Shown here: piece after piece, positions 1 through 64,000 of the stretch
How positions within the stretch are numbered: position 1 is the stretch's first letter
Layout of the letters: every line of letters starts with the position of its first letter
Assembly (NCBI RefSeq): GCF_026341775.1
Contig: NZ_JAPEOB010000001.1
Coordinates: forward strand, 2,604,001 to 2,668,000
DNA: 64,000 nt
Reading direction: 5' to 3'
DNA from: Streptomyces sp. NBC_00654
GTDB taxonomy: Bacteria > Actinomycetota > Actinomycetes > Streptomycetales > Streptomycetaceae
Notes under the pieces: generated by a model
What the model was told of the DNA's origin: nothing
Database searches by the model: none
Seen by the model: only the letters and a program-made list of their open reading frames with translations
Made by a program: the position numbers and the translations under genes

Positions 1-78
1 ATGCAGGTGCAGGTCACCGCGCTGACCCGGGCGATGAACGCCCCCGCCCGCCAACCGGACGCTGCCGCCCGGCCATGA
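1..78 (+). CDS. cvnB: Roadblock/LC7 protein CvnB, C-terminal end only
   Basis: Partial gene running in from the left edge. The frame from base 1 is open and stops at TGA 76-78, giving a 25-residue tail that ends in a Pro/Ala-rich stretch. The stop overlaps the ATG of the DUF742 gene. In conservons the order is cvnA (sensor kinase), cvnB (roadblock), cvnC (DUF742), cvnD (GTPase), so position identifies this as the cvnB end. The ATG at base 1 is probably internal. Too little sequence remains to confirm the fold; the call rests on gene order. Confidence 0.6.
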   Translation: MQVQVTALTRAMNAPARQPDAAARP

Positions 79-428
79 CCCCCGGCCCAGGACGCCGTCT
101 GATCCCCGCCTATCTGGTCACCGGTGGCCGCTCCGCACCCACCGGCCCCGCGCTCGACCGGCTCGCCGTGCTCGTGCGTACGGACTCGACGCTGCCCCAG
201 GACACCGGAACCGAACACCGCAGGCTGTGCGAACTGCTGGAACCGGGGGCACTCACCGTCGTCGAGTGCGCCGCCCACCTGGAACTCCCGGTCAGCGCCA
301 CGGTCTTCCTGGCCGCGGACCTCGCGGCCGCCGGACATCTGCACACCCGACCGCCGATCCCCAGCGCCGGGGAGATCGACCGGTCGCTCGTCGAGAGGCT
401 GCTCGTTGGACTCCGCTCCCTCCACTGA
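75..428 (+). CDS. cvnC: DUF742 protein CvnC of conservon 1
   Basis: A 117-residue DUF742 protein. The family signature is visible: N-terminal RRLIPAYLVTGGR, a central segment on early differentiation of subdomains, then a winged-helix-like part with LELPVSATVFLAADLAAAGHL. CvnC proteins are thought to link the sensor complex to the CvnD GTPase at the membrane. The ATG overlaps the upstream cvnB stop (ATGA), and the 3' end overlaps the cvnD start, so translation is probably coupled. The length is normal for the family. Confidence 0.88.
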   Translation: MTPGPGRRLIPAYLVTGGRSAPTGPALDRLAVLVRTDSTLPQDTGTEHRRLCELLEPGALTVVECAAHLELPVSATVFLAADLAAAGHLHTRPPIPSAGEIDRSLVERLLVGLRSLH

Positions 429-1152
429 CCGGACCGGCATCGGCTATCTGCCGAGTGCCGACCAGACCCTGATGAAGCTCGTCGTCACGGGTCCCTTCGG
501 CGTGGGCAAGACGACCCTGATCCGCACCCTGTCGGAGATCCCGACGCTGCACACCGAGGAGGTGATGACACAGTCCAGCACCGGGCTCGACGACACCGCG
601 GGTCTCCCCGACAAGACCACGACGACGGTCGCCGTCGACTTCGGCAGGCTGACCGTCCCCGGTGACCTGGTGCTCTACATGTTCGGCACCCCGGGGCAGG
701 AACGCTTCTTCCCGCTGTGGGCGGACATCGCCCGCGGTGCCCTCGGTGCCCTCGTCATGGTCGACACCCGTCGGCTGGAGGACTCGTTCGCCGTGATGGA
801 CATGGTGGAGGAACAGGGGCTGGCGTACGCCGTCGCCGTCAACCGCTTCCCGGACGCCCCCGCCCACACCGACGAGGTCCTGCGCAAACACCTCGACCTG
901 GCCCCGGAGACCCCTCTGGTGCAGTGCGACGCCCGCGAACGCCGGGGCTCCATCGACGCGCTCATCGCCCTGGCCGAGCACGCGCTGACCTGCCTGCCGC
1001 AACAGGATTCCCTGCCGCGACAGGATTCCCTGCCGCGACAGGATTCCCCGCCGCAGCGGGAGCCCGCTGCCCGGTCGGGGCCCCAGCCGCAACTCCAGTC
1101 ACAGTCCCCACTCCAGTCCCGTCCCCTACCCCTTTCCCGGGATTCGTCATGA
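406..1152 (+). CDS. cvnD: Conservon GTPase CvnD
   Basis: Ras-like small GTPase (Gtr/ATP-GTP-binding family) of 248 residues, ending a CvnA-B-C relay. The P-loop GPFGVGKTT and the switch-2 motif FGTPGQE are clear; AVNRFPD stands where NKxD normally lies. I chose the TTG at 406 inside cvnC because the product then begins MDSAPS and gives the usual short leader before the first beta strand, and a GAGAGG lies upstream. The frame is open much further upstream, but that is only a shadow of cvnC. The C terminus carries an unusual Gln/Ser/Pro-rich tail of about 60 residues made partly from an 18-bp tandem repeat. The stop overlaps the cvnE start. Confidence 0.85.
   Translation: MDSAPSTDRTGIGYLPSADQTLMKLVVTGPFGVGKTTLIRTLSEIPTLHTEEVMTQSSTGLDDTAGLPDKTTTTVAVDFGRLTVPGDLVLYMFGTPGQERFFPLWADIARGALGALVMVDTRRLEDSFAVMDMVEEQGLAYAVAVNRFPDAPAHTDEVLRKHLDLAPETPLVQCDARERRGSIDALIALAEHALTCLPQQDSLPRQDSLPRQDSPPQREPAARSGPQPQLQSQSPLQSRPLPLSRDSS
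1003..1056 (+). repeat. Three 18-bp tandem repeats inside cvnD tail
   Basis: Three adjacent copies of CAGGATTCCCTGCCGCGA (1003-1020, 1021-1038, and 1039-1056 with changes). Each encodes QDSLPR or a variant, so the repeat keeps frame. A change in copy number would alter tail length without a frameshift. Confidence 0.9.
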
Positions 1153-2402
1153 CGCTCTCCCCGCCGGACACCGAGCACGACTCGCCGCACCGGCCGCTCG
1201 CGCTGTACGGTCCCGACTTCGCCGCCGATCCGCACGGGCACTACCGCAGCCTGCGCGCACAGGGGCCGCTCGCCCGCGTCAGGATCGCCCCCGGTATCGA
1301 CGCGATGCTCGTCACGGACTACCAGGCGGCCGTCGACCTCGTGCGCGACACCGACACCTTCACCAAGGATCCGCGCGCCTGGCAGGCGACCGTACCGGCG
1401 GACTCGCCCGTCCTCCCCGTGCTCGGCCACCGGCCCACCGCCCTCTTCAGCGACGGCGCTGTGCACACCCGCTACCGCGACACCATCAACGACAGCATCG
1501 CCCTGATCGAACCGCACATGCTCCGGGCCGAGGTCACCCGGGTCGCGCAGCAGCTCATCGGCGAGTTCTCGGCGACGGGCAGCGGCGACCTCGTCGCCCA
1601 GTACGCGCGCCGGCTCCCGCTGCACGTCTTCACCACCTGGTTCGGCGTGCCGCCCGAGGACGGCGAACGCATCGTGAACGGCGTCGGCGGCATGATGAAC
1701 TCCGCCGCGGACGCCGCAGCCGCGTACGCGGATCTCGTCGGTGTCGTCACCGAGCTGGTGGCCGCCCGTCGCGCCCGACCCGGCCGTGACCTCACCTCGT
1801 ACCTGCTCGCACATCCGGCCGGGCTCGACAACGACGAGACAGTGCGTCAGATCACACTCATGATGAGCGCGGGGCACGATCCCACGACCAATCTGATCTC
1901 CAACGCGCTGCTCCACATGCTCACCGACGCGCGCTATTCCGGTTCGCTGCACGGCGGTGCGACGACCGCCCACGAGGCGATCGACGAAGTCCTCTGGCAA
2001 GACCCTCCACTGGCCAATCTGGGTGCCCACTACCCTCGTCGCGATACGGAGTTCCACGGCGTCGCGCTGCGCGCCGGACAGCTGGTCCTGGTGTCGTTCG
2101 CCGCCGCCAACACCCAGTCCCCGCCCGCGCTTTCGGACCCCGGGGCGGGTTCCGGGTCCAGTGCGCATCTGGCCTGGTCGACCGGGCCGCACCGGTGCCC
2201 GGCGAAGCAGCCGGCACTGCTGATCACGATGACCGCGATCGAGCAGCTGACCAGTCAGCTCTGCGACCTCGAACTCGCCACGGAGCCGTCGCGGCTGATG
2301 TGGCGGCCCGGTCCCTTCCACCGCGCGCTCGTGCATCTGCCGGTCCGTTTCACTCCGCTCGATCCGGGTCTTGGCCGTGTCGGTGGTACGCCGAACGGGT
2401 GA
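1149..2402 (+). CDS. cvnE: CYP157-type cytochrome P450 CvnE lacking ExxR
   Basis: Cytochrome P450 of 417 residues in the cvnE position, ATGA-overlapped with cvnD. The I-helix reads AGHDPTTN and the heme-binding segment STGPHRCPA has the axial Cys. The K-helix, where nearly every P450 has ExxR, reads DEVLWQ, so Arg is replaced by Trp. This matches what is published for the CYP157 family of Streptomyces, whose members lack ExxR. CYP157 genes usually sit in conservons. The substrate is unknown; redox partners are not encoded nearby. The start is fixed by the overlap with cvnD, and the long frame further upstream is a shadow. Confidence 0.9.
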   Translation: MTLSPPDTEHDSPHRPLALYGPDFAADPHGHYRSLRAQGPLARVRIAPGIDAMLVTDYQAAVDLVRDTDTFTKDPRAWQATVPADSPVLPVLGHRPTALFSDGAVHTRYRDTINDSIALIEPHMLRAEVTRVAQQLIGEFSATGSGDLVAQYARRLPLHVFTTWFGVPPEDGERIVNGVGGMMNSAADAAAAYADLVGVVTELVAARRARPGRDLTSYLLAHPAGLDNDETVRQITLMMSAGHDPTTNLISNALLHMLTDARYSGSLHGGATTAHEAIDEVLWQDPPLANLGAHYPRRDTEFHGVALRAGQLVLVSFAAANTQSPPALSDPGAGSGSSAHLAWSTGPHRCPAKQPALLITMTAIEQLTSQLCDLELATEPSRLMWRPGPFHRALVHLPVRFTPLDPGLGRVGGTPNG

Positions 2403-2477
2403 GGGGCGAGAGGATTGCCCGATGAACATTGAGCGCAGCCGGCGCAAACCCAACAGGCGCACGGACGGGGTGGCCCT

Positions 2478-2888
2478 GTGAGCAGGTACGACAGGTACGA
2501 CAGGTACGACAGGTACGACGCCACCGACGAACAGTGGGAGGGTCTCGCCCAGGTCGTACCGCTGCGGGGCCGCAACGAGTGGCCGTCCCGGGTCGACCAC
2601 CGCGCGGTCCCGGACGAGCGCGCCGAACAGCGGCGGCTCGTGGTGCTGCGGGTGCAGGTCTTCGCGGACGCACGTGAAGTCGCCGAGTATCTGGTCGCGC
2701 AGGTTCCGGTGCTGCTCGACCTGACGGCGGCGGAGACGGATGTGGCCAAACGCATTCTGGACTTCAGCAGCGGCGTCGTCTTCGGACTGGGCAGCGGCAT
2801 GCACCGCGTCGACAAGAACGTCTTCCTGCTGGCGCCGGTCGGCATGGAAGTCGAAGGAGTCACGCCCGCGGGACTCCCTCAATCGTAG
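2478..2888 (+). CDS. SepF-like cell division protein
   Basis: SepF family protein of 136 residues. SepF binds FtsZ and the membrane; streptomycetes carry one main SepF and shorter SepF-like paralogues. The C-terminal core is diagnostic: VFADAREVAEYLVAQVPVLL, then FSSGVVFGLGSGMHRV and VFLLAPVGMEV. The GTG start at 2478 opens on four tandem copies of the 9-bp unit AGGTACGAC (2484-2519), giving an RYD-repeat N terminus instead of the amphipathic helix usual for SepF membrane binding. It lies 75 bp after cvnE. It could be the orthologue of a SepF-like protein (SflA/SflB type); which one cannot be settled here. Confidence 0.85.
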   Translation: MSRYDRYDRYDRYDATDEQWEGLAQVVPLRGRNEWPSRVDHRAVPDERAEQRRLVVLRVQVFADAREVAEYLVAQVPVLLDLTAAETDVAKRILDFSSGVVFGLGSGMHRVDKNVFLLAPVGMEVEGVTPAGLPQS

Positions 2889-2942
2889 GAAGGTCTCCGG
2901 GTAAAACGGTTCGGCTGCCGCGGTCGTGCATACGGTCCGCAC

Positions 2943-4253
2943 ATGACAGCCACTCCCTCGCCGCCCGACCTGGACGCTTCACTCCCGGCCCCCGGAGGCA
3001 CCGCTCGTCCCTCTGGTCCCACGGGCCACACTCGCCCCACCGGTCGTTCCCGTCATGCCTGTTCTGCTGGTCCTGTCGGTCCTGTCGGTCCTGCTGGTCC
3101 TGTCGGTCCTGTTGGTTCCGCCGGTCCCGTCCGTCATGTCCGCCCGGCGGTCACCGAGTTACGGCTCGCCGCCTTCGCCTCGCTCCGCCGCGCGGTCCTT
3201 CCCATGGGGCCGATGACGCTCGTCACCGGCGGGGCGGGCACCGGCAAGACGACCGCGCTGCGGGCGTACGGGGCGCTGGCGCGGCTCGGGGCCGGTGCTC
3301 CGCTCGACGAGGTCTTTCCGGACCCGGTCGCCTGTGTGCCCGAACGGGCGGGCACCGACGCCCAGGGCAGGCGCGGGTTCCGGCTCGGCTGCACGGTGGA
3401 CGGCCCGGCCGGCCCGGTCCGGCTGGAGGTGGCGGTGCAGGCGGAGCCGACCCTCCGCATCGTCGGGGAACGGCTGACCGGAGGAGGCGAGACCCTGCTG
3501 GCCACCGCGCTGCGCGATCCGCGGCGCCCGACGGTCCAGGCCGCCTGGCACACGGCGGGGCTGGTTCCGGTGACCCGGGCCCCGCTGCCGGACGACCGGC
3601 TGGCGACGGCGCTGCTGCCGCTGCGGGTCGCGGGCACCACCCCGGGGCAGTTACAGGTGCTGGCCGCCGCCGAGCAGGTGGTGGTGGCGCTGCGGTCGGC
3701 CTTCGTCTGCGATCCGCAGCCGCAGCTGATGCGGGCGCCGGTACCGGCCGGTCCGGGGCGCCTGCGGTCCGACTGCGCCAATCTCGCCGAGGTGCTGGCG
3801 CGAACGCACACCCGGTGCGGTCAGCGGCATGCCCGAGTGGTCACCGCCGCCGGCGCCGGGTGCGCCGGACCGGTGACGGGGCTGGGCGCGGAACGGCTCG
3901 GGAGCGGGGAGGTACGGGCCTGGGTGGGCCGCGAGGCGGGCCACCGGACGCCCCTGGGCCGGCTCGGTGACGGTGAACTGAGGTATCTGGCCCACGCGCT
4001 CGTCCTGCTGACCGGCCCGCAGGTGCTCGCGGTGGACGCTCCGGCGGAGGTACCGCCCGCGATGCGGGCGCTCACGGTGCTGGCCGACGGGCTGGACCGG
4101 AATCTGGACGGGAGACAGCTGCGGGAGCTGCTGGCGCTGGCCTCGTCGGTCTGCGGGGACGGACACATCCGGCTGGTGGGGACGGTCACGGACCTGTCCG
4201 CGGCAGGCGCCTGCGGGACAGCGGGAGTGTCAGTGGTAGACCTGGGACCGTGA
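2943..4253 (+). CDS. AAA-type ATPase with collagen-like tract and TTA codons
   Basis: ATP-binding protein of 436 residues, RecF/SMC-like AAA type. Walker A is GGAGTGKTT near residue 98; a late segment, VLAVDAPAEVPPAM near residue 360, looks like the Walker B region. Residues about 43-63 form a Gly-Pro-Val collagen-like repeat encoded by a TCCTGTCGG microrepeat. Two Leu codons are TTA (3159-3161 and 3651-3653), rare in Streptomyces and suggesting dependence on the bldA tRNA. The 3' end overlaps the mazG-like gene (GTGA). Function unknown; the ATPase call is firm, the process is not. Confidence 0.75.
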   Translation: MTATPSPPDLDASLPAPGGTARPSGPTGHTRPTGRSRHACSAGPVGPVGPAGPVGPVGSAGPVRHVRPAVTELRLAAFASLRRAVLPMGPMTLVTGGAGTGKTTALRAYGALARLGAGAPLDEVFPDPVACVPERAGTDAQGRRGFRLGCTVDGPAGPVRLEVAVQAEPTLRIVGERLTGGGETLLATALRDPRRPTVQAAWHTAGLVPVTRAPLPDDRLATALLPLRVAGTTPGQLQVLAAAEQVVVALRSAFVCDPQPQLMRAPVPAGPGRLRSDCANLAEVLARTHTRCGQRHARVVTAAGAGCAGPVTGLGAERLGSGEVRAWVGREAGHRTPLGRLGDGELRYLAHALVLLTGPQVLAVDAPAEVPPAMRALTVLADGLDRNLDGRQLRELLALASSVCGDGHIRLVGTVTDLSAAGACGTAGVSVVDLGP

Positions 4254-4609
4254 CAGAACTCGATGTGGCAGAACTTCAGCGGCGGCTGGCGGCGTTCGCG
4301 GCGGCCCGGGACTGGGAGCGGTACCACTCCCCGAAGAATCTCGCCGCCGCCCTGAGTGTGGAGGCGTCCGAACTGCTGGAGATCTTCCAGTGGCTGACAC
4401 CCGAGCAGTCGGCGCGGGTGATGGAGGAGCCGGGATCGGCGCATCGGGTGGCGGACGAGGTCGCCGATGTTCTCGCGTATCTGCTTCAGTTCTGCGAGGT
4501 GTTGGGCATCGATGCGCTGGCGGCGCTGGCGGCCAAGATGGACCGGAATGAGAAGCGCTTCCCGGTTCCTGACTCTTCGGAACCCACAAATTGTCACTCT
4601 TCGGAGTGA
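4250..4609 (+). CDS. MazG-like nucleotide pyrophosphohydrolase
   Basis: Nucleotide pyrophosphohydrolase of 119 residues, the RS21-C6/dCTPase-like short form of all-alpha NTP pyrophosphatases. The metal-binding helices show as EASELLEIFQW and DEVADVLAYLLQF (ExxE and ExxD type). Such enzymes cleave (d)NTPs to NMP and pyrophosphate. The GTG start overlaps the upstream stop. The last codons contain the direct repeat ACTCTTCGGA (4572 and 4596). Coupling to the AAA ATPase suggests joint expression, but no shared function is established. Confidence 0.85.
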   Translation: MTELDVAELQRRLAAFAAARDWERYHSPKNLAAALSVEASELLEIFQWLTPEQSARVMEEPGSAHRVADEVADVLAYLLQFCEVLGIDALAALAAKMDRNEKRFPVPDSSEPTNCHSSE

Positions 4610-4733
4610 TCCACTTATTCACAGTCGACTTTGTGTCCACAGATTTCCGAATTCCTCTGGCCTTTCGGTGCCGTCCACCTCACTGTGGGTAATGGATGAG
4701 GTGAGCGGGTTTTCGTACGGACGGGGGAGTGGC
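4610..4733. promoter_or_regulatory. Intergenic region with three DnaA-box-like 9-mers
   Basis: Between the mazG-like gene and the DUF6099-like gene. TTATTCACA (4615-4623) and GTGTCCACA (4633-4641) lie on the plus strand and TTACCCACA on the minus strand (TGTGGGTAA, 4684-4692). Each is one base from TTATCCACA or TTGTCCACA. No dnaA or dnaN is near, so this is not oriC as known. Confidence 0.45.
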
Positions 4734-5249
4734 ATGGAAGCGGAGCGACTCATCGAGATCGGTCGTCGTGCTCTGGCGGAGAGCCGGGGCGCGCTGAGCA
4801 TCATGGCGGAGGCCTGGCAGGCCCAGGCCTTGGCGCGGACGGTCGGCGGCAAGCTGGCCCAGGGCGGCCCGCTGGAGTTACGGAGCGAGGCGCGGGGCCT
4901 CAGCGAGATCGGCGGGAGCGGGGTCTCGGTGCTCGACCACCCGATGGTGCTCGCCGGAGGGACACGGGCCTCACAGCTCTCCGAAGTCACCGATGTGCGA
5001 AGGACGCTGGCAGGTCTGGCCCTGCTGCTGGGCGAGTCGGGGATCGCGCTGGTGGGTGTTGCCTGCGACACCGGGGAGGACGGGCTCTACTGGCAGTGCA
5101 TCGAGGCCATAGACGCCACGGACGAGTCGATGGACCGGGTGCACGGCATGCTGAGACGGCTGGCGGAGAGGGAGCGTGAGAGGGGGCGGGAGCGTGATGG
5201 CCCCTACGGAGTGCTCCACGGCCCGGCGGGATCGGCGGCGGGCCCGTGA
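4734..5249 (+). CDS. DUF6099-like protein
   Basis: A 171-residue protein of no known function that resembles a Streptomyces-restricted family I recall as DUF6099. It begins MEAERLIEIGRRALAESRG, has a central segment about self-similar helices with EAWQAQALARTV, and a conserved GIALVGVACDTGEDGLYWQC stretch. The ATG at 4734 follows GGGGGAG at a suitable distance; an in-frame ATG at 4692 is possible but weaker. Leu at 4878-4880 is a TTA codon. The tail is Arg/Glu-rich and low complexity. Family name is from memory; the gene itself is well supported by its internal conservation pattern and start. Confidence 0.65.
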   Translation: MEAERLIEIGRRALAESRGALSIMAEAWQAQALARTVGGKLAQGGPLELRSEARGLSEIGGSGVSVLDHPMVLAGGTRASQLSEVTDVRRTLAGLALLLGESGIALVGVACDTGEDGLYWQCIEAIDATDESMDRVHGMLRRLAERERERGRERDGPYGVLHGPAGSAAGP

Positions 5250-5394
5250 GAGGAGGGGCGGGACCGGTGAGCCCATGAGCCGCCGGGCGGTGCTGGAGCG
5301 GTGACGGGCCCGGGGCGGTGACCGGGCGCTGGGTGCACCGTGCGGGGCCGGGTGACGGGAGGAGGACCGGCGCCCGAAGGGGCAGGATGGATGT

Positions 5395-6318
5395 ATGGAT
5401 CTTCGAATCTTCACCGAGCCCCAGCAAGGGGCGAGCTACGACACTCTGCTCACCGTCGCCAAGGCCGCCGAGGACCTCGGCTTCGATGCCTTCTACCGCT
5501 CGGACCACTATCTCCGCATGGGCTCCGGAGACGGACTGCCCGGCCCGACCGACGCGTGGATCACCTTGGCGGGACTGGCGCGCGAGACCAAGCGGATCCG
5601 CCTCGGCACCCTGATGACGGCGGGCACCTTCCGACTGCCCGGGGTGCTGGCCATCCAGGTCGCCCAGGTGGACCAGATGTCCGGCGGCCGGGTCGAACTG
5701 GGCCTGGGGGCAGGCTGGTTCGAGGAGGAGCACAAGGCGTACGGCATCCCGTTCCCGAAGGAGAAGTTCGGCCGGCTGGAGGAGCAGCTGGCGATCGTCA
5801 CCGGCCTGTGGGCGACGGAGACCGGCAAGACGTTCAGCTACGACGGCACGTACTACCAGCTCACGGACTCGCCCGCGCTGCCCAAACCGGCCCAGGCCAA
5901 GGTGCCGGTCCTGATCGGGGGGCACGGCGCGACCCGTACCCCGCGACTGGCCGCGCAGTACGCGGACGAGTTCAACATCCCGTTCGCCTCGATCGAGGAC
6001 AGCGAGAAGCAGTTCGGGCGGGTCAGGGAAGCGGCGAGAACGGCGGGCCGTCGGCCGGAGGACCTGGTGTACTCCAACGCGCTGGTGGTGTGTGCGGGCA
6101 AGGACGACGCGGAAGTGGCGCGACGCGCGTCCGCCATCGGGCGTGACGTGGACGAGCTCAAGGCCAATGGACTGGCGGGTTCGCCCGCCGAAGTGGTGGA
6201 CAAGATCGGCCGGTTCGGCGCGATCGGGTCCTCCCGCATCTACCTCCAGGTATTGGATCTGGACGACCTGGACCATCTGGAACTGATCTCTTCACAGATC
6301 CAGTCCCAGCTGACCTGA
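5395..6318 (+). CDS. LLM-class F420-dependent oxidoreductase
   Basis: Luciferase-like TIM-barrel oxidoreductase of 307 residues. Typical segments are AAEDLGFDAFYRSDHYL near the N terminus, RIRLGTLMTAGTFR, and LGLGAGWFEEEHKAYG, followed by KVPVLIGGHGATRTPRLAA. Actinobacterial members of this group use F420 rather than FMN, but cofactor choice is not proven by sequence. The substrate is unknown. CAGGAT at 5385-5390 lies a few bases before the ATG and could be a -10 box for a near-leaderless transcript; GAAGGGG further up is a weak alternative ribosome site. The stop lies inside a CCTGA pentamer tract. Confidence 0.85.
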   Translation: MDLRIFTEPQQGASYDTLLTVAKAAEDLGFDAFYRSDHYLRMGSGDGLPGPTDAWITLAGLARETKRIRLGTLMTAGTFRLPGVLAIQVAQVDQMSGGRVELGLGAGWFEEEHKAYGIPFPKEKFGRLEEQLAIVTGLWATETGKTFSYDGTYYQLTDSPALPKPAQAKVPVLIGGHGATRTPRLAAQYADEFNIPFASIEDSEKQFGRVREAARTAGRRPEDLVYSNALVVCAGKDDAEVARRASAIGRDVDELKANGLAGSPAEVVDKIGRFGAIGSSRIYLQVLDLDDLDHLELISSQIQSQLT

Positions 6319-6475
6319 CCTGACCTGACCTGACCTGACCTGACCTGACAGGCCCGACCGACCTGACCTGACAGGCCCGACCGACCTGACCTGACAGGCC
6401 CGACCGACCCGTCCTGACAGGCCCGACCGGCCTGACCCGACAGGCTGGTCCCACCGGCCGGCCAACCGGCCTGCC
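6310..6475 (+). repeat. CCTGA pentamer and imperfect longer tandem repeats
   Basis: Begins with about seven CCTGA units overlapping the end of the oxidoreductase gene, then runs into imperfect copies of a roughly 28-30-bp unit built from CCTGACAGGCCCGACCGA. Occupies most of the gap before mmuM. No gene or clear hairpin is seen. Confidence 0.85.
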
Positions 6476-6521
6476 CGGCCCGACTGCCTGACCCGGCCCC
6501 GGAGAAGAGGGAGTGGTACCT

Positions 6522-7439
6522 GTGCGGTCCGTCCGTACGCTCGCGGCAGCGCTCGACGCGGGGCCCGTCCTGCTCGACGGCGGGCTCTCCAACCAGTTGG
6601 AGGCGCAGGGGTGCGATCTGTCCGACGCCCTGTGGTCGGCGAGGCTGCTCGCCGACGCGCCCGAGCAGATCGAGGCCGCGCACCTGGCGTATGTGCGGGC
6701 GGGTGCGCAGGTGCTCATCACCGCGGGCTATCAGGCGACGTTCGAGGGTTTCGAGCGGTACGGGATCGGACGGGCCCGCGCCGAGGAGCTGCTGGCCCGC
6801 AGTGTGCACCTGGCCGGGGCGGCCGCCGACGCGGCACGGCGGGAGAGCCCGGGACGGGAGATCTGGATCGCCGCGTCGGTCGGGCCGTACGGGGCGATGC
6901 TGGCGGACGGCAGCGAGTACCGGGGGCGGTACGGGCTCTCCGTACGGGAGCTGGAAGCCTTCCACCGCCCCCGGGTGGCCGTGCTGGCAGCCGCCGGCCC
7001 CGACGCGCTGGCCCTGGAGACGGTGCCCGACCTGGACGAGGCCGAGGCGCTGCTGCGGGTGACCGGCGAGTACGGGCTTCCGGTGTGGCTCTCGTACAGC
7101 GTCCTCGGGGACCGGACCCGGGCGGGGCAGCCGTTGCGGGAGGCCTTCGCGCTCGCCGCCGGGCAGGACCATGTGATGGCCGTCGGGGTCAACTGCTGCG
7201 ACCCGGCGGACGCGGACCGGGCGGTCGGGCTCGCGGCGGAGGTGACCGGCAAGCCGGTCGTCGTCTATCCGAACAGCGGGGAGCGATGGGATGCCGGGGG
7301 CCGGGGGTGGACCGGGGCGAGCACCTTCGACCCGGAGCGGGTGCGGTTCTGGACCCGGGCGGGGGCCCGGCTGGTCGGCGGCTGCTGCCGGGTGGGACCG
7401 GCGCGCATCGCGGAGCTGGCCGGCCAACTGGGGCGATGA
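6522..7439 (+). CDS. mmuM: Homocysteine S-methyltransferase
   Basis: MmuM-type homocysteine S-methyltransferase of 305 residues that makes methionine from homocysteine and S-methylmethionine. The Zn-binding cysteines are visible in VGVNCCDP and in the late GGCC motif (VGGCCRVGP). The N terminus holds VLLDGGLSNQLE, and FHRPRVAVLAAAGPDAL is family-like. The GTG at 6522 is preferred because GAAGAGGGAG ends about 9 bases upstream; GTG 6513 lies inside that site. Acts in the cytoplasm. Confidence 0.9.
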   Translation: MRSVRTLAAALDAGPVLLDGGLSNQLEAQGCDLSDALWSARLLADAPEQIEAAHLAYVRAGAQVLITAGYQATFEGFERYGIGRARAEELLARSVHLAGAAADAARRESPGREIWIAASVGPYGAMLADGSEYRGRYGLSVRELEAFHRPRVAVLAAAGPDALALETVPDLDEAEALLRVTGEYGLPVWLSYSVLGDRTRAGQPLREAFALAAGQDHVMAVGVNCCDPADADRAVGLAAEVTGKPVVVYPNSGERWDAGGRGWTGASTFDPERVRFWTRAGARLVGGCCRVGPARIAELAGQLGR

Positions 7440-7529
7440 CATGTCCGCCGGTGCCGAGTGCGGGTTCCGTGGCGGTGAACGGCCCTGCTGCCAGGGCGAA
7501 AATGCCTGGTCGGGCGGGGGCCGGAGGAC

Positions 7530-7543
7530 CATAATCGGACGGG
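7530..7543 (+). promoter_or_regulatory. Candidate -10 box for leaderless hen1 transcript
   Basis: CATAAT at 7530-7535 lies seven bases before the GTG of hen1, where a transcript would start at or next to the start codon. GGAGGA at 7523-7528 is 14 bases from the GTG, too far for a good ribosome site. No good -35 box is seen. Confidence 0.45.
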
Positions 7544-9045
7544 TGTTCCTGACAATCAGCACGACCGGCACCCCGGAACGACCCGCGACCGACCTCGGCT
7601 TCCTGCTGCACAAGCATCCCGACAAGGCGCAGTCGTTCTCCACCTCGCACGGCATCGCGCACGTCTTCTACCCCGAGGCGTCCGCCGAGCGCTGCACGGC
7701 CGCACTTCTGCTGGAGGTGGATCCGGTGGCGCTGGTGCGGCGCGGAAGGGGCAAGGGCCGGGGCGGTGCGCCCGACGCGGCGCTCGCGCAGTACGTCAAC
7801 GACCGCCCCTACGCGGCGTCCTCACTGCTGGCCGTCGCCATGTCCGCGGTCTTCAAGTCCGCCCTCAACGGGGCCTGCCGGGCCATGCCCGAGCGGGCCG
7901 GGGCGCCCCTGCCGCTGCGCATCGAGGTGCCCGCACTGCCCGCACGCGGCGGTGCGGAGCTGGTCCACAAGCTCTTCGGCCCGCTCGGCTGGACCCGGGT
8001 GGAGGCCGAGGCCGTACCGCTGGACGCGGAGTTCCCCCAGTGGGGCGACTCGCGCTATGTACGGCTCGTGCTGGAGGGCGAACTCCGGCTGGCGGACGCG
8101 CTGCGCCAGCTGTATGTCCTGCTGCCGGTGCTCGACGACGCCAAGCACTACTGGGTCGCGCCCGACGAGGTCGACAAACTGCTGCGGGCGGGTGCGGGCT
8201 GGCTGGCCGACCATCCCGAGCGGAAGCTGATCACCAGCCGCTATCTGTCCCGCCGCTGGAGCCTGACCCGGCAGGCCGCGCAGGCACTCGAACTGGTACG
8301 GCTGGCCGAGTCGGACGACCTCGACGTGGACCGTGTCGACAACGCCGTGGACGAGACCGAGGACACCGAGGAGAAGCCGGTGCCGCTCGCCGAGCAGCGC
8401 CGTACGGCGATCCTGGAGGCGCTGCGCTCCGCGGGGGCGAGCCGGGTGCTCGACCTGGGCTGCGGCCAGGGCCAGTTGGTGCAGGCCCTGCTCAAGGACA
8501 CACGCTTCACGGAGATCGTCGGCGTGGATGTGTCCATGCGCGCTCTCACCATCGCCTCGCGGCGGCTGAAGCTGGACAGGCTGGGGGAGCGGCAGTCCGG
8601 CCGGGTCACCCTCCGCCAGGGCTCGCTGACCTATACCGACAAGCGGCTGGGGGGCTATGACGCCGCGGTGCTCAGTGAGGTCATCGAGCACCTGGACCTG
8701 CCCCGGCTGCCCGCGCTGGAGTACGCGGTATTCGGTTCGGCCCGCCCCCGGACGGTGCTGGTGACCACGCCGAACGTCGAGTACAACGTCCGCTGGGAGA
8801 CCCTGCCGGCCGGGCACGTACGCCATGGCGACCACCGTTTCGAGTGGACCAGGGCGGAATTCCGGGCCTGGGCGGAGAAGGTCGCCGGACGGCACGGCTA
8901 CACCGTCGCGTTCGAGCCCGTCGGGCCCGAGGACCCCGAGGTCGGACCGCCCACACAGCTGGCCGTCTTCACCACGACCGCGGCCGCCGGCGACAAGCCG
9001 GCCGAGAACAAGATCAAGAACAAGAAGGAGGCGGAAGCCGCATGA
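7543..9045 (+). CDS. hen1: RNA 3'-terminal ribose 2'-O-methyltransferase Hen1
   Basis: Bacterial Hen1, 500 residues. It methylates the 3' terminal ribose of cleaved RNA during repair by Pnkp, protecting the mended site from a second cut. The N-terminal half is the domain that activates the Pnkp ligase; the C-terminal half is the methyltransferase, with DLGCGQGQLV for SAM and the metal site SEVIEHLD plus a later HGDHRFEW. The GTG at 7543 gives the normal N terminus (FLTISTTGTP); upstream open frame lacks homology. The end overlaps pnkp (ATGA) and has a Lys-rich tail, [13 protein letters not shown] type. Confidence 0.93.
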   Translation: MFLTISTTGTPERPATDLGFLLHKHPDKAQSFSTSHGIAHVFYPEASAERCTAALLLEVDPVALVRRGRGKGRGGAPDAALAQYVNDRPYAASSLLAVAMSAVFKSALNGACRAMPERAGAPLPLRIEVPALPARGGAELVHKLFGPLGWTRVEAEAVPLDAEFPQWGDSRYVRLVLEGELRLADALRQLYVLLPVLDDAKHYWVAPDEVDKLLRAGAGWLADHPERKLITSRYLSRRWSLTRQAAQALELVRLAESDDLDVDRVDNAVDETEDTEEKPVPLAEQRRTAILEALRSAGASRVLDLGCGQGQLVQALLKDTRFTEIVGVDVSMRALTIASRRLKLDRLGERQSGRVTLRQGSLTYTDKRLGGYDAAVLSEVIEHLDLPRLPALEYAVFGSARPRTVLVTTPNVEYNVRWETLPAGHVRHGDHRFEWTRAEFRAWAEKVAGRHGYTVAFEPVGPEDPEVGPPTQLAVFTTTAAAGDKPAENKIKNKKEAEAA

Positions 9046-11585
9046 CCAGCACCTCTCGCACCCTGCCGGTGACCGACCTCTCCCTCGTCGTCCTCATCGG
9101 TGCCAGTGGCTCGGGCAAGTCCACGTTCGCCCGCAAGCACTTCAAGCCCACCGAGATCATTTCCTCCGACTTCTGCCGTGCCCTCGTCGCCGACGACGAG
9201 AACGACCAGAGCGCCAGCCGCGACGCCTTCGACGTGCTGCACTACATCGCGGGCAAGCGTCTCGCGGCGGGCCGGCTGACTGTCGTCGATGCCACCAGCG
9301 TCCAGTCCGAGAGCCGCAGGGAGCTGGTGCGGCTGGCCCGGGAGCACGACGTCCTGCCCATCGCCATCGTGCTCGACCTGCCCGAAGAGGTCTGCATCGC
9401 GCGCAACGCCGCCCGCCCCGACCGCGCCGACATGCCCCGGCACGTCATCCAGCGGCACCGCCGCGAGCTGCGCCGCTCCCTGCGCGGCCTGGAGCGCGAG
9501 GGCTTCCGCAAGGTGCACGTCCTGCGCACCGAGGAGGAGGCCGAGCACGCCGAAGTGGTGCTGGAGCGCCGCTACAACGACCTGCGCCACCTCACCGGAC
9601 CCTTCGACATCATCGGTGACATCCACGGCTGCCGCTCCGAGCTGGACACCCTGCTCGCCAAGCTCGGCTACATCGACGGCGCGCATCCCGAAGGGCGTAC
9701 GGCCGTCTTCGTCGGCGACCTCGTCGACCGGGGACCCGACAGCCCCGGCGTGCTGCGCCGCGTCATGTCCATGGTGTCGGCCGGCCATGCCCTGTGCGTA
9801 CCGGGCAACCACGAGAACAAGCTGGGCCGTTACCTCAAGGGCCGCAACGTCCAGCACACCCACGGTCTCGCCGAGACCATCGAGCAGCTGGACCGCGAGG
9901 ACGCCGAGCACCCGGAGTTCCGCGCACAGGTCAAGGAGTTCATCGACGGGCTCGTCAGCCACTACGTCCTGGACGGCGGCAAGCTCGTCGTCTGCCATGC
10001 CGGGCTGCCCGAGAAGTACCACGGGCGCACCTCCGGGCGGGTCCGTTCGCACGCGCTGTACGGCGACACCACCGGCGAGACCGACGAGTTCGGGCTGCCC
10101 GTGCGCTATCCGTGGGCGGAGGAGTACCGCGGCCGGGCCACCGTCGTCTACGGTCACACCCCCGTGCCCAGCACCTCCTGGATCAACAACACCATCTGCC
10201 TCGACACCGGTGCGGTCTTCGGCGGGAGGATGACCGCGCTGCGCTGGCCGGAGCGCGAACTCGTCGACGTACCGGCGGAGAAGGTCTGGTACGAACCGTC
10301 CAGGCCGCTCACCACGGAGGCCCCGGGCGGCCGGGAGGGCCGCCCGCTGGACATCGCCGATGTGCAGGGCCGCCGGACCGTGGAGACCCGGCACATGGGC
10401 CGGATCGCCGTGCGCGAGGAGAACGCGGCGGCGGCGCTCGAAGTCATGAGCCGGTTCGCCGTCGACCCGCAGCTCCTCGGCTACCTCCCGCCGACCATGG
10501 CGCCGACCGCCACCTCCCGGGAGGACGGTTTCCTGGAGCACCCGGCCGAGGCCTTCGCCCAGTACCGGGCGGACGGCGTCGCCAAGGTCGTGTGCGAGGA
10601 GAAGCACATGGGCTCGCGCGCCGTGGCCCTGGTCTGCCGCGACGCCGAGGCGGCCCGGGAGCGCTTCGGCGTCGACGGCCCGACCGGCGCGCTCCACACC
10701 CGTACCGGGCGGCCGTTCTTCGACGACGAGGCGCTCACCGAGGCGGTGCTCGGCCGGCTGCGCGGCGCCGTCACCGCCGCCGGGCTGTGGGAGGAGTGGG
10801 ACACCGGCTGGGTGCTCCTCGACGCCGAGCTGATGCCGTGGTCGCTCAAGGCCGCCGGGCTGCTGCGCTCGCAGTACGCCGCGGTCGGCGCCGCGTCCGG
10901 TGCCGTCCTGCCCCCGGCCCTCGCGGCCCTGGACGCGGCGTCCGCCCGGGGCGTCGAGGTGACGGACCTCGCCGGGCGGCAGCGCGGACGGGCCGAGGAC
11001 GCGGAGGCGTTCACCCGGTCCTACCGCCGCTACTGCTGGGGCACCGAGGGACTGGACGGGGTGCGCCTGGCGCCGTTCCAGATCCTCGCCGTGCAGGGCC
11101 GCTCGCTCGCCTCCGTACCGCACGACGAGCAGCTGGCCTGGCTCGACCGGCTGGTCGAGCACGACCCGACCGGGCTGCTCCAGGTCACCCGCCGGCTCGT
11201 CGTCGACACCGGCGACGACGCCTCGGTCCGCTCCGGCACCGACTGGTGGCTGGAGATGACCGGGCGCGGCGGTGAGGGCATGGTCGTCAAGCCGCTCGGC
11301 GCGCTCGTCCGTGACGGGAAGAGCCGTCTCGTGCAGCCCGGCATCAAGGTGCGCGGCAGGGAGTATCTCCGGATCATCTACGGACCCGAGTACACCCGCC
11401 CGGAGAATCTGGAGCGACTGCGCTCCCGGTTCCTCGGCCACAAGCGCTCGCTGGCGCTGCGGGAGTACGCCCTGGGCCTGGAGGCCCTGGACCGGCTGGC
11501 CGACGGGGAACCGCTGTGGCGGGTCCATGAGGCGGTCTTCGCGGTTCTCGCCCTGGAGTCGGAGCCGGTGGACCCCCGGCTGTAG
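9042..11585 (+). CDS. pnkp: Polynucleotide kinase-phosphatase-ligase Pnkp
   Basis: Three-domain RNA end-healing and sealing enzyme of 847 residues. Residues 1-170 are the 5' kinase with GASGSGKST and a SSDFCR segment; residues about 185-440 are the calcineurin-type phosphatase with [17 protein letters not shown] and YGHTP; residues about 470-847 are the ligase/adenylyltransferase with EEKHMGSR (nucleotidyl Lys), GEGMVVKP and KVRGREYLR. It acts with Hen1 to heal RNAs cut by ribotoxins. The four-base overlap with hen1 ensures joint expression. Length matches the Clostridium thermocellum type. Confidence 0.95.
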
Positions 11586-11653
11586 ACCCACGGCCCGGGA
11601 ACCCGTTGGCGATTCGCCGGGTGAACGGCGCTCCGCGCGGTGAGGATGGAGTC

Positions 11654-12886
11654 ATGGGATTCCATGTCGACTCCGAGACCGGGCGGCTGCGCCGCGTCAT
11701 ACTGCACCGTCCGGATCTGGAGCTGAAGCGGCTCACCCCCAGCAACAAGAAGGCACTGCTCTTCGACGATGTGCTGTGGGTGCGCCGGGCCCGGCAGGAG
11801 CACGACGGGTTCGCCGACGTCCTGCGGGAGCGCGGTGTGGCGGTCCATCTCTTCGGTGATCTGCTCCAGGAGTCCCTGGACATCGCGGTGGCCCGGCGGC
11901 TCGTGCTGGACCGGGTCTTCGACGAGAAGGAGTACGGCCCGCTGGCCACCGAGCATCTGCGGGCGGCCTTCGAGGAGCTGCCCTCCGCCGAGCTGGCCGA
12001 GGCGCTGATCGGCGGGATGACCAAGCGGGAGTTCCTGGAGCGGCACGCGGAGCCGACCTCCGTCCGTTTCCATGTGATGGACCTGGACGACTTCCTCCTG
12101 GGGCCGCTGCCCAACCACCTCTTCACCCGTGACACCTCGGCCTGGATCTACGACGGTGTGTCCATCAACGCGATGCGCTGGCCGGCCCGGCAGCGCGAGA
12201 CCGTGCACTTCGAGGCGATCTACCGTCACCACCCGCTCTTCACCGGCCCCGAGGCGGGTGCGTTCCACCACTGGTCGGAGGGGCAGGACGACTACCCCTC
12301 CACCATCGAGGGCGGCGACGTCCTGGTCCTCGGCCGGGGTGCCGTACTGATCGGGATGAGCGAGCGCACCACCCCGCAGGCCGTGGAGATGCTGGCCCGG
12401 GGGCTCTTCGACGCCGGGTCCGCCCGGACGATCGTGGCGCTCGACATGCCCAAACGCAGGGCGTTCATGCACCTGGACACGGTGATGACGATGGTCGACG
12501 GGGACACCTTCACCCAGTACGCGGGGCTCGGGATGCTCCGCTCGTACACGATCGAGCCCGGTGGCGGCCCCCGGGACCTGAAGGTCACCGATCATCCGCC
12601 CGAGCACATGCACCGGGCCATCGCCGCCGCGCTGGGCCTCGACTCGATCCGGGTCCTCACCGCCACCCAGGATGTTCATGCGGCCGAGCGCGAGCAGTGG
12701 GACGACGGCTGCAATGTGCTGGCGGTCGAGCCGGGGGTCGTCGTCGCGTACGAGCGCAACGCCACCACCAACACCTTTCTGCGCAAGCAGGGCATCGAGG
12801 TGATCGAGATCCGCGGCAGCGAACTGGGGCGGGGGCGCGGCGGCCCGCGCTGCATGAGCTGTCCCGTGGAACGGGATCCTGTATAG
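11654..12886 (+). CDS. arcA: Arginine deiminase
   Basis: Arginine deiminase of 410 residues, converting arginine to citrulline and ammonia. Guanidino-modifying enzyme motifs are all present: NHLFTRDTS, a GGDVLVL loop, MHLDTVMTM with the catalytic His, and the C-terminal active Cys in [10 protein letters not shown]. The ATG at 11654 was chosen because [18 protein letters not shown] matches the usual N terminus and GAGGATGG precedes it; the frame extends upstream to 11606 without support. The next gene is an ornithine carbamoyltransferase, so the pair forms an arginine deiminase pathway. No carbamate kinase gene is nearby. Confidence 0.95.
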
Positions 12887-12927
12887 CAATGCAAGTGGTC
12901 GTATAGACTTCCAGGGTTACTGTATGA
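12881..12927 (+). promoter_or_regulatory. Three GTATAG/GTATGA repeats spaced 20-21 bp
   Basis: GTATAG at 12881 (partly in the arcA stop), GTATAG at 12901 and GTATGA at 12922 lie on one face of the helix in the arcA-argF gap. The spacing equals that of neighbouring ARG boxes (18-bp boxes with 2-3-bp gaps), but the base match to known ARG boxes is poor. A TF site or -10 region is possible. Confidence 0.3.
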
Positions 12928-12958
12928 CGCGATCCCGCCCGACCCAGGAGCAGTCACC

Positions 12959-13969
12959 ATGGCCATAGACCTCGCAGGCCGCCACTTCCTCAAGGAGCTG
13001 GACTTCACGGCCGAGGAATTCCGCGCCCTGATCGCCCTGGCCGCCGAGCTCAAGGCCGCGAAGAAGGCCGGCGAAGAGGTCCAGCGACTGCGTGGCCGGA
13101 ACATCGCGCTGATCTTCGAGAAGACCTCCACCCGTACCCGCTGCGCCTTCGAGGTGGCTGCCGCGGATCAGGGTGCGTCCACCACCTATCTCGACCCCTC
13201 CGGTTCGCAGATGGGGCACAAGGAGTCGGTGAAGGACACCGCCCGCGTCCTCGGCCGGATGTTCGACGGCATCGAGTACCGCGGTGACAGCCAGCAGACG
13301 GTGGAGGACCTGGCCGCGTACGGCGGAGTCCCCGTCTTCAACGGTCTCACCGACGACTGGCACCCCACCCAGATGCTCGCCGATGTGCTCACCATGACCG
13401 AACACAGTGAGAAGCCGCTGGACACGGTCACCTTCGCCTACCTCGGTGACGCGCGCTTCAATATGGGCAACTCCTATCTGATCACCGGCGCGCTGCTCGG
13501 TATGGACGTGCGGATCGTGGCCCCCGAGGCCTACTGGCCGCAGGAGGCCGTCGTCGCCCGCGCGCGTGAGCTGGCCGTGCACAGCGGCGCTTCGGTCACC
13601 CTCACCGAGGACATCACCGAAGGTGTCCAGGGGTGCGACTTCGTCGCCACGGACGTCTGGGTCTCCATGGGGGAGCCCAAGGAGGTCTGGGCGGAGCGCA
13701 TCGCGGCCCTCTGGCCGTACGCCGTGACCATGGACGTCCTGCGGGCCACCGGCAACCCCGAGGTGAAGTTCCTCCACTGCCTCCCGGCCTTCCACGACCT
13801 CGGCACCAAGCTCGGCCGGGAGATCCACACCGCCCACGGGCTGGCCGAGCTGGAGGTCAGCGACGAAGTCTTCGAGTCCGCGCACTCGGTCGTCTTCGAC
13901 GAGGCGGAGAACCGGATGCACACGATCAAGGCCGTCCTCGTGGCCACCCTCGCGGGCGGCGGCCGGTAG
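12959..13969 (+). CDS. argF: Ornithine carbamoyltransferase
   Basis: Ornithine carbamoyltransferase of 336 residues. The carbamoyl phosphate loop STRTR is present at the start, with [17 protein letters not shown], the ornithine-binding DVWVSMGE and the catalytic HCLPAFHD. An AGGAG site precedes the ATG. Placement directly after arcA suggests the catabolic (ArcB) role: phosphorolysis of citrulline to ornithine and carbamoyl phosphate, though sequence alone does not separate ArcB from the biosynthetic ArgF. The gap to arcA is 72 bp and holds possible regulatory repeats. Confidence 0.93.
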
Positions 13970-14108
13970 GCGGTACGGCGGGGCGTTCCGCGCGGGGGCG
14001 ACACGGTGGGGCGTTCCGCGCGGGGCGCCCGCGCGGGCGTCCGTACGGGGCAGTCCGTACGGGGGTGACATGGCGGGGCGCCCGGGTGTCGCATGAGCAT
14101 GCACCCGA
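13970..14108 (+). repeat. Imperfect GC-rich tandem repeats after argF
   Basis: Holds two copies of GGGGCGTTCCGCGCGGGG (from 13980 and 14008) and two of GTCCGTACGGGG (from 14039 and 14052). They may act in transcription termination after argF. No reading frame here looks like a gene. Confidence 0.6.
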
Positions 14109-14139
14109 TTGGGTGAATATGCGTACTGGTGGCTACGAT
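14109..14139 (+). promoter_or_regulatory. Candidate promoter of APC permease gene
   Basis: TTGGGT (14109-14114) and TACGAT (14134-14139) are separated by 19 bp in the only less GC-rich part of the gap. The leader to the ATG would be about 130 nt. Spacing is slightly long, so support is modest. Confidence 0.35.
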
Positions 14140-14273
14140 GTCACCTCTTGGTGGGGTTCGAGCTCGCACGCTCGGACCCCATTCCCCTGTGCCGCCCCGG
14201 AGTCCCCCACGGCTCCGCGCACCGGCTCCCCCCCACGCGCGTCACCTGCACCACCAGAGAAGAGACCCCCCGC

Positions 14274-15713
14274 ATGAGTTCCGGTCTGCGCCGCAAGAGT
14301 CCCGAGCAGCTGGTCGCCGAGTCCGGCGCCGACCTGGAGGGGCACGGTCTTCGGCGCACCATGGGCCTGTTCCAGCTCGTCTGTTTCGGGGTCGGGGCCA
14401 TCGTCGGCACCGGAATCTTCGTCGGGCTGTCCGACAGCGTCGCCGAGGCCGGACCCGCCGTCGTGCTGTCGTTCGTCCTCGCCGCCGTCACCTGTGTCTT
14501 CACGGCCTTCTCCTTCGCGGAGCTGGGCAGCGCGATCCCGGTCTCCGGCAGCTCGTACTCCTTCGCCTACGCGGCGCTGGGGGAGCGCACCGCGTTCCTG
14601 GTCGGCTGGTGCCTGCTGCTGGAGTACGGGGTCTCGGTCTCCGCGGTCGCGGTCGGCTGGAGCCAGTACGTCAACGAGCTGCTCGACAGCCTCGTCGGTC
14701 TGGAGCTGCCCGCGGCTCTGTCCGCCGGGCCGGGCGACGGCGGTGTGATCAATCTGCCCGCGATCGTGGTGATCATGATGGCCGCCACCCTGCTGGTGCG
14801 CGGCATCCGGGAGAGCGCGACGGCCACGGCGGCGATGGCGATCCTCAAGATCGGCATCCTGATCGCGTTCTGCGCGATCGCGTTCACGGCGTTCGAGGAC
14901 GGGAACCTGTCACCGTTCGCCGCCCAGGGGATGGGCGGCGTCACCGCCGGCGCGTCGCTGGCGTTCTTCTCGTACATCGGGTTCGACGCCATCACCACCG
15001 CGGGCGAAGAGGTCAAGAACCCCCGCCGGAACATCCCGATCGCCATCATGATCTGCATCGGAGTGGTCACCCTGCTCTACTGCGCGGTCGCCGTCTCGGC
15101 CATCGGCGCGCTCGGTGCCGACGCCGTCGCCGGCAAGCCGGCCGCGCTCTCGCTGATCGTCGACCAGGTCACCGGATCCACCGTGGGCGGCGGGATCATC
15201 GCCTTCGGGGCGGTCGTCGCGATCGCGTCCGTGGTGCTCGCGGTGATGTACGGGCAGACCCGCATCCTGATGTCGATGTCCCGCGACGGGCTGATCCCGC
15301 AGGTCTTCGAACGCGTCTCGCCCCGGACCCACACCCCGGTCGCCAACACCTGGATCGTGGCGACCGTCTTCGCGCTCCCGGCGGCCTTCTCGTCCCTGGA
15401 CGTCGTGGTCGGCCTGACGACCATCGGCACGCTGGCCACCATGGTCGCGGTGAATGTCGCGGTGGTCGTGCTGCGGCGGCGCGACCCCGGGCTGAAGCGC
15501 AGCTTCCGGGTGCCGCTCTACCCCGTGAGCCCGGTGCTGGGCGTCGCCTTCTGTCTGTATCTGATGTATGGGACGGGCTGGACGACCTGGGTCCAGTTCG
15601 CGGTCTTCCTGGCGGCCGGATCGCTGCTGTACGCCTGCTACGGACGCGGCCGCTCGCGGCTGGTCAGCTCAGCGGCGACGGGCCCGGCTGGGCCGGAATC
15701 GCCGGCAGGGTGA
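14274..15713 (+). CDS. APC-family amino acid permease
   Basis: Amino acid/polyamine/organocation permease of 479 residues, cationic amino acid transporter type. The first helix carries the family motif GVGAIVGTGIFV and the sixth region SYIGFDAITTAGEEVKNPRR; about 12 membrane segments follow. The position after arginine deiminase and ornithine carbamoyltransferase makes arginine or arginine/ornithine transport a fair guess. The ATG at 14274 gives the usual short cytoplasmic N terminus (LRRKSPEQL). The last 50 bp overlap, tail to tail, the opposite-strand kinase gene. Confidence 0.88.
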   Translation: MSSGLRRKSPEQLVAESGADLEGHGLRRTMGLFQLVCFGVGAIVGTGIFVGLSDSVAEAGPAVVLSFVLAAVTCVFTAFSFAELGSAIPVSGSSYSFAYAALGERTAFLVGWCLLLEYGVSVSAVAVGWSQYVNELLDSLVGLELPAALSAGPGDGGVINLPAIVVIMMAATLLVRGIRESATATAAMAILKIGILIAFCAIAFTAFEDGNLSPFAAQGMGGVTAGASLAFFSYIGFDAITTAGEEVKNPRRNIPIAIMICIGVVTLLYCAVAVSAIGALGADAVAGKPAALSLIVDQVTGSTVGGGIIAFGAVVAIASVVLAVMYGQTRILMSMSRDGLIPQVFERVSPRTHTPVANTWIVATVFALPAAFSSLDVVVGLTTIGTLATMVAVNVAVVVLRRRDPGLKRSFRVPLYPVSPVLGVAFCLYLMYGTGWTTWVQFAVFLAAGSLLYACYGRGRSRLVSSAATGPAGPESPAG

Positions 15714-16113
15714 ACCAGACCGCCTTGCCGTGCTCCGTGGTGCGGTGACCGCAGGCGGAACTGAGGGTGCGGATCAGGAGCAGGCCGCGGCCGTGCTCCT
15801 GCCAGGGGTCGGGCTCGCTGCCGGGCCGCGGGCGGGAGAGATCGCCCGGCGGGGCCGGGTCGCGGTCGTGGACCTCGACCTGGCAGCCGGTCGGCATCAG
15901 CTCCACGACCAGCTCGATGGGCCCGTGGCCCTCGGTGTGCTCGACGGCGTTGGCGACCAGCTCGGCCGTGAGGAGTTCGGCGGTGTCGCAGTCGGCGGGG
16001 GCGTCGATGTCCGACAGGGCGGTACGGATGAGGGCGCGGGCGATCGGTACGGCGGCGGTGGAGTGCGGCAGGGCGATACGCCAGGAGGCGGGCACGGGGA
16101 CATCGGGCGGCAC
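15664..16113 (-). CDS. RsbW-like ATP-binding anti-sigma kinase
   Basis: HATPase_c protein of 149 residues like the many RsbW/SpoIIAB-type serine kinases of Streptomyces. The N box reads ELVANAVEH, then VEVHDRDPAPP, and the ATP lid HGRGLLLIRTLSSACG. Partners would be an anti-anti-sigma factor or a sigma factor, but none is encoded beside it. GTG start at 16113. It is read toward the permease gene and overlaps its end. It stands alone, divergent from the aromatic catabolism genes. Confidence 0.85.
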   Translation of the reverse strand: MPPDVPVPASWRIALPHSTAAVPIARALIRTALSDIDAPADCDTAELLTAELVANAVEHTEGHGPIELVVELMPTGCQVEVHDRDPAPPGDLSRPRPGSEPDPWQEHGRGLLLIRTLSSACGHRTTEHGKAVWFTLPAIPAQPGPSPLS

Positions 16114-16280
16114 GGCGTGGTTCCGTTTCGGGAGCGGGGCTTCCTTGGGGCGGACTTCTCGGACCCGGAGTTCTCGGAGCGAGACTTCCTGGTTTCAACC
16201 TTACGAACCGCAATGACGCATACATAGAGGCGGTCGACCGGTACAAACGGGACCTTCGGTACAACGGTCTCATGGCCGAT

Positions 16281-16306
16281 GTATCGCGTCCTCGTGACGG
16301 TAGTCA
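16281..16306 (+). promoter_or_regulatory. Operator candidate TGACGGTAGTCA upstream of echA
   Basis: A 12-bp interrupted palindrome TGAC-GGTA-GTCA (16295-16306), extended by CG on each side, 82 bp before echA. GTATCG lies at 16281-16286. The same 12-mer and the same GTATCG occur upstream of the acyl-CoA dehydrogenase gene at 23569. PaaX, encoded in the cluster, is the likely binder by location only. Confidence 0.6.
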
Positions 16307-16387
16307 CGTACGGGTGATAGTTTCGAAGGCGGAACGAGACCCGCGCAGTGCCATCCGGCAGCCCTACGGCTGAAGGGGACCGCCTCC

Positions 16388-17215
16388 ATGAGCCCTTTTC
16401 CCAGTTCCGCCCCGCGCACCGAGGACTGGCGCCATCTGCGGCTGACCAGACAGGACGGTGTGGCGACTGTCACGCTCGCCCGCCCGGAAAAACTCAACGC
16501 GCTCACCTTCGGCGCCTACGCCGACCTGCGTGACCTCCTCGCCGAACTCTCCAGGGAGCGCTCCGTACGCGCCCTCGTGCTCGCCGGTGAGGGGCGGGGC
16601 TTCTGCTCCGGCGGCGACGTCGACGAGATCATCGGTGCCACGCTCGCGATGGACACCGCGCAGCTCCTCGACTTCAACCGGATGACCGGCCAGGTCGTAC
16701 GGGCCCTGCGCGAATGCCCCTTCCCGGTCGTCGCCGCCGTCCACGGGGTCGCCGCGGGAGCCGGTGCCGTACTGGCCCTGGCCGCCGACTTCCGGATCGC
16801 CGACCCGTCCGCCCGCTTCGCGTTCCTCTTCACCCGCGTCGGTCTCTCCGGCGGCGACATGGGCGCGGCCTACCTCCTGCCGCGGGTCGTCGGCCTCGGC
16901 CACGCCACCCGGCTGCTGATGCTCGGCGAAGCCGTCCGCGCGCCAGAGGCGGAGCGGATCGGACTGATCAGCGAACTGGCCGAGGAGGGACGGGCCGACG
17001 CCCGCGCGGCGGAACTCGCCCGCCGCCTCGCCGACGGACCCGCCCTCGCGCTCGCCCAGACCAAGGCCCTGCTCACCGCCGAACTCGACATGCCGCTGGC
17101 CGCCGCCGTCGAAATGGACGCGGCGACCCAGGCACTGCTGATGCACGGCCGGGACTACGCCGAGTTCCATGCCGCCTTCACCGGGAAGCGGCCGCCGAAG
17201 TGGCAGGGGCGGTAG
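16388..17215 (+). CDS. Enoyl-CoA hydratase/isomerase family protein
   Basis: Crotonase-fold protein of 275 residues. The oxyanion-hole segments are present: ALVLAGEGRGFCSGGD and AAVHGVAAGAGAVLALAAD; ARFAFLFTRVGLSGGDMGAA follows. First gene of the operon that continues with the bifunctional flavoprotein, only four bases on. In a CoA-thioester route it would act on a dearomatised ring intermediate (hydration or ring opening). Exact substrate not deducible. An in-frame ATG at 16388 with AAGGGGA upstream supports the start. Confidence 0.85.
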   Translation: MSPFPSSAPRTEDWRHLRLTRQDGVATVTLARPEKLNALTFGAYADLRDLLAELSRERSVRALVLAGEGRGFCSGGDVDEIIGATLAMDTAQLLDFNRMTGQVVRALRECPFPVVAAVHGVAAGAGAVLALAADFRIADPSARFAFLFTRVGLSGGDMGAAYLLPRVVGLGHATRLLMLGEAVRAPEAERIGLISELAEEGRADARAAELARRLADGPALALAQTKALLTAELDMPLAAAVEMDAATQALLMHGRDYAEFHAAFTGKRPPKWQGR

Positions 17216-17219
17216 CGCC

Positions 17220-19502
17220 GTGGCGGCCGCCGCGCAGCGGATAGCGGTCATCGGCGGCGGGCCCGGCGGGCTCTACGCCGCGGCCCTCCTCAAACGGCTC
17301 GACCCGCACCGCGACATCACCGTCTGGGAGCGCAACGCCCCCGAGGACACCTTCGGCTTCGGCGTCGTCCTCTCCGACGAGACGCTCGGCGGCATCGAGC
17401 ACGCCGACCCCGTGGTGTACCGGCACCTGAGCGAGGAATTCGTCCGCTGGGACACGATCGACATCGTCCACCGGGGCCGCACCCACACCTCCGGCGGCCA
17501 CGGCTTCGCCGCCCTCGGCCGGCGCCGCCTCCTGGAGATCCTGCACGCCCGCTGCGCCTCCCTCGGCGTACACCTCCGCTTCCGCACCCCGGCGCCGCCG
17601 GCCGCCGAACTCGCGGCCCGCCACGACCTGGTCATCGCCGCCGACGGAGTGCACAGCGCCACCCGCGAGGCCCACGCCGACGCCTTCGGCCCGCGACTGA
17701 CCGCGCACCGCAACCGCTACATCTGGCTCGCCGCGGACTTCGCCCTGGACGCCTTCCGCTTCGAGATCGCCGAGACCGGGCACGGCGTGCAGCAACTGCA
17801 CGCCTACCCCTACGCGGCGAACGCCTCCACCGTCATCGTCGAGATGCGCGAGGAGGTCTGGCGGGCCGCCGGACTCGACACCGCCGGCCCCGCCGAGTCC
17901 GTCGCACACTGCGCCAAGACCTTCACCGAGGCACTGGACGGCAGGCCGCTGCGCGCCAACAAGTCCTCGTGGCTCACCTTCCGCACCGTCGTCAACACCC
18001 ACTGGTCGCACGGCAACACGGTCCTCATCGGGGATGCCGCCCACACCGCGCACTTCTCCATCGGATCCGGCACCAAACTCGCCGTCGAGGACGCCCTCGC
18101 GCTCGCCGCCTGCGTGGAGGAACAGCCCGACCTGCCCACGGCCCTGGCCGCGTACGAGCGGGAGCGCCGCCCGGTCGTCGCCTCCACCCAGCGCGCGGCG
18201 GCGGCCAGCCTGCGCTGGTTCGAGGAACTGGCCGCCTATGTGGACCAGCCGCCCCGCCGCTTCGCGTTCAACCTGCTCACCCGCAGCCGCCGTGTCACAC
18301 ACGACAACCTGCGGCTGCGCGACGCCACGTTCACCGCCGCCGTCGAGGAGGAGTTCGGCTGCCCGCCCGGCACCCCGCCGATGTTCACCCCGCTGCGGCT
18401 GCGCGGTCTCGAACTGCGCAACCGCGTCGTCGTCTCCCCGATGGACATGTACTCGGCCGTCGACGGGGTCCCCGGCGACTTCCACCTCGTCCACCTGGGC
18501 GCACGGGCGCTCGGCGGCGCCGGGCTCACCATGACCGAGATGGTGTGCGTCAGCCCCGAGGGCCGTATCACGCCCGGCTGCGCCGGTCTGTACACCGACG
18601 AACAGGCCGCCGCCTGGCGCAGGATCACCGACTTCGTGCACACGTCCGCGAACGGTGCCGCGATCGGCGTCCAGCTCGGCCACTCCGGCCGCAAGGGTTC
18701 CACGAAACTGATGTGGGAGGGCATCGACCAGCCGCTCGACACCGGCAACTGGCCGCTGTCCGCCGCCTCCCCGGTCCCGTACGCGCCCGGTGTCAGCCAA
18801 CTGCCCCGGGCGCTGGACCGGGCCGGACTCGACGCGGTCCGCGAAGAGTTCACCGCCGCCGCCCGGCGCGCCGCCCACTGCGGCTTCGACCTCCTCGAAC
18901 TCCACTGCGCCCACGGCTATCTGCTCTCCGGTTTCCTCTCCCCGCTCACCAACCACCGCACCGACGCCTACGGCGGCCCGGTCGGCAACCGGCTCCGCTA
19001 CCCCCTGGAGGTCTTCGACGCGGTCCGCGCCGTCTGGCCGCAGGACCGGCCCATGACCGTCCGGATCTCCGCCACGGACTGGGCGGAGGGCGGCACCAGC
19101 ACCGAGGACGCCCTCACGGTCGCACGCGCCTTCGCCGCGCACGGCGCCGACGCCATCGATGTCTCCACCGGCCAGGTGGTCCCCGGTGAACGCCCCGAGT
19201 ACGGCCGCTCCTACCAGACCCCGTACGCCGACCGCATCCGCAACACCGTCGGCGTCCCCGTCATCGCGGTCGGCGCCATCTCCTCCTGGGACGACGTCAA
19301 CTCGCTGCTCCTCGCGGGCCGCGCCGACCTCTGCGCCCTGGCCCGCCCGCATCTGTACGACCCGCACTGGACCCTGCACGCCGCCGCCGAACAGGGCTAC
19401 AGCGGTACGGCCGCGCCCTGGCCCCTCCCGTACCGGGCGGGCAGCCGCCCCCCGCCCACCGGCCGCACGGACGCGCCGAAGCCGAGACTCACCCTGGACT
19501 GA
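17220..19502 (+). CDS. Bifunctional aryl-CoA monooxygenase/OYE-type reductase
   Basis: Flavoprotein of 760 residues with two parts. Residues 1-390 form a class A FAD monooxygenase: IAVIGGGPGGLYAAALLKR, a DLVIAADGVHS motif, and VLIGDAAHTAHFSIGSG. Residues about 395-760 form an old-yellow-enzyme FMN reductase: FTPLRLRGLELRNRVVVSPM, GVQLGHSGRKG, HCAHGYLLSGFLSP. This fusion is that of 2-aminobenzoyl-CoA monooxygenase/reductase, also annotated as salicylyl-CoA 5-hydroxylase/oxidoreductase. It would hydroxylate and then reduce the aromatic ring of a CoA thioester. GTG at 17220 starts just after echA; the 3' end overlaps the opposite-strand hypothetical gene by 14 bp. Confidence 0.9.
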   Translation: MAAAAQRIAVIGGGPGGLYAAALLKRLDPHRDITVWERNAPEDTFGFGVVLSDETLGGIEHADPVVYRHLSEEFVRWDTIDIVHRGRTHTSGGHGFAALGRRRLLEILHARCASLGVHLRFRTPAPPAAELAARHDLVIAADGVHSATREAHADAFGPRLTAHRNRYIWLAADFALDAFRFEIAETGHGVQQLHAYPYAANASTVIVEMREEVWRAAGLDTAGPAESVAHCAKTFTEALDGRPLRANKSSWLTFRTVVNTHWSHGNTVLIGDAAHTAHFSIGSGTKLAVEDALALAACVEEQPDLPTALAAYERERRPVVASTQRAAAASLRWFEELAAYVDQPPRRFAFNLLTRSRRVTHDNLRLRDATFTAAVEEEFGCPPGTPPMFTPLRLRGLELRNRVVVSPMDMYSAVDGVPGDFHLVHLGARALGGAGLTMTEMVCVSPEGRITPGCAGLYTDEQAAAWRRITDFVHTSANGAAIGVQLGHSGRKGSTKLMWEGIDQPLDTGNWPLSAASPVPYAPGVSQLPRALDRAGLDAVREEFTAAARRAAHCGFDLLELHCAHGYLLSGFLSPLTNHRTDAYGGPVGNRLRYPLEVFDAVRAVWPQDRPMTVRISATDWAEGGTSTEDALTVARAFAAHGADAIDVSTGQVVPGERPEYGRSYQTPYADRIRNTVGVPVIAVGAISSWDDVNSLLLAGRADLCALARPHLYDPHWTLHAAAEQGYSGTAAPWPLPYRAGSRPPPTGRTDAPKPRLTLD

Positions 19503-20043
19503 CCCGGCCCGCGTCCCCGTCCGCCCCCGCCTCCGCGACCGCGCCCGCGTCCCCGTCCGCCCCCGCCCCCGCCTCCGCGACCGCGCCCGCCGCCTCGGCC
19601 CCGGCGGCCGTCAGGCACTCGTGGCAGCGGCAGGGGACCGGGTGCGGCGCCGCGTGATGCGCGTGCCGCTCCTCCCGGGCGATCCGTTCCAGCAGGGCGG
19701 CCAGTTCCTCCGCCTCCCCCTGGGTGCCCGTCGGCGTCCCGGTGCTCCCGGCGCGTGCCAGCACGGCCGGGCTGTACACCAACTGGGCCCGGAAGGTGTG
19801 CAGATGGCGGGTTCCCGTGTCGATGGCGATGAAGCGCCGGGTGTGCCGGCCGCGCCCCACGGTGGTCAGCTGCTGGTGGCCCGTCCCGGGGTAGGTGCCG
19901 ATGACGTACACCTTGGTGCCGCCCCGGTACGCCTTGGTCCCCGGGCGCAGTTCCTGGCCGAGATCCCCGTACCGGCGCCAGCGCACCACATTGGCCGCGA
20001 CCAGCCAGACGGCCTCCGGCCCGGATTCCCCGTCCGCGCTCAA
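19489..20043 (-). CDS. Hypothetical protein with Ala/Gly/Asp repeat tail
   Basis: A 184-residue protein I do not recognise. It starts at a TTG (20043) that overlaps the stop of the acetyltransferase gene (TTGA) and is preceded by GGAGGAGG, so translational coupling is well supported. The body has a compact motif set (NVVRWRRYGDLGQEL, GTKVYVIGTYPGTGH, RFIAIDTGTRHLHTFRAQLV) and a PCRCHECL cysteine cluster that could bind a metal. The last 40 residues are an Ala-Gly-Asp-Glu repeat. Its 3' end overlaps the flavoprotein gene on the other strand. Confidence 0.65.
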   Translation of the reverse strand: MSADGESGPEAVWLVAANVVRWRRYGDLGQELRPGTKAYRGGTKVYVIGTYPGTGHQQLTTVGRGRHTRRFIAIDTGTRHLHTFRAQLVYSPAVLARAGSTGTPTGTQGEAEELAALLERIAREERHAHHAAPHPVPCRCHECLTAAGAEAAGAVAEAGAGADGDAGAVAEAGADGDAGRVSPG

Positions 20044-20864
20044 CGTGCCTCCTCCGCGCTGATCAGCAGCCGGTCCGAGACCGGCTCGTACCCGATGCGC
20101 CGGTACACCCCGTTGCTGGTCGGATTCGCGAGGTCCGTGAACAGCAGGACCTCGGCCGCACCCGCCGCCCGTGCCGCCCGGCTGACCTCGGCCGTCACCG
20201 CGGCCGCGTAGCCGTGGCCCCGGTGCTCCGGCGGGGTGTACACACCCGCCACCCGCACCGCCCCCGCGGTCTCCGGCGAGACGCAGGCCATCGACACCGG
20301 AGCGCCCCCGTCCTCCCACAGGGTCAGCCTGCCGTCCGCCGTCCGCTCGTCGACGAACCGTTCCGCGTGGGTGCCCGGCTGGCCGACCTGCTCCGCGAAC
20401 GCCAGGTGCCAGGCCACGAGCAGCTCCCGGTCGGCGGCGACGGCGGCCCTGGGCCGGCCCGGCGGCGCGGGCGAGGGCGGGATCAACTCGCCCAGCCGGT
20501 ACAGCCGCTGTTCCTGCTCGACCCGGTGTCCGGGCCAGCCCGCGGCCAGGGCCTCGGCGCTCACCCGGTCCGCGCTGACGGTCGTCGGGTTCAGGGCCTC
20601 GGCCAGCGGACCGAGCGCCTCCGGGACCACGGAACCCAGCATCGGCGGATACGGCGGGGTGTGCACCAGCGTCCCCGCCACCTCGCCGTCCGCCCCGCGC
20701 CACCAGCCGAGCAACGGGTCCTCCTCGCCGTAGGCGTGCGGGCCGGTACGCCGCAGTGTCCCGGTGACGGTCAGCACCAGGGTGTTCTCGGCGGGACGGG
20801 CGGCGAGCGAGGCCCCGGCCGCGTCCAGGAACGCGTCGACGTCATCGGTGAAGGTCCAGGTCAT
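20040..20864 (-). CDS. GNAT-family N-acetyltransferase
   Basis: Acetyltransferase-fold protein of 274 residues. The C-terminal half has the acetyl-CoA binding pattern GVYTPPEHRGHGYAAAV followed by LFTDLANPTSNGVYRRIGY, typical of the FR47-like GNAT group. The N-terminal half is poorly conserved. The ATG at 20864 (MTWTFTDDVDAFL) is preferred to a start 12 codons upstream that adds a low-complexity Arg-rich leader. It is coupled to the hypothetical gene downstream. Substrate unknown. Confidence 0.8.
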   Translation of the reverse strand: MTWTFTDDVDAFLDAAGASLAARPAENTLVLTVTGTLRRTGPHAYGEEDPLLGWWRGADGEVAGTLVHTPPYPPMLGSVVPEALGPLAEALNPTTVSADRVSAEALAAGWPGHRVEQEQRLYRLGELIPPSPAPPGRPRAAVAADRELLVAWHLAFAEQVGQPGTHAERFVDERTADGRLTLWEDGGAPVSMACVSPETAGAVRVAGVYTPPEHRGHGYAAAVTAEVSRAARAAGAAEVLLFTDLANPTSNGVYRRIGYEPVSDRLLISAEEAR

Positions 20865-20978
20865 GCATGCATCCTGACGGGAACGCGGACCGCGCGGCAT
20901 CCGGATTTCGCCCGGTGGACGGGGCGTGCGCCACCGGTACGGCGCCGTGGGCCGCCGCCGCGCCGCCGGCCCCGCACC

Positions 20979-21800
20979 TCACCGCCGTACGAACCGCTCC
21001 CCGGCATCCCGCAGCCGCTCGTGCAGCAGCCCGAACACCTCCGCCGAGCGGCCCCCCGGCCACTCCTTCGGCAGCAGCTCCTCCGGCAGCCCCGGGTCCG
21101 CGTACGGCAGCCGGCGCCAGGAGTCCAGCGCCGGCAGATAGTCCCGGTAGGCCTCCCGCGGATCGGGGGCGCCGTCCTGCCCGGACCGGTCCTCCCAGGC
21201 CCGCAGTACCGGTTCGTGCCGTGCGAGGAAGTCCAGATGGAGCCGGGCGACGGCGTCCAGGTCCCACCAGCGCGCCACCGACTCCCGTGTCGCGGCGAAG
21301 CCGAGGTGCTGGGCGCGGAACAGGTCCACGTACGGGGCGAGTTCCAGCCGCTCCAGGGTGTGCCGGGTCTCCTCGTACAGCCCGGCGGGTGCGATCCACA
21401 CGCCGGGGGCCGCCGTGCCGAAGCCCAGCCGGGACAGCCGCGAGCGCAGCAGGTGCCGCTTGTGGCGCTCGGCTTCGGGTACGGAGAACACGGCGAGCAC
21501 CCAGCCGTCGGCGAGCCGGGGCGCCGGATGCCGGTAGATCCGCAGGTCACCGTCGTCCAGCAGCTGGCGGGCGTCGGCCGACAGCGTGTATCCGGCCGCG
21601 CCGTCCGCGGTCCGGGCCGGGACCAGCAGTTCGCGTCGTTTGAGACGGGAGACGGAGGAGCGTACGGACGGCGCGTCGACACCGACGGCGCCCAGCAGCC
21701 GGATCAGCTCGGCCACCGGCAGCGGGGCGTTGCCGGGGGAACGGCCGTAGGCGCCGTAGAGGGTGACGATCAGGGAACGGGGGGTATGGAGCTCGGCCAC
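20979..21800 (-). CDS. paaX: PaaX-family transcriptional regulator
   Basis: PaaX-type regulator of 273 residues with an N-terminal winged helix (PRSLIVTLYGAYGR, then SVRSSVSRLKRRELL) and the PaaX C-terminal domain. PaaX proteins repress CoA-thioester catabolic operons and are released by an aryl-CoA effector. Here it lies between the flavoprotein operon and the aryl-CoA ligase, and is the only regulator in the cluster. GTG start at 21800, with a GTGATCAC palindrome just upstream. Inferred targets are the two TGACGGTAGTCA sites. Confidence 0.87.
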   Translation of the reverse strand: MAELHTPRSLIVTLYGAYGRSPGNAPLPVAELIRLLGAVGVDAPSVRSSVSRLKRRELLVPARTADGAAGYTLSADARQLLDDGDLRIYRHPAPRLADGWVLAVFSVPEAERHKRHLLRSRLSRLGFGTAAPGVWIAPAGLYEETRHTLERLELAPYVDLFRAQHLGFAATRESVARWWDLDAVARLHLDFLARHEPVLRAWEDRSGQDGAPDPREAYRDYLPALDSWRRLPYADPGLPEELLPKEWPGGRSAEVFGLLHERLRDAGERFVRR

Positions 21801-21867
21801 GTGATCACTCTAGGGGCTGTCCGGTACATGGCGCCGTCCGCCTTGGGGGCGGGCCGGGCGGGAGGTG

Positions 21868-23526
21868 TCACCGGGGCGGGACGGTGTTCTCCCGCAGCCG
21901 GAACCGTTGGAGCTTGCCGGTCGCGGTCCGGGGCAGGGCGGCCGTGAACTCGAAGACGCGTGGGCACTTGTGCGGGGCGAGCGCGCCTTTCATATAGGCG
22001 CGCAGGGAGTCCGCCGACTGCGAGGAACCCTCCCGCAGGACCACGTACGCCACCACGATCTGGCCGCGCAGCTCGTCGTCCCGGCCCACCACGGCGGCCT
22101 CCGTCACCTCGGGGTGGCGCAGCAGGGCCTCCTCCACCTCGGGGCCCGCGATGTTGTAGCCGGAGGAGATGATCATGTCGTCGGCGCGGGCGACGTAGCG
22201 GAAGTAGCCGTCCGGCTCACGGACGTACGTATCGCCCGTCATGTTCCAGCCGTTGCGCACGTACTGCGTCTGCCGGGGGTCGGCGAGATAGCGGCAGCCG
22301 ACGGGGCCGCGCACGGCGAGCAGCCCCGGTTCGCCGTCGGGCAGTTCCTCGCCGTCCTCGTCGACCACCCGCGCCTCCCAGCCCGGGACCGGGACGCCGG
22401 TGGTGCCGGGGCGGATGGCGTCGTCGGCGGCCGAGATGAAGATGTGCAGCAGCTCGGTGGCCCCGATGCCGTTGATGATGCGCAGCCCGGTCCTCTCGTA
22501 CCAGGACCGCCAGGTCGCGGCGGGCAGATTCTCCCCCGCCGACACACAGCGGCGCAGCGCGGACAGGTCGTGGCCGTCGAGCCGGTCGAGCATCGTGCGG
22601 TACGCGGTCGGCGCGGTGAACAGCACCGAGACCCGGTGTCTGGCCAGCGCGGGCAGCAGCTGCCCGGGGCCCGACTGCTCCAGCAGCAGCGATGAGGCCC
22701 CCACTCGCAGGGGGAAGATCACCAGTCCGCCGAGCCCGAAGGTGAAGCCCAGCGGCGGGCTGCCGGCGAACACGTCGTCGGGCACGGGACGCAGCACATG
22801 GCGGGAGAAGGTGTCGGCGACGGCCAGTACGTCGCGGTGGAAGTGCATACAGCCCTTGGGCCGGCCCGTGGTTCCCGAGGTGAACGCGATCAGGGCGACA
22901 TCGTCGGCGGCGGTGTCCACGGCCGGGTAGGGGCCGGGGCGGGACTCGGCGAGCCGGGTCAGATCGTCCGGGCCGTCCCCGCCGTAGAGGGTGATCCGCA
23001 CCCCCGGGACCCCGGCGTTCACCAGGTCGTCGGCACCGCGCGCGTCACACAGCGCGTGGCTGACCCGGGCCAGCGAGCAGATGGTGGCCAGCTCCTGCGA
23101 GCGGGCCTGCGCCAGTACGGTGACGGCGACCGCGCCCGCCTTCATCACCGCGAGCCAGCAGGCGGCCAGCCAGGGAGTGGTGGGGCCGCGCAGCAGCACA
23201 CGGTTGCCGGGGGAGACGTCCAGATCGTCCGTGAGGACATGGGCGATCCGGTCCACCCGGTCCCGCAGCTCACCGTAGCTCCAGACGGTGCCGTCGTCGG
23301 TGCGGAAGGCGGGGCGGTCGGGGCCCAGATGGCCGATGGTGGCGTCCAGCAGTTCGTAGCCGCAGTTCAGCCGGTCGGGGTAGCGCAGCTCCGTACGGTC
23401 GAGTGCCAGCTCGGGCCACTGACCGGGCGGCGGGAGATGGTCACGGGGAAAGGTATCGGTGTGCGCGCTCGATATGCGCGTGGCGCTCTTGGACGCCTGC
23501 GCACCCGGCGAGGAATTCGGCTCCAT
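21868..23526 (-). CDS. Benzoate/2-aminobenzoate-CoA ligase
   Basis: ANL-family acyl-CoA ligase of 552 residues. The AMP-binding loop reads IAFTSGTTGRPKGCMH, the A5 region NGIGATELLH, and the C-terminal hinge and catalytic Lys lie in RADDMIISSGYNIAGPEVE and TATGKLQR. The segment ELRYPDRLNCGYELLD is characteristic of 2-aminobenzoate-CoA and benzoate-CoA ligases. It would activate the aromatic acid for the bifunctional flavoprotein. It is divergent from the acyl-CoA dehydrogenase gene and shares its 91-bp promoter region with the palindromic site. Substrate choice (anthranilate, salicylate or benzoate) is inferred from neighbours. Confidence 0.88.
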   Translation of the reverse strand: MEPNSSPGAQASKSATRISSAHTDTFPRDHLPPPGQWPELALDRTELRYPDRLNCGYELLDATIGHLGPDRPAFRTDDGTVWSYGELRDRVDRIAHVLTDDLDVSPGNRVLLRGPTTPWLAACWLAVMKAGAVAVTVLAQARSQELATICSLARVSHALCDARGADDLVNAGVPGVRITLYGGDGPDDLTRLAESRPGPYPAVDTAADDVALIAFTSGTTGRPKGCMHFHRDVLAVADTFSRHVLRPVPDDVFAGSPPLGFTFGLGGLVIFPLRVGASSLLLEQSGPGQLLPALARHRVSVLFTAPTAYRTMLDRLDGHDLSALRRCVSAGENLPAATWRSWYERTGLRIINGIGATELLHIFISAADDAIRPGTTGVPVPGWEARVVDEDGEELPDGEPGLLAVRGPVGCRYLADPRQTQYVRNGWNMTGDTYVREPDGYFRYVARADDMIISSGYNIAGPEVEEALLRHPEVTEAAVVGRDDELRGQIVVAYVVLREGSSQSADSLRAYMKGALAPHKCPRVFEFTAALPRTATGKLQRFRLRENTVPPR

Positions 23527-23557
23527 GAAGGATCGCCCCCTTGTCGCCTCTGGAGCG

Positions 23558-23593
23558 TATCGTTTGAGTGACGGTAGTCAACGGTCCGCGATA
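23558..23593. promoter_or_regulatory. Operator candidate in ligase/dehydrogenase divergent promoter
   Basis: TGAC-GGTA-GTCA (23569-23580) with GTATCG at 23557-23562, in the 91-bp gap between two divergent genes. It is flanked by an outer inverted pair TATCG (23558-23562) and CGATA (23589-23593). The core 12-mer is identical to the one before echA. One site could control both directions. Confidence 0.6.
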
Positions 23594-23617
23594 AGACGTG
23601 ACAAGAGAGGCGCCGGT

Positions 23618-24751
23618 ATGACGGTATTCTCCCTCGATCCGGCACAAACCGCATGGTGTGAAGAGCTGCGTACCCTCGCCGAGGAGCGGCTGCGCCCGCT
23701 CGCGGAGAAGGGCGGGCCCGGACACGTCAACCGTCCGCTCCTCGCCGCGCTGGGAGAGCTGGGCCTGCTCGGCAGGCTCTTCGGCTCCGGCGCCCTGGAC
23801 CTCTGTCTGCTCCGGGAGTCCCTGGCCCGCGGCTGCACCGAGGCCGAGACCGCGCTCGCCCTCCAGGGCCTGGGCGCGTCTCCGATCGTCCAGGCGGGCA
23901 CGGCCGCCCAGCGCGAACGCTGGCTGCCGGAGGTCCGCGCGGGCCGTGCCGTCGCCGCCTTCGCGCTGAGCGAGTCCGGCGCGGGCTCGGATGCCGCGGC
24001 CCTCTCGCTGGCGGCCGACCGCACACCGGACGGCTGGCGGCTGACCGGGGGAAAATGCTGGATCTCCAACGCGCCCGAAGCCGATTTCTACACGGTCTTC
24101 GCCCGCACGACGCAGGGCGCCGGAGCCCGTGGTGTCACCGCGTTCCTGGTCCCGGCCGACCGCCCCGGACTCACCGGAGCGGCCCTCGACATGCTCTCCC
24201 CGCACCCGCTGGGCACCCTCGACTTCGACGGCGTACCGGTCACCGCCGACGACCTGCTCGGCGAACCGGACCGGGGCTTCAGGGTCGCGATGAACACCCT
24301 CAACCTCTTCCGGCCGAGCGTGGGGGCCTTCGCCGTCGGCATGGCGCGGGCCGCCCTCGACGCGACCCTGGACCACACCTCCGTACGCACCGCGTTCGGC
24401 GGTCCGCTGCGGGACCTCCAGGCGGTCTCCCACCAGGTCGCCGAGATGGCCACCCGCACCGAGGCCGCCCGGCTCCTGGTGTACGCGGCCGCCGCCGCCC
24501 ACGACGCGGGCGAACCGGGCGTGCCCCGGCGCGCGGCCATGGCCAAGCTGTACGCCACCGAGACCGCGCAGTACGTCGTGGACGCGGCCGTCCAACTGCA
24601 CGGCGCCCGCGCACTGCGCCGCGGCCATCTCCTGGAACACCTCTACCGGGAGGTCCGCGCGCCCCGGATCTACGAGGGCGCCAGCGAGGTGCAGCGCACG
24701 ATCATCGCCAAGGAGCTGTACGCCCGTCCGACCCAGGAGCCGCCCGTATGA
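23618..24751 (+). CDS. Acyl-CoA dehydrogenase
   Basis: Acyl-CoA dehydrogenase of 377 residues, FAD-dependent. Signatures: AFALSESGAGSDAAAL, WISNAPEADFYTVFAR, and the late YEGASEVQRTIIAKEL that carries the catalytic Glu region. The ATG at 23618 follows AAGAGAGG. The frame is open to 23459, but that stretch lies in the divergent promoter and ligase gene. It overlaps ridA by four bases. In the cluster it should oxidise a saturated or ring-derived CoA intermediate. Confidence 0.9.
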   Translation: MTVFSLDPAQTAWCEELRTLAEERLRPLAEKGGPGHVNRPLLAALGELGLLGRLFGSGALDLCLLRESLARGCTEAETALALQGLGASPIVQAGTAAQRERWLPEVRAGRAVAAFALSESGAGSDAAALSLAADRTPDGWRLTGGKCWISNAPEADFYTVFARTTQGAGARGVTAFLVPADRPGLTGAALDMLSPHPLGTLDFDGVPVTADDLLGEPDRGFRVAMNTLNLFRPSVGAFAVGMARAALDATLDHTSVRTAFGGPLRDLQAVSHQVAEMATRTEAARLLVYAAAAAHDAGEPGVPRRAAMAKLYATETAQYVVDAAVQLHGARALRRGHLLEHLYREVRAPRIYEGASEVQRTIIAKELYARPTQEPPV

Positions 24752-25149
24752 GCCCTGTCCAACGCATCAACCCGGCCGAACTCGCCCCGCCCACCGGCTT
24801 CTCGCACGCCGTCACGGCCGAGGGCGGACAGCTGGTCTTCCTCGCCGGGCAGACCGCCCTCGACCCCGACGGCAAGATCATCGGAGGCACGCTGCCCGAG
24901 CAGTTCGCGACGGCGCTCACCAATCTGCTCACCGCCCTGCGCGCGGCGGGCGGCGCCCCCGCGGACCTGGTACGGGTCACGGTGTACGCCACCGACATCG
25001 CCGACTACCGCGCCCACGCCGGTGAACTGGGCCGGGTCTGGCGGAGTCTGGCCGGGCGGGACTATCCCGCGATGGCGGTGATCGGCACGGTCCGGCTCTG
25101 GGACGAACAGGCCCTGGTGGAGCTCGACGGGATCGCCGTGCTGCCCTGA
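24748..25149 (+). CDS. ridA: RidA-family enamine/imine deaminase
   Basis: RidA/YjgF/TdcF-type protein of 133 residues. Conserved pattern: VFLAGQTALDPDGKIIGG, NLLTALRAAGGAPADLVRVTVYATD, and the substrate Arg/Glu region toward ALVELDGIAVL. These proteins hydrolyse reactive enamines/imines to ketones and ammonia. After reduction of 2-aminobenzoyl-CoA the product is an enamine, so this gene is a natural partner and favours an amino-substituted substrate. ATGA overlap with the dehydrogenase gene. Confidence 0.88.
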   Translation: MSPVQRINPAELAPPTGFSHAVTAEGGQLVFLAGQTALDPDGKIIGGTLPEQFATALTNLLTALRAAGGAPADLVRVTVYATDIADYRAHAGELGRVWRSLAGRDYPAMAVIGTVRLWDEQALVELDGIAVLP

Positions 25150-25154
25150 ACACG

Positions 25155-25193
25155 GCGGTGGGCGGACCCGGTCCGGCCGGGCCCGCCCACCGC
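25155..25193. terminator. Bidirectional hairpin between ridA and FAD gene
   Basis: GCGGTGGGCGG (25155-25165) pairs perfectly with CCGCCCACCGC (25183-25193); five further base pairs form inside after one mismatch. It lies between two converging genes, so it can end both transcripts. Confidence 0.75.
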
Positions 25194-25219
25194 GCGCGGC
25201 ATCAGCGGCGTACCGCGGA

Positions 25220-26353
25220 TCAGTACGGCTTGACCAGCACGTGGGCGGCCCCCGGAATACCGACCTTCAGCAGCTCGTCCTCCTCGGGCGTCGTCGCGTT
25301 GCCGGTCTCCTGCTTCAGGATCGCCCGCGACATGCTCTGCACCCACATGGCGCGCGGCCTGCGCCGGGCCTCCCAGGCGGTGAGGGCCGCGGCGACGTCG
25401 TCCTCGGCGTCCAGCGACTCGGCCAGCACCTGCGCGTCCTCGACGGCCATCGCCGCGCCCTGCGCCAGATGCGGGGTGCTGGCGTGCGCGGCGTCACCGG
25501 CCAGCACGACCCGGCCCACGTGCCACGGCTCCTCGACCGTCACCTGCGAGATCCGCGAGTACACCACGGCCCGCGGGTCGGTGACATGGCGCAGCGCCTC
25601 GGCGACCGGCCCGGAGAACCCGGCCAGCCGCTCCGCGAGCTGCTCGTGCGCCCGCTCCGGGTCCGGCCGGAAGTCCTCGGCCTCGGCGAACACCGCGCCC
25701 AGGTACATCAGTTCGTCCGTGATCGGGGTGAGCAGCGCCTTCGCGGCCTGATTGCCCGTGCTCATCACGACACCCTGGACCTCGGGCTGACGGGGCACGG
25801 TGACCCGCCAGTTGGCGAAGCCGGTGTACTCGGGCCGGAAGCGGTCGCCGTAGAGCCGGGTGCGCAGCGGCGAGCCGATGCCGTCGAAGCCCACGACCAG
25901 GTCCCAGCGGGCGGCCGAGCCGTCGGACAGGGTCACATCCACCCCGGCGCCGTCGTCGGTCAGCCCGGTGATCGTCGCGCCGAAGCGGACCGGCACTCCG
26001 GCGGCCGTCGCGGCCTGGCCGAGCACCTCGGCCAGGGCGGGGCGCGGTATGCCGTTGTTGGAGGGGGCATCGCCCATCCGCGGCTGCGGGATCCTGGCGA
26101 GCGTGGCGCCGGCCGGGTCGCAGATCGTCAGCACCTCCCACTCGAAGCCCGCCTTCACACAAGCGTCGAGCACCCCGATCTCCCGCATGACGTGCAGGGC
26201 GTTGGAGGGCTGGATGATGCCGACGCCGAGCGCGTCCAGCTCCTCGCGCAGCTCGACGACCTCGACGGTGTGACCGCGCCGGGCCAGCGCGACGGCGAGG
26301 GTCAGTCCGCCGATCCCGCCGCCGTGGATCAGTACGCGCAGGGGTGATGCCAT
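25220..26353 (-). CDS. FAD-dependent monooxygenase in cvnE position
   Basis: Class A flavoprotein monooxygenase of 377 residues. FAD-binding is shown by VLIHGGGIGGLTLAVALARRGH, WDLVVGFDGIGSPLR, and VVLAGDAAHASTPHLAQGAAMA. It lies 64 bp downstream of cvnD of conservon 2 in the same direction, where conservon P450 genes usually lie, and may be co-transcribed with it. It also neighbours the aromatic cluster, tail to tail with ridA, so a role there is possible. Substrate unknown. The gap before it is purine-rich with a GGAG site. Confidence 0.87.
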   Translation of the reverse strand: MASPLRVLIHGGGIGGLTLAVALARRGHTVEVVELREELDALGVGIIQPSNALHVMREIGVLDACVKAGFEWEVLTICDPAGATLARIPQPRMGDAPSNNGIPRPALAEVLGQAATAAGVPVRFGATITGLTDDGAGVDVTLSDGSAARWDLVVGFDGIGSPLRTRLYGDRFRPEYTGFANWRVTVPRQPEVQGVVMSTGNQAAKALLTPITDELMYLGAVFAEAEDFRPDPERAHEQLAERLAGFSGPVAEALRHVTDPRAVVYSRISQVTVEEPWHVGRVVLAGDAAHASTPHLAQGAAMAVEDAQVLAESLDAEDDVAAALTAWEARRRPRAMWVQSMSRAILKQETGNATTPEEDELLKVGIPGAAHVLVKPY

Positions 26354-26417
26354 CTCGGATCTCCGATACGAAAGGTGAGAGAGAAGAGGTACAGAGAAGA
26401 AGGGGGAGGGGCGGCGG

Positions 26418-26987
26418 TCAGCCGGCCGCCGCGGGCAGGCTCATCAGGTGGTCCACCAGGGCCAGCAGCACATCGCGTCCGAACGGCCGCTCGCGCACAT
26501 CACCGATCAGCAGCGGGACATGCGGGTCGAGGTCGAGCGCGGCCCGGATCTCCTCGGTGGTACGGGTGTTGTGACCGTGGAAGCAGTTGATCGCCACGAC
26601 GAACGGGATGTCCCGGCTCTCGAAGAAGTCGATCGAGGCGAAACTGGTGTCCAGACGCCGGGTGTCGGCGATCACGACACCGCCGAGCGCCCCGTTGACC
26701 AGGTCGTTCCACATGAACCAGAAGCGTTCCTGGCCGGGGGTCCCGAAGAGGTAGACCACCAGCTCCGGGCTGACCGTGATCCGCCCGAAGTCCAGGGCGA
26801 CGGTGGTGGTGTCCTTCTGGCCGACACCGGCCAGGTCGTCCACCCCGATGCTGGCCTTGGTCAGGTACTCCTCGGTGCGCAGGGGCGCGACCTCGCTGAC
26901 GGCGCCCACCAGGGTGGTCTTTCCGACACCGAAGCCGCCGGCTATGAGGATCTTGACGGCGCTGGGCGCGGTCTGAGGGGTTGTCAT
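26418..26987 (-). CDS. cvnD: Conservon GTPase CvnD, second copy
   Basis: Ras-like GTPase of 189 residues: P-loop GGFGVGKTT, switch motif FGTPGQE, and AINCFHG in place of NKxD. Without the long tail of the copy at 406-1152; the length is normal. It follows the DUF742 gene after six bases. Expected to be activated through the CvnA-B-C complex at the membrane. The two copies share motifs but differ in many positions, so they are not a recent duplication. Confidence 0.93.
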   Translation of the reverse strand: MTTPQTAPSAVKILIAGGFGVGKTTLVGAVSEVAPLRTEEYLTKASIGVDDLAGVGQKDTTTVALDFGRITVSPELVVYLFGTPGQERFWFMWNDLVNGALGGVVIADTRRLDTSFASIDFFESRDIPFVVAINCFHGHNTRTTEEIRAALDLDPHVPLLIGDVRERPFGRDVLLALVDHLMSLPAAAG

Positions 26988-26993
26988 CTTGGT

Positions 26994-27398
26994 TCAGAGT
27001 CTCCGGAGTCCGTCACGTACAGCGGCCAGCAGGCCCATCTGGGCCCCGCCGGACGCCCGTGCCACCGACAGCGGGGCACGGGCCAGCAGCAGGCCCTGGG
27101 AGACCAGATCCGCCAGCAGAATCTTGGTCACCGAGACCGGCAGATCGAGGTCGGCGGAGACCTCGGCGACCGCCGCCGGGCGGCGGCAGCGGTCCAGGAT
27201 CATGCGGTGCTCCGGCTGGAGCCTGCCCGCCCGCAGGGGAACACCGTGGACGTCCCGCGGGTCGTCCGCGGTCGTCAGCACGGTGATGAGGGTGAAGTCG
27301 TCGCGCTCGGGAGCGGTCCGGCCCCGGGTGATGGTGTACGGGCGGACCATGGTGCCCGCGCCGTCCTCCTCCGGCTCCTCGTCCCAGTAGGGCGTCAC
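26994..27398 (-). CDS. cvnC: DUF742 protein CvnC, second copy
   Basis: DUF742 protein of 134 residues. Family marks: MVRPYTITRGRT near the start, EHRMILDRCRRPAAVAEV, then LPVSVTKILLADLVSQGLL. GTG start at 27398 overlapping the cvnB stop (GTGA). An acidic N-terminal stretch precedes the domain. Acts in the cytoplasm as part of the conservon complex. Confidence 0.92.
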   Translation of the reverse strand: MTPYWDEEPEEDGAGTMVRPYTITRGRTAPERDDFTLITVLTTADDPRDVHGVPLRAGRLQPEHRMILDRCRRPAAVAEVSADLDLPVSVTKILLADLVSQGLLLARAPLSVARASGGAQMGLLAAVRDGLRRL

Positions 27399-27832
27399 AC
27401 CCGCTGCCCGTCCCCGGTACCGAAGGCGTCGAAGTCACCGCGCACCGGCGCGCTGAGCTTCTGGCCGACCTGCTGGACCAGGTTGTGCATGGCCAGGGAC
27501 ATCACCTCGGCGTCCACCTCCTGCGAGGCGACCACGGCCAGATGGGTGCCCTGGCCCGCCGTGATGATGAAAAGCCACAGGTCGGCCAGTTCGACGATGA
27601 CCTGGTGGACGGATCCACCGTTGAACAGCTGGCCGACACCCCGGGCAAGGCTCTGCTGGCCGGTGCAGATGGCGGCCAGCCGCTCGGCGTCGGCGCGGTC
27701 GATGGTGCGCGAATGGCTCACCACCAGCCCGTCGTCGGACAGCAGCACGGCGTTCAGCGTCTCGGCCACCGAGTCCACCAAACCGTCGAGCAGCCAGTCG
27801 AGATCCTGGAGGGTGGCCGTTGTGCGTGTCAT
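27395..27832 (-). CDS. cvnB: Roadblock/LC7 protein CvnB
   Basis: Roadblock/LC7 domain protein of 145 residues, related to MglB of the MglA/MglB system and so a likely regulator of the CvnD GTPase. It begins MTRTTATLQDLDWLLDGLV, then VLLSDDGLVVSHS and GGSVHQVIVELADLWLFI. ATGA overlap with the end of cvnA. Normal length. Confidence 0.93.
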   Translation of the reverse strand: MTRTTATLQDLDWLLDGLVDSVAETLNAVLLSDDGLVVSHSRTIDRADAERLAAICTGQQSLARGVGQLFNGGSVHQVIVELADLWLFIITAGQGTHLAVVASQEVDAEVMSLAMHNLVQQVGQKLSAPVRGDFDAFGTGDGQRV

Positions 27833-30800
27833 GACCGTTCTTCTCTCGTGGGGAGGGGGGCTGAGGGTGGTTCGGGCCGTGCCTGCGGTTCCTCGGCCGC
27901 GCGTGCCGCGCGCGACCTCCGCTGGAACGCCCCGATCGCGGCACCGGCCCGGCGGGGGGCCGGCCGGAGCAGCGGGTTCTCGTCCCAGCTCGGGGGCCTG
28001 GGGACGGCGGGCCGGGCGGCCGGGTCGATCCGGAGCTCGTCCACCAGACTGGCCTGGCGGACCCGGCGCGGGAGCGGGGGCTCCCCACCGGACTCCGCGG
28101 GCGCCGGTGCCGGGGGGAGGGCCGGGTGTTCGGACACCGTTCCGGGCCGCGGGGTGACGGGACCGCTCTCCGTGTACGGCTCGGGCAGCGACGGCTCGGA
28201 GTACGACGGCTCCGGGAACGCGGGCTCCGCGTACGCGGGCTCCGTGTACGACGGCTCCGGGAACGACGGCTCCGACGCCGGGTACGGGTCCTCCGCGGAC
28301 GCGTACGGGTGGCCCGGCACCGGGTACTGCCCCGCGGCCGTCATGTACGGCTGCTCCTGCGCCGCGTACGGGTCCTCGGCCGGGGCGTAGCCGTTCGGCT
28401 CCCCGGCGTACGGGCTCTCGGGCGGCGGGTAGCCGGACCCGGACCCGGCACCGGACCCGGCGGCCGGGTAGGAGGACCCGGTGGCGTACGGCTGCCCGGC
28501 CGGACCGTAGGACTGCTCGGGCGACACGTACGGCTGGTCGGACGGGGCGTACGTCTCCTCGGGCGACGTGTACGGCTGCTCCGGCACGGAGTACGTGCCC
28601 TCGGCACCGCCGTACGACTGCGGGCCGGCCTCGTACGGGTTCTGCGCGGCGGTGTACGGCTGCCCGGGGACGGCGAACAGACCTGGCTGCGCGGGCTGCG
28701 CGGGCTGCGCGGACCGGCCCGGCAGGTCCGGCAGGCCGGCCGGGTCCTGCTGTCCGGAGCGGTCCTGCTGTCCGGAGGGGGCCGGGCGTTCGGCGCGGGC
28801 GGCGGCGTGGTCGACCAGGGCGGTGACCCCGGCCATCGCCCTGCCCTGAACCCGGGTGGGCAGGGCGCCGGGAGCGGCGGCGGGCGCCGCCGACCGGTCC
28901 TGCGGGGAGGGGGTCCCGGCGGCCGACGGCACAGCCACGGGTCCGGCGGACGGGTCGGGGACCGTCAGCTCGTCGGGGACCAGGACGACGACCCGCGTAC
29001 CGCCGAAGGCGGACGGCCGGAACTCGACCCGCAGACCGTGCTGGTCCGCGAGGCGGGCGATCACATAGAGACCGAGCCGGATGTCGTCGGCGTGTGCGAG
29101 GACGTCCATCCGGGGCGGCCGGCTCATCAGCTCATTGGCCTCGGCCAGTTGGTTCTCGTCCATCCCGAGACCGCGGTCCTCGACCTCGATGGCCAGACCC
29201 CGGCTCACCTTGGCGGCCCGGACCTCGACCGGGCTCGGCGGCCGGGAGAAGGTCAGCGCGTTCTCGATCAGCTCGGCCAGCACATGGGAGACCGGACCGA
29301 TGGCCCGTTCGGCCAGCCACGGGGCGCCGTCGAGATCCAGCACCACACGGCGGTAGTCCTGCACCTCGCCCTGCGCCGAACGCATGACGTCCAACAGCGG
29401 TACGGGCTTGCGCCAGCGCCGGTGCGGGGAGCCGCCGGCGAGGATCACGAGGTTCTCCTCGTACCGCCGCAGGCGCGCGGTCAGATGGTCCAGGTCGAAG
29501 AGCCCGTCCAGTACCTCCGGGTCCTCGTGCTTGCGCTCCAGCTCGTCCAGCTTCTTCAGCTGCTGGCCGATCAGCTGCTGGGTGCGGCGGGCGATGCGCT
29601 GGAGCAGCCGCTCGAAGCCGCGGTGCTGGTCGGCCTGTTTGACGGCGGCGTTCAGGGCGCTGGTGCGCGCCAGGTTGAGCGCGTCGCCGAGCTGGGTGAG
29701 TTCATCGGCCCTGCCGTCGGCGTTCTCCGGCTCGATCGCGCGCGCCTCGGCCTCGACATCGATCTTCTCGCCCTGGCCGAGCCGTTCGACGACATCGGGG
29801 AGCGTCTTCTCCAGCTCCTCGGCCCGCTCCTGGAGGCGGCCGATCCGACGGCGCAGGTTACGGGTGAGGCGCCAGGTGGTCACGATGACCGCGATCACGG
29901 CGGCCAGACCGATCACGGTGGTGAGCGCCATCTTGAGGAGCAGGGACATCACGGTGCCCTTGCCCTCCTCGACGACCAGCGCGGTGCGGTGCTCCAGCAG
30001 GTCCACCAGCTGGGGGGTGAGGCCGTCCATCGCCCCGCGCCAGGTCTTCTGCTCCGCGCCGAGGGCCACCATGCCCGCGTCGTCGGGTGAGGCGGGCCGC
30101 AGGACCTGCTCCTCGATCGCCGTCTTGGCCTTCCACGCCTCGCCGTCGGTGATCTCCCGCCACATCGCCCGCTCTTCGTCGGGGAGGTAGGGCACGACCT
30201 TGGTGCCGTACTGGAAGGACTGGCCGGACACCTCCTGGCGCAGCTGCTGGAGGTCCTCGACGCTCAGCTTCCCCTTGGGCCAGCCGCGGGCCAGGATCGC
30301 GTCCGAACGGGAGATCATCTCCTTGGTCCAGAACAGGTCGACCAGCGGCTGTGACAGCGTGGTCACCCGGCCGTTGTCCACATGACTGAGGGCGGAGAAG
30401 AGCTTGAGGTCCACAGCGATCAGATCGGTGTAGTAGTCGTACACCACCGTCTGCTGCTTGTTGTCGCCCTGGTCGACCAGGGTCCGCTGGGCGGGGAGCT
30501 GGTTGATCTCCTCGCGGGCCTTGGCGACGGCGTCCCGGACCTCGGCGGGAGCATCGTCCGTGGACACGTCGGAGAAGGACCGGAAGGTGTCGATCGCGTC
30601 GTCGGTGAGCTTGCGCTGACGCTCCAGCGCGTCGGTGGAACCTCCGGGGCGGGCGAGAGCCTCGGCGCTGAGCCGCCGCTCCTCCTGCAGGTTGTAATAC
30701 ACGATATTGGACGGCTGGCCGGCCTTCTCGGCCAACTGTCCCTGGGCTGCCTGGCGTTGAAAGTCGAGCAGTGTCTGCCCACTGGTGACGGCCCAGAGGG

Positions 30801-30930
30801 CGGCCAGTGCGACACCGGGGACGATGGCCAGTACGAGCAGGGCTGTCCGCAGCGACATGGTGGTCGAGTCGGTCCGCCGAGACGCGCGCGTGCGCAGGGC
30901 TAGCTCCTTGACGATGGGTACCAGCCTCAC
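27829..30930 (-). CDS. cvnA: Nitrate/nitrite-sensor-like histidine kinase CvnA
   Basis: Membrane sensor of 1033 residues. A TM segment (TALLVLAIVPGVALAALWAV, about residues 28-47) is followed by a NIT-type extracellular sensor domain, a second TM (LLLKMALTTVIGLAAVIAVIVTTW, near 330-355), a HAMP/coiled-coil linker and a HATPase domain with ELIENALTFS (N box), VEDRGLGMDE (G1) and RLGLYVIARLADQHG (G2). The last third, about 250 residues beyond the kinase core, is low complexity, rich in repeated P-Y and E-P-x-Y units. GTG start at 30930; an internal ATG 24 codons later is possible. Heads the cvnA-B-C-D operon. Confidence 0.92.
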   Translation of the reverse strand: MRLVPIVKELALRTRASRRTDSTTMSLRTALLVLAIVPGVALAALWAVTSGQTLLDFQRQAAQGQLAEKAGQPSNIVYYNLQEERRLSAEALARPGGSTDALERQRKLTDDAIDTFRSFSDVSTDDAPAEVRDAVAKAREEINQLPAQRTLVDQGDNKQQTVVYDYYTDLIAVDLKLFSALSHVDNGRVTTLSQPLVDLFWTKEMISRSDAILARGWPKGKLSVEDLQQLRQEVSGQSFQYGTKVVPYLPDEERAMWREITDGEAWKAKTAIEEQVLRPASPDDAGMVALGAEQKTWRGAMDGLTPQLVDLLEHRTALVVEEGKGTVMSLLLKMALTTVIGLAAVIAVIVTTWRLTRNLRRRIGRLQERAEELEKTLPDVVERLGQGEKIDVEAEARAIEPENADGRADELTQLGDALNLARTSALNAAVKQADQHRGFERLLQRIARRTQQLIGQQLKKLDELERKHEDPEVLDGLFDLDHLTARLRRYEENLVILAGGSPHRRWRKPVPLLDVMRSAQGEVQDYRRVVLDLDGAPWLAERAIGPVSHVLAELIENALTFSRPPSPVEVRAAKVSRGLAIEVEDRGLGMDENQLAEANELMSRPPRMDVLAHADDIRLGLYVIARLADQHGLRVEFRPSAFGGTRVVVLVPDELTVPDPSAGPVAVPSAAGTPSPQDRSAAPAAAPGALPTRVQGRAMAGVTALVDHAAARAERPAPSGQQDRSGQQDPAGLPDLPGRSAQPAQPAQPGLFAVPGQPYTAAQNPYEAGPQSYGGAEGTYSVPEQPYTSPEETYAPSDQPYVSPEQSYGPAGQPYATGSSYPAAGSGAGSGSGYPPPESPYAGEPNGYAPAEDPYAAQEQPYMTAAGQYPVPGHPYASAEDPYPASEPSFPEPSYTEPAYAEPAFPEPSYSEPSLPEPYTESGPVTPRPGTVSEHPALPPAPAPAESGGEPPLPRRVRQASLVDELRIDPAARPAVPRPPSWDENPLLRPAPRRAGAAIGAFQRRSRAARAAEEPQARPEPPSAPLPTREERS

Positions 30931-31124
30931 GACTGGTCAAATCTGTTGAGAACTTCGACACATAGATATTAGTCACACTGCAAAAAAGAAGAGAAAGCGG
31001 CCTCACACGGACAACACGGCGCGCCCACGTCTTCGCCATGAATCCCGTGCCGGCGGGGCCGGCCGGGGGTACGGCCCGTACCGCTCGGGTAGCGGGCCGG
31101 CCCGCCCGGGGTGAGGGTGGAACC

Positions 31125-31556
31125 GTGACCAGTGAACCGCCCCCGCACCCCGCCGCCAGGTCGTACGACGGCGAGGGCATCACCGTGAGCTACGACGCCC
31201 ACCGCTGTCTGCACGCCGCCGAATGCGTGCACGGGCTGCCCTCCGTGTTCGAGGTCGGGCGCAAGCCGTGGATCATGCCGGCCAACGCCTCCGCCGACGA
31301 GGTGGCCGACGTCATCCACCGCTGCCCGAGCGGAGCCCTCCAGTACCACCGCACCGACGGCCTGCCCGACGAGGTCCCCGATGTGCCCACGCATGTCTCC
31401 CTGCGCGCCGACGGCGTACTCCATCTGCGCGGGGATCTGCTGGTGGACACCCTCGACGGCCCCCGGCGCGAGACCCGGGTGATGCTGTGCGGCTGCGGGC
31501 GCACGGGGAACGCGCCGTACTGCGACCACAGCGGGACGTGCGCCGACCACGTCTGA
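31125..31556 (+). CDS. 4Fe-4S mono-cluster and CDGSH iron-sulfur fusion
   Basis: Protein of 143 residues with two iron-sulfur parts. Residues about 15-75 resemble the divergent 4Fe-4S domain (Fer4_19): DAHRCLHAAECVHGLPSVF and the later HRCPSGALQY. Residues about 95-143 are a CDGSH domain with CGCGRTGNAPYCDHSG. The GTG at 31125 is preferred; the ATG at 31038 adds an unconserved Arg/Ala leader. It probably moves electrons or clusters in the cytoplasm; partner unknown. It lies between conservon 2 and the mrp operon. Confidence 0.82.
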   Translation: MTSEPPPHPAARSYDGEGITVSYDAHRCLHAAECVHGLPSVFEVGRKPWIMPANASADEVADVIHRCPSGALQYHRTDGLPDEVPDVPTHVSLRADGVLHLRGDLLVDTLDGPRRETRVMLCGCGRTGNAPYCDHSGTCADHV

Positions 31557-31560
31557 CCGT

Positions 31561-31615
31561 GTCCGGCCGGAGCTGATCCCGTCCGGCCTTGTCCGGCCGA
31601 AGCGCCGTACGGCGC
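31561..31615. terminator. GTCCGGCC repeats and GCGCCGTACGGCGC hairpin
   Basis: Three GTCCGGCC units (31561, 31581, 31591) are followed by the perfect palindrome GCGCCGTACGGCGC (31602-31615), soon after the CDGSH gene stop. Likely ends that transcript. The AT-rich stretch after it (31640-31670) is the probable mrp promoter region; no boxes are certain. Confidence 0.5.
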
Positions 31616-31682
31616 GCCGTACGGGTGAACGGTCCCGGGGGATATATCTGTATTTAGTGCTTCTTCTTCCGGACGCCCCACC

Positions 31683-34586
31683 GTGACCGCGCTCATCGTC
31701 TGTCATTTCCTGCTGGCGGCCTGCGCGGGCCCTCTGGTGCACCGGTTCGGCAGCCGGGCCTTCGTGGTCCTCGCCCTGCCCCCCGCCGCCGCCACCGTCT
31801 GGGCGGCCACCCAGTGGGACACGGCGGCCTCCGGGCGGGCGGTCACCTCGTCCTGGCAGTGGATCCCGCAGTACGACGTCTCCGTCGCCCTGCGCCTGGA
31901 CGCCCTGGCCGAGCTGATGGTGGTGCTCGCCGCCGGGGTCGGCACCCTCGTACTGCTCTACTGCGCCTCCTACTTCGCCGACGACACCCCGCAACTGGCC
32001 AGGTTCGCCGGAAATCTGCTCGCCTTCGCGGGCGCGATGCTCGCCCTCGTCCTCGCCGACGACCTGATCTCGCTCTATGTGTTCTGGGAACTGACCACGG
32101 TCTTCTCCTACCTGCTGATCGGCCACGGCAGCGAACGCAAACAGAACCGCCGCTCCGCCCTCCAGGCACTGACCGTGACCACGTTCGGCGGGCTCGCGAT
32201 GTTCGTCGGCTTCCTGATCCTCGGTCAGGCCGCGGGCACCTACCGCATCTCCGCCATCGTCGGCGACCCGCCCGCGGCGACCCTCGCCGTGTCGGTGGCC
32301 GTCGTCCTGGTCCTGGTCGGGGCGCTGTCGAAGTCCGCGCTCTGGCCGTTCTCCATGTGGCTGCCGAACGCCATGGCCGCACCGACCCCCGTCAGCGCCT
32401 ATCTGCACGCCGCGGCGATGGTCAAGGCCGGTGTCTACCTGGTGGCACGGCTCGCCCCCGCCTTCGCCGACATCCCCGTCTGGCGCCCGGTCGTCCTGGT
32501 GCTCGGCGCCGCGACCATGCTGCTCGGCGGCTGGCGCGCGCTGCGCCTGAACGACCTGAAGCTCGTCCTCGCCTACGGAACCGTCAGCCAGCTCGGCTTC
32601 CTCACCCTGCTCGCCGGGGTGGGCGACCGGGACGCCGCGCTCGCCGCCGCCGTCATGATCTTCGCCCACGCGCTCTTCAAGGCCCCGCTGTTCCTCGTCA
32701 CCGGCATCGTCGACCACGCGGCCGGCACCCGCGACCTGCGCCAACTCTCCGGGGTCGGCCGGGCGCTGCCGCATGTCGCCGTCGTCGCCGTGCTCGCCGC
32801 GGCGTCCATGGCCGCCCTGCCGCCGCTGCTCGGGTTCGCCGCCAAGGAGGCCGCCTTCGAGGCGCTGCTGCACGGGGACACCGCCGACCGGTGGGCGCTC
32901 GCCGCCGTCGTCGCGGGCTCGGCGGTGACCACCGCGTACACCGTGCGGTTCGTCTGGGGCGCCTTCGCCCGGAAGCCCGGCCTCACGGACACCCCCGTCC
33001 ACCGCGTCGGCTGGGCCTTCCTCGCCCCGCCCGCCCTGCTCGCCGTCTGCGGGCTGGTCCTGGGTCCCGGTGTCGGCTGGACCGACCGGCTGTTCAGCGC
33101 GTACGCCGACGTGTTCCCCGCCCCCGCGCACCCGTACCACCTCTCCCTCTGGCACGGTGCGGGCACGGCCCTGCTCCTGTCGGCGCTGGCCTGGGCGGGC
33201 GGTGCCCTGCTCTTCGCCGGGCGCGCCCCCGTCACCCGCCTCTCCCGCCGTATCGCCTGGCCCAAGGCCGACAGCGTCTTCGGCCATCTGCTGCTGGGGC
33301 TGGAACGCCTGGCCCTCCAGGTCACCGGCTTCGTCCAGCGGGGTTCGCTCTCCGTCTACCTCGCCACCACGCTCCTGGTGATGCTCGCCGGGCAGCTCGC
33401 GGTGCTCATCACCGACCGCCCCTGGAACGGGGCCGAGGCACCCCGGCTCTGGGACACCCCGCTCCAGGGCGCCGTCGCCGTACAGACCTGCGCCGCGGCC
33501 CTCTGCTGTCTGACCGTGAGCCGCCGGATGAAGGCCGTCGTGCTGGCGGGCCTGACCGGATACGGGGCGGCGCTGCTCTTCGTCGTCCAGGGCGCCCCGG
33601 ACCTGGCGCTCACTCAGTTCTGCGTCGAGACCGTGTCGATGATCGTGTTCGTGCTGGTGCTGCGCCGGATGCCGGTGCACTTCCAGGAGTCCGTGAGCAG
33701 CTGGCGGCGCGCCGCCCGCGTCCCGGTGGCCCTGGGCGCCGCGGCCACCATCGGCGTGGCGGTGTGGGTCGCCGCCGCCGCGCGCATCGCCGCACCGGCC
33801 GGTGCGGCGATGGTCGAGGAGGTCGCCCACCACGGGCTCAAGGACGTCGTCGCCACGATCCTCGTCGATCTGCGGTCCTGGGACACGCTGGGGGAGTCCG
33901 CGGTACTCGCCGCCGCGGCCATCGGCGTGACGAGCCTGATCTATCTGCACCGCCGCAGCGAAGGCCCCATGGGCCCGGAGGAGTTGCGCGGCCGGACCGC
34001 CTGGTCGCTCTCGGCGAGCTCGCTGAGCGGACTGTCGCGGGGACTGGAGACGGCCCCCGAGCGAAGCTGGCTGGCGGCCGGCGAGACGCTCGCCCCCGAG
34101 CACCGCTCCGTCGTCTTCGAGGTGGTGGCCCGGCTGCTGTTCCACCCGATCCTGGTGCTCTCCGTGTACCTGCTGTTCTGCGCCGAGAACATGCCGGGCG
34201 GCGGATTCGTCGCCGGACTCGTCGCCGGGCTCGCCCTCATCACCCGCTATCTGGCCGGCGGCCGCTTCGAACTGGCCCAGGCGGCACCCCTGCAGCCCGG
34301 ACTCTTCACCGGGCTCGGACTCTTCGTGTCCACCGGGGTCGCGTTGGTCGGCCTCGTCGACGGCACCGTGCTGCACGCCTGGACGTACAGGGGCCATCTG
34401 CCGGTGTTCGGCGACTACCACCTCGGGACGGCCGTGCTCTTCGACTTCGGGGTCTATCTGCTGGTCCTCGGCGTCGTGCTGGACATCGTGCGGGCCCTCG
34501 GTGCCAAGATCGACCGGCAGATCGAACGGGCGGCGGGTGTCCTCGCCCCGGCCGGCGGCCCCGAAGCGGGAGGCGGCCCCCGATGA
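31683..34586 (+). CDS. mrpA: Na+/H+ antiporter subunit MrpA (MrpA-MrpB fusion)
   Basis: Largest subunit of the Mrp/Mnh cation-proton antiporter, 967 residues with some 20 membrane spans. The complex-I-like proton channel is seen in ALSKSALWPFSMWLPNAM and APTPVSAYLHAAAMVKAGVY. The C-terminal 150 residues are an MrpB domain (ENMPGGGFVAGLVAGLALI), so no separate mrpB exists, as is usual in actinobacteria. GTG start; the 3' end overlaps mrpC (ATGA). The operon supports Na+ export and pH homeostasis. Confidence 0.95.
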   Translation: MTALIVCHFLLAACAGPLVHRFGSRAFVVLALPPAAATVWAATQWDTAASGRAVTSSWQWIPQYDVSVALRLDALAELMVVLAAGVGTLVLLYCASYFADDTPQLARFAGNLLAFAGAMLALVLADDLISLYVFWELTTVFSYLLIGHGSERKQNRRSALQALTVTTFGGLAMFVGFLILGQAAGTYRISAIVGDPPAATLAVSVAVVLVLVGALSKSALWPFSMWLPNAMAAPTPVSAYLHAAAMVKAGVYLVARLAPAFADIPVWRPVVLVLGAATMLLGGWRALRLNDLKLVLAYGTVSQLGFLTLLAGVGDRDAALAAAVMIFAHALFKAPLFLVTGIVDHAAGTRDLRQLSGVGRALPHVAVVAVLAAASMAALPPLLGFAAKEAAFEALLHGDTADRWALAAVVAGSAVTTAYTVRFVWGAFARKPGLTDTPVHRVGWAFLAPPALLAVCGLVLGPGVGWTDRLFSAYADVFPAPAHPYHLSLWHGAGTALLLSALAWAGGALLFAGRAPVTRLSRRIAWPKADSVFGHLLLGLERLALQVTGFVQRGSLSVYLATTLLVMLAGQLAVLITDRPWNGAEAPRLWDTPLQGAVAVQTCAAALCCLTVSRRMKAVVLAGLTGYGAALLFVVQGAPDLALTQFCVETVSMIVFVLVLRRMPVHFQESVSSWRRAARVPVALGAAATIGVAVWVAAAARIAAPAGAAMVEEVAHHGLKDVVATILVDLRSWDTLGESAVLAAAAIGVTSLIYLHRRSEGPMGPEELRGRTAWSLSASSLSGLSRGLETAPERSWLAAGETLAPEHRSVVFEVVARLLFHPILVLSVYLLFCAENMPGGGFVAGLVAGLALITRYLAGGRFELAQAAPLQPGLFTGLGLFVSTGVALVGLVDGTVLHAWTYRGHLPVFGDYHLGTAVLFDFGVYLLVLGVVLDIVRALGAKIDRQIERAAGVLAPAGGPEAGGGPR

Positions 34587-35188
34587 CCGTCAGCGCCTCG
34601 CTCCTCGCCACCGCCGTGGTGCTCTGCGCGGTCGGCGGCATCCTCATGCTCACCCGGCCGCTGACCCGCATCCTGCTCGGCGCCGTCATCGCGGGCAACG
34701 GCATCAACCTGCTCGTCCTGTCCGCGACCGGCTCGGCCGGTGCGGCTCCGCTGCTCTACGGCGTACCGCTGCGCCAGGTCACCGACCCACTGCCGCAGGC
34801 CATCGCGCTCACCGCCATCGTCATCACCCTGGCCACCACCGCGTTCCTCCTCGCCATGGCCTACCGGGGCCACCAGCTCACCGGCAGCGACGAGGTGCAC
34901 GACGACCTGGAGGACCGGCGCATCGTGCTGCGCGCCGAGGTGATGGGGGAGCGGGCCCAACTGCGGGAGGAATACCGCTCCGGGGCCGAACCCACCCGCG
35001 AGGAACGTGACCGCTACCTGGAGGAACGCCGCCGCCTGCGCGCCCGGCTGCGCGCCGACCGCGCCCTCCAGGCCCGCGGCCGCGACGCGTCGGGCGATCT
35101 GTGGCACGACGTCCTGGGCGCGGACCCGGAGGACTACGCGCGCGAGGAGAACCCCGGCGTGCGCGACGACCGAGGAGTGACCGGATGA
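34583..35188 (+). CDS. mrpC: Antiporter subunit MrpC with charged tail
   Basis: NuoK-like subunit of 201 residues. The first 105 form three membrane helices with GNGINLLVL and DPLPQAIALTAIVI. The remaining 95 residues are a strongly charged, Arg/Glu-rich helical tail (EERDRYLEERRRLRARLRAD) not found in shorter MrpC proteins; it is probably cytoplasmic. Overlaps both neighbours by four bases. Confidence 0.92.
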   Translation: MTVSASLLATAVVLCAVGGILMLTRPLTRILLGAVIAGNGINLLVLSATGSAGAAPLLYGVPLRQVTDPLPQAIALTAIVITLATTAFLLAMAYRGHQLTGSDEVHDDLEDRRIVLRAEVMGERAQLREEYRSGAEPTREERDRYLEERRRLRARLRADRALQARGRDASGDLWHDVLGADPEDYAREENPGVRDDRGVTG

Positions 35189-36837
35189 ACGCGCTCGTCC
35201 CGCTGCCGGTGCTGCTGCCGCTCTGCGCCACCGGCCTCAGCCTCGCCTTCGGCACCAGGCTCAAACGTTTCCAGCGCTTCATCAGCGTCGCCGTGCTCTC
35301 CGCCGTCACGGCGCTCTCGGTCGTCCTGATGATCGCCGCCGACACCGGCGGACCGCTCTCCGTCCACCTCGGCGACTTCGCACCGCCGCTGGGCATCACC
35401 CTGGTCGCCGACAGGCTCACCGGGCTGATGCTGACCGTCTCCTCGGCCGTCACGCTCTGCGTGCTCGTCTACTCCCTGGGCCAGGGCATGGCCGACCGGG
35501 ACGAGGAGACACCGGTGGCCGTGTTCCACCCCGCGTATCTCATCCTGGTCGCCGGGGTCTCCTGCACCTTCCTGGCCGGAGACCTCGTCAACCTGTACGT
35601 CGGCTTCGAGATCATGCTGGTGGCCAGCTTCGTCCTGCTGACACTCGGCGGCACCGGCCCCCGCATCCGGGCCGGATCCACCTACGTGATCATCTCGCTG
35701 TTCTCCTCGATGCTGTTCCTCACCGCCATCGCCATGACGTACGCGGCGACCGGCACCGCGAACTTCGCCCAGCTCGCCCAGCGCCTGGGCGAACTCCCGC
35801 TCGGCGTGCAGACCCTGATCCAGGCGATGCTGCTGACCGTCTTCGCGATCAAGGCCGCCGTGTTCCCGCTCGCCGCCTGGCTCCCCGACTCCTATCCCAC
35901 GGCCCCGGCCCCCGTCACCGCCGTCTTCGCGGGACTGCTCACCAAGGTCGGCGTCTACTGCATGCTGCGTACGGAGACGCTGCTGTTCCCCGGCAACCGG
36001 CTCGGCGATCTCCTGATGGCCGCCGCGCTCGCCTCGATGGTCATCGGCATCCTCGGCGCGGTAGCCCAGACCGACCTGAAGCGGCTGCTCTCCTTCACCC
36101 TGATCAGCCATATCGGCTACATGGTCTTCGGCATCGGGCTCGCCACCCGGCAGGCGTACGGCGGTGCCATCGTCTACGTCGCCCACCACATCACCGTCCA
36201 GACGACGCTGTTCCTCGTCGCCGGACTCATCGAACGCCGCGGCGGCACCACGGAACTCACCCGGCTCGGCGGTCTGGCCCGCGCCGCGCCGGTGCTGGCG
36301 CTCCTCTTCTTCGTCCCCGCGATGAACCTCGCCGGCATCCCCCCGCTGTCGGGGTTCATCGGGAAGCTCGGACTCATGCGGGCGGGTGTCGCCGACGGCG
36401 GCGTCTGGCCCTGGATCCTGGTCATCGGGTCGGCCGTGACCAGCCTGCTCACGCTGTACGTGATGGCCAAGGTCTGGAACCTGGCGTTCTGGCGGGCCGC
36501 GCCCCCCGGCCAGGCCGCCGACGGCACCGTCCTGGAGTCCGACGACGACAACGACAACGACACCGACGAGGGCCCCGACAACATCCCCGGCACCGGCGAC
36601 GAGAGCATCGCCCCCCGGCCCCACCCGGCCGGCCGGGTCGTCGCCGCCACCCTGCACGGACGGGCCGTCACCACCACGACCCGGCTGCCCCGCACCATGA
36701 CCGCGGCCACCGCCGCCACCGTCGTGCTCGGGCTGGCCTTCACCGTGCTCGCGGCCCCCCTGACCTCGTACACCGACCGCACGGCCGCCGAACTCCTGAG
36801 GCGGACCCCGTACATCGAGGAGGTGCTCGGCCGGTGA
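35185..36837 (+). CDS. mrpD: Antiporter subunit MrpD
   Basis: NuoM/N-like subunit of 550 residues with about 14 membrane helices. Typical segments: AIKAAVFPLAAWLPDSYP, APAPVTAVFAGLLTKVGVYC and PPLSGFIGKLGLM. A hydrophilic insertion near residue 450 carries an Asp/Asn-rich run. Forms the ion path with MrpA. ATGA and GTGA overlaps to both sides. Confidence 0.95.
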   Translation: MNALVPLPVLLPLCATGLSLAFGTRLKRFQRFISVAVLSAVTALSVVLMIAADTGGPLSVHLGDFAPPLGITLVADRLTGLMLTVSSAVTLCVLVYSLGQGMADRDEETPVAVFHPAYLILVAGVSCTFLAGDLVNLYVGFEIMLVASFVLLTLGGTGPRIRAGSTYVIISLFSSMLFLTAIAMTYAATGTANFAQLAQRLGELPLGVQTLIQAMLLTVFAIKAAVFPLAAWLPDSYPTAPAPVTAVFAGLLTKVGVYCMLRTETLLFPGNRLGDLLMAAALASMVIGILGAVAQTDLKRLLSFTLISHIGYMVFGIGLATRQAYGGAIVYVAHHITVQTTLFLVAGLIERRGGTTELTRLGGLARAAPVLALLFFVPAMNLAGIPPLSGFIGKLGLMRAGVADGGVWPWILVIGSAVTSLLTLYVMAKVWNLAFWRAAPPGQAADGTVLESDDDNDNDTDEGPDNIPGTGDESIAPRPHPAGRVVAATLHGRAVTTTTRLPRTMTAATAATVVLGLAFTVLAAPLTSYTDRTAAELLRRTPYIEEVLGR

Positions 36838-37460
36838 GACGATTCCTCACCCTGTCGTTCCGCAACGCCGATCTGCCGCCCTTCAGCTGCCAGTTCGGCG
36901 ACCGGCGCAGACGGGTGCTCGACCTGCCGCTGATCGCCTGGCTCACCGTGATCTGGGTCCTGCTCTGGTCCACGCTCACCTGGGCCAACGTGGTGACCGG
37001 TGTGGTCGTCGCGGTCGCCGTCTGCCTGGCCTTCCCACTGCCCCGCGTCGATCTGGGGCTGCGGCTGCACCTCTGGGGCATCCTGCGGCTCGTCGCCTAT
37101 CTCCTCTACGACATGTACACCTCGGGAGTGAAGGTCACCCGGCAGATCTTCGCCGGGCGCCCCCACCGGGCGGCCGTCATCGGCGTACCGCTGCGCTGCC
37201 GCAGCGACCTGATGCTCGCCGCGACCGCCGTGGCCGTCTCCAATGTGCCGGGCGGCTCGATCGTCGAGGTGCGCAGGGCCACCTCCACGGTGTTCCTGCA
37301 CGTCCTGGACGCGGACCGGCCGGAGGAGCTCGAAGCCGCCCGGCGTTCGGTGTGGCGGCTGGAGGAACTGACGGTACGGGCCTTCGGCACCCCCGACGAG
37401 ATCGTCAGGGTGGCCGGACCGCCCCCGCCGCACCGCACCCGGACAGCGGGAGGGACCTGA
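36834..37460 (+). CDS. mrpE: Antiporter subunit MrpE
   Basis: MnhE-family subunit of 208 residues, with two membrane helices (IAWLTVIWVLLWSTLTWANV) and a soluble C-terminal domain containing ATAVAVSNVPGGSIVEV. The N-terminal 30 residues extend the usual start. GTG start overlapping mrpD. Part of the Mrp complex. Confidence 0.93.
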   Translation: MRRFLTLSFRNADLPPFSCQFGDRRRRVLDLPLIAWLTVIWVLLWSTLTWANVVTGVVVAVAVCLAFPLPRVDLGLRLHLWGILRLVAYLLYDMYTSGVKVTRQIFAGRPHRAAVIGVPLRCRSDLMLAATAVAVSNVPGGSIVEVRRATSTVFLHVLDADRPEELEAARRSVWRLEELTVRAFGTPDEIVRVAGPPPPHRTRTAGGT

Positions 37461-37461
37461 C

Positions 37462-37797
37462 ATGAGCGCACCCGAGAACGTCGACCGGATCCTGCTGATC
37501 GCCGCCGTCGTGATGGTCGTCCTCGCCGGAGCACTGCTGCTGATCCGGATCTGGCGAGGCCCCTCCATGCTGGACCGGGCCATCGCGCTGGACGTGTGTG
37601 CCGCCCTGATCATCGCGGGCCTCGGCGCCAAGTCCGCCTTCGCCCGGGACTCGTTCTACTTCCCGATCATGCTGGTGCTGGCGTTCCTCGGTTTCACCGG
37701 GTCGGTGGGCATCGCCCGCTTCATCGCCGTACGCGACCGGCCGCTGTCCCGCCGGGTACCACCGCCCGGCACCGGAAGCCAGGAGGGATCGCGGTGA
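37462..37797 (+). CDS. mrpF: Antiporter subunit MrpF
   Basis: MnhF subunit of 111 residues with three membrane helices; RIWRGPSMLDRAIALDV is the family mark. Starts two bases after mrpE and overlaps mrpG by four bases. Confidence 0.93.
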   Translation: MSAPENVDRILLIAAVVMVVLAGALLLIRIWRGPSMLDRAIALDVCAALIIAGLGAKSAFARDSFYFPIMLVLAFLGFTGSVGIARFIAVRDRPLSRRVPPPGTGSQEGSR

Positions 37798-38147
37798 ACG
37801 TCTGGTTCCGGATCGCCGACACGGCCGGTGCCGCCGTGCTCCTCGTCGGGGCGCTGATCTGTCTGCTCGGAGTGATCGGCATGCTGCGGCTGCCGGACGT
37901 CCTGTCCCGCAGCCATGCCGCGACCAAGCCGCAGACCCTCGGGATACTGCTCGTGCTGGCCGGGGTGGCGCTGCGGCTGCGCAGCGGCATGGACCTCGCC
38001 ACCCTCGGCCTCATCGGCTTCTTCCAGATGCTGACCGGCCCGGTCGCCGCGCATCTGGTGGCCCGGTCCGCGTACCGGACCGGGCAGGTCGACCACGCCG
38101 AACTGCTCTTCGACGAACTCGACGAACAGCTGACCGAGGAGAAGTGA
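37794..38147 (+). CDS. mrpG: Antiporter subunit MrpG
   Basis: MnhG subunit of 117 residues with three membrane helices and the marker GVIGMLRLPDVLSRSHAATKPQTLG. GTG start overlapping mrpF. Last gene of the operon. Confidence 0.93.
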   Translation: MNVWFRIADTAGAAVLLVGALICLLGVIGMLRLPDVLSRSHAATKPQTLGILLVLAGVALRLRSGMDLATLGLIGFFQMLTGPVAAHLVARSAYRTGQVDHAELLFDELDEQLTEEK

Positions 38148-38162
38148 CCGGAAGACCGGTCA
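38145..38162. terminator. Hairpin at mrpG / SnoaL-like convergent end
   Basis: TGACCGG-AAGA-CCGGTCA, a perfect 7-bp stem that includes the stop codons of both converging genes. Likely a two-way terminator. Confidence 0.6.
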
Positions 38163-38528
38163 GGCCCCCGGCAGCCGGTCCAGGAAGCCGCTGACCGAGC
38201 TGATCCGCCCGTCCCCGGCCAGCCTGATCACGTCGAACCCGGCGGCGGGCGCCGAACCGTCCGCCCCGGAGACCAGGTCCCAGGTGAAGCGCACCAGGTC
38301 GTGGTGGGCGTCCGGGGTACCGGTCGGACGGAAGCCGAAGCCGGGGAACTGCCGGTGCGCACCGCTGATCGCGGCCACCAGCCCGTCATGACCCCGCACA
38401 TCGGCCAGCGGGTCGGTGTAGGTGGCGTCCTCGGTGAAGGCCGCGGCCACCGCCTTCTCCAGCTCCTCGGGCGAGGTGGTGTTCCAGGCGGTGAAGTAGC
38501 GCTGAACGGCGTCCTCGTATGCGGTCAC
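38160..38528 (-). CDS. SnoaL-like/NTF2-fold protein
   Basis: NTF2-like polyketide cyclase/isomerase-fold protein of 122 residues: YFTAWNTTSPEELEKAVAAAF, DATYTDPLADVRGHDGLVAAI and DVIRLAGDGRISSVSGF. Fold is clear, function is not; such proteins can be isomerases, cyclases or binding proteins. GTG start at 38528. It converges on mrpG. Confidence 0.82.
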   Translation of the reverse strand: MTAYEDAVQRYFTAWNTTSPEELEKAVAAAFTEDATYTDPLADVRGHDGLVAAISGAHRQFPGFGFRPTGTPDAHHDLVRFTWDLVSGADGSAPAAGFDVIRLAGDGRISSVSGFLDRLPGA

Positions 38529-38696
38529 GGTGCGTCCTCTCGCCGGGGCCGCGGGGGCCCTCGTCCACCGCTCCGGTGCTCCGGGGCGGTGGACACACCC
38601 TGACGCGGGGGCCGGGCCGGGGTCGATTACCTCCCGGGTAAGGGAGATCGCCGCTCCGCCCCACAGGGACACATTCCGCGTGCCATGATGCGGGCA

Positions 38697-39446
38697 ATGC
38701 CGGACGCTGGGGGGCGTATGGGAAGCACAGGTACAGTGCTGCGCGAATTGCGCGGCGCGCAGAAGACGTCCAAGGGCGTCTCGCTCTACTCGCGATACGT
38801 GAACCGTCCGGCGGGGCGGGTGCTGGCGGCCGGGGCCTTCCGGGCGGGCCTGACGCCCAACCAGGTCACTCTCGTCAGCGCCCTGTTCACCTTCGCGGCG
38901 ATCTCCTCGCTCGCCCTGGTCCCGCCCTCGTGGGGGCTGGGCCTCGCCGTCTGCGCGGGGCTGGTGACCGGCTTCGCCTTCGACTCGGCCGACGGCCAGC
39001 TCGCCCGGCTCACCGGCCGGGGCGGCCCCGACGGCGAGTGGCTGGACCATGTCGTGGACTGCGCGAAGATGATCCTCGTCCACACCGCCGTACTGATCTC
39101 CTTCTACCGCTTCACCGAACTGCCCGGCGACATCTGGCTGTTGCTGCCGCTGGGCTTCCTGTTCGTCTCGGTGCTCACCTTCTGCGCCGGACTGCTGCGC
39201 GAACAGCTCGGCCGGGCCGCCGCCCGCGCCGTCCCGGCCGGTTCCGCCCCGGCGCCGGCGTCCCGGCTGCGGGCCGTGGCGCTCCTGCCCGCGGACTACG
39301 GGGTGTTCTGCCTGGTGTTCCCGCTGCTCGGCGCACCCGGGGCCTTCCGGGCCGGGTACGCCGTGCTCGCGGCCGTGCACGCGGTGTTCCTGGTGGCGTT
39401 CCTCGCCAAGTGGTTCAGGGAGCTGAAAGCGTTCCGGGTTGACTGA
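38697..39446 (+). CDS. CDP-alcohol phosphatidyltransferase family protein
   Basis: Integral membrane transferase of 249 residues with the full CDP-alcohol motif: DSADGQLARLTGRGG then EWLDHVVD, meeting D-x2-DG-x2-AR-x8-G-x3-D-x3-D. It would join an alcohol or inositol/glycerol-type head group from a CDP-alcohol, or CDP-diacylglycerol, to an acceptor. Start choice is uncertain among ATGs at 38685, 38697 and 38718; CATGAT at 38684-38689 suits a leaderless start at 38697. The 3' end overlaps the cytidylyltransferase gene on the other strand, a likely functional partner. Confidence 0.85.
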   Translation: MPDAGGRMGSTGTVLRELRGAQKTSKGVSLYSRYVNRPAGRVLAAGAFRAGLTPNQVTLVSALFTFAAISSLALVPPSWGLGLAVCAGLVTGFAFDSADGQLARLTGRGGPDGEWLDHVVDCAKMILVHTAVLISFYRFTELPGDIWLLLPLGFLFVSVLTFCAGLLREQLGRAAARAVPAGSAPAPASRLRAVALLPADYGVFCLVFPLLGAPGAFRAGYAVLAAVHAVFLVAFLAKWFRELKAFRVD

Positions 39447-39864
39447 CCAGGACATCCAGCGCCCGGCGCAACTGGGTGCTGGAGGTGTGCACGGTGTACG
39501 GGAAGTAGACGACCTCCACGCCCACTTCGGCGAAGTCCCGCTCCAGCCGCTTCCCCTTTCCCGTGCCCCGCCAGTCGTCGCCCTTGAAGATCACGTCGAA
39601 CCGGACCTGCTGCCAGGTCTCGACCTTGTCCGGCACCGTCTCGACGAACGCGGCGTCCACGTAGCGGACGCTGCGGACGATCTCCAGCCGCTCGGGCAGC
39701 GGGATCACCGGCTTGTGGCCCTTGGCCAGGGCGGCCATCTCGTCCGAGACGACCCCCGCGACCAGGTAGTCGCACTGGCTGCGGGCGTGCCGCAGGATGT
39801 TCAGGTGCCCGACGTGGAACAGGTCGTACACCCCCGGTGCGTAACCGACTCTGTGCTGCGCCAT
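39415..39864 (-). CDS. TagD-like cytidylyl/adenylyltransferase
   Basis: Nucleotidyltransferase of 149 residues, glycerol-3-phosphate cytidylyltransferase type. The HxGH site is in YDLFHVGHLNIL, the lysine/GDDW region in VIFKGDDWRG, and the closing HTSSTQLRR resembles the ISST motif. It would make CDP-alcohol from CTP and a polyol phosphate; ethanolamine or inositol substrates are other options. The next-door CDP-alcohol phosphatidyltransferase may use its product. ATG at 39864 preferred to one five codons upstream. Confidence 0.85.
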   Translation of the reverse strand: MAQHRVGYAPGVYDLFHVGHLNILRHARSQCDYLVAGVVSDEMAALAKGHKPVIPLPERLEIVRSVRYVDAAFVETVPDKVETWQQVRFDVIFKGDDWRGTGKGKRLERDFAEVGVEVVYFPYTVHTSSTQLRRALDVLVSQPGTLSAP

Positions 39865-39958
39865 CCGTTCTCTCCCCACGGTGAACGCGATGTGTGGTGA
39901 TGTGCCAACGACCCTACTGTGAAGAACACTTGTGCAAGCCGTGAACGGATAAGCTCAA

Positions 39959-39986
39959 GGGGGGCTGTTCCTTGGGGGGCTGTTCC
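39959..39986 (+). repeat. Direct repeat GGGGGGCTGTTCC before glycosyltransferase
   Basis: Two copies (39959-39971 and 39974-39986) with a two-base gap in the leader of the glycosyltransferase operon. It may be a regulator site or a slippage product. Confidence 0.6.
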
Positions 39987-40030
39987 CCGGAGGAGTGGGG
40001 CTGCGGTTCCGGGGGGAAGGCGATCGTGTG

Positions 40031-41293
40031 ATGTCCGCTGTCGACCAGCACAGGCCGTTCGAGGGCCGCCGACTTCTGGTGGTCTCGACCAACTACGCAC
40101 CGGAGCTCACGGGCATCGGCCCGTACGCCACCCAGCTCGCCGAGCACTGGGCCGCCTCCGGCGCGCTGACCCAGGTGCTCACCGGCATGCCGCACTACCC
40201 GTCCTGGCGGGTCGACGCGCCCTACCGGGGAGTGTGGCGGGCGACCGAGACCCGTGTGGCCGTCGGTGTGCACCGCCGGAGACACTATGTGCCGTCCCGT
40301 CAGACGGCCCTGCGCAGAGCCGCGTTCGAGGCGACGATCCTCGGGCACGGGCTCCTCGCGCCGCCGCCCGGACGCCCGGACGCCGTGATCGCCCAGATGC
40401 CGAGCCTCGCGGGCGGGGTCATCGGCGCCCGGATCGCCCGCCGCCACCGTGTCCCCTACCTGCCCGTCGTCCAGGACCTGATGGGCGCGGCCGCCGCGCA
40501 GAGCGGCATCCGGGGCGGCGGCCGAGCGGCGGCGGTGGCCGCCGCCGCCGAGCGGTACGCGCTGCGCCACGCCGCCCTCGTCGGCGTCATCCACGAGAGT
40601 TTCGTCCCGGGCGTCAGAGCCCTCGGTGTCGACCCCGCACGCATCCGGCTGGTCCCCAACTGGACCCATGTGCAGGGGCCCACCGCCGACCGGGCGGCCA
40701 CCCGCGCCCGCCTCGGCTGGACCGAGGGCACCCCGGTCCTGCTGCACTCCGGGAACATGGGCCTCAAGCAGGGGCTCGAAGTCCTGGTCGACGCCGCCCG
40801 CCGGGCGCCGGACATCCGTGTCGTGCTGATGGGCGACGGGAACCAGCGCGACGCGCTGCGCGCCCGTGCCGCGGGACTGGCCAACCTCGACTTCCTGCCG
40901 CCCGCCGGGGCCGGGGAGTTCACCGACATCCTCGCCGCCGCCGATGTCCTCGCGGTGACCCAGCGCGCCTCGGTGCTCGACATGAGCGTCCCCTCCAAAC
41001 TGACCTCCTACTTCGTCTCCGGGCGGCCCGTCGTCGCCTCCGTCGCCGACGAGGGCGGCACGGCCGACGAGGTGCGCCGCTCGGGCGCCGGCGCGCTGGT
41101 CGCCCCGGAGGACCCGGCCGCCCTGCTCGACGCCGTACGGAAACTGGCCCAGGACCCCGTCGCGGCCGCCGCGCTCGGCGCGCACGGACCTCGCTACGTC
41201 GCACAGCATCTGAGCAGGCAGGCGGGGCTGGCCCGCTTCGACGCACTGCTGGCCGAGGTCCTCGGCACCGCACAAGGGAGCCCACGCCGATGA
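40031..41293 (+). CDS. Glycosyltransferase family 4 (WbuB-like)
   Basis: GT-B glycosyltransferase of 420 residues. N-terminal VVSTNYAPELTGIGPYATQLAEHW, then VLLHSGNMGLKQGLEVLVDA and PSKLTSYFVSGRPVVASV, typical of GT4 enzymes of the WbuB/colanic acid type that often add fucosamine-type or GlcNAc residues. ATG 40031 follows GGGGGGAAGG. Starts the operon with the Wzz-like and flippase genes. Donor sugar unknown. Confidence 0.87.
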   Translation: MSAVDQHRPFEGRRLLVVSTNYAPELTGIGPYATQLAEHWAASGALTQVLTGMPHYPSWRVDAPYRGVWRATETRVAVGVHRRRHYVPSRQTALRRAAFEATILGHGLLAPPPGRPDAVIAQMPSLAGGVIGARIARRHRVPYLPVVQDLMGAAAAQSGIRGGGRAAAVAAAAERYALRHAALVGVIHESFVPGVRALGVDPARIRLVPNWTHVQGPTADRAATRARLGWTEGTPVLLHSGNMGLKQGLEVLVDAARRAPDIRVVLMGDGNQRDALRARAAGLANLDFLPPAGAGEFTDILAAADVLAVTQRASVLDMSVPSKLTSYFVSGRPVVASVADEGGTADEVRRSGAGALVAPEDPAALLDAVRKLAQDPVAAAALGAHGPRYVAQHLSRQAGLARFDALLAEVLGTAQGSPRR

Positions 41294-42996
41294 CGCATCA
41301 GATCCGCCCCCTGGACGAACAGGACGAACCGGCGCTGCTGCGGGACCAGTTCCGCCAGCTCCTGCGTTACCGGCGGCTGCTCGGCGCCGGCATCGTCGTC
41401 GGGCTGCTCGGCGGCGCGTACCTCGCCCTGGGCGGCGAGGACACCTACACCGCGACCGGCGAGGTCCAGGTCCGCTCCGCCACCGCCGACCCCTTCGCCA
41501 CCGGCGCCTCGGCCGACAAGGGCATCAACATCGGCTCCGAACGGCAGACCGCCGTCAGCGACACCGTCGGCGCCCTGGCCGCCAACGCCCTGGCCCAGTG
41601 GGGCGACCATGTGCCCGCCGGCGAACTGCTCTCCGGCCTCCAGGTCACCAACCCGCCCAACACCCTCACCCTGCGCTTCTCCTACACCGGCCGCAGCCCC
41701 GCCCAGTCCAGCACCCGCGCCGAGGCCCTCGCCAACGCCTACCTGGAACACCGCAAGGCGCGCACCGAGGAGAGCATCGCGAACATGGCCACCGGCTACC
41801 GGGCCCAGCTCGAACCGCTGGAGGACAAGCGCGATCTGCTGGAGGAGGAGATCGGGGCGGGCGAGGCCGACGACGTGAGCAGCGCCCGCGCCAACATCAT
41901 CGTCTCCATCTCCGAACTCAGCAGGAAAATCTCCGAGTTGGAGGCACTGGACACCACACCCGGCTATCTCAACAAGAAGCCCGTCCCCCCGACCGAGCCC
42001 ACCGGGGCCGGGCTGCCGCTGCTGCTCGGACTCGGCGGCGTCGTCGGTCTCGCGCTCGGCCTGCTGATGTCGTGGGTGCGCCTCGTCTTCGACCCGGCCG
42101 TCCGCTCCACCCGCGAGGTCGTCCGCTGTCTGGGCGCCCCGCTGCTGGGCACCCTGCCCCGCGAGCGCACGGCCCCGGGCTCCCTGCTCGCGATCGGGCG
42201 CGGCGGCAGCCGGCTCGCCGAGGAGTACCGCGCCGTCGCCTTCCGGCTCGCCTACGACCCGTCCTTCGCCCGGAGCCGCCGGCTGCTGGTCACCGCCCCG
42301 CGCGGCGACAACGCCGCGGCGGCCGCGGCGGCCGCCAACCTGGCCGCCGCCTTCGCCGAGATGGGGCGTGACGTACTCCTCGTCGAGGCCGACCTCCGTA
42401 CCCCGTCACTGGCCCGGGACCTGGGCCAGGCCGCCTACGGCGTACGGCCGCGCTGGGCCGGGGACCCGGCGGCCTCCCCCCGGAACACCCCGCACGCCCC
42501 GGGCGGCTGGCCCGCGGGTACCCGCTCCAACGTGGACGTCCCCGGCTCCGGAGCCTTCGCCCTGGTCGCCGGGGCCACGGTGGACAATGTGCCGCGCGCC
42601 CTGACCTCGGAGTCCGTCGGACGCATCGTCGCCGAGGCCGACCGGCCCGGAGCCGTGGTCATCGTCCTCGCCCCGCCCGTCCTGGCGTACGCCGACGCGG
42701 TCGCCCTGGTGGACCGGGTGGAGGGCGTCATGGTGGTCTGCGACCCGCGTGAGGTGCACCGCAGCGACCTGGAACGCATCCGGGAGATCATCGGCGCGTC
42801 CGGCGGATCCGTGCTCGGCGTCCTGCTCCACCCGGGCCGCGGCCGGGCCCTGCGCCGGCCGCGCGCCGGGCGCCAGAAGTCCGCCCGGCGCCGCAACGGC
42901 TCCGGACCGGGCGCCCACACCGGGCCGGTGAGCACCGGTGACCCCAGCGAGACGCTCGGCCTGCGCCCCTACGACCTTCCCGCCGGGCGCCCATGA
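41290..42996 (+). CDS. Wzz/BY-kinase-like polysaccharide chain-length protein
   Basis: Polysaccharide co-polymerase of 568 residues. Two TM helices (VVGLLGGAYLAL near residue 40; LPLLLGLGGVVGLALGLLM near 245) bracket an extracytoplasmic coiled coil; a BY-kinase-like domain follows. The kinase domain seems inactive: where Walker A GxxGxGKS/T should be it reads VTAPRGDNAAAAAAAANLAA, without the Lys. The Walker A' region is VLLVEADLRTPSLA. The tail is basic without a Tyr cluster. Overlaps its neighbours by four bases. Confidence 0.85.
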   Translation: MTHQIRPLDEQDEPALLRDQFRQLLRYRRLLGAGIVVGLLGGAYLALGGEDTYTATGEVQVRSATADPFATGASADKGINIGSERQTAVSDTVGALAANALAQWGDHVPAGELLSGLQVTNPPNTLTLRFSYTGRSPAQSSTRAEALANAYLEHRKARTEESIANMATGYRAQLEPLEDKRDLLEEEIGAGEADDVSSARANIIVSISELSRKISELEALDTTPGYLNKKPVPPTEPTGAGLPLLLGLGGVVGLALGLLMSWVRLVFDPAVRSTREVVRCLGAPLLGTLPRERTAPGSLLAIGRGGSRLAEEYRAVAFRLAYDPSFARSRRLLVTAPRGDNAAAAAAAANLAAAFAEMGRDVLLVEADLRTPSLARDLGQAAYGVRPRWAGDPAASPRNTPHAPGGWPAGTRSNVDVPGSGAFALVAGATVDNVPRALTSESVGRIVAEADRPGAVVIVLAPPVLAYADAVALVDRVEGVMVVCDPREVHRSDLERIREIIGASGGSVLGVLLHPGRGRALRRPRAGRQKSARRRNGSGPGAHTGPVSTGDPSETLGLRPYDLPAGRP

Positions 42997-44261
42997 GAAC
43001 ACCCTCACGGGAGCCCGTGAGGACCCGGACCGCGATCGTCTGCTCGGTCGCGGACCAGGGCGTGGCGGCCCTCACCAACATCCTGGTGCTGGTAGCGGCC
43101 GCCCGGCTCTCCACCGTGGCCGACTTCGCCCGCTTCTCGGCCGTGTACCTCGTGTTCACCGTGCTCCTCGGGATCTCCGGCGCGTACACCGGACAGCCCC
43201 TGGTGCTGAGCCGCGGCCGCGGCGCGGAGACCCGGAGCGCCTGCCGCTCCGCCGTCGCCCTCACCCTGCTCGCCTCGGCGGCGCTCGGCGCGCTCCTCGC
43301 CGCCGTCTGCCTCCTGCTGCCCGGCGACACCGCCCGTGCCCTCATGATGCTGGGGATCGTCCTGCCAGTGGTCCTCGGCCAGGACGCCGCGCGCTACGCG
43401 TTCTCCACCCTCCAGCGGCCCCACCTCGCGCTGACGGCCGATCTGCTCCGGCTGGCCTGCGTACTGGCCGCGCTGTCCGCCCAGCCGTACGGCGCCGGGG
43501 CCGCGCGGCTGATCACCGTCTGGGGCCTGTCCGCGCTGCCCGCCCTGCTGCTCTCCGCCGCCCTGCTGCACCGGGAAGCGGCCGGGAGCCCGGTACGGCT
43601 GCGTCCGCTGCTGCGGCGGGGCCACCTCGGCAGGCGCTTCGTCGTCGAGTTCGGGGTGGGCAACGCGACCGGACAGCTCTCCGTCCTCGGGCTCGGCGCG
43701 GTCGGCAACCCGCTGCTGGTCGGCGCGCTGCGCGGGGCCACCACGCTGTTCGGGCCGCTCAACGTGCTCTTCACCTCGGCCACCGGCTTCGGCCCGCCGC
43801 TGCTCGGCCGGATCGGCGACGAGCGCCGCAGAATACGGGTCACCGCCGCACTCGCCGCCGTGCTGGCCGCGACCGCCGCCGCCTGGGCCACCGTGCTCGC
43901 GCTGCTCCCGGACGGGGCGGGCCGCGGACTGCTGGGCGACACCTGGCCGGTGGCATCCGCGCTGCTGCCCGCGACCGGCAGCCAGTACGCGGCGATGGCG
44001 GTGGGCACCTGCGGGCTGCTGGCCCTGCGGATGCTCGACCCACGGACCACCCTGGCGATCCAGGTGGTGTTCTCGCTGGCCGCCGTCGCCTTTCTGACCT
44101 GCGGCTATCTGCTCGCCGGAGTCCCCGGCGCCGCCTGGGGGCTCTGCCTGGGCTCGGTCTGCAAGGCCGCCGCCACCTGGACCCGGGTGTACCGGCTGCG
44201 CCGCCGCGCCCCGGCACCGGGGGAGCGGCTCAGCGCCGACGCCGTACGGCCCGCTCCCTGA
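42993..44261 (+). CDS. Polysaccharide flippase-like membrane protein (Wzx-like)
   Basis: Membrane protein of 422 residues with about 12-14 helices, MATE/oligosaccharide flippase superfamily. It should move lipid-linked repeat units across the membrane. Gene order (GT, Wzz-like, this, then polymerase) supports it more than sequence motifs, which are weak in this superfamily. The last 32 bp overlap the converging polymerase gene. Confidence 0.75.
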   Translation: MRTPSREPVRTRTAIVCSVADQGVAALTNILVLVAAARLSTVADFARFSAVYLVFTVLLGISGAYTGQPLVLSRGRGAETRSACRSAVALTLLASAALGALLAAVCLLLPGDTARALMMLGIVLPVVLGQDAARYAFSTLQRPHLALTADLLRLACVLAALSAQPYGAGAARLITVWGLSALPALLLSAALLHREAAGSPVRLRPLLRRGHLGRRFVVEFGVGNATGQLSVLGLGAVGNPLLVGALRGATTLFGPLNVLFTSATGFGPPLLGRIGDERRRIRVTAALAAVLAATAAAWATVLALLPDGAGRGLLGDTWPVASALLPATGSQYAAMAVGTCGLLALRMLDPRTTLAIQVVFSLAAVAFLTCGYLLAGVPGAAWGLCLGSVCKAAATWTRVYRLRRRAPAPGERLSADAVRPAP

Positions 44262-45822
44262 AACCGGTCACGAGCAGCAGACACAGCGCGGCGATGGCGA
44301 GCTTGCCCACGGACTGGAGCAGCGGCCCGCGCAGCAGGATGAAGGTGTACCCGGCGATGAGCGGCGCGGCGATCGCCAGGACGCTGCCGGGCCCCGGTCC
44401 GTCCCGGGAGACCGCCAGCGCGTAGCGGCGGTCGGTGCGGGCGGCGGCGTAGCCGATGAGCGCGAGACCGCCGGTCATTCCGGCCGGACCGAAGTCCACC
44501 CAGAACTCGGTCCACAGCGGCGCGGACAGGTTGGTCATGTTCATCCCCATCCACTGTCCGACCCTGACCCCGGTGTCCTCCGGTTTGCCGCTCCACACCG
44601 CCCGGGGCACGAAGAAGAGCCCGGAGCCCGCCAGTTGTCTGCCGTAGGTGTGACCGCGGGTGTCGACCCAGGAGATGGTGTTGGCGAACATCACCGTCTG
44701 GTCGTAGTCCTTGGTGGCCAGCGGTTCGAAGACGGACGCCGACTGCACGGGCCGGTACCCCTCGTCGTCGTACCGGAAGCGGTCCGCGTACGGGAACAGC
44801 ACCAGCGCCCCGACGACGCCCGTCGTGAGCACCGAACGGTACATCGCGGCACTGCTCGGGAACGCGGTGAAAAGGAAGGAGACCAGGACCGTCAGGAACC
44901 AGTAACGGGCGTTGGAGACCGGGTTGTTCACGATCAGGTTGAGCAGGGCGAGGGCGACCCACACCAGCACCGTGGACGGGGCGCGGCGGGCGGCACGCGA
45001 GGTCACCAGCCGCCGGGTGCAGAAGAGCAGCGCCAGGAGCGCCGGTACGGTGCCGAAGCCCTTCAGGAACGCCGAGCCCACATTGGACTCCGTGGACGCG
45101 ACGCCGCTGGCCGCCACGGACGCGCTGATCTCCTGACGGCTGGAGAAGAAGACGGCGGGCCCGCCGAGCTTCAGCACGTAGTACCCGCTCGCCGCGAAGG
45201 CCAGCAGCACCAGCAGCCGGAGCCGGACCGGGTGCGCGACGGCGGACCCGCGAGCGCCTCCCGTGCCTCCGGCGCCTCCCGTGCCGGGCGCGACGCGCGG
45301 GCCCGGACGGTGCCTCAGGGGCCGCCGGGACGCCAGGAGCGCCCCCAGGTCGAACGCGGCACAGCCCACCAGGATCATCGCGACGGCCGTCACCAGGTCC
45401 GAGCGGGGCCCGACCAGCGGCGTCGGCGTCTGCCCGATCACCGCCTGCGCGAACGGCGCCACCCCCATCGCGATGTACACGAACATCCAGAAGACGCCCT
45501 GGAGCAGCCGCCGCCGGGTGGACAGGATCATGGTGGCGAGCCGGGCCCCCGCATAACAGGTCAGCACCAGCTGGAGCCAGTACCCGTTGTCCCGGACCCC
45601 CGCCCCGGGCTGCGCGGCGATCAGCGCGGGCAGGAAACACACCAGCCCCAGGATCAGCGGCACGGCGAGCGCCCGCGACAGCATCGCCCACGACATGGGC
45701 CTGGCCGGAGCCCTGCCGGACCCGCTCCCACCGCCCCCGTCCGCGGGTGCGGCCAGGGGCGCGGACGGTGCCGGATCCCGCACGGACGTCATGCGCCCCC
45801 CGTTTCGTGGACCTGTGAACAC
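44230..45822 (-). CDS. O-antigen polymerase/ligase-like membrane protein (Wzy-like)
   Basis: Polytopic membrane protein of 530 residues with about 12 helices and one long extracytoplasmic loop near residues 350-430 (PYADRFRYDDEGYRP through SWVDTRGHTYGRQL). This layout fits a Wzy-type polymerase. The N terminus is Pro/Gly-rich; an ATG ten codons downstream (45792) is also possible. On the opposite strand to the flippase gene and converging on it. Confidence 0.75.
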   Translation of the reverse strand: MFTGPRNGGRMTSVRDPAPSAPLAAPADGGGGSGSGRAPARPMSWAMLSRALAVPLILGLVCFLPALIAAQPGAGVRDNGYWLQLVLTCYAGARLATMILSTRRRLLQGVFWMFVYIAMGVAPFAQAVIGQTPTPLVGPRSDLVTAVAMILVGCAAFDLGALLASRRPLRHRPGPRVAPGTGGAGGTGGARGSAVAHPVRLRLLVLLAFAASGYYVLKLGGPAVFFSSRQEISASVAASGVASTESNVGSAFLKGFGTVPALLALLFCTRRLVTSRAARRAPSTVLVWVALALLNLIVNNPVSNARYWFLTVLVSFLFTAFPSSAAMYRSVLTTGVVGALVLFPYADRFRYDDEGYRPVQSASVFEPLATKDYDQTVMFANTISWVDTRGHTYGRQLAGSGLFFVPRAVWSGKPEDTGVRVGQWMGMNMTNLSAPLWTEFWVDFGPAGMTGGLALIGYAAARTDRRYALAVSRDGPGPGSVLAIAAPLIAGYTFILLRGPLLQSVGKLAIAALCLLLVTGFRERAVRRRR

Positions 45823-45897
45823 TCTAACGAATCACCCCACTTGAGGGGATGTGATGACTAGTCTGTGGAATGTCGGCCGAGGTTGAGGGGAACCGTG
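45823..45897. promoter_or_regulatory. Divergent promoter region with CCCC-GGGG hairpin
   Basis: A short divergent gap between the polymerase and a GT4 gene, with CCCC-ACTTGA-GGGG at its centre and less GC than the genes beside it. Probably holds both promoters; boxes are not certain. Confidence 0.4.
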
Positions 45898-47061
45898 GTG
45901 AAGGTTCTGCACGTTGTCACATTGCACACCCCGGACCATGCGTTCGGCGGCCCGACCCGGGTGGCGCTCAACCTGTCCAAGCTCCAGCGCGCGGGCGGCG
46001 ACGACGCCCGGATCATGGCCCTGGGCGACGGCTTCGGACCCGGTGCGCTGCCCGGCGAGGTCGAGGGGGTTCCCGCCCATCTCTTCCAGGCCCGGCACCT
46101 GCTCCCCAGGTTCGAGGTCAGCGGCATCACCTCCGGACCCCTGCTGCTGGCCGCACGGCGCATGATGCGCGGCGCCGACCTCGTACACGTCCATCTGATG
46201 CGCGACCTGGTGACCCTGCCCGCCGCACTGCTCGCGCTGGCCACCCGTACGCCGCTGGTCGTCCAGACGCACGGAATGGTCGACCCCACCGAGAACAGGG
46301 TCGCCCGGCTCACGGACCTGCTGGGCGTGCGGCGGGTGCTGCGCGGCGCCGATGCCGTCCTGTGTCTGACCGAGACGGAGCGCGTCGATGTGAACGCCGT
46401 CGCCGCGCCCGTCCCGCTGACCCGCACCGTGCGGCTGGTCAACGGCGTACGGCCGCAGGAGCGCAAGCCCGCCCGGGACCGGGACCGGCCGCCGACGGTT
46501 CTCTTCCTCGCCCGGATCCAGGAGCGGAAGCGGCCGGAGGACTTCGTCGCCGCGATGCCCGCCGTCCTGGCCGTGCACCCGGACGCGCGCTTCGTCCTGG
46601 CGGGACCCGACACCGGCGCACTGCGCGGAACACTCGAACTCGCCCGCAGGCTGGGGGTGATGGACTCCCTCGACCAGGTGGGGCCGCTCGGTCACGAAGA
46701 GGTCCTCGCGGCGGGCCGGCGGGCCGATGTGTATGTGCTGCCCTCGATCGAGGAGCCGCTCGGTGTCTCCGTGCTCGAAGCGATGTCCGTGGGCACGCCC
46801 GTCGTCATCACCCGCACCTGCGGTCTCGGCCCGGAGGTGGCGCGGGCCGGGGCGGGCCGGGTGATCGACAGCCGGCCGGGCGAGGACGGGGCCAACGCGG
46901 CGAAGGTCGCCGGTGCGGTCCTCGAACTGCTGGAGCCCGAGGCCAATGAGCGCGCGGGCAGGGCGGCTTGGGAGCTGGTCGGCGAACACTTCACCATCGG
47001 GGCCGTGACCGGCACCCTCCGGCGGACCTACGAGGACGTGGTCCGCCGGAAGACCGGCTGA
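45898..47061 (+). CDS. Glycosyltransferase family 4
   Basis: GT-B glycosyltransferase of 387 residues: VLHVVTLHTPDHAFGGPTRVALNL at the start, VLFLARIQERKRPEDFVAAMP, and YVLPSIEEPLGVSVLEAMSVG with the acceptor-side Glu pair. GTG 45898 is placed seven bases after TTGAGGGG; GTG 45895 is equally in frame. Single gene transcribed away from the polymerase. Confidence 0.87.
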   Translation: MKVLHVVTLHTPDHAFGGPTRVALNLSKLQRAGGDDARIMALGDGFGPGALPGEVEGVPAHLFQARHLLPRFEVSGITSGPLLLAARRMMRGADLVHVHLMRDLVTLPAALLALATRTPLVVQTHGMVDPTENRVARLTDLLGVRRVLRGADAVLCLTETERVDVNAVAAPVPLTRTVRLVNGVRPQERKPARDRDRPPTVLFLARIQERKRPEDFVAAMPAVLAVHPDARFVLAGPDTGALRGTLELARRLGVMDSLDQVGPLGHEEVLAAGRRADVYVLPSIEEPLGVSVLEAMSVGTPVVITRTCGLGPEVARAGAGRVIDSRPGEDGANAAKVAGAVLELLEPEANERAGRAAWELVGEHFTIGAVTGTLRRTYEDVVRRKTG

Positions 47062-47190
47062 CGGGAACGGTCCCGGTCCGGTTCCTGTCCCCGGCCGGTT
47101 TCCGCCCCGTTCCCGTCCCCGTTCCGTTCCCGCCCCCGGTCCGTTCCCCGTTCCGGTCCGTTCCTCACCGTCCGGTGCGGCGGTGGACGC
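47062..47190 (+). repeat. CCGTTCC/CCCGTTCC low-complexity spacer
   Basis: Gap between two converging glycosyltransferase genes filled with degenerate CCGTTCC and GGTCCG units. No gene. Confidence 0.6.
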
Positions 47191-48018
47191 TCAGCCCTTC
47201 CTGCCCTCACGGGACTTGAGCGCGATCTGCCAGCGGTAGAAGCTCATCGCCAGCGCGAAGTCGAAGCCCGCCCGCCCGTCCAGGAACCCCCGCCGGTAGA
47301 CGTACATGTACGCGAACGACACCAGCGGTTTGAACGGCGCCTTGTGGAACAGCTGCCCCTGCCGGGACTTGACCCTGCGCACCTGCTCCTTCACCTCGGG
47401 GTGGTGCTCCAGCCACGCCTCCCAGTCCGAGTAGCGGTTGTGCCGCTCGAACCAGGCGGTGACCGGGTCGAGGTCCTGGTGCTCGATGGGGTTGCGGAGC
47501 GAGCTCGCCGACCCGGCGACCGGCTGGTAGTGACCCTCGACCTCCCCGATCCCGGGGGCGTCGAGGTCGCCGACCTCCGGGTAGTGGCAGCGGGTGCGGT
47601 CGGTGAGGGACCGCTTGCGGATGGTGTAGCCGTGCCTCAGCCGCTTCCCCGAGAACCAGTAGCCCAGGGGAATGTCATAGGCCGCAGGCTTCGGAGCCGT
47701 CGGGTCGGCGAAGATCTCCCGCAGCTCGGCGAGCAGCCCGGGGCTGAGCCGTTCGTCCCCGTCCAGCAGGAGAATCCAGTCCAGATCGGTGCGGACATGG
47801 TCCAGGCACCACTGTTTCTTCCGCGGATGCCCGCCCTCCCAGGTGTAGTCGATCACCTCGGCCCCGCACTCCTCGGCGATCCGCGCCGTGTCGTCGGTGC
47901 TGTGGGAGTCCACCACGACGACCGCCTCGAAGTGGCCGAGCACCGACTTCACCGCCTCGGCGATGTTCAGTCCCTCGTTCTTCGTGGGGATCGCCACGGC
48001 GATCGGCAGTCTGGTCAT
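47191..48018 (-). CDS. Glycosyltransferase family 2 (WaaE/LgtF-like)
   Basis: GT-A enzyme of 275 residues: IPTKNEGLNIAEAVKSVLGHF, VVDSHSTDDTARI, and the DxD motif in LLLDGDERL. The tail PLVSFAYMYVYRRGFLDG is a membrane-associated segment usual in WaaE/KdtX-type enzymes. ATG overlaps the stop of the lipoprotein gene. It acts at the inner face of the membrane; the donor is not known. Confidence 0.88.
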   Translation of the reverse strand: MTRLPIAVAIPTKNEGLNIAEAVKSVLGHFEAVVVVDSHSTDDTARIAEECGAEVIDYTWEGGHPRKKQWCLDHVRTDLDWILLLDGDERLSPGLLAELREIFADPTAPKPAAYDIPLGYWFSGKRLRHGYTIRKRSLTDRTRCHYPEVGDLDAPGIGEVEGHYQPVAGSASSLRNPIEHQDLDPVTAWFERHNRYSDWEAWLEHHPEVKEQVRRVKSRQGQLFHKAPFKPLVSFAYMYVYRRGFLDGRAGFDFALAMSFYRWQIALKSREGRKG

Positions 48019-48770
48019 CCGGTCTTTCCTTCGGGGAGCCAGGCGTAGCAGCCTGTGGAGGTGAAGGCGCGGGCCGCCTCCGGGACGGTGATCCGCACCC
48101 GCTCGGCGGATTCGGCGCCGGACATGCCCGAGCCGGAGGCCTTGGAGCCCGAGGCGCTGGAGCCCGAGGTGCCCGAGCCCAGGACCTTGCCGCCCGCGTC
48201 GGTGATCTGCCAGGAGCAGTCGGGGGTGGGGGAGACGGCACGGTAGCGGCCCGGCCGCAGGCCCTTGGCGGTGTGTGTGCCGTCCGGGTAGCCGAGGGCC
48301 GCCTCGTCCGCCAACTCCCGGTGTTGGGTGCACAAATGGGACACCGCGGGCTTCGCGCCGGGGATCTCGCCGGTCACGATCGCCGCGACGGCGGTGTCCC
48401 GGTCGGCCTTGACCAGATAGCCGAGCTTGTCGCAGGTCTCCTGCCCGGTCTGCAGCACGGCGGCCGGGTCCATGCCCACCGGGACCCGGTCCACCAGGTA
48501 CTCCTTCTGCTTCTTCGTGAAGGAGCCGGTGGCCGGGGTGATCCGGTCGGCGGGCACCTTGGGCGGCTCGCTCGTGGGCCCGGCGGCGGGTCCGCCCGCC
48601 GGACCGGTGGACGTACCGGCGGCGGACGGCCCGGCGACGGCGGGCCCGGAGGCCGCGGGGCTCCGGGCCCCCGCGGCCTCCGGGCCGTTCCCGTCGGCGG
48701 ACGAGCCGCAGGCGGCCAGCGCCGCCGTCATGACGACGACGGCGGCACCGGCCAGGAACGGATGCCGCAT
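48015..48770 (-). CDS. Secreted lipoprotein in exopolysaccharide operon
   Basis: Lipoprotein of 251 residues with signal sequence and lipobox LAAC (Cys 21), then a Pro/Ala/Gly linker to about residue 75. The folded part has several cysteines (ETCDKLGY, SHLCTQHREL, PTPDCSWQITD, TGCYAWLPEG) and a Ser/Gly repeat. No family recognised with certainty. Translationally coupled to both neighbours (TGATG and ATGA), so it is probably made with the LamG protein. Confidence 0.78.
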   Translation of the reverse strand: MRHPFLAGAAVVVMTAALAACGSSADGNGPEAAGARSPAASGPAVAGPSAAGTSTGPAGGPAAGPTSEPPKVPADRITPATGSFTKKQKEYLVDRVPVGMDPAAVLQTGQETCDKLGYLVKADRDTAVAAIVTGEIPGAKPAVSHLCTQHRELADEAALGYPDGTHTAKGLRPGRYRAVSPTPDCSWQITDAGGKVLGSGTSGSSASGSKASGSGMSGAESAERVRITVPEAARAFTSTGCYAWLPEGKTG

Positions 48771-51022
48771 CAGCCGTTCCTCAGGGCGTAGTGCGCGCTG
48801 ACCTGGGAGGCGCTCAGCGCGGTGGGGTAGACGGCCGTCTCGTCGATCTGCCCGGCGAAGTAGTTGCTGGTCGGACGGCTGGGCCAGCCGGAGAGACTGT
48901 CACCGCCGGCCCGCCAGTAGCCGGGGTAGTTCTCATTGGCCGTGTACAGGAAGTTCGACGCGCGCAGTTGTCCGTCGACGTACAGTGCCATCCCGCCGGT
49001 GCCCTGGGTGGCGACGACGTGGTGCCACTTGCCGTCGTTGTACGCCCCGGTCGTGGTGACGGTGCGGATGCCTCCGCTGCGGACGCCGAAGACCAGCCGT
49101 CCGTCGTCGCGCATGTAGACGTGCTTGTCGAATGTGGTGCTGTTCTGCATGATCTTGTTCCCGAACCCGATGATCCTGCCGCCCCGGGTGGTGGTGGTCT
49201 TGATCCAGGTCTCCGTGGAGAAGCGCGTGGGCTGCGCGTACCGGGTGTTGCCGTACACGTACTCGTCGAGCCCGTTGAACCCGATCGCGGTGGAGCCGCC
49301 GGCGATGGCGGCCGGCGTCTGCCGGTAGGCGGGGCCGTTGCGCAGGAAGCCGTTGCTCAGCTTGCTTCCGGTGTCGGCGGCGAAGGTCGCCGCGCCCTCG
49401 TCGTAGCGCCAGTACAGCGAGGCCCCGTCGGCCAGCACCCGTGCCGGGTAGCGTTCCGTGGCGGCCGCCACGGTGGCGGACTGCGCCGCGGACTTGGCGC
49501 TGGTGTTGGTGCCGTCGCTCGCGGTGATCCGGTACGAGTGGGTCTCGCCCACCGCCACATCGGTGTCCGCCCAGGTCAGCTGCGGCCGGTCCCAGAACAG
49601 CGAGTACCCGGTCGTGGTGTGTACGGGGGTGCTCGCCCCGTCCTTGTAGATCCGGTACGTCAGCTCCCCGTCGTCGGTGTCGAAGCTGGTCTGCCAGTTG
49701 ACGGTGATCCTGCCCGGGGTGACCGTGGAGAGGCTGACGTTGGGCACCCACGGCGCCCCGGTGTCGGGACCGTCGGCGAACCGGGTCAGGCCCTGCTGGG
49801 CCGAACCGTTGACCGTGGTGAACTCCCCGCCGACCCACAGGTAGTGGCGTCCGCCGCTGTCCGTCTGGGACATCGTCCGGGGGCCCACGGGCTCCCCGAT
49901 CCCGTCGTTGGTGTCCGGGAACCACGGCAGCAGCTTCGGGTCGTCGACCGACTGGGCCAGCAGGTGCTTGCGCTCCTGGTCCGGGAACTCGCCCATGCTG
50001 TAGCAGTCGTGGGCGTGGCTGCCGCTGTACAGCACGCCCTTGTGGACCAGCACGGCCTGCGTCGCTCCGAGGCAGGTGTCGCGCCACCGCTGCTGGAAGT
50101 CGTCCAGGTCGAGCGCGATCCGGCCGTCGAAGACCCCGCCGCCGGTGCCTTCGTTGGCGGTGTAGAAGCCGGTGGCGTCCGTGGTCAGGTCCTGCACCGT
50201 GGAAGTGTTCGGGATGAATCCGGGATAGCTCTTGGTGAGTGCGCCGGTGGTGGCGTCGACCACGGCCAGGGCGTGCGAGCTGGTGCCGTTGACGGTGAAG
50301 AAGTCCCCGCCGAGCAGGACGTGCCGCCCGTCCGGGGTCACCTCGACGGCCCGTGCCACCTCGTCCGCGTTCGCGGTGAACGGCAGCAGGTCCGCGCCCG
50401 TGGTGACGGCGGCGAACTTGTTGCGGGTCTTTCCGCCCACGCTGTTGAAGTCCCCGCCCAGATAGACGGTGTCCGCGGTGACGGCGAGCGCCCGCACCGT
50501 CGCCGAGACGGAGATCTTGAAGTCGTCGCGCGGGGTGCAGGTCGCGGTGTCGATCGCCACGACATTGCTGACCCCGACCCCGTTCACCGACCCGAACTGG
50601 CCGCCCGCGTAGAGGGTTTCGCCGTCCGGGGAGAGCGTCAGTGCCCGTACGGTCGCGGTCCCCGAGGACTGGGTGAAGGACAGGGCGCAGCCGGTCGGCG
50701 CCCCGGTCGCCGCGTCGAACGCGGCGAAGTTGACCGCCGGCTGCTCGGCGGTGCCGGGCGCGGCGTCCGGCGGGCGTACGGTCGAGAAGGTGCCGCCCGC
50801 GTACACGACGCCGTCCCGCGCGGCCATCGACCAGACGATGCCGTTGGTCTGCCAGGTGGTGAGGTCGTCCGCCGTGAGGGACACCGGCGGGGTCAGCGCG
50901 GCCGAGGGGGATGTGCCCGCCGCGGTCGCGGTCAGGGCTCCGGCCAGCAGGCAGAGCGCGGCGGCGGCGGCCCGCACACGGCCGCGTCCCCCAGGGCTTT
51001 GCCCCGTACTTCCGTTCATCAT
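48770..51022 (-). CDS. Secreted propeller/FN3/LamG protein
   Basis: Secreted protein of 750 residues. Signal peptide with AAALCLLAGALTATAAG, then five or more propeller-like blades marked by VYAGGTF, LYAGGQF, VYLGGDF, VLLGGDF and WVGGEFTTVNG (residues 60-420). A fibronectin type III part (about 425-515) and a concanavalin/LamG domain (about 530-750: FSTETWIKTTT, WHHVVATQGTGGMALYVDG) follow. Likely binds the surface polysaccharide. The two ATGs at 51022 and 51019 overlap the TGA of an upstream remnant. Confidence 0.85.
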   Translation of the reverse strand: MMNGSTGQSPGGRGRVRAAAAALCLLAGALTATAAGTSPSAALTPPVSLTADDLTTWQTNGIVWSMAARDGVVYAGGTFSTVRPPDAAPGTAEQPAVNFAAFDAATGAPTGCALSFTQSSGTATVRALTLSPDGETLYAGGQFGSVNGVGVSNVVAIDTATCTPRDDFKISVSATVRALAVTADTVYLGGDFNSVGGKTRNKFAAVTTGADLLPFTANADEVARAVEVTPDGRHVLLGGDFFTVNGTSSHALAVVDATTGALTKSYPGFIPNTSTVQDLTTDATGFYTANEGTGGGVFDGRIALDLDDFQQRWRDTCLGATQAVLVHKGVLYSGSHAHDCYSMGEFPDQERKHLLAQSVDDPKLLPWFPDTNDGIGEPVGPRTMSQTDSGGRHYLWVGGEFTTVNGSAQQGLTRFADGPDTGAPWVPNVSLSTVTPGRITVNWQTSFDTDDGELTYRIYKDGASTPVHTTTGYSLFWDRPQLTWADTDVAVGETHSYRITASDGTNTSAKSAAQSATVAAATERYPARVLADGASLYWRYDEGAATFAADTGSKLSNGFLRNGPAYRQTPAAIAGGSTAIGFNGLDEYVYGNTRYAQPTRFSTETWIKTTTTRGGRIIGFGNKIMQNSTTFDKHVYMRDDGRLVFGVRSGGIRTVTTTGAYNDGKWHHVVATQGTGGMALYVDGQLRASNFLYTANENYPGYWRAGGDSLSGWPSRPTSNYFAGQIDETAVYPTALSASQVSAHYALRNG

Positions 51023-51380
51023 TCGGCTCCGAAGGTGAGAACGATCTGCGGCCGGTGGGCCGCGTTTGCTGTTCCGCCGGACCGGACGCGGAGACTGGCC
51101 GTCCCGCTGCCGGTGAGGGCGGTCGAAGAGGCGGAGCCCAGGGCCCCGCCCGGTGCGGACACGTCCGGGTCCACCGAGCGACCGGTGGAACGCGGTGTCG
51201 CGTCGCCGATGATGGTCCCCGGGACGGACGCGGGGAGCGCCGAGCCGGGTGCTGTGGGGGAGCACCGGCCGTGCCCGGGTACCGCTGAACGGCACCGCGC
51301 GGGGGCCCTCGGCGGCGAACGCGGGAGTACGCCGGACGGGATGCGGAGGGCGACGCGGGCACCCCGGGGGACCGGGCCTC
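51019..51380 (-). pseudogene. Remnant of a secreted DNRLRE/CBM-like gene
   Basis: The 360 bp between gmd and the LamG gene hold an open frame that ends in ALTGSGTASLRVRSGG and RPQIVLTFGAE, then TGA overlapping the LamG start codon (ATGA). Such an ending is usual for DNRLRE/CBM96-type secreted proteins. No start codon with signal peptide is found, and the frame runs on into gmd out of frame. I read it as the 3' stump of a deleted gene that was once coupled to the LamG gene. It could also be a chance frame. Confidence 0.45.
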
Positions 51381-52394
51381 TCACCGGTCCACCCGCACGG
51401 CCGCTCCGGTGAGCTGGTCCGCCAGCAGGCGGATGTCCGCGTCCACCATGATCCGGGCCAGTTCCCGCGACCTGACGGCGGGCTTCCAGCCGAGCAGTTC
51501 GCGCGCCTTGGAGGCGTCGCCGATCAGCGCGTCGACCTCGCTGGGACGCTCGTACTTCGGGTCGTGGCGCACGTGCTCCCGCCAGTCGAGCCCCGCGTGC
51601 TCGAAGGCGAACTCCAGGAACTGGCGGACGCTGACCCCCTCGCCGGTCGCGACCACGTAGTCGTCCGGCCGCTCGCACTGGAGCATCCGCCACATGGCGT
51701 CCACATACTCGGGGGCGTACCCCCAGTCCCGTACGGCATCGAGATTGCCCAGGTGCAGACGGTCCTGGAGTCCGGCCTTGATCCGTGCCACCCCCCGGGT
51801 GATCTTCCGGGTCACGAAGGTCTCGCCGCGGCGCGGTGACTCGTGGTTGAACAGAATGCCGTTGACCGCGAACATTCCATACGCCTCACGGTAGTTGACC
51901 GTCGCCCAGTACGCGTACACCTTCGCGACGCTGTACGGGCTGCGCGGGTGGAACGGGGTGCCCTCGTTCTGCGGCGGCGGGCTGGCGCCGAACATCTCGG
52001 AGGACGAGGCCTGGTAGACCCGGGTCTCGATCCCGCTGGCCCGGACCGCCTCCAGCAGCCTCATGGCGCCGAGCCCGGTGACATCGCCGGTGTACAGCGG
52101 GGCGTCGAACGAGACCCGGACATGCGACTGGGCGCCCAGGTTGTAGACCTCCTCCGGCCGGATGTCACGCAGCAGATTCACCAGCGCGACGCCGTCCGCC
52201 AGATCGGCGTGGTGCAGCACGAAGGAACGGTCCGCTTCCTCGGGCCCCTGGTAGATGTGGTCTATCCGCTCGGTGTTGAAGCTCGACGAGCGGCGTATCA
52301 GCCCATGGACCGTGTACCCCTTGCCAAGCAGCAACTCGGCCAGATACGAACCGTCCTGGCCCGTGACGCCGGTGATGAGCGCGGTCTTCGCCAC
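51381..52394 (-). CDS. gmd: GDP-mannose 4,6-dehydratase
   Basis: Gmd of 337 residues, making GDP-4-keto-6-deoxymannose from GDP-mannose. The Rossmann motif is [15 protein letters not shown]; the catalytic set is in SSSEMFGA and the [10 protein letters not shown] (YxxxK) segment; [16 protein letters not shown] is highly typical. GTG start. Divergent from fcl across a 112-bp promoter region. With Fcl it supplies GDP-L-fucose for the polysaccharide. Confidence 0.95.
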
Positions 52395-52506
52395 GAGTCC
52401 CCCTTCTGTGTTCGCCCGAGGGGCGAGTGGTCACCGATATTCCGGAATTGGATCGTTCTGCGGCAAAACGTCTCCGCGCTGTGTGTCTGCTGGCACAATC
52501 CGAGCC

Positions 52507-53481
52507 ATGACGACTGATCTCCCCGGCCCTCCCCAGGAATCCGTCCGCCCCCTACTGCGTCCCGGCTCCCGTGTCTTCGTGGCGGGCCACCGGGGTCTCG
52601 TCGGCTCGGCACTGGTGCGCCGCCTCACCGCCGAGGGCCATGAGGTGCTCACCCGGGGCCGTGAACTGCTCGATCTGCGCGAGGCCGCGCCGACCGGCGC
52701 GTATCTGCGCGACATACGGCCGGACGCCGTGGTGCTGGCCGCCGCCAAGGTGGGCGGGATCATGGCCAACAGCACCTGTCCGGTGCAGTTCCTGGAGGAC
52801 AACCTGCGCATCCAGCTCAGCGTGATCGCCGGGGCGCACGCGGCGGGCACCGGGCGGCTGCTGTTCCTCGGCTCGTCCTGCATCTACCCCAAGCACGCCC
52901 CCCAGCCGATCCGCGAGGACGCCCTGCTCACCGGCCCGCTGGAGCCGACCAACGAGGCGTATGCCCTTGCCAAGATCGCCGGAATTGCGCAGACCCAGTC
53001 GTACCGCCGGCAGTACGGCGCCGCGTACATCAGCGCCATGCCCACCAACCTCTACGGACCCGGTGACAACTTCGACCTGGAGACCTCGCACGTCCTGCCC
53101 GCGCTCATCCGCCGCTTCCACGAGGCGAAACGCGACAGGGCCCCCGAGGTCACGCTGTGGGGTTCGGGAAGCCCCCGCCGCGAATTCCTCCATGTCGACG
53201 ACCTGGCCGCCGCGTGCGTACGGCTGCTGGAGGTCTACGACGGCGACGAGCCCGTCAACATCGGCTGCGGGGAGGACCTGACGATCCGAAAACTGGCCGA
53301 AACCGTACGGGAGGTGACGGGGTTTCAGGGCGGCATCGCCTGGGACACCTCCAAGCCCGACGGAACCCCGCGCAAGCTGCTCGATGTGTCCCGCCTCTCC
53401 TCGCTCGGCTTCGAGCCGAAGATCCCGCTGCGCGACGGCATCGCCTCCACCTACGCCTGGTGGCTCGGTCAACTCCGGTAG
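52507..53481 (+). CDS. fcl: GDP-L-fucose synthase
   Basis: GDP-4-keto-6-deoxymannose epimerase/reductase of 324 residues (Fcl/WcaG). N-terminal VAGHRGLVGSALVRRL, then AAKVGGIMAN, SSCIYPKHAPQPI and YALAKIAG with the YxxxK pair; NLYGPGDNFD and GSGSPRREFLHVDDLA follow. ATG 52507 agrees with family length; the open frame upstream is promoter. Next gene converges after 53 bp. Confidence 0.95.
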   Translation: MTTDLPGPPQESVRPLLRPGSRVFVAGHRGLVGSALVRRLTAEGHEVLTRGRELLDLREAAPTGAYLRDIRPDAVVLAAAKVGGIMANSTCPVQFLEDNLRIQLSVIAGAHAAGTGRLLFLGSSCIYPKHAPQPIREDALLTGPLEPTNEAYALAKIAGIAQTQSYRRQYGAAYISAMPTNLYGPGDNFDLETSHVLPALIRRFHEAKRDRAPEVTLWGSGSPRREFLHVDDLAAACVRLLEVYDGDEPVNIGCGEDLTIRKLAETVREVTGFQGGIAWDTSKPDGTPRKLLDVSRLSSLGFEPKIPLRDGIASTYAWWLGQLR

Positions 53482-53534
53482 AACGCCTGACCGTTCACCG
53501 CACAGGGCTCCTCGCATCCGCATGCCCCGCCCCC

Positions 53535-55082
53535 TCAGTAGGCCCCGCGGCCGTCGGTGACGGCACGCACCGTACGGGCGAGGAGCCCCATGTCCGTGGC
53601 CACCGACCAGTTGTCGACGTACCAGAGGTCGAGCGCGACGGTCTCCTGCCAGGACAGCTCCGACCGCCCGCTGACCTGCCACAGCCCGGTGAGCCCCGGC
53701 TTCACGGAGAGCCGCCGGTGCTCACGCTCGTTGTAGCGGGACACTTCCTCCGGGAGCGGTGGACGGGGTCCCACCAGGGACATCTGCCCCATCAGCACAT
53801 TGACGAGCTGGGGCAGTTCATCGATCGACGTCCGGCGCAGCGCCCTGCCGATCGGAGTCACCCGCGGATCGCGGCGCATCTTGAACATCGGCCCGGCACC
53901 CTCGTCGGCCGCGACGAGCTGCGCCTTGCGGCTCTCCGCGTCCGCCACCATCGTGCGGAACTTCCACATGGTGAACGGCTGATTGTGCTGGCCGTGCCGG
54001 ATCTGGCGGTGGAACACCGGACCGCGCGAGGACATCCGTACGCTCAGTGCCACCGTCAGCATCAGCGGAGCCAGCAGCAGCAGCCCGAGCAGGGCGCCGC
54101 ACCGGTCCATCGCGGTCTTCACCGCCGCCTGCGGGCCGTGGCGCAGCGGCGGCGAGACGTGCAGCAGCGTCAGGCCGGCGACCGCACAGGGCCTGACCCT
54201 GGCCGCGGCGACACCCGAGAGCTCCGAGAGCACGCAGAGGGAGATCCCCCCGTCGTGCAGTCCCCAGCCGAGCCGCCTCAGCCGTTCGCCGGTCAGCTGG
54301 GGGCCGGGGGCCACCAGCACCAGATCCGCCGCGTGCGCGAAGGCCCCGCCCAGTACCGTCGACACATCGTCGTCGGCGGGGCACGAGGCCAGCCGGCCCG
54401 GGACCCGCACATCGTGCTCCAGGGCCACCGGCCCCACCGGTATCGCGGCCACCACGTCATACCCGTGTCCCGTACGGGAGTTGAGGAGGTGAACCGCCCG
54501 GTCGACCCCCGGCGCCTCGCCGACCAGCAGCACCCGCCGCCCCTGCCGCGCGGCCCGGGGCCACCGCCGCAGCTGCGCCACGAGGGAGGCGGACACCAGC
54601 GCCGGCGCGAGTGCGACGATCTCCGTGGCCGGGTCCACGGAACCGCCGGTCACCGTACGCAGCACGGCGAGGGCCCCGATGAGCAGCAGCCAGTCCCCGG
54701 GCACGCCCCAGGCCCCGGGCGCGCCGGGCCCCCCATGGCGCGGCCGCTCCGCGTACCGGCCGCGCGAGGCCCGCAGCCCGGCCCACACGAGACCGGCGAG
54801 CACCGCGGTGGCCAGCGGATCCGCCTGGTCACCGGCGCTCAGGACCGGCCAGGCCGGGAGCGCGAGCCCCACGGCCTCGGTCAGGGCGAGCAGCGCCGGG
54901 TGCCGGCCCGGCCTTCTCCTCGGCCGGCTCGGGCCGGGACGGTCGCGCCGTAACTCCCGGGCCCGCCCCGACTGCTGCGGGGCCATGGCGCGGTACCGGG
55001 ACGCGGCGGTACGGGGACGCGGCGCGCCCCGGAGCCCGACCGGCCCGGATGTATCGGTTTCAGGTGTTTCGACATGCCCCAT
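53535..55082 (-). CDS. Polyprenyl-phosphate sugar-1-P transferase (priming)
   Basis: Priming phosphoglycosyltransferase of 515 residues that starts a repeat unit on undecaprenyl phosphate. N-terminal membrane helices, a CoA-binding-like middle, then the bacterial sugar transferase domain: FHRQIRHGQHNQPFTMWKFRTM, SIDELPQLVNVLMGQMSLVGPRP and KPGLTGLWQVSGR. Leu44 is a TTA codon (54953-54951). ATG 55082 follows GGGGGGT. The frame extends further without homology. The first sugar is not deducible. Confidence 0.9.
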   Translation of the reverse strand: MGHVETPETDTSGPVGLRGAPRPRTAASRYRAMAPQQSGRARELRRDRPGPSRPRRRPGRHPALLALTEAVGLALPAWPVLSAGDQADPLATAVLAGLVWAGLRASRGRYAERPRHGGPGAPGAWGVPGDWLLLIGALAVLRTVTGGSVDPATEIVALAPALVSASLVAQLRRWPRAARQGRRVLLVGEAPGVDRAVHLLNSRTGHGYDVVAAIPVGPVALEHDVRVPGRLASCPADDDVSTVLGGAFAHAADLVLVAPGPQLTGERLRRLGWGLHDGGISLCVLSELSGVAAARVRPCAVAGLTLLHVSPPLRHGPQAAVKTAMDRCGALLGLLLLAPLMLTVALSVRMSSRGPVFHRQIRHGQHNQPFTMWKFRTMVADAESRKAQLVAADEGAGPMFKMRRDPRVTPIGRALRRTSIDELPQLVNVLMGQMSLVGPRPPLPEEVSRYNEREHRRLSVKPGLTGLWQVSGRSELSWQETVALDLWYVDNWSVATDMGLLARTVRAVTDGRGAY

Positions 55083-55645
55083 GGACCCCCCAGTCACGGT
55101 CGCACCCCCACAAACGGGACGCATCCGCCGATCCCATGGACTGACGGATGCGCCCTCGCTCGGTGCACGATATCCACACAGGTGCCATTTCGCTGGAGTT
55201 CTCGTGAAGTTCAGACACATCGGAGGCATGGTCGCCAGGTCCCTTTCGGGGGTGATCTCGCCTTCTGTGTATGGGTGTTGGGATTTGAAGGATTTGAGCA
55301 AGCGCTTGCGGGCGACCGCTTCGGGCTCCGCTCGCGTTCTCAAGTACCCAGGAAACCAGGATGTTTGTATGGCATGGGGAGGGTCCCGTGTTCATGTCCA
55401 CCGGATGGCGTGGACGTGGAGGCGGCTTTGCGGTGGGGCGGCGCATGGGGAGCTTCTGCCCTTCGAAGGGCGGGCCGCACCCTCCGCCCCTCGGGGCGAG
55501 CGGGCTGATGGCCGGGATGTGTGCGTCAGCGGGACGTCAGTGGGACGTCAGCGGGACGGCAGGGCGGGGCCGCAAGCTGTGGGCAGACCAGGTGCCCGTC
55601 GTGGGCACCGACCATCACTGGCCGTAACTTCCGGGGGAGCCCCAC
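55083..55645. other. 563-bp intergenic region
   Basis: Divergent gap. It has CAAGCGCTTG (a palindrome near 55297), AT-richer stretches near 55255-55290, and three GGGACG(T/G)CAG-type units near 55528-55560. It should carry promoters for the priming transferase and the DUF4232 gene. No coding frame here looks real. Confidence 0.5.
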
Positions 55646-56386
55646 ATGCGTACTTCCATCCGTCGTCCCGTTGTTCTCGCCGCGACCGCTGTGGCCGCGC
55701 TCAGCCTGTCGCTGACGGCCTGTGGCGGTGAGGACGGCGCGAAGAGCGACGGCGCCGCGAAGCCGCCGTCGGCGTCGAAGGCCGCCGACGGCGGTGCGGG
55801 TACCTCCGGCTCGGGTACGGGCGGTTCGGACACCGCCGGCTCGACCGCGGGCGGCACCGAGAAGGCCGGTTCGGGGACGGCCGGTTCCGGGGAGTCCGGC
55901 TCCGGGGGTGTGGCCGCGCAGGCGGGCTCGAAGAAGAAGCCGGGCGCCAAGGCCCCGGCCTGCACCGCCGACGACGTGACGGTCTCCGCGGCGAAGCAGG
56001 AGGGCGTGCCCACCACGCACATCACGCTCACCGCGAAGAACGTCTCGGGCCGCGCCTGCACGCTGTTGAAGTACCCGCTGCTCGCGTTCGGTGACCTTCC
56101 CCAGACCTCGAAGGACGTTCCGCCGGTCGCCAAGAGCAACCCCGGCGTCCCGATCGTGCTGGAGGCCGGCGCCCCGGCCTACGCGGCCGTCCGCGTCAAC
56201 AACGGCGGCGTCGATGACAAGAACCACGCCGTCACCTCGTTCTACGTGAACTTCTTCGCCACCGACGGCCCCGCCGAGGGCAGCAAGACCGTCACCGCGC
56301 CCAAGGGCGGCATCGCCGTCGACGACGCCGCGGCCAAGACCGGCTACTGGACCTACGAGCTGCGCAACGGCGCCGACGACTTCTAG
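55646..56386 (+). CDS. DUF4232 lipoprotein
   Basis: Lipoprotein of 246 residues. Signal peptide and lipobox LTAC (Cys 26), then a Gly/Ser/Thr linker with GTGGSDTAGSTAGG-type repeats, then DUF4232 (about 105-246): VSAAKQEGVPTTHITLTAKNVSGRACTLL split by the usual beta pattern. DUF4232 proteins are common Streptomyces cell-surface proteins of unknown role. A GGGGGAG site precedes the ATG. Single-gene unit. Confidence 0.87.
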   Translation: MRTSIRRPVVLAATAVAALSLSLTACGGEDGAKSDGAAKPPSASKAADGGAGTSGSGTGGSDTAGSTAGGTEKAGSGTAGSGESGSGGVAAQAGSKKKPGAKAPACTADDVTVSAAKQEGVPTTHITLTAKNVSGRACTLLKYPLLAFGDLPQTSKDVPPVAKSNPGVPIVLEAGAPAYAAVRVNNGGVDDKNHAVTSFYVNFFATDGPAEGSKTVTAPKGGIAVDDAAAKTGYWTYELRNGADDF

Positions 56387-56394
56387 GGAAGGCG

Positions 56395-56466
56395 AACGGC
56401 GCCGGCCGGACCCATGGGTTCTGAACGGCGCCGGCCGGCTCCGGAGACTCCGTACGGCGCCGGCCG
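56395..56466 (+). repeat. Three copies of ACGGCGCCGGCCG
   Basis: Units at 56396, 56424 and 56454, near-28-30-bp apart; the last two are followed by GGAGACTCCGTA. Palindromic cores (GGCGCC, CGGCCG) could form hairpins that terminate the DUF4232 transcript. The rest of the gap to 56656 has CTCACCTG-type repeats only. Confidence 0.65.
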
Positions 56467-56656
56467 TTTCTGGAGACTCCGTAAGGCACCAGACCTCCGA
56501 GGCACCCCCGAGCCTTGGCGGAACCGCGTCCATCCGCTCACCGAGCGGGTGGACGCGTTCGTGTGCGGGGCCATCCGGAGCGGCGGACGCTCACCCGCAC
56601 ACCCGTTCACCTGCTCACCTGCTCACCCGCTCTTGTCCGGGTGGGGAGCACCGGTC

Positions 56657-58561
56657 TCATCGGGTCAGAAGGTCTCCTGTGCGGTCGTGGGCGCCGATGC
56701 CCTCGAAGCCGCCGACTCCTTCGTGGCCTTCGTGGCCTTCGTGGGCCTCGTGGCTCTCGGCCCCGTCGAAGCCGTCGGGGCGGCTGATGGGGTGATCCAG
56801 GAGGATCTCGTCCGCGACGGCGAATCCCTTCGTCAAGGTCAGGGCATGCGGTGCGAGCTCCGCGACGACGTCCTCGGCGGCGTCGGGAAGCTGCCTCACC
56901 TGGGCACTGGTCAGGTATCCGTCCGCGAGCAGGTCCCCACTGTGGGCCGCGATGCGACGAAGGGCGAACAACCGGTGCAGCTGGTGCAGTTGGCGCCGCG
57001 CCTCCGGGTGTGGAGCCTCGTCGGCGGCATCCAGCAGCGCCTGCGCCGCGTGGCGGTGGGCGTAGGCGTCGACCAGTTCCAGGGCCGGTGTGACGGTGGC
57101 GTTCCACCGGTTGAGCGGATTGCCCGCAGGTCCGCCGCGCAGGCGGGTCCGCGCGCGCCCGTGCCAGACGCGCTCGATGTCCGACAGCAGGTCCTGGAGA
57201 AAGACGGGGTCGCCGAGGTCGCGGGCCTCCGGGGGCGTCTCCCGGGACACCTTCGGCGTGAAGTGTCCGAGAAGCATCTCACCGGCGGCCTTGACCCAGA
57301 TGACAAGGTTGTCGCCCTCCGCGGTGATGGTTCCCTCGTTGGCCGCCAGCTGGCCTGCGATCCCGTTGGCCAGGAAGAGCCCCTGCGCACCGCAGCGTTC
57401 GCGGCACTCGGTCATGACGGCGCGGGCCCGCCAGGTGATCCAGCCCTTGGCGACGGCCGCGAACCGCTCACCGTTCTCCCGCTCCGACTCCGGGGACCGC
57501 GCCCATCGCCGTACCGCGGCGCGGTGCAGGAAGGTCGCGGCGTAGGTGGTGGCGATGGCGTCGAGGAGCGGAGTGTGATGGCTGCGGTGGGCGAACAGGG
57601 GGACGCTGCCGCCGGCGGACACCCCGGAGGTCCGCCGTGTGTGGGCGTGCCGCACGGCCACCGCCAGCGCGTGGCGCGTGACGCCGAGGCTGTAGGCGCT
57701 CATACAGAGCTTCCCGGCCGTGACGCGGCCTATGGAGTGCAGGAAGCGCTTGCGCGGGCTGCCGACCGAACTGGTGAAGACACCGTCCGGTGTGAGCTGT
57801 CCGTGGGCGGACTGGAGAAGCGCCGTGTGCGGCAGCCGGACCTGGTCGAAGGAGGTCGCACAGTGGTCGACGGAAGCGGTGGCCGTCTGCGGCAGCCTGC
57901 GTATCCCGACTCCCGGCATCGGGCGCCCGGACGCGTCGCTGAGCTCGGCGAGGAAGAGGAAGACGCCCCGGTCCTTGCCGTCGACGATCAGGCGGGCGGC
58001 GACGACGGTGCTCTTGGGGCCACCGGTGGAGCTGGTGTTCGGCATGAACTTGCGGGCGGCGGCACTGGGCGTGTGCAGCGTGAACGCGCGTGCGGCCGGG
58101 TCGTAGGTCGCCGTGGTCTCCAGCTGCGCGGCGCTGTTGCCGTGTCCGCTCTCCGTACACAGAAACGTTCCTGTGCGCCGCAGCTCGGTGAACTCCCGCA
58201 GATCGCGCTCCGGGCCCGCCGTGTGGTCGACGAGGCTCCCCAGGAAGAGGTTGTAGTGAATGCTCGCCACGGTGCCCAGCCCCGCGTCCACCGGGCCGAC
58301 CCACTCGTGCAGCGCCGTGAGCCGCTCCACATCGGCCACGAAGTCCTCGGGACTGTCGAGCGCGTCGTTGATCAGACGTAAACGCTCGTAGGACAGCGCG
58401 GCGCGCCCGGAGGGCGACAGCCCTTCCCGGAAGCGGAACGGCTCGGTGCTGAACAGCTTTCGCCAGGGCTCGTGAAGCTCCGGCCGGTCGCCGAAGAGCG
58501 CACGCGTCAACGCCGCGACGGTCGAAGCTGCCTGGTCGGAAGGGAGGGAGGAGATGATCAC
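56657..58561 (-). CDS. Acyl-CoA oxidase/dehydrogenase-like protein
   Basis: Acyl-CoA oxidase-like flavoprotein of 634 residues (GTG start). Marks: SIHYNLFLGSLVDH, the flavin motif FLCTESGHGNSAAQLET, and AANEGTITAEGDNLV with the catalytic Glu. The size and C-terminal helical domain match ACOX rather than the 380-residue dehydrogenases. The tail has HEAHEGHEGHEG, a His/Glu repeat. Leu61 is a TTA codon (58381-58379), so bldA control is possible. Substrate unknown; no partner genes nearby. Confidence 0.82.
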   Translation of the reverse strand: MIISSLPSDQAASTVAALTRALFGDRPELHEPWRKLFSTEPFRFREGLSPSGRAALSYERLRLINDALDSPEDFVADVERLTALHEWVGPVDAGLGTVASIHYNLFLGSLVDHTAGPERDLREFTELRRTGTFLCTESGHGNSAAQLETTATYDPAARAFTLHTPSAAARKFMPNTSSTGGPKSTVVAARLIVDGKDRGVFLFLAELSDASGRPMPGVGIRRLPQTATASVDHCATSFDQVRLPHTALLQSAHGQLTPDGVFTSSVGSPRKRFLHSIGRVTAGKLCMSAYSLGVTRHALAVAVRHAHTRRTSGVSAGGSVPLFAHRSHHTPLLDAIATTYAATFLHRAAVRRWARSPESERENGERFAAVAKGWITWRARAVMTECRERCGAQGLFLANGIAGQLAANEGTITAEGDNLVIWVKAAGEMLLGHFTPKVSRETPPEARDLGDPVFLQDLLSDIERVWHGRARTRLRGGPAGNPLNRWNATVTPALELVDAYAHRHAAQALLDAADEAPHPEARRQLHQLHRLFALRRIAAHSGDLLADGYLTSAQVRQLPDAAEDVVAELAPHALTLTKGFAVADEILLDHPISRPDGFDGAESHEAHEGHEGHEGVGGFEGIGAHDRTGDLLTR

Positions 58562-58611
58562 GCTTCGGAACGCTAGCCCACACGTTCGGTTGCGACGGAG
58601 AGATGATCATC
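58551..58611. promoter_or_regulatory. Repeated GAGATGATCA at acyl-CoA oxidase promoter
   Basis: GAGATGATCA occurs at 58551-58560 (at the start codon) and 58600-58609, 49 bp apart; the second is part of the perfect palindrome GATGATCATC (58602-58611). A candidate operator. The rest of the 386-bp gap to 58947 has no gene I can support. Confidence 0.4.
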
Positions 58612-58857
58612 ACGATTAGGAGCCGCCGGATGACGGTATGTGCTCCGTTCCGCGGCACGGGAAACCTTGATCGCGGAATGGGCGGAAAGTCTGGTAGCGC
58701 TGGATCTCACGGTCGTACGACAGCCTTCCCGCGCTCCTCGTCGTCCGGGGCGATCACTTCGTCCGCCGCGCGGCCCGCCGCGCCCGTTTCCACGCCCCGG
58801 TCCGCTTCACCCCCTCAGGGCCGGCGGGCCCGGGGGACAGGACCTGAGGAACGCCTG

Positions 58858-58904
58858 CGGGGCGGGGCGTACGCCGACGTGGTGCCGGGGTACGCCCCGC
58901 CCCG
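58858..58904. terminator. 15-bp perfect stem after drrB-like gene
   Basis: Bases 58858-58872 pair perfectly with 58890-58904 (core GGGCGGGGCGTAC / GTACGCCCCGCCC), loop 17 nt. It lies 44 bp past the stop of the transporter permease and should end that operon. Confidence 0.75.
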
Positions 58905-58947
58905 GGTGGGCCGGGTCGTAAGGGTTGGTCCGAAGCCGATGTGCGGG

Positions 58948-59739
58948 TTACTTCGGGTCGTGGTGGAACTTGGAGGTGGACCAGAGGTAGCCGAGGGTGG
59001 TGAGGCCGAGGGACCAGGCGAGGGTGAGCCAGCCGTTGTGGCCGATCCCGGTGCCGAGGAGCAGGCCGCGGAGGGTCTCGATGGCGGGGGTGAAGGGCTG
59101 GTACTCGGCGATCGGCCGGAACCAGCCGGGCATGGTGTCGACGGGGATGAAGGCGCTGGACAGGAGCGGGAGCAGGATCATCGGGAGGGCGTTGTTGCTG
59201 GCGGCCTCGGCGTTCGGGCTGATGAGGCCCATACCGACGGCGATCCAGGTGAGCGCGGTCGCGAAGAGGACGAGGAGTCCGAGGGCCGCGGCCCATTCCA
59301 GGGCCGTGGCGTCGGTGGAGCGGAACCCGATGGCGACGGCGACGGCGCCCACGAGGAGCACGCTCATCACGCACTGCAGGACACTGCCGACGACATGCCC
59401 GACCAGGACCGAGCCGCGGTGGATCGCCATCGTGCGGAAGCGGGCCATGATCCCCTCGGTCATGTCGTTGGACACCGAGACCGCCGTGCCGATGGTGGTG
59501 CTCCCGATCGTCATGAGCAGCAGGCCCGGCACGATGTAGGCGATGTAGGCGGAGCGGTCGGCGCCCGCGCCGCCGATGCCGGCGCTCATCACGTCGCCGA
59601 AGATGTAGACGAAGAGCAGCAGCATCATGACCGGCGTGAGCAGCAGGTTCAGTGTCAGGGACGGATAGCGCCGGGCGTGCAGCAGGTTCCGGCGGAGCAT
59701 CGTGGAGGAGTCGCGGACGGCGAGGGAGAGGGAACTCAT
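58948..59739 (-). CDS. ABC-2 type permease (DrrB-like)
   Basis: ABC transporter membrane subunit of 263 residues with six helices, DrrB type: VYIFGDVMSAGIGG early, SVSNDMTEGIMARFRTMAI in the conserved middle, and SSAFIPVDTMPGWFRPIAEYQP. Pairs with the ATPase encoded directly upstream (ATGA overlap). Such pumps export drugs or lipids; substrate unknown. TAA stop. Confidence 0.9.
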   Translation of the reverse strand: MSSLSLAVRDSSTMLRRNLLHARRYPSLTLNLLLTPVMMLLLFVYIFGDVMSAGIGGAGADRSAYIAYIVPGLLLMTIGSTTIGTAVSVSNDMTEGIMARFRTMAIHRGSVLVGHVVGSVLQCVMSVLLVGAVAVAIGFRSTDATALEWAAALGLLVLFATALTWIAVGMGLISPNAEAASNNALPMILLPLLSSAFIPVDTMPGWFRPIAEYQPFTPAIETLRGLLLGTGIGHNGWLTLAWSLGLTTLGYLWSTSKFHHDPK

Positions 59740-60764
59740 CGGGCGTTCTCCTTGGACTGGTCTGCCTGGGACGTGGTGCCGGCGGTGCCGGCGGTGCCGG
59801 TGCTGGTGCTGGTCAGGGCGAAGAAGACGTCGTCGAGATCGGGGGTGTGGACGGTCAGCTCGTCGGCCTCGACACCGGCGGAGTCGAGCCAGTCGAGGAT
59901 GGAGCGCAGTTCGCGCTGGCTGCCGTCGCTGGGGATCTGGAGGGTGAGCGCCTCGTCGTTCCGGGTGGACCCGTGCAGGGCGGACGCCGCGGAGCGGTGG
60001 GCGGCGGGGTCGGTGAAGCGGAGCCGTACGTGTCCGCCGGGCACGAGCCGTTTCAGTTCGTCGGCGGTGCCCTCCGCGGCGATCCGGCCGTCGTGGAGGA
60101 CGGCGATACGGTCGGCGAGCTCGTCGGCCTCGTCCAGGTACTGGGTCGTGAGCAGGACCGTCACCCCGCCGGAGACGAGTTCACGGATGATGCCCCACAT
60201 GTTGTGGCGGGAGCGCGGGTCCAGGCCCGTGGTCGGCTCGTCGAGGAAGATGATCCGCGGGCTCCCGACCAGCGTCATCGCGATGTCCAGACGCCGCTTC
60301 ATCCCGCCCGAGTACGTCGAGGCGGGCTTCCCCGCGGCCTCCGTCAGACCGAACCGCTCCAGGAGCCCGGCGGTGACCCGCCGCCCCTCCGCCCTGGACA
60401 GGTGGTGCAGGTCCGCCATGAGGAGCATGTTCTCCGTGCCGGTGATCAGCCCGTCGACCGCGGAGAACTGCCCCGTGACCCCGATCGCCGCCCGCACCGC
60501 CTGCGGCTCGACCGCCGGATCATGACCCCCCACACGCACATCACCACCGTCCGCCGTGACGAGCGTGGACAGGATCTTCACCGCGGTCGTCTTACCGGCA
60601 CCGTTCGGCCCCAGCAACGCGAACACCGACCCGGCCGGAACACACAGATCGACACCGTCCAGCACGACCTTGCCACCGTACGACTTACGAAGACCGAGGG
60701 CGGAGACGGCGGCCGGCGGACGACCGTCGCTCTTCCTGGATGTGGGCATGACAGAAGAAGACAT
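59736..60764 (-). CDS. ABC transporter ATPase (DrrA-like)
   Basis: ATP-binding subunit of 342 residues: Walker A LLGPNGAGKTTAVKIL, signature YSGGMKRRLDIAM, Walker B RIIFLDEPTTGLDP, H-loop in LLTTQYLDEADEL. The C-terminal domain is that of DrrA. Start at 60764 after GGGGAGAG; an ATG five codons on is possible. Microrepeat of GGTGCCGGC encodes the GTAGTAGTT tail. Confidence 0.92.
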   Translation of the reverse strand: MSSSVMPTSRKSDGRPPAAVSALGLRKSYGGKVVLDGVDLCVPAGSVFALLGPNGAGKTTAVKILSTLVTADGGDVRVGGHDPAVEPQAVRAAIGVTGQFSAVDGLITGTENMLLMADLHHLSRAEGRRVTAGLLERFGLTEAAGKPASTYSGGMKRRLDIAMTLVGSPRIIFLDEPTTGLDPRSRHNMWGIIRELVSGGVTVLLTTQYLDEADELADRIAVLHDGRIAAEGTADELKRLVPGGHVRLRFTDPAAHRSAASALHGSTRNDEALTLQIPSDGSQRELRSILDWLDSAGVEADELTVHTPDLDDVFFALTSTSTGTAGTAGTTSQADQSKENAR

Positions 60765-60810
60765 GGGGCTCTCCCCGATCGAAGGCTGGAATGGATGAGG
60801 CGGTGAACTC

Positions 60811-61653
60811 TCAGGCGCGGGCCCGGCGGATGTCGATGTTGCCGTGCCGGGTCCTGGCGCGGACCTCGACGGTGTCCTCGGTCTTCCCCGGGGTCTCGGA
60901 CGAGGTGAGCGTGTTGCGCACCTGTCCACGGCCGGAGCTGACGTCGAGCCACGCTGCCGTGCCCTCGCGGACGCCGACCTCGATGGCGCCGTACCTGGTT
61001 TCCAACTGGACGGTTCCACTGGCGACTTCGGCGACGCGCAGGGCGCCGTGGGCGGTGGTGGCGGTGACGGAGCTCTCGGCGCGCTCGATGTGGATGTCGC
61101 CGTTGGCGCCGCTGACGCGCAGTTCGCCGGTCGCGGCGCCGATGGTTGTGGTGCCGTGCGAGTTCTTGAGGACGGCGGTGCCGTCGACGAGGCCGACGCG
61201 CAGGCTGCCGGAGCTGGTGGTGATCTCGGCGGGGCCCTCGACGCGGTCGACGGTGATCGATCCGTGGGCGGCGGTCAGTTTCAGCGGGCCGGTCGTGTCG
61301 AGGCGGACGTCGCCGGACGAGGTCTTCACCTGGACCTCGCCGAGCCGGCCCTCGCCGAGCACCTGGGTCCAGGCCCCGGTCAGGTCGATGCGCGAGTCCG
61401 CGGGCAGGTCGACCGCCACATCGACGATGCCGGTGGGCCCGATGAGATGGCGCTGTTTCGCCCTGATGGTCAGGACGCCGTTCGTGCAGGTGACTTCGGT
61501 CTGATCGGCGGCCCGTACGTCCTTGTCCTTCTTCGGGTCGCGGGGCCGTACCTCGACGACCGTGTCGGGGCGGTCGGTGGCGGTGAACTGGATGGATCCC
61601 GCGTCCACCCGGGCGGTGACCGAGATCGGCTGGGGAGTGTCGAACGAAGGCAT
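60811..61653 (-). CDS. DUF4097-family beta-strand repeat protein
   Basis: Protein of 280 residues, right-handed beta-repeat (DUF4097/DUF4098). Repeated units such as VKTSSGDVRLDTTG, ITTSSGSLRVGLVDG and TTAHGALRVAEVASG are spaced about 20 residues apart. No signal peptide is visible, so it is probably cytoplasmic. It lies between an RHH gene and drrAB in an order I know from other streptomycetes. The role is unknown. 46 bp before drrA. Confidence 0.87.
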   Translation of the reverse strand: MPSFDTPQPISVTARVDAGSIQFTATDRPDTVVEVRPRDPKKDKDVRAADQTEVTCTNGVLTIRAKQRHLIGPTGIVDVAVDLPADSRIDLTGAWTQVLGEGRLGEVQVKTSSGDVRLDTTGPLKLTAAHGSITVDRVEGPAEITTSSGSLRVGLVDGTAVLKNSHGTTTIGAATGELRVSGANGDIHIERAESSVTATTAHGALRVAEVASGTVQLETRYGAIEVGVREGTAAWLDVSSGRGQVRNTLTSSETPGKTEDTVEVRARTRHGNIDIRRARA

Positions 61654-61744
61654 GGCTGTCCCGTCCTCTTGGCTCTCTGGCACGTCCTCGCTGGTGGGAC
61701 GTGTGTGTGGGTGGGTGAAGCAGTACGGGGCGGGGGTGCGGCTG

Positions 61745-61927
61745 GGGCGTGTGTCGAAAGTGGCGCCGTCCGCCCGAAGGGCGGGGCTCACGGAGTCCGG
61801 TGCGTGCGATCGCAAGGCGGAGGAGTGTTCTCGTACTGGACGTACACGGACACTCCGACAACGCCGACAACGCGGCGAGCCCCCGTGCCGGGCGTCGCGA
61901 GCCAGGCGGGACTTTCGACACACGCCC
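61745..61927. mobile_element. 183-bp MITE-like element with 17-bp inverted ends
   Basis: GGGCGTGTGTCGAAAGT (61745-61761) is matched by a perfect inverted copy (61911-61927). No transposase frame lies inside; the interior holds a CCGCCC-GAA-GGGCGG hairpin (61770-61784). This is the shape of a non-autonomous DNA transposon. The right end touches the stop codon of the RHH gene and gives its last base. Target duplication is not clear: TA on the right, TG on the left. Confidence 0.7.
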
Positions 61928-62442
61928 TAGTGCACCCAGCCCGTGAAGCTCTGGCCGATGGCCCTGGCCTTCTCGGAGGTACGGGGGGTGGTGCCGCCCG
62001 CGTCGACGGCGGCCGACACGACACGTACGAGCCACGAGTTGACCGACAGGCCCTCGCGGTTCGCGGCCTCCTCGGCGCGGGTCTTGAGCTGGGCCGACAG
62101 GCGCAGATTGACGCGCGCGGCGCCGCCCGTGTCCGTGCCGGCGGGTACCGGAGCCGGGGCCGGCGCAGGCGCGCCCAGTGGTCCGGTCCGGTCCTCGTGC
62201 TGTGGCAGCACCACCACGAAGTCGGGGTCGAGGCCCCGCAGCCGTACGTCGACCGAACCGGGGGCGAGTTCACGGGTGATCTCGTCCACAGCGGCGGAGA
62301 GCACATTGAGCATGGCCAGCCGGGCGGCCGACTCCAGCGGAGCGGTCAGCAGCTCTGCCAGCTCGCGGGCTTCGTCACCCCCGGCTTCGGCGGCCACCGC
62401 GAGTTCCCTGCGGAGCGTTTCGACGTACGGCGTGAGGTCCAT
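61927..62442 (-). CDS. RHH/HicB-like DNA-binding regulator
   Basis: Protein of 171 residues. The C-terminal third is a ribbon-helix-helix domain of HicB-antitoxin type (NLRLSAQLKTRAEEAA, then SVNSWLVRVVSAAV); the N-terminal part is helical with EITRELAPGSVDVRL, linked by a Pro/Ala run. No HicA toxin is adjacent. It probably represses its own operon (DUF4097, drrA, drrB). The TAG stop takes its last base from the MITE-like element, so the original stop context was altered. Confidence 0.82.
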   Translation of the reverse strand: MDLTPYVETLRRELAVAAEAGGDEARELAELLTAPLESAARLAMLNVLSAAVDEITRELAPGSVDVRLRGLDPDFVVVLPQHEDRTGPLGAPAPAPAPVPAGTDTGGAARVNLRLSAQLKTRAEEAANREGLSVNSWLVRVVSAAVDAGGTTPRTSEKARAIGQSFTGWVH

Positions 62443-62904
62443 GACGTAATGGTGGCATCACTATGGCGCCATTGGCAAGCCCAAAGGTGCGGCGAGTGGC
62501 GCAGGGTGAGGGGGTGGGGTTGTGCTGGCGCATGTCATTGCAGGTCAGAGGTGCAAAGTGAGTATGAGGATCGCGGTGCCAAAGTTGTCGCGGGGTGGCC
62601 TTGATGGCCGTCGAACGTACCTATCCGGTGCCGCCCCGGCATTCGGGATCAGATGTCTGGCGCCATTGGTCGCGTCGTCACCTGTCGATCGAGTCGGCGA
62701 ATGGTGCCATAGCTGCGCCTTTGTGGCGCAGCGTGAAGCCGCGCCTGCTCCGGCGGGCGCCTCCGTTCGGCCGCAGCGTCCCGCAGAGGTCCCGCGCACG
62801 CCGTTCGGATCTCCTGGAGGAGACCGGCGGGGCCGGTGACGTGCTGTCCCGTCGCCCCGTACTCCAGCTGCGGTCCGAGGTGGCCCGTGAGGCAGAGTGG
62901 GGCC
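62443..62904. promoter_or_regulatory. Upstream region with repeated TGGCGCCA boxes
   Basis: ATGGCGCCAT (62463-62472, perfect palindrome) sits 20 bp before the RHH start; the 12-mer TGGCGCCATTGG occurs at 62464 and 62658, and ATGGTGCCATAG at 62702. A further ATGGTGGCAT lies at 62450. These suit binding by an RHH dimer. Promoter of the leftward operon must lie here. No gene is supported in the 462 bp. Confidence 0.5.
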
Positions 62905-63408
62905 ATGTCTACGTACAGGACGATGTCGTTTCACCTTGAGACCGAACGGCTGATACTGCGGCCGTGGGCCGACTCCGACGCCGCCGAGTTCAGCGCCCTC
63001 CTCGCCGAACGCGGCAAGGGGACGCCCACGGTTGAGCACACCCGGACGTCCATCGCGAATCTGCTCAGCGCGACCGGGGCAACGGGGATCGCCCTGCTGC
63101 CCATCCAACGCCGTGACGAGGGCGACTTCATCGGCTACTGCGGGTTGATCATCGGCCGCTCCACCGTGGAGGAGCCCGAGATCGCGTACGAACTGTTCCA
63201 GCGCGCGCACGGGCGTGGCTATGCCACCGAGGCGGCCCGCGCAGTGCTCGATGCCGCCATCGCGACCGGGCGGAAGCGGCTCTGGGCGACGGTCGGGTCA
63301 TGGAACACGCCGTCGTTCCGGGTCCTTGAGAAGCTCGGGTTCGAGCGTGATCGCGTGACCACGGACGACAGCGGTGAAGTGGTGTGGCTCACGCGCCCAT
63401 TGCCGTGA
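62905..63408 (+). CDS. GNAT-family N-acetyltransferase (RimJ/RimL-like)
   Basis: Acetyltransferase of 167 residues: FHLETERLILRPWADSDA at the start, EIAYELFQRAHGRGYATEAARAV for the acetyl-CoA loop, NTPSFRVLEKLGF at the end. Like RimJ/RimL enzymes that acetylate protein N termini or antibiotics. ATG at 62905 or, six codons on, at 62923; neither has a strong ribosome site. Single-gene unit. Confidence 0.87.
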   Translation: MSTYRTMSFHLETERLILRPWADSDAAEFSALLAERGKGTPTVEHTRTSIANLLSATGATGIALLPIQRRDEGDFIGYCGLIIGRSTVEEPEIAYELFQRAHGRGYATEAARAVLDAAIATGRKRLWATVGSWNTPSFRVLEKLGFERDRVTTDDSGEVVWLTRPLP

Positions 63409-64000
63409 CGCGAGGGCGCGCGCCCGGTTTCGCGCTCGCGTGATCACCTGTGCTCAGGCCTTGTGGGCGGCTTGACGGCAGTGGTGGCCGGTCGGGACCG
63501 GGCTTGGTGGCGGCGGCGTTCGTCGATCGGACGTCGCGGAAGGGGACCTGTCTGCCGTCCGGTGGATAGTCGTTCTAGGCCAGTTGGTTGAAGGATCCTC
63601 GAACGCACGGCCGCCTGTTGTACGTTGTGACACCTCATACGCAAGGCGTGAGGTTTGTGTGTTCTTGCGTGGCTGATGTGGTTGCTCCGGGGAGAGCAAG
63701 TGCTGTTGCGCGGGGAGCTGTTCGGCGTGCGCAGGAGCGGCCGGCGTCCGTTGCTGATGGTGGGCGCGTTGGTGCCCAGTACGTGCGGGGACCCAGCAAT
63801 CGCATCGACGCGATCATCGACCCGTACCAACGACCCACCGAGCTGACTAACGACGCAACGGCCACGTGACCAAATCCGTCGAGCAGGCCGGCACGCCCAA
63901 CTCCCGTTCCTCCGGAACGACCCGCCGAGGGGTTCGCCCTTGCGGAGGTCCGGTGTGTGCGGTGGGCGAATTCGTGTTACGCGAGTGCGTCCATCCAGCC
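63409..64000. other. Right-end region without a supported gene
   Basis: This stretch looks less GC-biased at third positions than the genes to its left. A plus-strand frame at 63588-63869 ends in a TGA overlapping a GTG at 63866 whose frame runs off the edge, a gene-like arrangement, but neither product resembles anything I know. It may be the decayed edge of an accessory region. Confidence 0.4.

Follow-up and report, generated by a model that had tools for sequence, protein, structure and literature searches.

A predicted composite operator for the PaaX-type repressor of a putative anthranilate-CoA gene cluster in Streptomyces

Two sites in a gene cluster of Streptomyces sp. NBC_00654, S1 and S2, are probably operators of the cluster's own PaaX-type repressor, which would silence the pathway as long as its effector, an aryl-CoA and likely anthraniloyl-CoA, is absent. 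DNA recognition by repressors of this family is poorly defined: according to excerpts of a 2022 review (PMC9493321), no PaaX-operator complex had been solved. A predicted operator that most of the searched genomes of a large genus share, and that has variants outside the family, supplies matched sets of protein and site for testing recognition, and makes the regulon of the predicted anthranilate pathway readable from sequence.

The window, a stretch of 64,000 nucleotides, contains the genes and predicted elements listed in Table 1. The paaX gene adjoins the genes of a predicted anthranilate-CoA pathway, the substrate being assigned by homology to pAL1 of Arthrobacter sp. Rue61a. The NCBIfam name of the monooxygenase fusion, bifunctional salicylyl-CoA 5-hydroxylase/oxidoreductase, would point to salicylate instead. 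We consider salicylate less likely and predict that the cluster breaks down anthranilate, because a RidA protein is present, the anthranilate enzyme of pAL1 receives the same automatic name, and the ligase matches that of pAL1. For the latter cluster, anthranilate-CoA ligase activity has been demonstrated, according to excerpts of PMC3534580.

Table 1 Genes and predicted regulatory elements of the cluster (positions in the window).
Feature	Position	Strand	Support
S1 composite operator (predicted) before echA, TATCGCG-N6-TGACGGTAGTCA-N6-GGTGATA	16282..16319	+	conserved block, 55 loci
S1 upstream outer arm TATCGCG, 6 bp from palindrome	16282..16288	+	TNTNGCG in 54/55 loci; exact TATCGCG in 39/55
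S1 inner palindrome TGACGGTAGTCA	16295..16306	+	TGAC-N4-GTCA in 54/55 loci
Predicted echA -35 TGACGG, spacer 17 bp to -10	16295-16300	+	promoter function inferred
Predicted echA -10 TAGTTT, preceded by TG (extended -10)	16318..16323	+	TANNNT in 55/55 loci
echA, enoyl-CoA hydratase family	16388..17215	+	Pfam ECH_1; NCBIfam NF006107 above cut-off
2-aminobenzoyl-CoA monooxygenase/reductase-like fusion	17169..19502	+	NF006101 1214 bits (cut-off 1078); 62% identical to pAL1 enzyme
GNAT acetyltransferase, downstream of paaX, same strand	20040..20900	-	Pfam Acetyltransf_1
PaaX-type regulator	20979..21800	-	Pfam PaaX, PaaX_M, PaaX_C above cut-off; TIGR02277 below
Aryl-CoA ligase, predicted anthranilate-CoA ligase	21868..23526	-	54% identical to pAL1 ligase
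Predicted ligase operon -10 TACGCT, overlaps GTATCG	23554..23559	-	AGCGTA on + in 63/65 loci
S2 composite operator (predicted), ligase/acyl-CoA dehydrogenase intergenic	23556..23593	.	conserved block, 65 loci
S2 inner palindrome TGACGGTAGTCA	23569..23580	+	TGAC-N4-GTCA in 65/65 loci
Predicted ligase operon -35 TTGACT, 16 bp from -10, overlaps palindrome	23576..23581	-	GTCAA on + in 64/65 loci
S2 outer arm TATCGCG (CGCGATA on +), 6 bp from palindrome	23587..23593	-	61/65 loci; CGCGACA in other 4
Acyl-CoA dehydrogenase	23618..24751	+	Pfam Acyl-CoA_dh_1, _M, _N
RidA-family protein	24748..25149	+	Pfam Ribonuc_L-PSP; 54% identical to pAL1 RidA

S1 precedes echA and S2 lies between the divergent ligase and acyl-CoA dehydrogenase genes. 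Each carries the palindrome TGACGGTAGTCA, with no further exact copy in the window, precisely where the original prediction had placed it. The genome-wide count (9,625,177 bases, 9.63 Mb) also leaves that prediction standing: there are two exact copies, both inside this cluster, with 0.33 expected (zero-order), and the chance of two given copies falling within 7.3 kb is about 0.0015. Allowing one mismatch adds 21 copies in the genome; the reversed control pattern, with no or one mismatch, has 18. Across 150 genomes of the genus the exact 12-mer occurs 55 times in 40 genomes, 24 times at this cluster and 31 times outside it; in other genomes it is not diagnostic.

The 12-mer is only the core of longer conserved blocks, which measure 43 bp before echA and 41 bp in the intergenic region of the ligase and acyl-CoA dehydrogenase genes. 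Read toward echA and toward the ligase, both sites share the layout TATCGCG-N6-TGAC-N4-GTCA in the same orientation; the last bases of S2, CGCGATA, are TATCGCG on the other strand. With the opposite arm added, the layout becomes a nested dyad of 38 bp. Neither site is a clean dyad: at S1 the -10 and the downstream outer arm overlap, and at S2 this arm is either missing or shifted by 2 bp. GTATCG, which had been read as a shared feature upstream of both palindromes, does stand 8 bp before the first (16281-16286) and 6 bp before the second (23557-23562), but the two copies are different elements: the hexamer is part of the outer arm TATCGCG at S1 and overlaps the predicted ligase -10 at S2. A single common element was dropped on the column profile.

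Stretches surrounding PaaX hits, 80 in all, served to follow conservation; 69 of them encode a PaaX of at least 60% identity, and among these loci 55 had an echA start in reach (S1 set) and 65 had a ligase (S2 set). TGAC-N4-GTCA precedes echA in all but one locus, itself one base off, and occurs at every ligase. Mean pair identity reaches 0.74 in the S1 block (-13 to +29 of the palindrome), against 0.32-0.34 in its flanks, and 0.85 in the S2 block (-16 to +24), against 0.31-0.39. The outer arms played no part in choosing the sites; even so, the upstream arm matches TNTNGCG in 54 of 55 loci, and the downstream arm CGCGA(T/C)A in 65 of 65. Loci that retain the ligase next to paaX but not the remaining pathway (L117, L122, L123, L259) still have a site before the ligase.

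The whole blocks were then sought in the 150 genomes, with one mismatch allowed and reversed blocks as controls. S1 is found as a single copy in 124 genomes and S2 in 129, and the reversed controls gave no match in any genome. The conservation in orthologous promoters that the original prediction implied is therefore present. A close ortholog of the monooxygenase (at least 73%) occurs in 124 genomes, among which S1 and S2 are each found in 123 and at least one block in all; a block occurs in 6 of the 26 genomes without such an ortholog. These figures supersede an earlier count, which placed the shorter TATCGCG-N6-TGAC-N4-GTCA in 137 of 150 genomes when one mismatch was allowed and was replaced because it includes background: a recurring TACCGCGAGGGCATGACCGAGGTCA in many genomes and 31 reversed-control matches.

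With respect to the regulator itself, a block is present in 126 of the 136 genomes with a PaaX ortholog and in 4 of the 14 without one. Neither block was found in ten of the 136 (G014, G062, G068, G076, G082, G084, G092, G094, G125, G130), so that the blocks track the target genes better than they track PaaX; G076 has a degenerate S2 (L117). Three clusters (G072, G075, G023) keep both blocks and have no PaaX in the cluster, only a paralog of 48-53% identity elsewhere in each genome, whose scanned neighbours are unrelated and whose surrounding stretches gave no good composite site. Eight genomes have no or a very weak PaaX match. Seven of them (G010, G037, G043, G113, G120, G121, G135) carry no block and also lack the pathway; in the eighth, G008, both blocks are present, but the contig ends inside the ligase.

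The three clusters without PaaX and the ten blockless genomes would fit real operators bound mainly by another trans-acting protein, with PaaX minor or dispensable. We regard this as unlikely. PaaX is the sole regulator among the nine cluster genes scanned, and in 63 of 65 loci the ligase is immediately followed by paaX; the genomes of all three PaaX-less clusters carry another PaaX-family protein; among the eight genomes with no or a very weak PaaX match, the seven named above are blockless; and on pAL1 a PaaX gene and the pathway genes are likewise preceded by similar palindromes.

Both palindromes overlap predicted -35 boxes, in promoters that we infer to be TGACGG-17-TAGTTT for echA and TTGACT-16-TACGCT for the ligase. 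Taken with the overlap of GTATCG and the predicted -10 at S2, this could mean that the repeat is shared core-promoter sequence only, read by no repressor. Such a reading is very improbable: the TATCGCG arm of S1 lies upstream of the -35, in a region where sequence beyond the arm is not conserved; the spacer holds the second half-site; other families show the dyad symmetry again, and with it the arm spacing of 6 bp; and the exact 12-mer is at no other promoter of this genome. A chance pair of functionless 12-mers, for which the 0.33 copies expected are not negligible and the 31 of 55 copies outside the cluster in other genomes also speak, was already judged unlikely in the original prediction and is refuted by the genus-wide conservation of the entire blocks, always ahead of the same genes, while the reversed controls stayed at zero.

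Under control by the cluster's own PaaX, the repressor would occupy S1 and S2 over the likely -35 boxes and sterically block RNA polymerase; the aryl-CoA, likely anthraniloyl-CoA, would release it and turn the pathway on. S1 and S2 precede the echA, ligase-paaX and dehydrogenase-RidA units, and two operators could thus jointly govern all pathway genes, as had been proposed. Since paaX adjoins the ligase on the same strand, it would repress itself too. From the geometry (box centres 8 bp apart inside and 31 bp outside), we would guess at two dimers in four boxes. Searching this genome for TATCGCG-N6-TGACG-N3-GTCA at up to three mismatches gave 59 matches against 44 for the reversed control, near background, with two matches at two mismatches beyond S1 and S2. 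The regulon looks confined to one cluster in this genome.

The choice of PaaX as binder, also favoured in the original prediction, and of anthraniloyl-CoA as effector leans on analogy with MeqR2 from pAL1. MeqR2 is reported (Niewerth et al. 2013, J Bacteriol) to be of the PaaX type, to repress the anthranilate-CoA pathway, to respond to anthraniloyl-CoA and to bind TGACGNNCGTcA. In pAL1, TGACGNNCGTCA stands at three promoters, two of them of quinaldine operons and the third of a PaaX gene, and a copy with one mismatch lies at a fourth, between RidA and the lower-pathway operon; two more one-mismatch copies lie inside moaE and upstream of superoxide dismutase. These sites match the reported MeqR2 operator and stand at the places expected for it. 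TGACGGTAGTCA agrees with the reported TGACGNNCGTcA at 9 of 10 specified positions, position 8 being A and not C; among the aligned loci, C at this position is confined to a single S1 row (L126) and is absent from S2. On this analogy S1 and S2 would be a variant of a known, MeqR2-like operator kind, and the suggestion that they define a new kind in Streptomyces is not supported.

In both systems the neighbours of the PaaX-type regulator include anthranilate-CoA ligase, 2-aminobenzoyl-CoA monooxygenase/reductase and RidA, and a TGACG....GTCA palindrome stands at pathway promoters. An outer arm is found at one pAL1 site (TGTCGCG, L163:3728), as well as at a Rhodococcus plasmid site (TATGTCG, L166:9749). 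In contrast to pAL1, the last spacer base in Streptomyces is A or G and only seldom C, the TATCGCG arms stand at fixed spacing, the operon layout differs and includes echA and acyl-CoA dehydrogenase, and the window PaaX is only 42-46% identical to the two PaaX proteins of pAL1. In a quick tree with mixed basal support, the latter fall on another branch and do not group with it.

The window PaaX scores above the gathering cut-offs for PF07848 (N-terminal), PF20803 (central Cas2-like) and PF08223 (C-terminal), but reaches only 137.4 bits against the cut-off of 264.55 for TIGR02277, the phenylacetate PaaX equivalog. Phenylacetate PaaX of Escherichia coli belongs to the same protein family, has its repression relieved by an aryl-CoA, and has an outer dyad of 39 bp, compared with 38 bp here. 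Its operator, given in PMC9493321 as TGATTC(N27)GAATCA, differs in half-site sequence, and excerpts of that review cite no inner TGAC-N4-GTCA dyad for it. The same excerpts describe PaaR as an alternative regulator system for phenylacetate genes; it too controls an aryl-CoA pathway but is of another protein family, the TetR type. For a PaaX operator of Streptomyces, a literature search whose coverage left out most subscription journals returned no publication.

More tentatively, and with slightly less than even confidence, we propose that actinobacterial anthranilate-CoA PaaX-type repressors read a nested four-box operator, TATCNCG-N6-TGAC-N4-GTCA-N6-CGNGATA, in which two dimers would lock one promoter and the outer boxes would be a recognition element. 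To our knowledge, the outer boxes are absent from known PaaX-family motifs; if the proposal is true, they would account for cooperative repression. A comparison that bears on the operator reading of S1 and S2 itself took in other genera and plasmids (24 loci), where 28 TGAC-N4-GTCA sites lie outside matched pathway genes. Of the 24 loci, 10 lack an exact palindrome whose arm score is at least 7. At spacing 6 the outer arm of the 28 sites scores 6.5 of 10, and the twelve other spacings give 0.9-4.2: the arm spacing is unchanged in other actinobacterial families.

The 12-bp palindrome TGACGGTAGTCA has exactly two copies in the 9.63-Mb genome, where 0.33 would be expected from base composition. 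Both are those singled out by the original prediction, one in the composite site before echA (S1) and the other in that between the ligase and acyl-CoA dehydrogenase genes (S2). With one mismatch the 12-mer occurs 21 times, close to its reversed control (18 at one mismatch or fewer); the exact pair is therefore distinct from the background. Of 150 genus genomes, 40 carry the exact 12-mer, in 55 copies altogether, of which 24 lie at this cluster; the exact letters are thus not the conserved feature.

A PaaX match (E ≤ 0.001, paralogs included) was found in 143 of these 150 genomes. We fetched 80 stretches around such matches, placed the cluster genes by tblastn and built profiles from the 69 with PaaX at least 60% identical, excluding 11 of lower identity; each site was located as the best 12-mer match within its promoter. 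As had been anticipated, orthologous promoters keep the palindrome: TGAC-N4-GTCA stands before echA in 54 of the 55 stretches with the echA start in reach (L144 is one base off) and before the ligase in all 65 that contain it, while L127, L140, L160 and L161 are without ligase and hence gave no ligase site to score. Columns outside the 12-mer, unused in site finding, are likewise conserved, the commonest letters being TATCGCG-N6-TGACG(A/G)(C/A/T)(A/G)GTCA-N7-GTGATA-N2-TT at S1 and AGCGTA(T/A)CG-N6-TGACG(A/G)(C/T)AGTCAAC-N4-CGCGATA at S2.

The longer blocks around the palindromes were then searched as a whole in the 150 genomes, one mismatch being allowed. The S2 block is present in single copy in 129 genomes and the S1 block in 124; reversed-control blocks matched in none of the 150. 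Among the 124 genomes whose monooxygenase ortholog is close (at least 73% identity), S1 occurs in 123 (G078 being without), S2 also in 123 (G102 being without), and at least one block in all 124. The other 26 genomes have S1 once, in the incomplete genome G050, and S2 six times. In 80 named loci, overlapping the first set, strict S2 matches number 74 and strict S1 matches 48, with no strict match of two scrambled controls in the same loci.

S1, and S2 once turned toward the ligase, share the reading TATCGCG-N6-TGAC-N4-GTCA. At S1 the echA promoter is plausibly TGACGG-17-TAGTTT with an extended -10, TANNNT being found at this position in 55/55 loci. At S2 the predicted ligase promoter reads TTGACT-16-TACGCT on the ligase strand; AGCGTA is kept in 63/65 loci and the base after it is freer (T 51, A 10, G 4). 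The GTATCG said to be common to both sites is indeed present in letters, but given this layout it belongs to different elements: the S2 copy overlaps the predicted -10, whereas the S1 copy belongs to an outer arm upstream of the promoter.

By profiles, the cluster encodes EchA, a flavoprotein of two domains (an FAD monooxygenase joined to an old-yellow-enzyme domain), a GNAT protein, a PaaX-type regulator, an AMP-forming aryl-CoA ligase, an acyl-CoA dehydrogenase and RidA. Together, S1 and S2 precede all three predicted units, in agreement with their proposed control of all pathway genes.

Sites, units (operons inferred from spacing) and neighbouring genes, in window positions
Feature	Position	Strand	Remark
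S1 composite site	16282-16319		before echA; block of 43 bp
12-mer in S1	16295-16306		
S2 composite site	23556-23593		between ligase and dehydrogenase; block of 41 bp
12-mer in S2	23569-23580		
Unit 1: echA, flavoprotein		+	
Unit 2: ligase, PaaX, GNAT		-	
Unit 3: dehydrogenase, RidA		+	
Start region of flavoprotein (monooxygenase/reductase)	17169-17240		listed ATG falls within echA
FAD monooxygenase	25220-26353		convergent with RidA; outside predicted regulated units
HATPase-domain gene	15664-16113		divergent, upstream of S1

For the monooxygenase/reductase, alignments to many relatives begin only near residue 20, so its true start may lie some 50-70 bp downstream of the listed ATG. In close relatives (L083, L084, L086-L090, L248) the separate FAD monooxygenase also adjoins the cluster. 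Since relatives do not conserve the flank on that side of S1, the HATPase-domain gene probably does not belong to the system.

Three of the proteins have counterparts on the Arthrobacter plasmid pAL1, with which the ligase shares 54% identity, the flavoprotein 62% and RidA 54%. Anthranilate-CoA ligase activity was obtained when two ligase genes of Rue61a, of which one lies on pAL1, were expressed (PMC3534580); the active pAL1 ligase was equated by gene order with the one compared here. Because of this likeness and activity, the pathway is most likely aerobic anthranilate breakdown via 2-aminobenzoyl-CoA.

Related sites occur beyond these clusters. Of 24 comparison loci (20 stretches from other genera and four plasmid loci), 14 carry the exact TGAC-N4-GTCA together with arms that score 7/10 or more at spacing 6, although in L271 this site sits on the margin of the gene matched as monooxygenase; the ten without are L262, L272, L273, L275-L278 and L163-L165. 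The arm pattern was set only after inspecting these loci, so the control is the spacing scan and not the pattern: averaged across the 28 sites that lie outside matched genes, the arms score 6.5 at spacing 6, compared with 0.9-4.2 at the twelve other spacings tried. The full mirror form TATCNCG-N6-TGAC-N4-GTCA-N6-CGNGATA is found in a second, paralogous ligase-monooxygenase cluster of G089, where the near-perfectly symmetric site reads TATCGCG-N6-TGACCGTCGTCA-N6-CGAGATA (L258, 9844), and less exactly in other families (e.g. L260, L263, L265, L266, L269). In Streptomyces paralog clusters (L149-L151, L154, L155), a related site that departs by one or two mismatches precedes RidA.

The cluster's own PaaX is probably the binder. 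This predicted link comes from gene position, paaX lying directly 3' of the ligase in 63/65 loci, from palindromes of this kind at the expected pAL1 promoters, and from the precedent of MeqR2, the PaaX-type repressor of pAL1, which reportedly binds TGACGNNCGTcA and responds to anthraniloyl-CoA. Relative to that motif the Streptomyces sites are a variant, with A or G as the last spacer base and with outer arms at fixed spacing. They also differ, as originally stated, from the E. coli PaaX site, cited in PMC9493321 as TGATTC(N27)GAATCA.

At least one block is present in 126 of the 136 genomes with a PaaX ortholog versus 4 of the 14 without. In one of these four (G008) the contig ends inside the ligase; the others (G072, G075 and G023; L247, L248 and L252) have the whole cluster and both blocks, no PaaX between ligase and neighbour, and elsewhere in the genome nothing closer than PaaX paralogs of 48-53% identity. 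As any operator must, the blocks therefore track the pathway genes, and this distribution does not by itself prove PaaX as the binder.

The PaaX recognition helix, likely VRSSVSRLKRR in the window, is nearly unchanged across most family rows; it is altered in the L140 orphan, which is without pathway or site, and unaltered in the other orphans. PaaX orthologs whose close pathway genes do not adjoin (63-73% identity by tblastn; L127, L140, L160, L161, L254, L255) have no composite site at their loci. Just past the end of paaX, L160 carries two bare palindromes without outer arms (6795 and 6892).
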